From positions 1 through 28,580 of the IMG/VR virus record IMGVR_UViG_3300025889_000704: 28,580 nt of DNA; one strand, given 5' to 3'. The notes below the pieces were generated by a model, which was given only the letters and a program-made list of their open reading frames with translations, was not told the DNA's origin and did not search any database. This DNA comes from a virus. Below, piece by piece: positions 1 to 28,580 of this stretch. Within the stretch, counting starts at the first letter, position 1; the number at the start of each line of letters is the position of its first letter. Position numbers and translations under genes: made by a program.

Positions 1-633
1 TTCTATTACATTACCACCTAAAGGGTCTCTCAAGCCTCGACCAAATTCTGATCTAACAGCTTTAATATTTAGTCCTATGTTTTTGTTTATAGATGATAGG
101 AAACCAATCTCTTCATTTAATTTTTTTACTTCTACATCTGTGTCACTAAGACTATCTATTTTTTTGTAATTCTTTTCAATTTTTCTTAGATTCTTATGCA
201 CCACTAACATACCTGCAAAAATATCATCTGCTTTTACTAATTCTCCTGGCTCAAGTTTAATGAGCTTTCTAATAATTTGTCTTTCTCCTAATTGCTCAGC
301 ATACCGAATCATGTCTGCTGTAGTAACCTTACCTCTTTTTAAATAATCAAATAGTTTTTTATTTTTTTGTTTTATTATATTTAAATAATCACCTGTAAAA
401 GTGGTTGGTATTTCCATTGCGTCAAGATTTTCTAATACTTCTCTTCCATCAATAGTAGTAGAATTTTTAAATACTTTGTTAAATGCCTCTGACATTTCGG
501 CAGCTTCTGCTTCAGAAGTTCTTTTAATTATTATTTTACCTTCTTGCTGAACAATATCTTTATCATCTGGAATATCTTTTCCATATACTTTTTTCTCAGC
601 CTCTTCAGTAAATTTTATAAATTTTTTAAACAT
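1..633 (-). CDS. Large internal virion protein, N-terminal part (runs off window)
   Basis: This is an open frame of 211 codons from an ATG at 633 that leaves the window at base 1, so only the N-terminus is seen. The ATG has an upstream AGGTAA ribosome site about five bases away. The visible part is lysine- and glutamate-rich and mostly helical, with no signal peptide or membrane segment. I do not recognise a domain. It is the last visible gene of the leftward structural block, after the internal virion proteins. In T7-like phages that place is held by a very long ejected protein (T7 gp16 or DarB-like). That role is an inference from position only. Confidence 0.6.
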   Translation of the reverse strand, partial: MFKKFIKFTEEAEKKVYGKDIPDDKDIVQQEGKIIIKRTSEAEAAEMSEAFNKVFKNSTTIDGREVLENLDAMEIPTTFTGDYLNIIKQKNKKLFDYLKRGKVTTADMIRYAEQLGERQIIRKLIKLEPGELVKADDIFAGMLVVHKNLRKIEKNYKKIDSLSDTDVEVKKLNEEIGFLSSINKNIGLNIKAVRSEFGRGLRDPLGGNVIE

Positions 634-640
634 TACTTAC

Positions 641-835
641 CTATTTTTTTTGAAATTCTAATGGCAATTCTAACTCTTCTTCTGCTGATAATTTTTCTGG
701 CACATCTCCTAGATACATTAGGTCTAAATAATTTTCTCTTGTATAAGCTAAATTTAACTTTTTCATAAGTTTTTTTGCATCATTATCATTCCCATTCTGG
801 GGGATTGATTCCTCCTGCTTTTCGCTCAATCTCAT
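641..835 (-). CDS. Small acidic phage protein of unknown function
   Basis: A 64-residue protein starting at an ATG preceded by GAGGTGA, which is why I prefer 835 over the internal ATG at 766 (no clear ribosome site). It overlaps the end of the upstream virion gene by 50 bases. The second half, around YTRENYLDLMYLGDVPEKL followed by an acidic run ending ELELPLEFQKK, resembles a short acidic protein I have seen near structural genes of tailed phages, but I know no function. A small regulatory or assembly peptide is possible. The good ribosome site and protein-like composition support a real gene. Confidence 0.6.
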   Translation of the reverse strand: MRLSEKQEESIPQNGNDNDAKKLMKKLNLAYTRENYLDLMYLGDVPEKLSAEEELELPLEFQKK

Positions 836-2648
836 TTCTCACCTCATCTAAGTTAAGTTTGTTATTTCTATATTGATACCACAAATTGTCTATATCCTCA
901 ATGTTTTGCTTTTGCTTATATGTAGATGGAAACAATCCTCTTACAGCCTCCCATGTAATTGATTGCATTTCTCGTGGTAAAACTCCTCTTTCTTTTGCAG
1001 CTTTTCTATATGCATCAACATAAATACCATAACTTCCTTGTACTCCTGTGATTGCAGAATTTTTCATAGCTCCTGTAAAATCTTTAGGCTTCTTCTTTAT
1101 TTCTGGTGATGTTCCAAAATTGTGGTGTACAGGTGTACTATTTCCAGATAATGGTCTTAATGTAGCAGCAGCAACTGCATGAGTGTCAATAGTAACATCA
1201 CCTGCGGAAGAGTTAGGATCGATTATATTATTATAGAAATTTCTAACCTTGTGTTTATTGCCCATTAATTTAGATATAACCTTAACATCTCCACCGCTTT
1301 CATATGCATCAATAGCTTTTGAAATCATGTTTAAACTATTCCATGCTGTTTTAGCATTTTCACCTTTATCAGTTTTTACAAAATCAGCGAAGTCTCCTTC
1401 TGGAGTTAATGTTTTAAACGATCTATCATTGTATGTTTCATCATAAATTCTTAACCAAATAGATTTTTCTAATGTAGAGTCTAGGTCTGATAATTTTTTA
1501 TTTAGTATATTTGTTAATTGTTTACTATATCTCTGTGGTATTATGGTTTTTGCTTTCGCCTTCATAGTATTGTCAAACATAATATCTTTCTTATTTTTCA
1601 TTATATCTAATACTCTATATGCCAGACTAGCATTCATATACCAATCCTTTTGAGGCGATAAAGCTGCAATAACAGCTGCAACTGATTGTTCATTCGTATC
1701 AAATTCTTTTGCCCAATTTTTTGTAACTTTGTTTGCTCCGTCATACCATAATTTCGATCTTTGTCTTGTTTGCTCTGGAACTTTATCATAAAGCCAAAGT
1801 AAGTTATCTTTAAGGTGATTAATGTAAGTTTCTGAAACTTCATCAGCAGACTTTTGTATTTCATCTTTTTTTAAATTTGGGTAATCTTTGATGAGATTTA
1901 TATTATTCTCAAATATTTTTTTATTTGATTTTACTTCATTTAGACCAATATCAAGTTTGTTTTCTATAGGGTCAGCTTCTGGTTTTACTGCTGTAGGAAA
2001 TCTTCCAGAAATTCTTAAATCTGTAGGAGCTAGTTTGGACAACCCTTTATCAACCATCTTACCCATTTCACCTACACCCATACTAGACATAGTCATCGAA
2101 CCTTGATTCTCATCTACTCTTTTTTGTGCCGCTTCTCCCACTTGTTCTGATGTTTCTTTAATACTTTTGGCAACTGTAGGAGCTTGCTTGGCAGCTTCTT
2201 TGCCTACATTACCTACACCTAAAAACTCCCCTGCTACAAAGCCAGATTTAAAATCTTCTTTCTTTTGATCTGATACACTTAGATCATCAACAAAACTATC
2301 AAACATTCCTTTATAAAACTGTGATCCATAATTTTCTCTAGATAATGTCTCAAATGTATTCGCAAATGTTTCTAGTTTCTTACCATCTTCTGCACCGACA
2401 GACTTGCCTATACTTGCAAATAAACTAGCTAGATCAGTAGGGAAACCTAACGTAGCACCTACAGCTCCTGCTCCGATACTTGCAGTAGTACCTGCTACTC
2501 TTTCTAGACCTTCTCCTATGCTTTCAAGAAACGAGGGGTCTGGGTCTTTTACAATAGCCTGGAATACACCATCCTTTAATTCAAGGTCATACTCTATACC
2601 ATTGTTTTCAAACTCTTGTCTTTTAAATATTTCTTCAAACACATCCAT
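786..2648 (-). CDS. Internal virion protein with an HhH-glycosylase-like C-terminal domain
   Basis: This 620-residue protein sits where T7-like phages encode ejected internal core proteins. Residues about 50-85 are Gly/Ala-rich and hydrophobic, a possible membrane-active segment. Residues about 280-575 form a second domain with AALSPQKDW (328-336), KAKTI (365-369), LMGNKHKVRNFYNNI (461-475), VTIDTHA (485-491) and ITWEAVRGLFP (564-574). This pattern recurs in phage virion or polyvalent proteins (I recall a DUF7178-like family, uncertain). Its order resembles the helix-hairpin-helix GPD glycosylase core, with K467 and D488 in the positions of the catalytic Lys and Asp; that is inference. The gene starts two bases after the preceding stop. 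Confidence 0.7.
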   Translation of the reverse strand: MDVFEEIFKRQEFENNGIEYDLELKDGVFQAIVKDPDPSFLESIGEGLERVAGTTASIGAGAVGATLGFPTDLASLFASIGKSVGAEDGKKLETFANTFETLSRENYGSQFYKGMFDSFVDDLSVSDQKKEDFKSGFVAGEFLGVGNVGKEAAKQAPTVAKSIKETSEQVGEAAQKRVDENQGSMTMSSMGVGEMGKMVDKGLSKLAPTDLRISGRFPTAVKPEADPIENKLDIGLNEVKSNKKIFENNINLIKDYPNLKKDEIQKSADEVSETYINHLKDNLLWLYDKVPEQTRQRSKLWYDGANKVTKNWAKEFDTNEQSVAAVIAALSPQKDWYMNASLAYRVLDIMKNKKDIMFDNTMKAKAKTIIPQRYSKQLTNILNKKLSDLDSTLEKSIWLRIYDETYNDRSFKTLTPEGDFADFVKTDKGENAKTAWNSLNMISKAIDAYESGGDVKVISKLMGNKHKVRNFYNNIIDPNSSAGDVTIDTHAVAAATLRPLSGNSTPVHHNFGTSPEIKKKPKDFTGAMKNSAITGVQGSYGIYVDAYRKAAKERGVLPREMQSITWEAVRGLFPSTYKQKQNIEDIDNLWYQYRNNKLNLDEVRNEIERKAGGINPPEWE

Positions 2649-2650
2649 AA

Positions 2651-4399
2651 TTATTTATTCTCTATTTCTTGTATTTTTTTTAATTTTTTTTCTATATTAG
2701 TAACAGTATCAGGTACAATGTTTTTATTCCTTTCTGCTGCTGTTGACAACCCTTGTTGAGTAATGAATTCAATATATTGTAAAGCATCCTGTAATGACAA
2801 CATTTTTTTTGGATTTTCCCTCTCTCCACCATATTTCATGAAAGATATTTCTTTAAGATACCTATCTTTTTGTCCTAATAAGTTTTGGTTTGCTTTATCT
2901 CTAAACTCAATAATTTGTAACTTTTCTCTTTTTCTTATCTCAGCACTTATATCAAAGTCTTCACCTCGACCTTTGGCTTTGAGATAATCATCATACAAAC
3001 CTCTTAACAATTCATTGGCTAACTCTCTGTCATTTTTTTCTATCTCTGTGAGTCCTCTTGTATCTAAATTAATTTTATAAGATTGTTCAAAATATTTTGT
3101 TTTGTTCTTAAATTCAGTGTCTTCGTTTCTAGCAATTTCTTTTGCTAGGGTTTGGTAGTCTGCGTAAAGAATGTTTTCTCTATTATCTAGAAGTTCTTTT
3201 GATGTCAGTGATCCTCGTGTAGCTTTTAAAAATAAGTCGTCAGACTTTACTCTTTGTTCTTCATTTAAAATAAGTGGATGTATATCTGGACCTCGTTTTG
3301 CTAAGATTGTTTGCAAGGTGTTTTGTTTATCTATAGGTAATTGAGATAGTAGTTGTTCTGCAACATCGTAATTTTCTTGTATTATTGCAGTATTAAAATC
3401 TTTTTCTATTCGATCATTTTGTTTATTATATAATTTAATCTCATCATCTTGGGCTTTTATATTTAGTTCTTCTTGATCTATTAAATGTTTTATAAATTGT
3501 TCTTTCTCGTCTGCCTGTAAAAAATTGTATATCTTATTTATTCTTTCATTGTCAGTTTTATTATTACTAAGTAAGGCTAGGGCATCGTCACTTGCTTTAT
3601 CGTTTCTAAATGCCTCATCAAATCCTGCTTTAAATAAATAATCAGTAAATTTTTCTCTACTAGTATCTAAATCTTTTTTAAATACAGAAGGTGATATATT
3701 AGTGACGTAAGCTGCATCAGATATATCTCGTCTTGTTTTATTATATAAATCAGCTAGGCTACCACCAGAATCAAGTACAGCAGATATATCAGCTCCTAAT
3801 TTTTCATACCTAGTAAACACAGCCTCTGTATACAATCGTTTATCATTTTGCTCTTGTATCTTTGCTACATCTGTTGCGTAATTTTTTAAATATCCATTAG
3901 CAGTAACACTTAGACTAGCCTTTACCTTTGTCTGAACTTCTGGAAACTTTTTTATCATGTCAGTATAACCATTGACAGCCGAGTCAAGCCTATCTGCATA
4001 TTCCTCAATAGATACTTTATCTTGTTTTGATTTTACATCTATATCAGTAAATTGTTGCAAGGCAGTGGTCTCAACATCTAAGATCAGACCTTCTAATGCA
4101 GCACTTCTAGCTGCTCTACCTTTTGCTCCGTATCCATAATTCTTTAAAACATCTTCTCCTGTTTTCCTGGCATTAGCTAATTGTTCAAGGGTGATTGGAT
4201 TAGCAGCTCCATACATTTCGCCTTCCTCTACTGCTCTTGTCTCCATCTCCTTATAGAAAAAGTTTGACATTTGATTAAGACTACTAGCAAGCTGACTCAT
4301 GCCACTTGCCTGCTGTTCAAACATTCCTGCTTCAGCGGAAGCACTTGGGTCATAGCTTGGACTAAAAAATTGTCTTTGTAATGTTCTTCTTGTTGCCAT
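2651..4399 (-). CDS. Internal virion protein, long helical (T7 gp15 position)
   Basis: A 582-residue, charged, almost entirely helical protein with long stretches predicted to be coiled coil (roughly 160-330 and 430-580). It has no signal peptide and no membrane helix. The N-terminus is Ser/Gln/Met-rich. It begins immediately after the stop of the upstream 193-residue virion gene, indicating coupled translation in the tail/internal-core cluster. By order (tail adaptor, nozzle, small internal protein, this, then the glycosylase-like protein) it matches the middle internal core protein that podoviruses eject with their DNA. No motif gives an enzymatic role. Confidence 0.65.
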   Translation of the reverse strand: MATRRTLQRQFFSPSYDPSASAEAGMFEQQASGMSQLASSLNQMSNFFYKEMETRAVEEGEMYGAANPITLEQLANARKTGEDVLKNYGYGAKGRAARSAALEGLILDVETTALQQFTDIDVKSKQDKVSIEEYADRLDSAVNGYTDMIKKFPEVQTKVKASLSVTANGYLKNYATDVAKIQEQNDKRLYTEAVFTRYEKLGADISAVLDSGGSLADLYNKTRRDISDAAYVTNISPSVFKKDLDTSREKFTDYLFKAGFDEAFRNDKASDDALALLSNNKTDNERINKIYNFLQADEKEQFIKHLIDQEELNIKAQDDEIKLYNKQNDRIEKDFNTAIIQENYDVAEQLLSQLPIDKQNTLQTILAKRGPDIHPLILNEEQRVKSDDLFLKATRGSLTSKELLDNRENILYADYQTLAKEIARNEDTEFKNKTKYFEQSYKINLDTRGLTEIEKNDRELANELLRGLYDDYLKAKGRGEDFDISAEIRKREKLQIIEFRDKANQNLLGQKDRYLKEISFMKYGGERENPKKMLSLQDALQYIEFITQQGLSTAAERNKNIVPDTVTNIEKKLKKIQEIENK

Positions 4400-4981
4400 C
4401 TATCCTCCGAATGCTGGTCCTACTCTACTTGCCATAGATACATTTCTTGTTCCTGCGGCACCTACTCCTTGAAAAGCACTAGCTGAATATCCAGAGCCAC
4501 CACCTAGGCTTAGTCCTTCGAATGCACCAGATAGTCCTGCTTGAAAGCCTGCCATTGCTAAGTTACCGAGAGCTTTAGTTCGAGCTTGAGAGGCAGCCAT
4601 CTGACCTCTGTACTCTAAGTATCCTGCTTCTCTGTTCGCTTGTTCTACCGCTAACAATGCATCCATCTCAGTTATACCAAAGTCTAGTGAGGCAGGTCGT
4701 AATACTTGTTGCCTGCTTACTGTCTGAACTGATCCCACTGTAGGAATAACTGCACTTGCATATCCTCCTGCAAGGTTTGAGGCTAGAGCCACTTTAGCTC
4801 GTCTCAGTATCTCATTGCCTTTTTCTTTAGCTTCTACTGCTTCTACTCTGCCCTGTAATCTTCTGTTACGAGCTTGAGCATTATAAAACTCTTGTTCGGA
4901 TTTTCCTGCGGCTACAGTACTCCTGTACTGCAATGCAGACATTACTAAACCAATTCCACCAAATACCGCTGACGCACTCAT
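4400..4981 (-). CDS. Internal virion protein, small (T7 gp14 position)
   Basis: A 193-residue protein. Residues 1-20 are hydrophobic (a single membrane-like segment, FGGIGLVMSALQY). Residues 25-75 and 105-135 are Ala/Gln/Arg/Glu-rich helices, and the C-terminal 45 residues are Gly/Ser/Ala-rich. Its start ATG overlaps the stop of the tail nozzle gene in an ATGA arrangement. Small internal proteins directly after the nozzle gene in T7-like phages (gp14) form the outer-membrane part of the DNA ejection channel, and this composition fits that. The role is assigned from gene order and composition. Confidence 0.65.
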   Translation of the reverse strand: MSASAVFGGIGLVMSALQYRSTVAAGKSEQEFYNAQARNRRLQGRVEAVEAKEKGNEILRRAKVALASNLAGGYASAVIPTVGSVQTVSRQQVLRPASLDFGITEMDALLAVEQANREAGYLEYRGQMAASQARTKALGNLAMAGFQAGLSGAFEGLSLGGGSGYSASAFQGVGAAGTRNVSMASRVGPAFGG

Positions 4982-7230
4982 TGACTACCACTCACATTGT
5001 ATTCTAAACCAAGTAACGTAAAAAACAAGGGCTTAGTTTGGGTTATCTCTATCTGAGCTTCCGTACTAAATCCAAGTATCGGAGTCACTCTTTTACGTCC
5101 AGAAAATACAGTCTCAGAAGAATCTAAAGTGTAGGGAAATTGTTTTAACGGAACTTCTTTACCATTGATCGCAATGTTTTGTGTCTGAAATAAAATAGGA
5201 CTAGCATCTACAATTCTTTTCTTACGTCCTACCATAGTGCCAGAAGAAAGTCTTGGTTCGGCAGGTAATGTTTTAGCTAGGACATCGTAATGTAAACCCA
5301 CCTCGACATAAGTCGTAGGGACTTGATCTATCGTTATTTGCCCAGACGAAACAGTTTTCGTACCCAAGAATATATCATCCCTAATAACTTCCACAGTTTC
5401 TCCTTCCAGGTGTGTAAGACCGGATACTGTTGTTGAGGTAGGCTTAGACCCATCATTACTCCCATCAAAAAGCTGGAAGCTAGCATCAGTAGTTCTGTCA
5501 TCATCTAATAACTCCACATAATATTTTGTTGATGAATTAATTGTTCTTTTTACAATAACATATATATCGTTAATATCCACACTACAATCTTCAAAAGTTC
5601 CGTCCGTAATAAACTCTGAAGGAGCTACAACCTTTTGTGTTCTATGTATAGAGTATGCTGCCATAGTGCCATCGGTTCCATTCACAATAATTAATAAATC
5701 ACCATCGTCAGTAGAGGTGGCTCGTCTGAACGTAATCTTAACAGGACTTTTAAGAAGGTGGCTAGATAGTAAGGATATGTTATTAGATTGATAGGATAAC
5801 TCTACGTCACTAAATAAAAATTCTCGTAAGGCTTTTCCAGATCGCTGTAAGAATATAGTACCACCCTCCGCAGCTACAGGCATAATGTTTTCTTTTGATC
5901 CAGATTTAGTGGCTGCTTTTAATGTGAGGTTTTGCGGAGTAATCGGTTCGGACTCAGCCTGCTGAACGTACCACTCATTGCCTGTCGTAAATATTTGTAA
6001 ATCACGTCCACTACGCAAACCTGTAATTGCGTTAACAGTATCCGATGATAATAAAGCAAATATGGAATCGTCATCAAGCCCTTCTGATTCTAAGAAATTA
6101 AAGAAGTCGGATATCTTACTACCAATCAATGCGGAAGGTAAAGATTTAGTACCGCCAAAGTATAAACGACCCTCATGAAATACTGCACTTCTAGGAAAGC
6201 CTCGATCAGTGCTAAATACATCCTCATACCCAAACTCTAACTCATAATCACTTTGAGCTGACGTATTATAGAACGGAACTTCTACATTGGTTTTAACTTT
6301 TGTACTAGAAGTAATCTCAACAATCTTTGCTCGACCGAATCCGTTAATTACTTGAACATACTGTCCGACCATACTTGTAATTGTAAATGTAGACGTGTTG
6401 TCTGGTTGTGTAGTCCAATTCTCTGAAACAGTGGCTACTTTGCTTGAATGTACATAATCCGATATAATTCTAGTTTGTCCAGAGCCTGTACCTCCTGTAA
6501 TTTTTATTGTTGAGCCATTATAAATATCATTATTACTCGAAGCTCCACTGTGTAACGTAATTGTATTAGTGCCACCTGCTTGAGCAGTATCGCTTGCACC
6601 ATCATGAAAAACGTGTGTAGAAGCTGTTATATCGGATGTGCCATCAATCGAGCTTGGTGTAATTGTTCCAGAAGGTGTGGTGGTATTTAAATTAAAAGCA
6701 AACTTTGGTGAAGTAAGAGTAATGGTAGTAGCGGTCCACGCAGTATTAGTTGCACCTCTCTCTATTTTCAAAGGAGCTAAATCCTCATTAACAATTATGA
6801 GTGTGTCGGCTGATTGCGTAAACGACACCTTGTCGAAAGATATATTACCAAAGGTAAGTGTTAAATAATTATTACCAGACCCATTAATATTAGTTACAAG
6901 TGAGCCACTATTAAAAACAAACATCCTCGTATTGTTAGATGATGCAGTAGAGATTTTAACGAAGACTAACATAAACGAATCGGTAGTAGAAAATTCAAAT
7001 GGAATAAGTCGTATGCCTTGTTGAGCTGTAATACCAGATCCTAAATGACTAGTGATGTCGAGTAGAAACTGAGTGCCAGGTCTACGTTCTATAGCTCCTT
7101 GCGGAATACAAACAATGTTAGTCGCTTTCTCTAAAGCATTCTGATATTGCTGAATGTCCACCCTACCTTTTACGAGAGGGTCAAACTCACCCATAGTGAA
7201 TGACGATTGATACTGAACTATTCTCGACAT
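4978..7230 (-). CDS. Tail tubular protein B (tail nozzle)
   Basis: This 750-residue protein opens with SSFTMGEFDPLVKGRVD and ATNIVCIPQGAIERRPGTQ, the signature of the T7 gp12-type tail nozzle family ("F..GE.sP...GR.D...Y..g....N....pqG...rRPGt"). The rest is beta-rich with many Thr/Ser/Gly repeats, as expected for a six-bladed nozzle subunit that extends the portal channel to the tail tip. Length is close to T7 gp12 (794 residues). Its start overlaps the stop of the adaptor gene as TAATG, so translation of the two is probably coupled. Confidence 0.93.
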   Translation of the reverse strand: MSRIVQYQSSFTMGEFDPLVKGRVDIQQYQNALEKATNIVCIPQGAIERRPGTQFLLDITSHLGSGITAQQGIRLIPFEFSTTDSFMLVFVKISTASSNNTRMFVFNSGSLVTNINGSGNNYLTLTFGNISFDKVSFTQSADTLIIVNEDLAPLKIERGATNTAWTATTITLTSPKFAFNLNTTTPSGTITPSSIDGTSDITASTHVFHDGASDTAQAGGTNTITLHSGASSNNDIYNGSTIKITGGTGSGQTRIISDYVHSSKVATVSENWTTQPDNTSTFTITSMVGQYVQVINGFGRAKIVEITSSTKVKTNVEVPFYNTSAQSDYELEFGYEDVFSTDRGFPRSAVFHEGRLYFGGTKSLPSALIGSKISDFFNFLESEGLDDDSIFALLSSDTVNAITGLRSGRDLQIFTTGNEWYVQQAESEPITPQNLTLKAATKSGSKENIMPVAAEGGTIFLQRSGKALREFLFSDVELSYQSNNISLLSSHLLKSPVKITFRRATSTDDGDLLIIVNGTDGTMAAYSIHRTQKVVAPSEFITDGTFEDCSVDINDIYVIVKRTINSSTKYYVELLDDDRTTDASFQLFDGSNDGSKPTSTTVSGLTHLEGETVEVIRDDIFLGTKTVSSGQITIDQVPTTYVEVGLHYDVLAKTLPAEPRLSSGTMVGRKKRIVDASPILFQTQNIAINGKEVPLKQFPYTLDSSETVFSGRKRVTPILGFSTEAQIEITQTKPLFFTLLGLEYNVSGSQ

Positions 7231-7847
7231 TAACTGCGAACCTCAGTAAGTAAATACTGAGCAATAACAGGTGGGGTTTCTCCTGCGCCATCTAAGTTAA
7301 TAGCAGTTCTAAAGTATCCACCTCTATTGTTCTCAGCTACAGTACCGAGGGCAATCTGTTTATAGTATGCACCTTTCTCGGTTTGATCTGTAATTGTTTC
7401 AGCCAAGTTCCAGGCTAACATATATACAAGGAGTTGTACGAAATACGTTGGTAGTTTACCCTCTACGATATCCTGTTGATAGTCTACAAATATTTGTTCT
7501 CTATCCGTTAATAATGTCTGACCTTGTATTGTCCAATCAGTAATAGGAGCAGCTCCTCGATCACTACTTGCATAGACAGTTCTTGGTACACTATTTAACA
7601 TATCTGGGGGGAGGGCGAATTGATATAGAAAATGTGCGGTGGGAGCTGTTGATAATCGAGAAAGCTGTTCCTTTTTTAAAGTAAAACTCCAAGGATACAT
7701 TCCTAGAGTAGTAGCTTTAACTTTGGGATATATGATTGAACACGCATTGCCGACAGCAGTTCCGTTAGTAAAGTTTGATATAGTGTCAGCTCCTAATAGT
7801 AGTAGGGATTGGTTTGCTATGCTGACTTGAGTATCTCCTGCTGCCAT
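7230..7847 (-). CDS. Tail tubular protein A (portal-nozzle adaptor)
   Basis: A 205-residue protein of the T7 gp11 adaptor type. The N-terminus, SIANQSLLLLGADTISNF, then CSIIYPKVKATTLGMYPWSF, is diagnostic ("iaN.AL..lG...I.......a..........rd..L...pW.FA"). It forms the ring joining portal to nozzle. The ATG has an AAGGAA ribosome site six bases upstream. A stem-loop lies just upstream, between it and the small gene at 7898, so adaptor and nozzle may be expressed at a lower level than capsid. Confidence 0.92.
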   Translation of the reverse strand: MAAGDTQVSIANQSLLLLGADTISNFTNGTAVGNACSIIYPKVKATTLGMYPWSFTLKKEQLSRLSTAPTAHFLYQFALPPDMLNSVPRTVYASSDRGAAPITDWTIQGQTLLTDREQIFVDYQQDIVEGKLPTYFVQLLVYMLAWNLAETITDQTEKGAYYKQIALGTVAENNRGGYFRTAINLDGAGETPPVIAQYLLTEVRS

Positions 7848-7861
7848 AAAAAATTCCTTAT

Positions 7862-7885
7862 AAAAGTAGGGAGCCGAAGCTCCCC
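7862..7885 (-). terminator. Stem-loop with TTCG tetraloop, probable (partial) terminator
   Basis: On the leftward strand GGGAGC, TTCG and GCTCCC (7884 to 7869) form a six-base-pair perfect hairpin with a very stable UUCG loop, followed by TACTTTTAT, a broken U-tract. It falls in the 50-base gap after the capsid and downstream small gene and before tail adaptor. A leaky intrinsic terminator or RNA-processing stop that keeps capsid mRNA more abundant than tail mRNA would fit. Confidence 0.6.
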
Positions 7886-7897
7886 ACAGTTTATTAT

Positions 7898-8173
7898 TTA
7901 GTCAGAGTCAGCAACACTAATTGCTGTTCCATCACTCACATCAACTACACCACTAGCATTGCTTAATACAATTACTAGAGAAGCAGTAGGTGTGTTTGAG
8001 TCGTGAACATAAATTAGATCACCAACTTTTACTTCATCAGATACACTATTAAAATATCCAGAAGTATTTACAGTTGCGATAGCATCTGCTGAAGTGTACG
8101 TCCACATTTGTGGAGCACTACCTCGTTTGCTCATGCCACCAATAGGATTCCATCCTGTTCTTGCGAATGCCAT
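7898..8173 (-). CDS. Small capsid-associated protein (possible decoration protein)
   Basis: A 91-residue protein that follows the capsid gene by ten bases and has no recognised catalytic motif. It starts MAFARTGWNPIGGMSKRG and then has a compact, beta-rich stretch with VKVGDLIYVHDS and an acidic end. Small Gly/Val/Asp-rich proteins encoded right after the capsid in podoviruses and in many marine phages are often head decoration or fibre-like proteins. That role is inferred from position and size. The same mRNA probably makes it in high amounts, since the terminator-like hairpin lies just after it. Confidence 0.65.
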   Translation of the reverse strand: MAFARTGWNPIGGMSKRGSAPQMWTYTSADAIATVNTSGYFNSVSDEVKVGDLIYVHDSNTPTASLVIVLSNASGVVDVSDGTAISVADSD

Positions 8174-8183
8174 AATTTACCTC

Positions 8184-9038
8184 CTAAGACTCTCTACAAG
8201 TTACTTGAACTAGACCGGCAGTATCAATAACCGCTGCTCCAGCACTATACATGGCACTTACCAGGAAGGACGTTTTTTCCGGTATATAGTTCACCTCAAC
8301 CTTAGGTGCTACTGATACACCACAGCCTGTAGATGACTTATGAAAGAAAAAAGTTTTCCTGTCACTTGATCCATCAAGATTTAAGCCGCCTTCGTCTCTA
8401 TCACCTACAATATGAAACTGAAAGCCCATCATAGTGTTAAGCTCACCTGCGACAAGTGCTTTGATGTTTTGGAAATCGCCACTAATTGCCCTTTCATCGC
8501 CAAGAAGACCTGCGAGATTGTTCGCATGAATAATTGCGTGTCTGTCGCTTGGAGGAACATTAGCTGCATCAAGAGCTTTCTTAGCTGCAATGATTTTACC
8601 AATATTCAAGTCAGAAGCTGCGGCTGAACCAGAAGTTACAACTGTATTAGCAATCGTAGTGCCTGGAGAAGCTGCTTCCATTACATCGATTATTATTTGA
8701 TCTTCTCTTCTAGCAATCGCTTTACCAACAACTTGAGCCAACTCTTGTCTCTCATCGAAGTTCACTTTTGCTTGGTCGAAAATATCGCTATATTCAGCAG
8801 CTATGTAATCTGTCATAGTCGCTGTCACTGATCCGAATGAAGTGTTTAACGGAACAACGTCTGTTTGTGGTGTTCTTACTTGAGATACACCTTTTCCGAT
8901 AGTAGGAAATTTTACAGTTGAACCATTAACATTAGTTCTCATTCGTACAGCATTTCTTAGTACTGCTTCACCCTGGTAGGCTTGTTTTACTTCAGCCTCA
9001 AAGAGAGTGATAAATGCAGTTGATAGTCCTGTACTCAT
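8184..9038 (-). CDS. Major capsid protein
   Basis: A 284-residue protein between scaffold and tail adaptor. The N-terminal helix (AFITLFEAEVKQAYQG), an early loop with VRMRTNV and FPTIGKG, and a later VEVNYIPEKTSFLVSAMYSAGAAVID are typical of coat proteins of this phage type. The HK97 fold is assumed from the family, not seen. The ATG is preceded by AAGGAGTACAA, a strong ribosome site, and by its own promoter and structured leader. This agrees with the need for several hundred copies per virion. Confidence 0.88.
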   Translation of the reverse strand: MSTGLSTAFITLFEAEVKQAYQGEAVLRNAVRMRTNVNGSTVKFPTIGKGVSQVRTPQTDVVPLNTSFGSVTATMTDYIAAEYSDIFDQAKVNFDERQELAQVVGKAIARREDQIIIDVMEAASPGTTIANTVVTSGSAAASDLNIGKIIAAKKALDAANVPPSDRHAIIHANNLAGLLGDERAISGDFQNIKALVAGELNTMMGFQFHIVGDRDEGGLNLDGSSDRKTFFFHKSSTGCGVSVAPKVEVNYIPEKTSFLVSAMYSAGAAVIDTAGLVQVTCRES

Positions 9039-9104
9039 TTGTACTCCTTATTAAAGTTAAATATAAAAAACTAATCGCCTATCGGTTATTGAAAAAATTC
9101 AGCC

Positions 9105-9170
9105 TTGGCTACAAGATTACGTTCTTGCAACGACTCATTTCTGAGTAGCCAAACTTGCCCTAGATTAGGG
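9105..9170 (-). promoter_or_regulatory. Structured 5' leader of the capsid mRNA
   Basis: TTGGCTAC (9105-9112) and GTAGCCAA (9145-9152) are perfect eight-base complements. Inside, ACTCA (9133-9137) and TGAGT (9142-9146) can form an alternative small hairpin that competes with the long stem. Next to it CCCTA (9158-9162) and TAGGG (9166-9170) close another hairpin. All would lie in the untranslated leader of a transcript starting near 9182, about 65 bases or more from the capsid ATG. A stabilising or translation-controlling role is an inference. Confidence 0.45.
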
Positions 9171-9188
9171 TTGTAAGTTAATACTTTA

Positions 9189-9217
9189 TTTATAACTTTT
9201 TTTTAGATTATTTTCAA
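9189..9217 (-). promoter_or_regulatory. Near-consensus sigma70-type promoter for capsid
   Basis: On the leftward strand TTGAAA (9217-9212) and TATAAA (9194-9189) are spaced by exactly 17 bases. Transcription would begin near 9182, giving a leader of about 140 bases before the capsid ATG. The surroundings are AT-rich, so a chance match is possible, but position and spacing fit well. Confidence 0.5.
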
Positions 9218-9286
9218 GTCGAACTTTTTCCGTAGTAAACTACAGGGTTTTTATATTCAACAAGCCTTCGCTTTTTATTGGGAAAC

Positions 9287-9306
9287 CGAGACCCCCTACA
9301 GTCTCG
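9287..9306. other. Six-base-pair stem-loop after scaffold gene
   Basis: CGAGAC (9287-9292) and GTCTCG (9301-9306) are perfect complements around an eight-base loop. It lies 37 bases beyond the scaffold stop. No U-tract follows on either strand, so a simple intrinsic terminator is not supported; RNA processing or a pause site remains possible. Confidence 0.35.
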
Positions 9307-9342
9307 TAGAGGGATTATATGTTTCGGCTTTTCTTCTTTCAT

Positions 9343-10149
9343 CTATCTTTTGTCGTAATACTCCACAAACTTACGTTCTACATCTTTACGGAATCTTTCA
9401 TCAGTTCCATATCTAGGATCGGCAACTAAGGATTTTAATTCTTCCTCATCCATTCGCTGACCTTCCACTGTAGCAGTCGGTATCTCACGTTCTCCCATCA
9501 TGCCTCTAAATTTATTGAGAAGTCTCTGACCAGAAGCTGTGCCTCCCCATACTTCAAGTTCATTGTAATCATCCTCAGATAACATACCTTTGTTAACTAA
9601 CCCCCTACCCCACTTGACGTTAGAGTTAATAATATTGTCGGCATTCTCACCGAGTTTAGTTTTCTCCTCTTGGATATGTATCTCTTCATCCTGTTGAGCT
9701 TGCATACCCATTTCAGCAATCTTACCTGCGAGTTCGTCAAAGGCATCTTGAGGTACGTTGTTATTTTTAGACCACTCCTTAAAAGTATTGACCACAGGAT
9801 CATCCTCCGCAAAGCCAAGTTCCTTAATATTATCTAAGCTATATTCTTTAGGAGCTTTACCATTACCAGAGTGAAATTTCTTTTCTAGTTCTCCGTATGC
9901 CTTGGCTAAACCTTCAACGTCTGGACCATCCTTCTCATGCCAGAATTTTTCTGGAAATGTTTCTGGTCTCGTAAACTCAAGGTTTTCTAAATCCTCTCCG
10001 TCATAGATATCTTCTTGTTTACCTGTAGGCATTCCATCCTCAACCACTTCTTCTGCTTGTTGTTCTGCATCAGCCATCAAGCCTTTTGACTCTTCTGGTT
10101 GTGGTGTAGGTTGTTCTTCTTCTTGTTTTACTTCTTCATTTTCGATCAT
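9343..10149 (-). CDS. Capsid assembly scaffold protein
   Basis: A 268-residue, strongly acidic, Gln/Glu-rich protein placed between portal region and capsid. The first 60 residues are nearly all acidic or Gln/Pro (disordered). Then comes TFPEKFWHEKDGPDVEGLAKAYGELEKKF, the conserved opening of many phage scaffold proteins, and a helical C-terminus ending in a basic segment (ERFRKDVERKFVEYYDKR), the usual coat-binding end. It guides capsid shell assembly and should be absent from mature heads. It overlaps the upstream gene by 14 bases. Confidence 0.88.
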   Translation of the reverse strand: MIENEEVKQEEEQPTPQPEESKGLMADAEQQAEEVVEDGMPTGKQEDIYDGEDLENLEFTRPETFPEKFWHEKDGPDVEGLAKAYGELEKKFHSGNGKAPKEYSLDNIKELGFAEDDPVVNTFKEWSKNNNVPQDAFDELAGKIAEMGMQAQQDEEIHIQEEKTKLGENADNIINSNVKWGRGLVNKGMLSEDDYNELEVWGGTASGQRLLNKFRGMMGEREIPTATVEGQRMDEEELKSLVADPRYGTDERFRKDVERKFVEYYDKR

Positions 10150-10432
10150 AATTAGCCCTCCTTATTCTGGTTATTATTTCTCTTATAATCGTATTCTGAC
10201 CATCTCTATAATATCCAAAGCTATTATCATACCCAGGTGTCCAAGTTGGAGTGTCGAGGTATGTGTCCTTGAGATGTATCAGTAATTTTTTCCCATCTTG
10301 TGATGAAAAAACTCGTTGATATAATTTATCCAAGTCAGTAGGTTCTATCTTTTGATGTGGGTTAGGTGTTGCATCTAAGCCTTCCCAACCTGGACTATTT
10401 ATATTTTTTTGTTCTTCGTTTGTTACTTTCAT
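10136..10432 (-). CDS. Bbp19-like small phage protein
   Basis: A 98-residue protein in which LDKLYQRVFSSQDGKKLLIHL and, after a loop, YRDGQNTIIREIITRIRR match the short Bbp19-like family found between portal and scaffold genes. Its function is not established; a head-assembly role is likely from position. I chose the ATG at 10432 because GGAGG lies ten bases upstream, while the in-frame ATG at 10471 has none. The start ATG follows a run of nine A and lies inside a short reading frame that begins at the portal stop codon, so the true N-terminus is uncertain. Confidence 0.7.
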   Translation of the reverse strand: MKVTNEEQKNINSPGWEGLDATPNPHQKIEPTDLDKLYQRVFSSQDGKKLLIHLKDTYLDTPTWTPGYDNSFGYYRDGQNTIIREIITRIRRANYDRK

Positions 10433-10484
10433 TTTTTTTTGCCCTCCATAGCTGTGGATCATATCCACCATAATTAAAATTCAT
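10395..10484 (-). CDS. Possible 29-codon peptide or alternative N-terminus at portal stop
   Basis: An ATG overlaps the portal stop as TAATG and opens a 29-codon frame beginning MNFNYGGYDPQLWRAKKN. The first 17 residues look like a designed protein start rather than random sequence. The frame runs through nine consecutive A residues (10432-10440) and crosses the Bbp19-like start, which is in the +1 frame. It could be a coupling leader peptide, the true N-terminus of the Bbp19-like protein joined by ribosomal slippage, or the result of a length error in the A-run. Confidence 0.35.
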   Translation of the reverse strand: MNFNYGGYDPQLWRAKKNESNKRRTKKYK

Positions 10485-12043
10485 TACTGTTCTTCCTGTG
10501 GTGGTGGTGCTTGCTGAGCTTGTTGCTGTTGAGCCATCATCTGAGCTTGCTCCGCCATAACTTGTTGCATCTGCATTCTCTCTTCGTAAGTAGTTCTAAT
10601 ATCCGCAGGTATTCCCATAGCATCCGCAATGTAGTCGGCAATTTGTTCTACCTTAATAGTCATCTGGCCTGTTGGTCCTAACGAACTAGCTATCTGTGCG
10701 TATTGCATTACTTGATTTACTTTCGTCATATTGCTCGCCATAGCAAGTTCACCAATCGGCTGTACCTTAACTTGTAGTCCGTTTACCTTCAGTGGTAATT
10801 GGATAATACCGAGTTGATCCATAACTTCTAGAGTTCTTCTTACTACAGGATACATAGTCTCATTAATCAATCGACCAAACGCAGCTCCTAAGTTTTGCGA
10901 TAGTTGTTTCATTCTCTCGGCAACCTCAAGTGCAGTTCGAGCTGACATAGTATCTGGTGGCAAAGATTCGTCTAACATAATTTTCTTAATATTCATCCGT
11001 AAGTCATTCGCCACAATCTGAGATAACTGAGGGTCACCACTTCTTGGTAATGGTTGTAGGTCAGCTCCTCTAGGACCTCCGTTACTGTTGACAGGTATGA
11101 TCGCACCAGGAATTAGGTTTATTGCGCCAGGATTCAAAACTCCAGAATCTACTGCGGTGTAGACTCCTGCAATAGTTAGTGAAGCATTTTTAAGTGTAAG
11201 TTCTAATACTCTGTTCAATGTTTTAATATCTGGTAAGGCAGTAAGTACAGGTCCTCGACCATATCTTTCGTTAGCAGCTTTCATGTAACGTGCTACCACC
11301 CAAGGAAATGATTTTAACTCTCTATAAACAAGCTCATGCTTTCCATTATAATCAACAATCTGATAATGATATTTACCTGTATCCTTGTCGTAGTAAGTAC
11401 CCTCGATCAGCTCAACCATCTCGCTTTCTCGACCTTGATAACTGTTCTTCATATCTTGGGGTATTTTTACATCTGGAAATTCTTGATCTAATACTCCGTA
11501 AGGTTTTTTCATTCTTCTATAGACTTTATCAACAGTGCCGAATGGACCTTCCTCAAAGGTAACTAAGAATGTCGGTACAGCAGTATAACGAATCGGAGTC
11601 ACTTCGTCTCCAGGTTGGATCAGCATGATCGCACTGCCAATGCTGAGTTCAAGAAGAAATTCGCCCATAGCTTGGTCAAAATTAGATTGTCGCATTATAT
11701 CGAACATTCTGTTGTTATAGCCATCTAAAATCTGTTGCGTTTCTATTTGCCTTTCTTTCGGTATCTCAGAACCAGGCACTAGACGACACCACTGAGTAGC
11801 AGGTGGGAATAAACCACTCTGTAATTTATTTGCAAATTTTTGCGTACTATCTATAGCAGTAGAGTCAAACACTCTCGCCATCTTATCTTGACCTGGTGTA
11901 TTGGACTCGTAGTACCCATCGTAGAGGTTTCTCATAGGTAAAGCATAGCGGTATGCATCTTCGTAAATTGATCTCCAATTATCCTTATGACTATTACTTA
12001 AATCGTATTTTCTTTTTAGTTGTTGAGCGTTTAGTTTTGCCAT
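10484..12043 (-). CDS. Portal protein (T7-type head-tail connector)
   Basis: A 519-residue connector of the T7 gp8 family, close to the usual 535 residues. Family features include YEDAYRYALPMRN near residue 30, VFDSTAIDSTQKFANKLQSGLFPP, FPWVVARYMKAANERYGRGPV, LPPDTMSARTALEVAERMKQL near 360, and a Gln-rich tail (MAQQQQAQQAPPPQEEQ). Twelve copies form the ring at one capsid vertex through which DNA is packaged and ejected, and to which terminase and tail adaptor bind. Its start overlaps the preceding stop as TAATG. Confidence 0.95.
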   Translation of the reverse strand: MAKLNAQQLKRKYDLSNSHKDNWRSIYEDAYRYALPMRNLYDGYYESNTPGQDKMARVFDSTAIDSTQKFANKLQSGLFPPATQWCRLVPGSEIPKERQIETQQILDGYNNRMFDIMRQSNFDQAMGEFLLELSIGSAIMLIQPGDEVTPIRYTAVPTFLVTFEEGPFGTVDKVYRRMKKPYGVLDQEFPDVKIPQDMKNSYQGRESEMVELIEGTYYDKDTGKYHYQIVDYNGKHELVYRELKSFPWVVARYMKAANERYGRGPVLTALPDIKTLNRVLELTLKNASLTIAGVYTAVDSGVLNPGAINLIPGAIIPVNSNGGPRGADLQPLPRSGDPQLSQIVANDLRMNIKKIMLDESLPPDTMSARTALEVAERMKQLSQNLGAAFGRLINETMYPVVRRTLEVMDQLGIIQLPLKVNGLQVKVQPIGELAMASNMTKVNQVMQYAQIASSLGPTGQMTIKVEQIADYIADAMGIPADIRTTYEERMQMQQVMAEQAQMMAQQQQAQQAPPPQEEQ

Positions 12044-12306
12044 TATGTCCTCTTAGCTTTCATTAATGAACGTCTTTTAACCCTTAAATTTGCTCTTCCT
12101 CTTGGTCTGTTGCTTGAGCCTACAAATTGCACTTGATTCGTCCGCATTTTATTTTGAACATCTTTTTCTAAATTACTAAACATTCTATCAAACTGTTTAC
12201 CCTGCACTAAATATCCAAGTGGACCTAATCCTGTAATAGTTTTTTTAAGACCTGTTCTACTTGTTTTTATAAAGTCTTCGTATGTCATGTTTATAGTTTT
12301 TGTCAT
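12043..12306 (-). CDS. Small basic protein of unknown function
   Basis: An 87-residue protein that is Lys/Arg-rich at its C-terminus (RPRGRANLRVKRRSLMKAKR). The middle is LGPLGYLVQGKQFDRMFSNLEKDVQNKM. I do not recognise it. It is linked by TAATG overlaps to both neighbours (upstream basic protein and portal), so it is translated as part of the portal block. A nucleic-acid-binding or head-assembly role would suit its charge, but nothing shows this directly. Confidence 0.65.
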   Translation of the reverse strand: MTKTINMTYEDFIKTSRTGLKKTITGLGPLGYLVQGKQFDRMFSNLEKDVQNKMRTNQVQFVGSSNRPRGRANLRVKRRSLMKAKRT

Positions 12307-12575
12307 TATGCCTTCTTATGTTTGTTAGCAAAGTTACGAGCTGACTCTTCGTTCCTAAAACCCCATGCTCGTAGGGCTAGTGCTTTTCTGGTTGGTGTTC
12401 CGTCTGGGTTTTTCATAGGACCTTTCATTCCTGCAAAGCGAGCTGCGAAACTTACACGTCTCGAATTTACTCCCTTCTTAACAGGTGGTTTTAGATTAGC
12501 TCCCTCTTTTCTCTTGAAGTAATCTCTGCCTGCTTGAGTCAAACCACCTTTAGGATTTTTGTGTTTTTTTAGCAT
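12306..12575 (-). CDS. Small basic conserved phage protein (DUF6321-like)
   Basis: An 89-residue basic protein with GGLTQAGRDYFKRKEGANLKPP at residues 9-30, VSFAARFAGMKGPM in the middle, and TRKALALRAWGF near the end. The order "GLT..GR..F....G.NLk.pV...R..SF..RF..m.gpm...g.pTr.alaL.aWg" recurs in short proteins of many phages, mostly those infecting marine bacteria; I associate it with DUF6321 but am not certain of the number. No function is known. It sits just before the portal gene block. Confidence 0.7.
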   Translation of the reverse strand: MLKKHKNPKGGLTQAGRDYFKRKEGANLKPPVKKGVNSRRVSFAARFAGMKGPMKNPDGTPTRKALALRAWGFRNEESARNFANKHKKA

Positions 12576-12720
12576 ACTTCATCTTAGAGTTTTTCATAGA
12601 CATTTCAACCTTACCATTCACTAACTTGGCGAATGACTTGGCTTGATCTACCCCAGATTTATTGTACGGAAACATTTTGGTTTTCATACCATCTTTAGTT
12701 TTGTACATAACTTTTGGCAT
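12550..12720 (-). CDS. Basic 56-residue protein
   Basis: A short gene whose ATG at 12720 is preceded by AAAGGAGAGACG, an excellent ribosome site. The product starts MPKVMYKTKDGMKTKMFPYN and continues with a Lys/Met-rich helix. It overlaps the next gene's start by 26 bases and so probably helps its translation. Lys-rich, Met-rich small proteins between the terminase and portal genes are common in marine podoviruses. Function is unknown. Confidence 0.65.
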   Translation of the reverse strand: MPKVMYKTKDGMKTKMFPYNKSGVDQAKSFAKLVNGKVEMSMKNSKMKYAKKTQKS

Positions 12721-12755
12721 CGTCTCTCCTTTTTTTAGGGTTTCTAATATATTTT

Positions 12756-13007
12756 TTAGCCATAGTCTCTTGGATTCCTACTTGGACCGAGGGTCTGTTG
12801 ACCTCCTTGATCTTCTGGTCTTCTACCTACAAAGGCTGTCATTAATCCTTGAGAACCACGTCTCGTTCTTTTACGAGCTGCAATCTCTCTAGATTCTCTG
12901 GCTTTAGTTTGCTCCGCCTGTCTTTCTCTACGAGCTATCGCATCAAGCTCCGCCTTAGAAGGACCTGGAGGTGCTTTTGGTTTTGGTGGTGAAAAAAATC
13001 CGCCCAT
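12756..13007 (-). CDS. Small Pro/Arg-rich phage protein upstream of portal
   Basis: An 83-residue protein with the common start MGGFFSPPKPKAPPGPS, then a charged helix AIARRERQAEQTKARES, a basic RKRTRRGSQGLMTAF and a Gly-rich end. Short proteins with the same MGG-F-Pro opening and an RRG...LMT segment are found next to portal genes of many T7-like phages. A minor virion or membrane-associated role has not been shown. The ATG follows the preceding stop by two bases. Confidence 0.7.
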   Translation of the reverse strand: MGGFFSPPKPKAPPGPSKAELDAIARRERQAEQTKARESREIAARKRTRRGSQGLMTAFVGRRPEDQGGQQTLGPSRNPRDYG

Positions 13008-13009
13008 AT

Positions 13010-13516
13010 CTACTCCTTATCGTTAAACAATCGACTCATAATATAAAAGTCAGTTTTATCTGGACCGAACTTTCGTAACAATCCTTCCTCAGTAAAGTAA
13101 CACTTTTTAGCCCATTTGTATGCTAGGCAATTCTGACTACTAACATTTATCTGTAATCTATGAATATTTAAGCGTTTTGCAACGTATTCAAAAAACTTGA
13201 GACTTGCTCTATGAAACTTAAATTTATTTTTGGTTAGGTCTTTACATGGTAACATCCATGCCTCATATACTCCTTCCCATAAAGGCAGTATGCCAAAACA
13301 ACAGGCAATGTCTCCAAAGGATACTCCACTAAATGACAACCCCTCCATCGGACACGTTTTTATTTTTTCTTCGTAATCTACAAAGCTGTTCATGAGAGAA
13401 TGTTCGGACTCTCGGAACTCCATCATCTTGAGATGCGTATAATGAAACGGAATAAATTTATAATCGACCCCATCCAGATTTGTTGCTTGGTTTAATTCTT
13501 CGCAAGTAAATGTCAT
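13010..13516 (-). CDS. GNAT-fold protein (T7 gp13-like / DUF2833)
   Basis: A 168-residue protein with the order of a GNAT N-acyltransferase: IACCFGILPLWEGVYEAWMLP (beta strands 4-5) and a long helix with HRASLKFFEYVAKRLN. Then comes LQINVSSQNCLAYKWAKKCYF near 122-142, the place where GNATs hold the acceptor side. The typical acetyl-CoA loop Q-x-x-G-x-G/A is not clearly present, so catalysis is uncertain. T7 gp13 and its relatives (DUF2833) share this shape and are virion-assembly proteins. Position between terminase and portal genes supports this. Its start overlaps the membrane-protein stop (ATGA). Confidence 0.75.
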   Translation of the reverse strand: MTFTCEELNQATNLDGVDYKFIPFHYTHLKMMEFRESEHSLMNSFVDYEEKIKTCPMEGLSFSGVSFGDIACCFGILPLWEGVYEAWMLPCKDLTKNKFKFHRASLKFFEYVAKRLNIHRLQINVSSQNCLAYKWAKKCYFTEEGLLRKFGPDKTDFYIMSRLFNDKE

Positions 13517-13728
13517 TTATTCATTTTCCTTATGTTGCGGATATGGGTAATGCACATACACAGGCAGAGAAAGTAAAGAGTCTTATGGTCATTGATGTAG
13601 GTAAATAGAATCCACCAAAATTGTGAGAACAACCCAAAGTATCCAGAATACTTCCAACCATTCCCATAAAGATAAATAGAAATTATAGCGGTTAGTGTGG
13701 CAATAGATTCGACAAATAAATACATCAT
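13513..13728 (-). CDS. Small membrane protein, three hydrophobic segments
   Basis: A 71-residue protein with hydrophobic segments at about 3-21, 30-43 and 50-60 separated by short polar turns, ending in a basic tail (RNIRKMNK). The pattern with a central Trp-rich GLFSQFWWILFTYIND resembles short phage membrane proteins related to half of a PnuC-like unit. It sits between terminase large subunit and the GNAT-like gene, overlapping both (ATGA). A holin is possible, but a separate holin is encoded at 24081. Function unknown. Confidence 0.65.
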   Translation of the reverse strand: MMYLFVESIATLTAIISIYLYGNGWKYSGYFGLFSQFWWILFTYINDHKTLYFLCLCMCITHIRNIRKMNK

Positions 13729-15242
13729 TGTAACGGATCAAAATCTATTTTAGCGACCATCGGTTTGAGGTGTGGTCTATTACCCTTAGTCATTCGTCTA
13801 TGCTCTCCACCTCCGAGCAGACAATATCCTGCAGCATCTCCGATATGCGAATGCTCATTCTTGTTCGGTGTATCCCTAAATCTTTCTTGCCCTGCTCCAA
13901 TAGCTACTCTCTTAAAATGGTATCCGCCACTCAACGATTTTCTCAAGCGAACACATTTACGATCTATTCTGAAGCCAGGCTTGTTCTCAACTAATCTCGT
14001 CATCGGCATCGCCAATGCTTCTCGTCTCGTTCTAAAATCATTAGTCGCAGTAGGTTTGGCAAAGAGTCCATGAGTTTTAAGATGTTCAAAACTTGTGTTC
14101 TCAAATATCTGGTCACGTTGCATACCTGCAGGATCACCCCATATCTGTAACTCATGCTTCGGAAAGAATCTATCGATATCCTCTTTCAGTAAAGTACAGA
14201 ATCTTTCTAACCCCATATCGAAAGTGACAAGCTCATGTAATACATTCCATACACCCTTCGGAGTTCTCTGCGCAAATACAGCGGCAGGTGTTAATCCAAA
14301 GTCAAGTCCGATCTGTATCGGTACTCCATCTAGTATCTGACAATCATCGACCATACTCGCATCGTCATACTCACTCCATACAGGCTTGCCCTCTTGTACA
14401 TAAGTAAACTTACCCTCGGCATAACAACGTATCCAATCTAGATTCTTACCACCCAGAAGCTGTTCGTAATATCCGACAGGTAAATTATTGAGATTCTCAG
14501 CCTTATCATTCGTCTGCCACCATTTACCTGCGGAATGTACAAAGCCTTGAGCCTCTGGCATTTCTTCTGGCACTTCCTTCGCCTCGAATACTCCAGGCGG
14601 TTGTCGGAAAAATTTCCACGCAAACTTTCCTTTCGGCGGTTCTTTCTCGGATAATCTATATATCCAATGATCGTCATCGCATGGGTTAGTATCCAGAATA
14701 ACTCCTCGCCATGTCGGACCACCATCATCCTTCACAGGGTATCGTCCTACCCTATGAGTTAGACCATCCACTATTGACTTTGGCAACTCCCTTGCCTCAT
14801 TGATCCATCCTCCTGTCACTTCAAGAGATAATAGCTTACGGACGTCTTTAGGCTGATCTAGTGCAAGGAAGATTACTTCCAGGTCAATGCCTGCAGCTCC
14901 TTCTCGACTCGGTAATTTTATGTGATGTGTTATCGGTGGTGAGTTGCGAACAGGTCCATAGATATGCTCTGGAAATAATTCAAGCCACGTTTTGAGTGTC
15001 GTAGTTTTCAACATCGGATATGAGTTTCTTACAATAACAAATCGAGAATACTTGATACCATCTCGCTTGCTCGGTTTTTGTTGGACAGCTCTTTTGAATA
15101 TCTCAGCACAGCAAGCATACGATTTCCCAGAACCGACAGGACCTATCAAACCTCTGACGAAAGAGTTGTCATTAAGGAACTTCCATACAGTAGGCGATTT
15201 ACTAAAGTCGAGTTTTAGTCCTGGGATATTACTGTTCTGCAT
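13725..15242 (-). CDS. terL: Terminase large subunit (packaging ATPase/nuclease)
   Basis: This 505-residue protein has the ATPase Walker A GPVGSGKS (34-41), a Walker B-type strand ending WINEA with E149 as probable catalytic carboxylate, and an LDTNPCDDDHW coupling motif (183-193). The C-terminal RNase H-like nuclease has acidic residues D314 (GLDFG), D370 (WGDPAG) and D469 (HIGDAAG). It drives DNA into the procapsid through the portal and cuts genome ends with the small subunit. All key residues seem present. It overlaps the end of the methyltransferase gene by 14 bases. Confidence 0.96.
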   Translation of the reverse strand: MQNSNIPGLKLDFSKSPTVWKFLNDNSFVRGLIGPVGSGKSYACCAEIFKRAVQQKPSKRDGIKYSRFVIVRNSYPMLKTTTLKTWLELFPEHIYGPVRNSPPITHHIKLPSREGAAGIDLEVIFLALDQPKDVRKLLSLEVTGGWINEARELPKSIVDGLTHRVGRYPVKDDGGPTWRGVILDTNPCDDDHWIYRLSEKEPPKGKFAWKFFRQPPGVFEAKEVPEEMPEAQGFVHSAGKWWQTNDKAENLNNLPVGYYEQLLGGKNLDWIRCYAEGKFTYVQEGKPVWSEYDDASMVDDCQILDGVPIQIGLDFGLTPAAVFAQRTPKGVWNVLHELVTFDMGLERFCTLLKEDIDRFFPKHELQIWGDPAGMQRDQIFENTSFEHLKTHGLFAKPTATNDFRTRREALAMPMTRLVENKPGFRIDRKCVRLRKSLSGGYHFKRVAIGAGQERFRDTPNKNEHSHIGDAAGYCLLGGGEHRRMTKGNRPHLKPMVAKIDFDPLQ

Positions 15243-16224
15243 AAATTATACTCTTAAATAATTGTTCAGCGATTTGTGGTACTATGGAGTTACCGAGTGC
15301 TTTGATTCTGTTGACTCTATCTTTGTGTAATTCATAGGATACCCCATTAGGAACTCCACGAAGTTTGGACTCAGTTTGCCACCATGTACGTTGTCCTTGA
15401 GGGCTACTGATGGAACTGACTTGTCCCTCGCCATTGGAGGTGGATACATCCCCTCGTGATCTAGTTTGTTGATCACATCGTTCAGTTTCGCTCCGAACTT
15501 TGTTCCAGTTTTTAGCCTCGTCACTGACCATCCCTTTGAGTTCTGATTTACTGTGTCTGGTGGTGCTACTACATCCATCTGACAACTCGCCGATGGTGTT
15601 GGATACATTGCCATCGTTTCTGGATCTACTTGTTCCCTCAGATTGGAGGGACGAGTTCTCCCTTTTCTGTGACCTTGTTGAAGTTTGAGTGTTCCCTCTT
15701 TGCTCCTTGGTGGTAGATGATCCATTGTGTTGGGAGTGGCCCACAATCCAGACTCTTTTCCTTTGGTGCCAAGCACCGATGCCTGAAGCTGGAATAACAA
15801 GACATTGGACTTGGAAACCCTCTTTTTCCAGGTCATCTTGCACCTGTCGGAGTACCATGCCGTTTTGGATGTTAACAAGTCCGTCAACATTTTCTCCAAT
15901 AAACCACCTCGGTTTACACTCGGCAACAACTCTAATAGTTTCATCCCAGAGGTATCTATCGTCATCTTGTCCTTTGCGTTTGCCTGCGACCGAGAAGGGT
16001 TGGCAGGGGAATCCTCCGGAAACAATCGTTGCTGAATCATAGTCTTCTCCTTTTATTTTTCTTATATCATCAATAATCGGAACATCGTTCCAATGTTTTT
16101 TCAAGACTTTTTGGCAGAAAGGTTCTTTTTCTACAAAGGCAATAGTCTCAATGCCAAACTTATCAGCTGCTAAACTAAAACCACCAATACCAGAAAATAA
16201 ATCTAATAACTTATGTTTTACCAT
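15229..16224 (-). CDS. C5 cytosine DNA methyltransferase
   Basis: A 331-residue enzyme that transfers methyl from S-adenosylmethionine to C5 of cytosine. Motif I is DLFSGIGGF (8-16). Motif IV is GGFPCQPFS with catalytic Cys74, motif VI is ENV (111-113), motif VIII is QRKRVWIVG (154-162), and motifs IX-X are RIKALGNSIVPQ (306-317). Residues 165-285 (target recognition) are Ser/Thr/Gln/Arg-rich and low in complexity. I use the ATG at 16224; a TTG at 16248 would add eight residues not usual for the family. A second complete gene lies inside it in the +1 frame. It likely protects phage DNA from host restriction; the target sequence cannot be read from the gene. Confidence 0.94.
   Translation of the reverse strand: MVKHKLLDLFSGIGGFSLAADKFGIETIAFVEKEPFCQKVLKKHWNDVPIIDDIRKIKGEDYDSATIVSGGFPCQPFSVAGKRKGQDDDRYLWDETIRVVAECKPRWFIGENVDGLVNIQNGMVLRQVQDDLEKEGFQVQCLVIPASGIGAWHQRKRVWIVGHSQHNGSSTTKEQRGNTQTSTRSQKRENSSLQSEGTSRSRNDGNVSNTIGELSDGCSSTTRHSKSELKGMVSDEAKNWNKVRSETERCDQQTRSRGDVSTSNGEGQVSSISSPQGQRTWWQTESKLRGVPNGVSYELHKDRVNRIKALGNSIVPQIAEQLFKSIIYAEQ
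15282..16040 (-). CDS. Nested gene inside the methyltransferase (methyltransferase-associated family)
   Basis: A 252-codon frame lies wholly within the methyltransferase on the same strand, shifted +1. Its ATG is preceded by AAAAGGAGAAGACT, a strong ribosome site located inside the host gene. The product has RLFPEDSPANPSRSQA (5-20), then TSGMKLLELL and SVNRGGLLEKMLTDLL, and WYSDRCKMTWKKRVSK (62-77) with LLFQLQASV. Three copies of a WPTP-type motif follow (WATPNTMD 100-107, YPTPSAS 146-152, YPPPMARD 199-206), then GGKLSPNFVEFLMGYPMNY (220-238). From memory these are the marks of a widespread phage/bacterial family of unknown function encoded beside C5 methyltransferases. Both frames look under selection. 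Confidence 0.8.
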   Translation of the reverse strand: MIQQRLFPEDSPANPSRSQANAKDKMTIDTSGMKLLELLPSVNRGGLLEKMLTDLLTSKTAWYSDRCKMTWKKRVSKSNVLLFQLQASVLGTKGKESGLWATPNTMDHLPPRSKEGTLKLQQGHRKGRTRPSNLREQVDPETMAMYPTPSASCQMDVVAPPDTVNQNSKGWSVTRLKTGTKFGAKLNDVINKLDHEGMYPPPMARDKSVPSVALKDNVHGGKLSPNFVEFLMGYPMNYTKIESTESKHSVTP

Positions 16225-16321
16225 TCTTGAGCTTCTCTTTTTCCTCAATGCATTTCTTTAACCTCATCTGGAGATTATGCACTTCCTTTTGTTTTTCCTC
16301 TAGCATTCTGTACATCTTCAT
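16211..16321 (-). CDS. 36-residue coiled-coil peptide
   Basis: A short frame between the integrase-arm gene and the methyltransferase. The ATG at 16321 is preceded by AGGGAGATCATTT, a good ribosome site. The product, beginning MKMYRMLEEKQKEVHNLQ, is one continuous charged heptad-like helix. It overlaps the arm-domain gene by 47 bases and the methyltransferase start by 14, so it may be a real mini-protein or a way to couple methyltransferase translation to its upstream neighbours. Function unknown. Confidence 0.45.
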   Translation of the reverse strand: MKMYRMLEEKQKEVHNLQMRLKKCIEEKEKLKNGKT

Positions 16322-16550
16322 AAATGATCTCCCTTAGTTTTAGTATCGTTAATCTACGAGCATCCACTAATGATATCAAAGGGTACTTACCCAAAGTATA
16401 TCTATACTTACGTCCATTGTGACGATATTGAATACTCCAACTCTTATGGTTATTCGCAGTTACTCTTAGACATAATCCATTCCTATCAGTGTATGATTTA
16501 CGTCCTGTTGTAGGTGGTTTAATTAATTTAATTTGCCGATCTGTTAACAT
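16275..16550 (-). CDS. Stand-alone integrase arm-DNA-binding domain (DUF4102)
   Basis: This 91-residue protein consists only of the N-terminal arm-binding domain of P4-type tyrosine integrases: LTDRQIKLIKPPTTGRKSYT, DRNGLCLRVTANNHKSW, YRHNGRKYRYTLGKYPLISLVDARR. In full integrases this is followed by a core-binding and a catalytic domain (about 400 residues in total). Here the frame ends after a short helix, and no R-H-R-Y catalytic domain follows in any frame. The ribosome site AAGGAGTAAT is excellent, so it appears to be expressed. It could bind phage DNA near the terminase block or act on a resident integrase or excision system; it may also be a remnant. It lies two bases after the terminase small subunit. 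Confidence 0.85.
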   Translation of the reverse strand: MLTDRQIKLIKPPTTGRKSYTDRNGLCLRVTANNHKSWSIQYRHNGRKYRYTLGKYPLISLVDARRLTILKLREIIYEDVQNARGKTKGSA

Positions 16551-16551
16551 A

Positions 16552-16944
16552 TTACTCCTTCTCCTCGGTAGGTCCTACCATTTTTATATCTATGACCGCA
16601 GGCTTGTCACCCTCGGATTCTTGATCCAATAAACCTGCACTCTTCGCTAGCATCTGTAAAACACGCACCTTATCAACCATCTCGATATCTAACGTACCAT
16701 CTTTTAGAATACGAACTCTCTTGATAGCTGATAAAGCATGTTCTGGTATGTCCTTCACGTCCTTGACCTTGGCGATACCACCTTCCCATTCAACGACATC
16801 CGAGATATTAGCAGTACCAATATTAATCAGCTCACTCGCTAATGCCTCTCGGTTTTTATAAATAACATCGCTGCCCTTGATCTTTCTCTTGATCTGGCGG
16901 ACACTCGCAAAATTATCCAGACGTGGAAGAACTCTCTTAACCAT
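16552..16944 (-). CDS. terS: Terminase small subunit
   Basis: A 130-residue protein with an N-terminal basic part (RQIKRKIKGSDVIYKN) and a C-terminal segment reading WEGGIAKVKDVKDIPEHALSA, then IKRVRILKDGTLDIEMVDKV and LQMLAKSAGLL. The second half is the typical end of phage small terminase subunits ("..mP......I.si......g.l.i...Dk..al..lgk..Gl"). It should recognise the packaging site on concatemeric phage DNA and regulate the large subunit. Its ATG overlaps the stop of the upstream gene. The methyltransferase and other genes separate it from terL by about 1.3 kb, which is unusual but known. Confidence 0.85.
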   Translation of the reverse strand: MVKRVLPRLDNFASVRQIKRKIKGSDVIYKNREALASELINIGTANISDVVEWEGGIAKVKDVKDIPEHALSAIKRVRILKDGTLDIEMVDKVRVLQMLAKSAGLLDQESEGDKPAVIDIKMVGPTEEKE

Positions 16945-17192
16945 TAGAACGGCACGTTGTCGTCAAATTGATTAGTAGGTTTTGGCGAAGGGGATGTAGA
17001 ATTGTCTTTCTGAGGTAATAGCATTACCTTCATAATCAAAGCCCCATTCTTGTCCTTCGTCTGTATCGGAAGAGAATTAAATATAATATCCCATCCTCCT
17101 AATTTATTTTGAAAAGCCTTACCAATATTATGCCAATACGTCTTGCCATCTTTTCCCTCAAGTGGGACAACTGCATTTAATCTATCAACCAT
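16944..17192 (-). CDS. Small protein with an SSB-like acidic C-terminal tip
   Basis: An 82-residue protein whose ATG at 17192 has AAGGAGATTTTC upstream. The main part, with GKDGKTYWHNIGKAFQNKLGGWDIIFNSLPIQ, is a short beta-rich unit I have seen in small phage and plasmid proteins. The last six residues, DDNVPF, after a Ser/Pro/Lys linker, closely match the tail tip (DDDIPF) that bacterial single-strand-binding proteins use to dock repair and replication enzymes. It may be a tiny SSB-type or SSB-mimic protein; this is inferred. An upstream non-ATG extension to 17234 lacks a ribosome site. Confidence 0.65.
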   Translation of the reverse strand: MVDRLNAVVPLEGKDGKTYWHNIGKAFQNKLGGWDIIFNSLPIQTKDKNGALIMKVMLLPQKDNSTSPSPKPTNQFDDNVPF

Positions 17193-17227
17193 GAAAATCT
17201 CCTTGTAAAAAGTTGAAAAATATTTTT

Positions 17228-17277
17228 GAGGCACCCCCCTATACGTATACGCACCCCACCCCCCCTAGGTATGCCTC
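17228..17277. repeat. C-tract element with palindrome and flanking inverted repeat (17193-17366 gap)
   Basis: GAGGCA (17228-17233) and TGCCTC (17272-17277) bracket three C-runs (six at 17234-17239, four at 17254-17257, seven at 17259-17265), a ten-base palindrome TATACGTATA (17240-17249) and two near-copies of CACCCCCCTA. On the leftward, transcribed strand these become G-runs able to form a quadruplex. The rest of the 174-base gap holds only a TAGAC/GTCTA hairpin (17278-17292) followed by eight T on the plus strand. It lies just upstream of the block carrying terS. A packaging or processing site (cos/pac) or a regulatory element are the main options. Confidence 0.6.
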
Positions 17278-17366
17278 TAGACACCACGTCTATTTTTTTT
17301 ATTACGAGTGGATTGCTACGTATTCCTTGCTTTGCATTTCTAGACTTCACTCTAGTGTTGCTAAAT

Positions 17367-18290
17367 CTAATCAAACTTCAATCTCCTTTTAGGTCTCATG
17401 GCCTTTGCCAGATCTTTGATGACATCCTTTGCACTCTGAGGCTCTGGCTCCAATGCTTTGAGTATGTATGAGATAGGAAACAGCGGAGGCTTACTTGGAT
17501 TCTTCTTACCTCTCAATATACTTCTTATCTTTTTAGTTAGATCGTATTGATCCTGGTATTCGATCAGCTTCAACATCTGCTGCCAATCTCTTCGATCTGG
17601 AATGAACTGCACTTTGTAGATTTCTAAATGCAATTTCTGGTATTCCTTCATCATCTCCAATTCATTTATTTTATTCTCTTTAATAGTACTTCTTATATTA
17701 TTATTTAGTCTAGTTCTATTGAGTCTTATTTTATATGCATCTGGTGCATGTTCTGATATGCGTGTGGTGCATATTTGATTGTCTTTATTATTCTTTTTTT
17801 CCATGAGCTTTATTGTATTTTTTTCCTGTTGAGATTGCAACTCTTCATCTTTATTTAATGCTCTCGAATATACTTCTCTGTCGCTCATTGATGGATCATA
17901 CATTACTCTATAGATACTTGACTTACCATATCGAGAAGGCTTGGTGATTAGTGGTGAACCTTTCCGAAGTCTATTGATGTATCCCCATTCGAGTAGAGAT
18001 GTGATGGCTCTGGATACAGTGGATTGAGTTCTCTGGATTCTATTAGCTATGTACTGCTGAGATGGATAGCATACTCCGGTATAATTATTCGCACTACTAC
18101 AAATAATACATAACACCATGAGTTTGTGTGGTTGTCTCATGAATCGTTTATCATTCAAAGCTCGAGAAGGAATAACAGTGAATGGTCCTGTGCTGTAAAC
18201 ACTCTGGACGTTATTCTTCACTCCGTTACTCAGTATCTTCTTGCGTCTCTTCTCTTCGTAGTCTGTAGCCATTCTTAACAAATTGTTCAT
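17367..18290 (-). CDS. Winged-helix replication-initiator-like protein
   Basis: A 307-residue protein. Residues 52-112 are a winged-helix domain: PHKLMVLCIICSSANNYTG, YPSQQYIANRIQRTQSTVSR, SLLEWGYINRLRKG, the "helix-turn-helix 36"-type pattern of phage and plasmid replication proteins (RepA/DnaT-like, DnaD-like). Residues 150-205 are a Lys/Asn/Gln-rich linker. The C-terminal 100 residues (QQMLKLIEYQDQYDLTKKIRSIL, FPISYILKAL) resemble the domain that contacts a helicase loader. It probably marks an origin and recruits host helicase. A transcription regulator is the alternative. The N-terminus overlaps the end of the small gene at 18226. Confidence 0.75.
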   Translation of the reverse strand: MNNLLRMATDYEEKRRKKILSNGVKNNVQSVYSTGPFTVIPSRALNDKRFMRQPHKLMVLCIICSSANNYTGVCYPSQQYIANRIQRTQSTVSRAITSLLEWGYINRLRKGSPLITKPSRYGKSSIYRVMYDPSMSDREVYSRALNKDEELQSQQEKNTIKLMEKKNNKDNQICTTRISEHAPDAYKIRLNRTRLNNNIRSTIKENKINELEMMKEYQKLHLEIYKVQFIPDRRDWQQMLKLIEYQDQYDLTKKIRSILRGKKNPSKPPLFPISYILKALEPEPQSAKDVIKDLAKAMRPKRRLKFD

Positions 18291-18405
18291 TACATTTATT
18301 CTCTAATACTATTCTATTACCTGTCACCACAAAAGGTTCGTCACTCCAGAATAATCTCCCACACCAATCGCATTTTAACTGATGAGGTTTATACTTTGTT
18401 ACCAT
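18226..18405 (-). CDS. Small putative zinc-ribbon protein
   Basis: A 59-residue frame from an ATG at 18405, overlapping the previous gene by 17 bases and the replication gene by 65. The start, KPHQLKCDWCGRLFWSDEPF, has a C-x2-C knuckle (C12, C15), and another Cys (C38) follows in LENKCNEQF. A complete four-ligand zinc site is not visible. Phage proteins with a similar CDWCGR knuckle are common and small. No ribosome site is obvious, so translation would depend on coupling. The overlap and lack of a ribosome site lower confidence. Confidence 0.45.
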   Translation of the reverse strand: MVTKYKPHQLKCDWCGRLFWSDEPFVVTGNRIVLENKCNEQFVKNGYRLRREETQEDTE

Positions 18406-18628
18406 TGGCTAATCTGTTATGGCAGTCAACGTGTTCTTTTATTAGCTGCTGCAATACACCACCATAGGTAAGGTTAGTTGTTTTTCTCACTAGATACATA
18501 TCCTGTATATCCTTTAACTTCATATCGTTATTCAGACAATCCAACATAAACTCCGCAGCTTCTATTGCCAACAGTCTATGGGTCTCGCCTCCATGATTAT
18601 ATTTCAACGTCACTTGGTGCATCTCCAT
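18389..18628 (-). CDS. Hypothetical small protein
   Basis: A 79-residue, mildly basic, mostly helical protein (LLAIEAAEFMLDCLNNDMKL, then DIQDMYLVRKTTNLTYGGVL). I do not recognise it. An AAGGAGA ribosome site lies about eleven bases before the ATG at 18628, inside the end of the DUF3310 gene, which it overlaps by 32 bases. It belongs to the leftward early block of small genes ahead of the replication protein. No motif supports a function. Confidence 0.55.
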   Translation of the reverse strand: MEMHQVTLKYNHGGETHRLLAIEAAEFMLDCLNNDMKLKDIQDMYLVRKTTNLTYGGVLQQLIKEHVDCHNRLANGNKV

Positions 18629-18929
18629 CAGTTTTATCGTCTCCTTGATTCTCCTGTAATCTATTTACTTCGTTTATTTCATAGTCCAGAAGTCCGATAT
18701 ATCGACACAGATACCATTGAGCCTTCTTCAAGTCTGTTCGCATAGCCTCACGTCTTTCCAGGTCTCCTAAGTCCTTATGCTTGTATTCAAACCTATACAA
18801 ATATTTATGTACATTGCCAAGTAAGAACCCTTTGAATCCTTTGTACCCAACTCTATCTCTGATATTGTCGATACTCTCTTGACCTTCCTGTTGATAATGT
18901 TTTGGATTTACTACGTTTAGATCAGCCAT
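18597..18929 (-). CDS. DUF3310 family protein
   Basis: A 110-residue protein with VVNPKHYQQEGQESIDNI (6-23), FLLGNVHKYLYRF (35-47) and DLKKAQWYLCRYI (66-78), the complete DUF3310 signature ("NP.HY......E.id.i.......f..Gn..KYl.R...K....dl.KA..Yl"). The family occurs in very many phages and in the C-terminal part of T7 gp1.7, and is sometimes called nucleotide-kinase-like, but its biochemistry is not established generally. The C-terminus here is an acidic tail. It overlaps its upstream neighbour by one base. Confidence 0.88.
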   Translation of the reverse strand: MADLNVVNPKHYQQEGQESIDNIRDRVGYKGFKGFLLGNVHKYLYRFEYKHKDLGDLERREAMRTDLKKAQWYLCRYIGLLDYEINEVNRLQENQGDDKTDGDAPSDVEI

Positions 18930-19234
18930 TATACCTCCTTAATTGTTATGTTATATATAGCTTCAGTTAATTTCTTTTTGATCCGATATACTGAGGTCTT
19001 TACCCCTTTAACGTCCTCGACAACCTGTTTACCATCTTCGTTATACATAAAGTCAGCGATGTAGGTGCATATTTTCTTTCCATTTACTTGAATAGGAAAC
19101 TTTGGCTGTAACACCAGGTCTGATATTCTCTGTTCCTGTAATAGGAACTTCAGCTCCTTGTATCGCAGTGCTTCTTTCTTTGAGGCAAACATGATTCCAT
19201 CTACCTCGGTTCTAATTGCTCTGTATTTATTCAC
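18929..19234 (-). CDS. DUF1064 nuclease (PD-(D/E)XK, RusA-like role)
   Basis: A 101-residue protein matching DUF1064: GIMFASKKEALRYKELKFL (13-31), ISDLVLQPKFPI (37-48), YIADFMY (58-64), VVEDVKG (71-77), and a basic end with KKKLTEAIY. D61 with D74-V-K76 form a PD-(D/E)XK nuclease core; E21 in the first helix may complete it. Family members are small phage nucleases thought to process branched DNA or to act in packaging. Placement near replication and annealing genes supports branched-DNA processing. Confidence 0.85.
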   Translation of the reverse strand: MNKYRAIRTEVDGIMFASKKEALRYKELKFLLQEQRISDLVLQPKFPIQVNGKKICTYIADFMYNEDGKQVVEDVKGVKTSVYRIKKKLTEAIYNITIKEV

Positions 19235-19448
19235 TCCGCACCATTTTCATTAATCTCAAGTGTTCGCCCCATTTATAACATACCCACCCATAATATCCTT
19301 CTGGCTTATGATGTTTTTCGATCCAATCAGCAACAATTTCCTGTGCATTCTGGCAGTTAGGATACTTTCCAATAAAGATATCGTTACCTGGTGGAGGATA
19401 GATTGACTCCACTAATATCCATAGTGCTATTGCTGTCTTACCAAACAT
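19227..19448 (-). CDS. Hypothetical protein with N-terminal hydrophobic segment
   Basis: A 73-residue protein. The start MFGKTAIALWILVESIYPPP looks like a short signal or membrane anchor, followed by a Trp/Tyr/His-rich segment containing two Cys (C32 and C57). An exported small protein with one disulphide is possible. The ATG overlaps the stop of the ribbon-helix-helix regulator as TAATG, so the two are coupled. I do not recognise the family. Confidence 0.6.
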   Translation of the reverse strand: MFGKTAIALWILVESIYPPPGNDIFIGKYPNCQNAQEIVADWIEKHHKPEGYYGWVCYKWGEHLRLMKMVRSE

Positions 19449-19600
19449 TAACCAAACAACTGTTTAAATTTACTATCATCACCGATCGACACGTCACAGT
19501 AATGTTCTACTAATCTATTCATAGAAATTCTTTTTCTTTTCGATTCTTTTTTTAGCTTACTGTACACTTTGTCATCTAATCTTACTACAAATGCCTTCAT
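19448..19600 (-). CDS. Ribbon-helix-helix (Arc/CopG-type) regulator
   Basis: A 50-residue protein, first gene of the leftward transcript. MKAFVVRLDDKVYSKLKKES forms the strand and first helix, a turn with KRKRISMNRLVEHYC gives the second helix, and a short tail ends in LFG. Size and order match Arc/CopG-type repressors, which bind as dimers to inverted repeats through the N-terminal strand (K2, F4, V6 in the DNA-contact positions). AAAGGAT precedes the ATG. Placed at the divergent intergenic region with matching inverted repeats, it probably controls the leftward and/or rightward early promoters. Confidence 0.75.
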   Translation of the reverse strand: MKAFVVRLDDKVYSKLKKESKRKRISMNRLVEHYCDVSIGDDSKFKQLFG

Positions 19601-19620
19601 TACAATCCTTTCATTCTCTG

Positions 19621-19678
19621 CCTAAATGCACTCTTTCTGGGAAGGAAAAAACGTGAAATAAAAAAAAGTACATTTAGG
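19621..19678. promoter_or_regulatory. Inverted repeat, possible operator pair
   Basis: CCTAAATG (19621-19628) and CATTTAGG (19671-19678) are perfect complements 42 bases apart in the divergent gap between the RHH regulator and the first rightward gene. Widely spaced half-sites of this kind suit a DNA-looping or two-site repressor. An A-rich spacer lies between them. The link to the RHH protein is inferred from position. Confidence 0.4.
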
Positions 19679-19680
19679 TA

Positions 19681-19708
19681 TTGTAATAATATCAAAAATA
19701 TATAATAT
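19681..19708 (+). promoter_or_regulatory. Candidate rightward promoter
   Basis: TTGTAA (19681-19686) followed 16 bases later by TAATAT (19703-19708; an overlapping TATAAT starts at 19701) points rightward toward the gene at 19753. The whole region is AT-rich, so this is only a plausible match. Transcription would begin at about 19715, at the next palindrome. Confidence 0.35.
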
Positions 19709-19714
19709 GTATAC

Positions 19715-19730
19715 TAGGCAATGATGCCTA
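19715..19730. promoter_or_regulatory. Palindromic operator candidate TAGGCA-4-TGCCTA
   Basis: TAGGCA (19715-19720) and TGCCTA (19725-19730) form a perfect palindrome around ATGA, at the expected start of the rightward transcript. The TAGG/CCTA core also occurs in the flanking repeat at 19621 and 19678. A bound repressor here would block the rightward early operon. Confidence 0.5.
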
Positions 19731-19752
19731 TTACAAAAGAAGGAGAAAAAAC

Positions 19753-20181
19753 GTGTATATAACTAAAATTAATAACAAAACTAATTCAGTTACATTTGTT
19801 GATCACACCCAAAACCGAAAGGAGTGGAGAGCGCAACTTATATTGAAGGGCGATAAGTGGGGCCTGGATAATTGTTACACTCACGATAAGAACGAACCTA
19901 TGATTGAGTTTTTTGATATGAGTTATCCGGAAACATTTGGAGAAGAAGGCCAGGCAGTTTCTATGTATTCACTTGGCACACTTTCTTATGACAACAATCC
20001 TTTATCTAGGGAAGATCTGATGAAGGCTCCGGCTAGAGATCCGGAAGTAGGTCTTGATCTTCAAAGTGATGTTGATGGATGGGAGATCTCCGGTCCTTGT
20101 CTTACTGAGGTGTTAAATACACTCAAAGATTTGTACATTAAAAGCATTATAGCTCCAGAATACTCAAGTTGGAAGAACTAA
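19753..20181 (+). CDS. First rightward early protein, unknown
   Basis: A 142-residue acidic protein starting at GTG, which has a clear AGAAGGAG ribosome site. It has no signal or membrane segment. Features include a Trp/Lys-rich N-terminal part (KEWRAQLILKGDKWGLDN), an acidic centre and a helical end. I do not recognise it. First-transcribed small acidic proteins of phages often take over or inhibit host functions (for example anti-restriction or DNA mimicry). That idea is unsupported here beyond position and charge. Confidence 0.65.
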   Translation: MYITKINNKTNSVTFVDHTQNRKEWRAQLILKGDKWGLDNCYTHDKNEPMIEFFDMSYPETFGEEGQAVSMYSLGTLSYDNNPLSREDLMKAPARDPEVGLDLQSDVDGWEISGPCLTEVLNTLKDLYIKSIIAPEYSSWKN

Positions 20182-20193
20182 TTAAATGGTCAA

Positions 20194-20217
20194 GGGGGTA
20201 CACCAAAAGTTGCCCCC
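20194..20217 (+). other. G/C-rich stem-loop between early genes
   Basis: GGGGG (20194-20198) pairs with CCCCC (20213-20217), and the stem extends by a U-G and an A-U pair around a ten-base loop. It fills the 55-base gap after the first early gene. No T-run follows, so a plain terminator is not supported. A pause, processing or stability element is more likely. Confidence 0.35.
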
Positions 20218-20236
20218 ACAACTAACGAGGTAAATA

Positions 20237-20473
20237 ATGAGAAATCTTTTTAAATTAATAAAGTCTGATGAACCCACACTTACAGATGATGAGTATGTGT
20301 ATATAAAAGATAAATCTGTAACAATTCAAATTTGTGGCAATGGTGTTTACTGTGTTAACAAGTGGGTTAAAACTGAACAGACAATGTACCATTCTCCATT
20401 TATGTCACTTAAAGATGCAATGAAACTTGTTATTAACAAAAAATATGACGGAGTAGATAAATGTGGAATATAG
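20237..20473 (+). CDS. Hypothetical early protein
   Basis: A 78-residue protein starting at an ATG with GAGGTAAATA upstream. It has a small beta-rich centre (EYVYIKDKSVTIQICGNGVYCV) and a helical end with MSLKDAMKLVINKKYDG, a pattern like short phage proteins containing a two-strand plus helix unit. It overlaps the serine recombinase by 13 bases, so the two are co-expressed. Family and function not recognised. Confidence 0.6.
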   Translation: MRNLFKLIKSDEPTLTDDEYVYIKDKSVTIQICGNGVYCVNKWVKTEQTMYHSPFMSLKDAMKLVINKKYDGVDKCGI

Positions 20474-21168
20474 CAGCAATTAGATTGAGTGACAGTGCAG
20501 CTGAAAAAGCTAGGCAGATGTTCATACTCAAAGATTATTTTAAGAGACATAATATTACTGACGTTCAATATGTTGAGGATATAGGTACTTCTGGTGGAGT
20601 GCCCATCCTTGATAGACCAAACTTAGGATCAGTTTTAAAGAAAGCTCCCAAAGGAACTACAGTTTATGTTTCTGATATCTCAAGGCTTGGTCGTCTCGAC
20701 TACGACATGATGAAGTTTAGAGATGATAAAAATTTTAAACTAGTGGTGTGTAATAATCCAGAGATCACTGAAGATAAAAATAGAATTATGTTTGGTATGA
20801 ATGCAATTATGTCTGACCAATATCGTAGAGATTTATCAGTGAAACAAAAAGAGAAATGCCAAGAGATGCAAGCCTCGATAGCTGACAAAGGATATTACAT
20901 TACTAAATCTACAAATCGCAAAATGACTAAGCTCGGTGTTCATGGGTTCATGGATAAGGCGAGAGCCAAGGCTAGTCAATCCAGAAAAGAGAAGGCTAAC
21001 TTTTACATTGGTCAGATCAGAATACATCTGGAGGATGCACAGAATCATTCCGAGTCTTTACTCGGCATGGCAAACTATCTTAATGCAAGAAGTGTAAAGA
21101 CATCTAGAAATAGTTCATGGTCTGCTTCTACTGTAAAACGTGCATTAGATAGACTTCAAACACTTTAA
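20461..21168 (+). CDS. Serine recombinase (resolvase/invertase family)
   Basis: A 235-residue serine recombinase. Ser10 in IRLSDSAA is the expected nucleophile, followed by the EDIGTSG loop (39-45), DRPNLGSVL (51-59) and VSDISRLGR (70-78), the conserved arginine motif. After a long helix (about 100-140) comes GVHGFMDKARAKAS and a C-terminal DNA-binding part with SWSASTVKRALDRL. It is much shorter than large serine integrases (450 or more) but longer than a bare resolvase. It could resolve genome multimers, invert a segment, or integrate. No att or res site was identified in the window. It is co-transcribed with nuclease and annealing genes. Confidence 0.88.
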   Translation: MWNIAAIRLSDSAAEKARQMFILKDYFKRHNITDVQYVEDIGTSGGVPILDRPNLGSVLKKAPKGTTVYVSDISRLGRLDYDMMKFRDDKNFKLVVCNNPEITEDKNRIMFGMNAIMSDQYRRDLSVKQKEKCQEMQASIADKGYYITKSTNRKMTKLGVHGFMDKARAKASQSRKEKANFYIGQIRIHLEDAQNHSESLLGMANYLNARSVKTSRNSSWSASTVKRALDRLQTL

Positions 21169-21181
21169 CAAAGGAGATATT

Positions 21182-21376
21182 ATGAGTGTTTATTTAAATA
21201 AACTAAGACGATTCGTAAGGAAGTATTACGATTTTTTTCCAATCATATTCTATGCAGCCGTAATCATGTTTATGTTATATGCATTTATGATTGTCGGTTG
21301 TGCCTTGGACGATGCTTGTTACGAGGTTCACATGAGATCAATAGAGGAGGTTCCGTATGTCTACCCCCAAGAATAA
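21182..21376 (+). CDS. Small single-pass membrane protein
   Basis: A 64-residue protein with a strong AAGGAGATATT ribosome site. A basic N-terminus (LNKLRRFVRKYYD) precedes one membrane helix, about 20-41 (FPIIFYAAVIMFMLYAFMIV), and then a short acidic outer tail with two Cys. By the positive-inside rule the N-terminus is cytoplasmic. It overlaps the first part of the nuclease gene by 20 bases. Possibly an early membrane-acting peptide; no family recognised. Confidence 0.6.
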   Translation: MSVYLNKLRRFVRKYYDFFPIIFYAAVIMFMLYAFMIVGCALDDACYEVHMRSIEEVPYVYPQE

Positions 21377-21626
21377 ATATAGCAGAGACGGATTCGAGAT
21401 CGGAGCTTCTAAGATCGGTGTAGTCGTTCTAGGTAAGAATGATTTCGGCATGACCAGAGAAGGTCTTCGTCAAAGATTCGTTGACATCAGAGAGAATCCG
21501 GATGTTATCCAGATGGATACTACTAGATTCCAAGATGCAGCGGATCGAGGGAACTACCTTGAGGACGGATTGCTCCAATGGGTAGCAGATAAACTTGATA
21601 AAATGGCGGAGGAACGTGATGAATAA
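21357..21626 (+). CDS. YqaJ-type exonuclease, N-terminal part (separate gene)
   Basis: An 89-residue protein covering the first third of a YqaJ/lambda-exonuclease-type nuclease. FEIGASKIGVVVLGKND (13-29) matches the opening GGSdI-like motif, and DAADRGNYLEDGLLQWVADKL (60-80) contains the conserved G-x3-E (G65, E69), the first active-site acid. It stops where the family normally continues, at 21626. AGGAGG lies six bases before its ATG. The rest of the nuclease is the next gene, in the +1 frame, starting eight bases before this stop. Confidence 0.75.
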   Translation: MSTPKNKYSRDGFEIGASKIGVVVLGKNDFGMTREGLRQRFVDIRENPDVIQMDTTRFQDAADRGNYLEDGLLQWVADKLDKMAEERDE

Positions 21627-22320
21627 ATGGGTATCATTAACTAAACCGACTAAGGCCTATCGTCTGGAGAAGTATCGTATGGCAGCTTCCTTGGATGGAG
21701 TCCTCGAAGTTCATGGCGGAGCTATCCCTTTTGAAGATCCTCAGACAGGCGAGGTCGTTATGCTTGAGGGCAAGGGATGTTGTGAGATCAAGACTCAAGG
21801 ATACAATGATGGTCCTCCCACATACGAGAATATACTACAAGTCCAGGCTCAGATGTTATGCTCTGGATTTAAGTGGGCGATAATCGGCAAGCTCGGTCCA
21901 CGTCTCAAGTTCGAGATGTTCGTCTTTAAAGGTGACGCTGATTTACAAAACACTATCATAGAATATGTCCAAGACTTCTGGAACAAGGTCGATAATAATC
22001 TCGCCTACGATGATGACCAAGAGCCAGAGAAAAGTTTTGTCGATTGGACGGAACATAAAACTGCAAATAAGTTGACCGATTTAGTCAACAATCATGAGTA
22101 TGCTATTGAGCAGATCAAGGAATGGACGGATAAAAAGAATGTCATGAGAGATTCAATTATATCTATGTTGCAATCCGAGAATGTGAAGTACGTTACTATT
22201 AATAATAAAAAGGTAGCAGTAGATACTGTAATTAGAAAAGCTACACCAGAGAAAGTCGTAGCAGCTAAACCAGAAACTAGTCATACCAAATTAACAATTA
22301 AGGAGATCAAGGATGAATGA
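21619..22320 (+). CDS. YqaJ-type exonuclease, catalytic C-terminal part
   Basis: A 233-residue protein from the ATG at 21619, which has GGAGG six bases upstream. AYRLEKYRMAASLDG (13-27) supplies active-site D26, and GCCEIKT (53-59) supplies the E56-x-K58 pair. YENILQVQAQMLCSGF (69-84) is the usual Q-rich helix. These are the second to fourth active-site residues of YqaJ nucleases. The first (E69) is on the preceding gene's product. The enzyme should degrade one strand of double-stranded DNA to feed the annealing protein encoded next. Whether it works as two chains, via frameshifting or not at all is open. Confidence 0.85.
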   Translation: MNKWVSLTKPTKAYRLEKYRMAASLDGVLEVHGGAIPFEDPQTGEVVMLEGKGCCEIKTQGYNDGPPTYENILQVQAQMLCSGFKWAIIGKLGPRLKFEMFVFKGDADLQNTIIEYVQDFWNKVDNNLAYDDDQEPEKSFVDWTEHKTANKLTDLVNNHEYAIEQIKEWTDKKNVMRDSIISMLQSENVKYVTINNKKVAVDTVIRKATPEKVVAAKPETSHTKLTIKEIKDE

Positions 22321-23041
22321 ACTTAAAAAAATTATGGAGGAGATATCCTCACTTAATAAAACACATGGTGTAACTCAGAAAGGTGGTAAGAAATATACTC
22401 AAGTAGTTCACCGAGTAGAAGTGTTTAGAAGGCACGTTGGTACTACCTACGGCATACAAACTTTTTTAAAAGTTGACGATGGTAAAAGAGTTGTAGTCAA
22501 AGCTATAATAAAAAGTCTAGAAGGAGACATTATTGGGTCTGGATATGCAGAAGAATTTCGAGGAGCAGGATATGTTAACAAAACTTCTGCCTTAGAAAAT
22601 GCCGAGACAAGTGCAATCGGTAGAGCTTTATCAAGTTTGGGTCTGTCTGGAGGTGAATATGCCTCGGCTAATGAGATGGACACTGCTCAACGCAATGAAC
22701 AAGCCTCTAATTTGCCTGTCAGTGAGCAGAAAGGGGGTAAGTCGACTCGTACTAACCAAGATTTAAAAGAAGCTATCCAGAGGTCTGAGAATGCTAAATA
22801 CAGACTATCGTATCCTGGTAACAAGTCTGAGCACTTTGATGACATAGAAACTGCTATTCAGTCTATAAATAAATGGTTATGGACAGTAGAAACCTACGAA
22901 GAGAAACCTAAAGACCAAAGGCTTATGGCAATAGGAGCTTTCTTTGAGCAGAATAAACCGATCATGGATATCATGAGAAAAGAAAAACCAGATGATCTTG
23001 CGGAAGTAGATGCGAGGGTGAAGAGGTTTGAAGATGACTAA
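22313..23041 (+). CDS. ERF-like single-strand annealing protein
   Basis: A 242-residue protein. YGIQTFLKVDDGKRVVVKA (46-64), GSGYAEEFRGAGYVNKTSAL (76-95) and the highly conserved ENAETSAIGRALSSLGLSGG lie in the first half, typical of ERF/Sak-type phage annealing proteins. The C-terminal half is a charged tail. It would pair complementary strands exposed by the YqaJ-type nuclease encoded immediately upstream, forming a two-component recombination system like lambda Exo-Beta. The start overlaps the nuclease stop by eight bases. Confidence 0.87.
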   Translation: MNELKKIMEEISSLNKTHGVTQKGGKKYTQVVHRVEVFRRHVGTTYGIQTFLKVDDGKRVVVKAIIKSLEGDIIGSGYAEEFRGAGYVNKTSALENAETSAIGRALSSLGLSGGEYASANEMDTAQRNEQASNLPVSEQKGGKSTRTNQDLKEAIQRSENAKYRLSYPGNKSEHFDDIETAIQSINKWLWTVETYEEKPKDQRLMAIGAFFEQNKPIMDIMRKEKPDDLAEVDARVKRFEDD

Positions 23042-23237
23042 GCCATTAAAAGAAAGTGTCTATGACTTTATTATATCGTATGTATCGAGCAATGGATTTC
23101 CTCCTACACAAAGTGAGATCGCTGATAGCTTGAATCATAATACACGTTCAGCAGTTCAGTTGGCTTTATCTAATCTTGAAAAAGAAAATAGAATATCGAA
23201 GGTCAAAGGACTAGCTCGATCCATCCGAGTTATCTAA
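23034..23237 (+). CDS. Stand-alone LexA-type winged-helix protein
   Basis: A 67-residue protein with the LexA N-terminal domain only: KESVYDFIISYVSSNGFPPT, SEIADSLNHNTRSAVQLALSNLEKENRIS, and ARSIRVI (61-67), corresponding to LexA residues about 1-70. The protease domain and cleavage site are absent. It starts at ATG 23034 (GAGG upstream), not the TTG at 23028, and overlaps the annealing gene end by eight bases. It could regulate phage genes or compete at host SOS boxes. Last gene of the rightward operon. Confidence 0.82.
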   Translation: MTKPLKESVYDFIISYVSSNGFPPTQSEIADSLNHNTRSAVQLALSNLEKENRISKVKGLARSIRVI

Positions 23238-23627
23238 CTCACTTATAGCCTTTTCCCATGTGGAGGAGGCTATACTTTTATCCTCAAATATTTCTACCTT
23301 TAATCGTCTAGTAACACTTGTCTGATGTATTACAGGTATAAAGTATACGTTCTCATGAGGAATAGATACGAGTGCTATTATATCGCAATGCTCTCTGGTG
23401 TACGGAACTTTCTTCTTACTTGAGTAACTCGTAGTCCACATAAAATGTGTAGGTCTGGAACTATCTGGAACACTCCGCGCTTTGACTTGCACTCTATATA
23501 ATTTACCTTTGGTGGTCGCAATGATATCTGATCCGTTGAGTGGACTGATAGTATTCTCGATACCCATCTGAGTTAGTCTAAGAGCTGCGATCAGTTCACC
23601 GATTCGCCCTGTAGATACTTCAGACAT
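23211..23627 (-). CDS. PD-(D/E)XK endonuclease
   Basis: A 138-residue nuclease-fold protein. RIGELIAALRLTQMG gives helix 1 with E11, SPLNGSDIIA gives D34, and LYRVQVKA gives the Q47-V-K49 motif. This matches the PD-(D/E)XK family often annotated as group I intron endonuclease-like (PF11645-type) or resolvase-like. The C-terminal 50 residues are acidic and less conserved. It converges with the LexA-like gene, sharing 27 bases of 3' ends. It is the last gene of the leftward lysis block and may cut or protect DNA; substrate unknown. Confidence 0.75.
   Translation of the reverse strand: MSEVSTGRIGELIAALRLTQMGIENTISPLNGSDIIATTKGKLYRVQVKARSVPDSSRPTHFMWTTSYSSKKKVPYTREHCDIIALVSIPHENVYFIPVIHQTSVTRRLKVEIFEDKSIASSTWEKAISELDNSDGSS
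23244..23279 (+). terminator. Intrinsic terminator of the rightward operon
   Basis: TATAGCC (23244-23250) pairs with GGCTATA (23268-23274), and the stem continues inward (TTTTCC with GGAGGA, two G-U pairs) to about 13 pairs around CATGT, followed by CTTTTA. It stands just after the last rightward gene. It lies inside the 3' end of the converging nuclease gene; the opposite strand has no U-tract, so it should act in one direction only. Confidence 0.65.
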
Positions 23628-24079
23628 TACACTAGCAGACCCTTATGATATTGCTTACCATCGAATGTTAATACTTCCCCTCGGTTCTCACCAGAGGTCA
23701 GACTTACATGAACCCAACCACTATTCATATCACCCTTCTTATAACACTCCAGGATACATTGATCGAAAGGAAAGTGATTGATTATCATCTCCGCTAGACT
23801 CAGTGTACTCAATGAAAGGCATTCAATATCCACAGCTTCGCCCTTGCAATGCTGAGACATCTGACTTGATCCAATAGCCAGAGACAGCTCCGGTGTTCTC
23901 CAACCGCTAGTAATGATTATTGGGGAGTCCACTTTCTCTCGGAGGGGTTCGAGTATCTGAGTGCAAAGAAAAGAAAGTTTAGGAATGATATCCTCTGGAG
24001 GAGTATTGTCTATTCCCTTACGAGCAGCGGTTTGGCTTTTCGTAAATTCTTCTAGCTTGAAATGTTTGGATAACTGCAT
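23627..24079 (-). CDS. M15 peptidase endolysin (L-alanyl-D-glutamate/D,D-carboxypeptidase-like)
   Basis: A 150-residue protein with the M15A fold: KHFKLEEFTKSQTAARKGID (5-24), ITSGWRTPEL (56-65), SSQMSQHCKGEAVDIE (71-86), GWVHVS (121-126). H77, D84 and H124 are the zinc ligands, all present. It cleaves peptide bonds in peptidoglycan to release progeny. The ATG at 24079 follows the holin stop by one base; a longer non-standard start at 24142 would enter the holin gene and is not supported. It has no signal sequence, so holin is needed for access. Confidence 0.92.
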   Translation of the reverse strand: MQLSKHFKLEEFTKSQTAARKGIDNTPPEDIIPKLSFLCTQILEPLREKVDSPIIITSGWRTPELSLAIGSSQMSQHCKGEAVDIECLSLSTLSLAEMIINHFPFDQCILECYKKGDMNSGWVHVSLTSGENRGEVLTFDGKQYHKGLLV

Positions 24080-24080
24080 T

Positions 24081-24473
24081 TTACTTCGTAAGTTTTTTAT
24101 GTTTCTCGAATGACCGCAAGCCACCCAATCCCAGCATGCCAAGAAGAACTGTCATGAGTGTATCCATATCGAATGTGGGTATCTCCATCTTAAGTCCGAA
24201 TAAAGCTAAAAAAAATATTAGGAATGGTTGAATGATAAAATGATATCCCATAGCTAGAGTGCATATCCATCCACACGCAGGTCTCCATCCTGCTATCCAC
24301 CAATGCCTAGACTTTGCCTCTTCCTTATTTACTTCGATCTGAGACTTGGCAATTTCATGTGCTTGTTTATCAGCCATCGTAGCTATCTCATGAGCTAGTT
24401 TATTCTTCTGATCTTTATCCTCGATGAACTTATCAAGTAAACCTGTTACAGGTCCTATAAGTGCTGTTAACAT
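24081..24473 (-). CDS. Holin (3TM holin family)
   Basis: A 130-residue protein with a charged N-terminal helix (20-55, LAHEIATMADKQAHEIAK), then SRHWWIAGWRPACGW, a hallmark of 3TM phage holins, and hydrophobic segments at about 66-92 (two short helices) and 104-118, ending basic. It forms the inner-membrane lesion that lets the endopeptidase encoded immediately downstream reach the wall. The gap of one base to that gene marks a lysis cassette. Confidence 0.88.
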   Translation of the reverse strand: MLTALIGPVTGLLDKFIEDKDQKNKLAHEIATMADKQAHEIAKSQIEVNKEEAKSRHWWIAGWRPACGWICTLAMGYHFIIQPFLIFFLALFGLKMEIPTFDMDTLMTVLLGMLGLGGLRSFEKHKKLTK

Positions 24474-24481
24474 ATTATCTC

Positions 24482-24670
24482 CTAGTGTACGTTAAAGTGA
24501 TCGCTAAATATCTCGGCATCAGTATTCAGCATTATGTTTAAATGTTTTGCTAACTTCTCAGCATCCTTCATATCATTACATCCATAGAATCGTATACACA
24601 CTGTCGGAGGTTGTTTCTTCGACTTATGCTTCTCAACCTCAACTGTAAATGTATAAAATTCGTTTGTCAT
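24482..24670 (-). CDS. Hypothetical small protein of the lysis block
   Basis: A 62-residue protein with a small beta-alpha layout (FYTFTVEVEKHK, PTVCIRFYG, then KDAEKLAKHLNIML). No membrane or signal segment. It overlaps its upstream neighbour by four bases (ATGA) and precedes holin by eight. I do not recognise it. A lysis-timing partner is possible from place alone. Confidence 0.6.
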   Translation of the reverse strand: MTNEFYTFTVEVEKHKSKKQPPTVCIRFYGCNDMKDAEKLAKHLNIMLNTDAEIFSDHFNVH

Positions 24671-25125
24671 ATTATCTTTAATAATTTTAGTTCATAATAA
24701 ATAAAAAGCAATAGCCCAGATATTGCAGCAATAGTTATAATTATTGTCTTTCTTCTCTCTGCTTGACGTTCAGCTTCCTTCAGTTGTCTTTTCTTTTCAG
24801 CTCGCACTGATGCTATCTCAGCTTGTAGTCTTTCCCATTGACCTGGGCTACCATATAACGCAAAAATTTCTCGGAGTTCATTTCTCATGTTACGAAGTTC
24901 TTCTTTACGAAGGTGAGCTTCAATCGCTTGAGCTTCTACGGAACTGAATCGTCCAAGTAAACTCCTGCCTTTCTTCTCTGCTTTGACATCAAGGTTAGCC
25001 TCGCCCACTGCCCATCTAGATATATAGCCAGACATAGAGCTAAGATCCTTACCGATTTTAATACCTTGCATTATAACGGAATGTGCAGACTTAACTGCTG
25101 CGAATGCTGAGATTGGATCAATCAT
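24667..25125 (-). CDS. Tail-anchored coiled-coil membrane protein
   Basis: A 152-residue protein. MIDPISAFAAVKSAHSVIMQ opens it, a form seen in marine phages. Residues 60-125 are a long charged coiled coil, and the last part (128-145, TIIITIAAISGLLLFIYYEL) is one membrane helix near the C-terminus. Placed between the XhlA-like and holin genes, it could be part of lysis, for example a spanin-like or holin-regulating protein. A spanin would normally have the anchor at the N-terminus, so this is unproven. ATGA overlaps on both sides. Confidence 0.65.
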   Translation of the reverse strand: MIDPISAFAAVKSAHSVIMQGIKIGKDLSSMSGYISRWAVGEANLDVKAEKKGRSLLGRFSSVEAQAIEAHLRKEELRNMRNELREIFALYGSPGQWERLQAEIASVRAEKKRQLKEAERQAERRKTIIITIAAISGLLLFIYYELKLLKII

Positions 25126-25310
25126 AACTTGATAAACGCAGATACGAGTGCCACTATCACTGCTACTGTGTTTGCCATCATTACTGTCTCAAGTCTTTTT
25201 ATTCTAGATTTTAAATCCGATATATTATCATGGATGTTTTTGTATCTCTCAGAACAAACTTCCTCATGCTTGCTGATTCTCATCTCATTCTTATCGGCTT
25301 TGGTTGTCAT
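25122..25310 (-). CDS. XhlA-like tail-anchored protein
   Basis: A 62-residue protein: ISKHEEVCSERYKNIHDNIS and a following helix form a short coiled coil, then VMMANTVAVIVALVSAFIKL is a C-terminal membrane helix. This matches the XhlA/hemolysin-type small phage proteins that accompany holins and help lysis. It overlaps both neighbours by four bases. Confidence 0.75.
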   Translation of the reverse strand: MTTKADKNEMRISKHEEVCSERYKNIHDNISDLKSRIKRLETVMMANTVAVIVALVSAFIKL

Positions 25311-25513
25311 GACTTCTTCCTAAACAAATCTCCATCTGCTTTTTTAACAGTGGCTTTTCCCTTGGCATGAGCTTTTAGTCTAGCAACAGCCCACTGATGA
25401 GCAGACATCTTAGGTCTACTGCCGCTACTATAATAAGCTCCTAAACCTCTACGATAGATCTTGTTTGCTCTATCCGATCCAAACATTTTTTTATATTTAT
25501 CTGGTGCAGACAT
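25307..25513 (-). CDS. DUF5824-like small basic protein
   Basis: A 68-residue basic protein with NKIYRRGLGAYYSSGSRP (17-34) and MSAHQWAVARLKAHAKG (36-52), ending DLFRKKS. The order "k.yrrG.gAy...GsRP..sa..WA.aRv..." matches DUF5824-like regions of phage proteins, which I recall from marine T4-like phages as part of larger virion proteins. Here it is a separate gene, next to a partner of similar type. Function not known. Confidence 0.75.
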   Translation of the reverse strand: MSAPDKYKKMFGSDRANKIYRRGLGAYYSSGSRPKMSAHQWAVARLKAHAKGKATVKKADGDLFRKKS

Positions 25514-25514
25514 A

Positions 25515-25706
25515 TTACCCCCTTGCTCTTTGTTTACTTATTCTATCCATCATTGCAGGTGTTAGTTTCCCTTGCTTGTAGAGTTTGGCTGTACGTTTAA
25601 TCTCAGCTTCTCTTGACTTAGGATTCTTTGCACCACTCACATATTTCTTAGGAACTCCTCCCTTGGTTTTTGGAACTGTCCTAAACTTTCTCATTAATGA
25701 TCTCAT
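25515..25706 (-). CDS. Small basic protein (GVPKKYV type, partner of DUF5824)
   Basis: A 63-residue basic protein: TKGGVPKKYVSGAKNPKSRE, then EIKRTAKLYKQGKLTP, and SKQRARG. Proteins of the form "GvPkKYv.Ga.n...r..Ei..tak.Y..G" are found beside DUF5824-type proteins in marine phages. I use ATG 25706; GTG at 25721 is the alternative, and neither has a clear ribosome site. It is followed after one base by the DUF5824-like gene. Function unknown. Confidence 0.65.
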   Translation of the reverse strand: MRSLMRKFRTVPKTKGGVPKKYVSGAKNPKSREAEIKRTAKLYKQGKLTPAMMDRISKQRARG

Positions 25707-25749
25707 CAGAATATCATCCACAAAACTAAATTAATAATAATATATGTAG

Positions 25750-25800
25750 TCATTTCTTTTTCTTTTTCTTAGTCATTGGTTTTGTTTTTCCGTATGCCAT
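25750..25800 (-). CDS. 16-residue polylysine mini-protein
   Basis: ATG at 25800 is preceded by AAAGGAGAAGTA, one of the best ribosome sites in the window, and overlaps the upstream stop as TAATG. The product is MAYGKTKPMTKKKKKK. Such very short Lys-tailed peptides are recognisable next to DUF5824-type genes of marine phages. A nucleic-acid or membrane binding role could be guessed from charge. Confidence 0.55.
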   Translation of the reverse strand: MAYGKTKPMTKKKKKK

Positions 25801-25916
25801 TACTTCTCCTTTCTATACCCCCATCTATTCTCGGACTTATCCCATACACCCTTCATAGCTTTAGGTATCTTGATTAAAAAATTACCGAACTTAATAAGGT
25901 TTTTAGTAAGCATCAT
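25800..25916 (-). CDS. 38-residue mini-protein
   Basis: A frame starting with two ATG codons at 25916, overlapping the stop of the tail-associated gene (ATGATG) and ending in TAATG with the polylysine peptide. The product begins MMLTKNLIKFGNFLIKIPK and ends WGYRKEK, an amphipathic basic helix. Its stop supplies the ribosome site for the next mini-gene. Exact spacing on both sides argues for a real gene. Function unknown. Confidence 0.5.
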   Translation of the reverse strand: MMLTKNLIKFGNFLIKIPKAMKGVWDKSENRWGYRKEK

Positions 25917-26557
25917 CTTTTATAACCCTCAATATCTTCATCATCTGGTAATGTGTTTATTGTAGCTTTAGTCTTAATAGATCCATCTTCATTATATTCT
26001 GTAACAAACAATGCTTTTAATTTATCAAGAGTATCGCAATCACTTATTGCTTGTACTATTTTATCAGCTTCTGTTCTTACAGATGCCCTGTATGTAGTAA
26101 CTGCACTTGGTATAGATTTACTAGAATCTTCAGCTTTTCTTACTACCATCCAATCTGTAGGTGCTAATAAACCAGATGCTTGTTTTTGTATTTGTTCTGT
26201 ATATATGGTTTTCAAACCTTTAGTTGCTACATCTCCTACATCTTTACCTTCTGGAATAATACCATCAGTTTTGTTTTGAGAAGTATATAAAGTATCAGTT
26301 ATTTCTTTATCTTTCTTATTAATAGTTTCTGTAACTGTACCTTTAGAATCATCTACTTTATAAGATGTAGTTGTTGCAATTTCAAACTTATTATCTGGTG
26401 TTGATCCAGATATAAACTCATAAACACCAATATCTTTGAGTTGTGATTGAGTCCAATGTTTAAATATATCTTTTGGATGGGTTACATCACCTACAGTAAT
26501 AGGTTTATTACCTCGTGTAATTTGTACTAATTTACTATTTTTAACTATTGCCCACAT
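25913..26557 (-). CDS. Tail-tip associated protein
   Basis: A 214-residue protein with ATG behind AAGGAGATATT. MWAIVKNSKLVQITRGNKPI and ITVGDVTHPKDIFKHWTQ form an N-terminal part; LLAPTDWMVVRKAEDSSKSI and YRASVRTEADKIVQAI form a C-terminal helix region typical of tail fibre assembly or tail-tip proteins ("iL..TDWm.iR..e.g..vp.....yR..vR"). The gene follows the receptor genes in the same orientation, so it likely helps assemble or anchor tail fibres. Whether it stays in the virion is not known. Confidence 0.7.
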   Translation of the reverse strand: MWAIVKNSKLVQITRGNKPITVGDVTHPKDIFKHWTQSQLKDIGVYEFISGSTPDNKFEIATTTSYKVDDSKGTVTETINKKDKEITDTLYTSQNKTDGIIPEGKDVGDVATKGLKTIYTEQIQKQASGLLAPTDWMVVRKAEDSSKSIPSAVTTYRASVRTEADKIVQAISDCDTLDKLKALFVTEYNEDGSIKTKATINTLPDDEDIEGYKR

Positions 26558-26587
26558 AATATCTCCTTATACCATATTTATTCATAT

Positions 26588-27634
26588 TTATCTAGCAGTT
26601 ACAGGACTAGTACCATCACCTGTGAAAGGATGAGAAGCGAACGCCATAAAAATATAAGAGCCACCAGATGCATTATTAGAGTTTAAAGTGTTTCTTATTT
26701 TAAAACCATTTGACAGAAAATCCATAGTTATTGCCGAAAGATCGGGTTCACCACCTGCATAGTCAGTCATTAAAGGTGAGCCAATAGGATTAGATGGATA
26801 TGTAACATCATTAATCATTGACCAGTTACCACCAGTGCTAGAATCTGTTCGCTTAATCAGTAACCAAGCAGGTCGGAATCCTGTGTAAATAAACGGACCA
26901 TCAACCGACCCAAGGCCACTGTAGCTAGAAAATTTTGAAAATCCTGGAATTTCATGCCAACAATAGGCAACATAGTCTTGCGAGCTATACCACCAAGTTC
27001 CTGTTGTAAAAACTGATGATGTTGGTGCAGTATTGTTCCAATATGCTGCATTAGTATAATTAGAACCATTGGTATTAAGAAATTGAGCATTATTCCAAGG
27101 GGTTGAAGATAATTTATGATGTCCAACAATCCAGTTATCAGTAGTTGTTAAAACTTTACCAAGTATAAGTGATGGTGCAGTTGACAACCCATGCCCAACA
27201 GTTGCATTTGATCCTGTACCCGTCCATTTTACGATTGAAAAACCCGCATCAGAATTTGCTTGGACAGTTGAGGTAATTGAACCATCAGAATTACTTGCAG
27301 TTGTGCCTCCATTTGATAAAAAATTAAATGAACTAAATGTTCCTCCACTTCCATTATAATCACCAGAACTTCCTACAGTAAAACCATCTGTACCAAATGT
27401 TTTTAAACTATTAACCTCAGTGCTTTCAGCATCTGTCGTATTAAATTTTAGATTTTTAGTTACACCTCTTGATGTATCGAAAACACCCCAATCTGCACTA
27501 CCACTATCTCTTCTTTTTAACCATGTTGCATCTGGTGCAAAACCTACACCTGTAACTGCATTGTCTGAACCTGTACCATTATAGTTAACTACATTAAAAT
27601 AATCTTTTCCATTTGGTATTGTTGGTGTTGCCAT
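26588..27634 (-). CDS. Tail receptor-binding protein with repeated DUF7483-like modules
   Basis: A 348-residue, Gly/Ser/Thr/Asn-rich, Lys-poor protein. A module with GVGFAPDATWLKRRDSGSADW, VFDTSRG and FGTDGFTVG opens it. A second copy appears near GHGLSTAPSLILGKVLTTTDNW, and a third near YTGFRPAWLLIKRTDSSTGGNW with FLSNGFKI. Such "GF.Pa.vwiK.R....dW...D..rg.......s.GF" repeats are common in marine phage tail proteins and match DUF7483-like domains. It is probably the host-contact protein, next to a laminin-G-like fibre. Confidence 0.75.
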   Translation of the reverse strand: MATPTIPNGKDYFNVVNYNGTGSDNAVTGVGFAPDATWLKRRDSGSADWGVFDTSRGVTKNLKFNTTDAESTEVNSLKTFGTDGFTVGSSGDYNGSGGTFSSFNFLSNGGTTASNSDGSITSTVQANSDAGFSIVKWTGTGSNATVGHGLSTAPSLILGKVLTTTDNWIVGHHKLSSTPWNNAQFLNTNGSNYTNAAYWNNTAPTSSVFTTGTWWYSSQDYVAYCWHEIPGFSKFSSYSGLGSVDGPFIYTGFRPAWLLIKRTDSSTGGNWSMINDVTYPSNPIGSPLMTDYAGGEPDLSAITMDFLSNGFKIRNTLNSNNASGGSYIFMAFASHPFTGDGTSPVTAR

Positions 27635-27643
27635 ATTATCCTC

Positions 27644-28580
27644 CTACGATCCTAAATTTTTTGAACAGTTTGCTAAAAATCCATTTGGTACTGAATACTT
27701 AAAGTTACCTACTCCATTACCATCACTATTACCACCTGCTGTTTCTTGTCCTCCAAAAGTTCCATCTTGTCCAAAGTTCCATGTTACAGTTAAACCATTT
27801 GCAGAACCTTTCCAACCACCCCAAACAATAGCTCCTATTCCCTCACCAAAATCTGTTGTTGAATGTTGATATACTTGACCAGTTCCATTTGCTGGGTCGC
27901 CACTATTTCTCCAAGTCCCATTTACACCTACCCACCATTTTCTAGTAGTAGGGTCATATGCCATCATTACTATATCACCTGTTGTTATTGTTCCGCCAAT
28001 ATTAGCACTAGCATTACCACCATTTAACCATATATAACCACTAAGATAATTTGTTTGAAATACCAAAGTGTTATCATCATCATCTCCACCAAATGTTCCA
28101 AGTCCTAATGTACCACCATAATTTGATTGTGCATCTACTCTAACTTCACAATAAGATTTAAAACCTAATTCTTGTGTTGTATAAAATTGGTCATCACCAC
28201 TTAAAACATTTGTTAGATTACCTTGACTAAGTGTACCATGACTTAATGGGTTTAATGGATTCATTGTGTTAAAATTATTGGTAGGTGAGTCAGCCATTTG
28301 GTCGTGTGAGGCAAGTCCACTTGTTGTTAAATCATTACCACTTCCTGACTCATCATCTCCTAAGTCAGCACTATCTCTTCCATCAACAAAAAATCCTCCT
28401 GTACCATAACTGCCAGAATATTCTTTAGGAATCCATATATTAGATGAGTTGTATTCTCCAAAATCTGTTGGTGCTAAAGCTGAACCATTTACATAGTGCA
28501 TTTCTGCAAGGTAGCCATCAAAATAATTACTTCCATTAGATATATACCTACCAAAACCAATGTTAACATTAGAACCAACA
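27644..28580 (-). CDS. Tail fibre with laminin-G/SPRY-like domain, C-terminal part (runs off window)
   Basis: The frame stays open to the last base of the window, so the ATG at 28501 is only an internal methionine. Upstream residues read NYFDGYLAEMHYVNGSALAP, the end of a concanavalin/laminin-G-like domain. Next come FGEYNSSNIWIPKEYSGSYG, GGFFVDGRDSADLGDDESG and SPTNNFNTMNPLNP. Then follows a SPRY-like half (MMAYDPTTRKWWVGVNGTW), ending at NGFLANC. This is a common marine phage fibre design, likely binding host sugar. The N-terminal virion-attachment part is outside the window. Confidence 0.8.
   Translation of the reverse strand, partial: VGSNVNIGFGRYISNGSNYFDGYLAEMHYVNGSALAPTDFGEYNSSNIWIPKEYSGSYGTGGFFVDGRDSADLGDDESGSGNDLTTSGLASHDQMADSPTNNFNTMNPLNPLSHGTLSQGNLTNVLSGDDQFYTTQELGFKSYCEVRVDAQSNYGGTLGLGTFGGDDDDNTLVFQTNYLSGYIWLNGGNASANIGGTITTGDIVMMAYDPTTRKWWVGVNGTWRNSGDPANGTGQVYQHSTTDFGEGIGAIVWGGWKGSANGLTVTWNFGQDGTFGGQETAGGNSDGNGVGNFKYSVPNGFLANCSKNLGS

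Follow-up and report, generated by a model that had tools for sequence, protein, structure and literature searches.

The overlapping genes at 21357 to 22320 of this virus record (the window, i.e., the whole stretch of 28,580 bases that was analysed) raise the question of whether a phage recombination nuclease can be built from two separately translated chains, with its active site divided between them. A preliminary description of the locus had proposed exactly such a division in a YqaJ-type nuclease; the coordinates that it gave, the 8-base overlap, and the GGAGG six bases before the ATG at 21619 all hold on re-reading. The relevant features are as follows.

21182 to 21376, plus strand: small membrane-protein-like ORF, overlapping the start of ORF1 by 20 bases.
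21357 to 21626, plus strand: ORF1, N-terminal chain of 89 aa, N-terminal helices of the lambda-exonuclease fold, with G65-x3-E69.
21561 to 21563, plus strand: E69 codon (chain 1), in RGNYLE; aligned with lambda exonuclease E85.
21608 to 21612, plus strand: GGAGG ribosome-binding site of ORF2, six bases 5' of its ATG; read directly.
21619 to 21626, plus strand: ORF1/ORF2 stop/start overlap, 8 bases, ATGAATAA.
21619 to 22320, plus strand: ORF2, C-terminal chain of 233 aa, beta-sheet core (D26, E56-x-K58, Q74) plus a C-terminal tail.
21694 to 21696, plus strand: D26 codon (chain 2), in ASLDG; aligned with lambda exonuclease D119.
21784 to 21792, plus strand: E56-x-K58 codons (chain 2; E56 at 21784 to 21786, K58 at 21790 to 21792), in CEIK; aligned with lambda E129 and K131.
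22313 to 23041, plus strand: single-strand annealing protein (mgM101/Rad52-like core), probably a partner; ATG within an 8-base overlap with the end of ORF2 (ATGAATGA).

We infer, with a probability of roughly 0.8, that the two ORFs encode the 5'-3' exonuclease (RecE/YqaJ, lambda-exonuclease fold) of a phage two-component recombinase, and that it is produced in two chains by overlapping genes that would be coupled in translation and would assemble into an active enzyme. Ribosomes would finish ORF1 at its TAA, and translation of ORF2 would begin at the overlapping ATG downstream of GGAGG, either by restart or by independent initiation; the helical N-terminal piece, carrying E69, and the sheet-forming C-terminal piece, carrying D26, E56, and K58, would then assemble without a peptide bond, and the resulting two-chain nuclease would act together with the product of the annealing gene that follows. 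The assembled pair is predicted to have Mg-dependent 5'-3' exonuclease activity.

The family assignment is carried mainly by ORF2, which matches phrog_434 (RecE-like exonuclease; E 8e-17) from position 138 of the 372 profile positions onward. When the two ORFs are read as joined, the match extends back into ORF1 and improves to E 3e-21 (77 bits vs. 62 unjoined); ORF1 alone had no family match in the profile search. All 18 aligned members match phrog_434, and half of them (9/18; best E 5e-5) match Pfam PF09588, to which the window proteins themselves gave no match. A PDB sequence search returned a weak LHK-Exo match (E 0.13). Because hhalign against lambda exonuclease was weak (E 0.006), with the D119 region and a later helix alone properly placed, residue equivalences were taken instead from a multiple alignment that includes intermediates. 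That alignment, which also contains one-piece relatives, places ORF2 Q74 opposite lambda exonuclease Q157. The G-x3-E, D, E-x-K, and Q residues are invariant among the aligned relatives (18/18 sequences). Over their whole length, ORF1 and ORF2 together can be aligned with one-piece RecE/YqaJ exonucleases, as expected if the two together equal one ordinary nuclease, and profile and residue alignment bear out the proposed division of active-site residues over two coupled genes. The counterpart of ORF1 E69 in lambda exonuclease, E85, presumably has a role in the active site. In the same enzyme, D119, E129, and L130 are the ligands of one metal, and K131 activates the attacking water (PMC6199318). 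Searches of a phage collection with ORF1 and ORF2 (tblastn) gave no match at default limits and, at loose limits, recovered Methylophilales phage MEP301 (MW452941) and distant one-piece exonucleases; a scan of genome contigs found no relative.

For structure prediction, the window chains were joined artificially into a single chain by a one-base skip (CGTG=R), for modelling only. The AlphaFold2 model of this chain (mean pLDDT 76, pTM 0.60) has the same topology and order of elements as that of the natural one-piece protein of contig L020 (mean pLDDT 62, pTM 0.59), and for both the top Foldseek matches in the PDB were lambda exonuclease and LHK-Exo (3slp, 3syy, 6m9k, and 1avq; E 4e-8 and 9e-7). 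The break falls in the loop that separates the helix at 70-85 from the strand at 91-95. Residues 51-69, which include E69, are poorly modelled (pLDDT below 50 in the joined window model), so that what can be taken from the model is the fold and where the break lies, not the geometry of a closed site. Since the loop at the break already varies in length among one-piece relatives, a break after the glutamate helix and before the first core strand is probably well tolerated.

The location of D26, E56, and K58, all on ORF2, would also be consistent with ORF2 alone being the nuclease and ORF1 having turned into a distinct regulator or inhibitor with a lasting resemblance to the N-terminal piece, and separate genes would permit separate dosage. 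However, ORF1 keeps the residues that are invariant in one-piece relatives, including G-x3-E, and in the model of the joined chain it makes up a portion of the nuclease fold; we therefore regard a role for ORF1 outside the enzyme as unlikely.

Relatives of the two chains were found in further contigs (49-64% identity to ORF1 or 48-59% to ORF2). Two divergent lineages (~55% identical), comprising three contigs, have the break where the window has it, with the same MNKWVS at the second start:

L019: split into 91 + 231 aa; same ATGAATAA overlap; AAGGAGG before the ATG.
L036/L037: split into 88 + 231 aa; stop, two bases, then ATG; AGAGGAG before the ATG in L036.

One chain runs through the junction in ~30 other contigs (L020-L035, L038, L070-L074, L076-L078, L084, L088, L091, L092, and L101), with a length of 316-329 aa where complete; L075 and L090, whose sequences start close to the junction, are assigned to neither form. 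MEP301 gp05 and the two distant phage exonucleases examined are likewise single chains. A scan with the MNKWVS DNA pattern matched 33 contigs, 20 of which lack this nuclease, and revealed no further split lineage; among L040-L069, the nuclease is encoded by L067 and nine contigs of the window group alone.

These lineages bear on a programmed +1 ribosomal frameshift, raised in the preliminary description, which would fuse ORF1 and ORF2 into a full-length nuclease and render the two chains only apparent. Such a shift is physically possible, in that the ORF2 frame is free of stops 5' of its ATG, back to 21595, and the joined reading gives a protein of normal length. However, the step from the ORF1 frame to the ORF2 frame is +1 in the window group and L019 and -1 in L036/L037, which makes a conserved frameshift unlikely; no known slippery motif was seen by eye at the overlap, and what the splits have in common is the ribosome site and ATG, together with ATGAATAA(A/G)TGGGTATC. 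On the differing frame relation, we reject frameshifting, to which we accord little probability, and stop/start-coupled translation of two chains that would assemble into one exonuclease appears to be the simplest account.

The identical split is present in ten other marine viral contigs (one lacking the ORF1 start and one the ORF2 end, at contig ends). Between these contigs and the window, ORF1 shows 9 synonymous and 0 non-synonymous differences, and ORF2 shows 44 synonymous and 2 non-synonymous; this excess of synonymous differences indicates that selection acts strongly to keep both ORFs as reading frames. Because it is kept in ten contigs and in two divergent lineages broken at the same place, the split is, on this comparative evidence, more than chance. 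The possibility that all close relatives are single-chain holds only in part: at >97% DNA identity all are split, whereas at 50-65% protein identity most are single, yet these include the two additional split lineages.

The same counts weigh on the view that the gene is broken and decaying, its recombination role lost or passed to another gene. Decay can begin with the splitting of a gene, and a second nuclease-like gene lies nearby; against this, 53 synonymous changes are accompanied by hardly any amino-acid change in either ORF, the catalytic residues and the ribosome site are all kept, and the split recurs across divergent lineages, so that decay is rejected as very improbable. A sequencing or assembly error in an ordinary one-piece gene can be dismissed almost entirely: although most relatives at 50-65% identity are one-piece, the junction bases are the same in ten contigs that differ elsewhere by synonymous changes, which excludes the base error that the preliminary description had thought to check for, and L019 and L036/L037 carry the same split start.

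In a maximum-likelihood tree built without the junction columns, the splits fall in three places (3 changes), and a single split clade is rejected (AU p = 9e-5); the root of the tree is unsure because the outgroup branch is very long. On either side of the junction, the DNA of L019 is mostly 80-100% identical to that of one-piece kin such as L029 and L021; across the junction itself, identity is ~56-63% to these kin vs. 77-90% to L036, and L036 is ~56-60% identical to its own nearest kin across the same tract. The ribosome site and the 17 bases ATGAATAA(A/G)TGGGTATC at the second start are common to the splits, including the window group, vs. ~60% identity overall. In this tract, L019 and L036 resemble each other and not their closest relatives, which is the pattern of a small exchanged piece; recombination thus seems to have carried the junction between lineages. 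One origin followed by transfer probably accounts for this pattern, although repeated independent splitting may have occurred instead. Because the distant relatives are single, the direction of change is likely to have been from one chain to two.

An internal start may predate the split. In the L071 group, all seven complete one-piece copies (7/7) have an in-frame ATG with a ribosome-site-like stretch at codon 88-89 (codon 89 in L071), as does L029 (codon 88), and this is the place where the split forms start their second chain. The idea is only a lead, since the L071 group has a second ATG with a ribosome-site-like stretch at codon 132, and such sites can thus occur without known meaning. Taken further, and tentatively, the split could be a selected state instead of a tolerated accident: a short junction cassette (ribosome site plus MNKWVS start) would recombine among marine phage exonuclease genes and convert a one-piece nuclease into a form in which the active site is completed only on association of the two coupled chains; a one-piece gene with an internal start that made the C-terminal piece may have come first. 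We consider this broader proposal doubtful at present.

Exonuclease-annealase pairs are known from lambda (PMC7496540). In the window, ORF2 and the annealing gene are connected by the same kind of 8-base stop/start overlap as ORF1 and ORF2, and an annealing protein also lies next to the exonuclease in L021, L029, and MEP301 (ERF in each). The annealing proteins behind this exonuclease (window 22313-23041; L019 2417-3202; L021 2722-3498; L029 5944-6720) differ in their cores (mgM101-like, ERF, and one without a Pfam or PHROG match) and have in common a homologous C-terminal stretch of ~110 aa; this stretch is 60% identical between L029 and L019, and 26% identical between the window and L029 (E 3e-11). 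Upstream, at 20461-21168, is a protein with a serine-resolvase N-terminal domain (PF00239, E 2e-14), in which the large recombinase domain is weakly represented at best; a serine-resolvase-like gene is likewise found upstream of the YqaJ gene in MEP301. A small PD-(D/E)XK protein (PF11645, E 1e-7) is encoded on the minus strand at 23211-23627, converging on the recombination genes, and a gene resembling it also lies behind the recombination genes of L071. Also on the minus strand, at 18929-19234, is a DUF1064 protein of the phage Holliday-junction-resolvase family phrog_190 (E 4e-33).

Compared with the lambda exonuclease/RecE/YqaJ family (PF09588; phrog_434; SynExo two-component recombinase), the window enzyme has the same fold, catalytic residues, length, and adjoining annealing-protein gene; it differs in being two chains, with the glutamate of G-x3-E apart from D, E, and K. 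The YqaJ protein of MEP301, gp05, occupies the same place in its genome, with the resolvase-like gene upstream and the annealing gene downstream, and the MEP301 terminase is 65% identical to that of the window; gp05, however, is a single chain (338 aa) and shares 27% identity with ORF2. We found no report of a split YqaJ/lambda-type exonuclease in the open-licence literature, and to our knowledge no lambda-type exonuclease is known with an active site divided between two chains. Split working phage enzymes are already known; a split in the lambda-type nuclease family is apparently unreported.

Lambda-type exonucleases are much-used tools in genome engineering, and a recombination nuclease that is already split in nature would provide a switchable tool without further design. 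This group of marine viruses, whose hosts are bacteria, would amount to a natural experiment in which an enzyme was cut in two and still kept by evolution. Split and one-piece versions are up to ~95% identical in their C-terminal part, and the existence of such near-identical versions means that the cost and use of splitting an enzyme could be measured directly with natural proteins.

The nearest precedents are the split phage enzymes NrdA of Aeh1, gp43A/gp43B of Aeromonas phage 25, and the T4 topoisomerase, in which a homing endonuclease or an untranslated insert has been associated with the break, and of which NrdA and gp43 have been reported to form a working enzyme from two pieces (PMC2988022). 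No homing endonuclease or insert was found at the break in the window, L019, or L036. Like these precedents, the window ORFs are two pieces that equal one ordinary enzyme; unlike them, the ORFs overlap by 8 bases (window and L019) or lie two bases apart (L036), and they belong to a different enzyme family.
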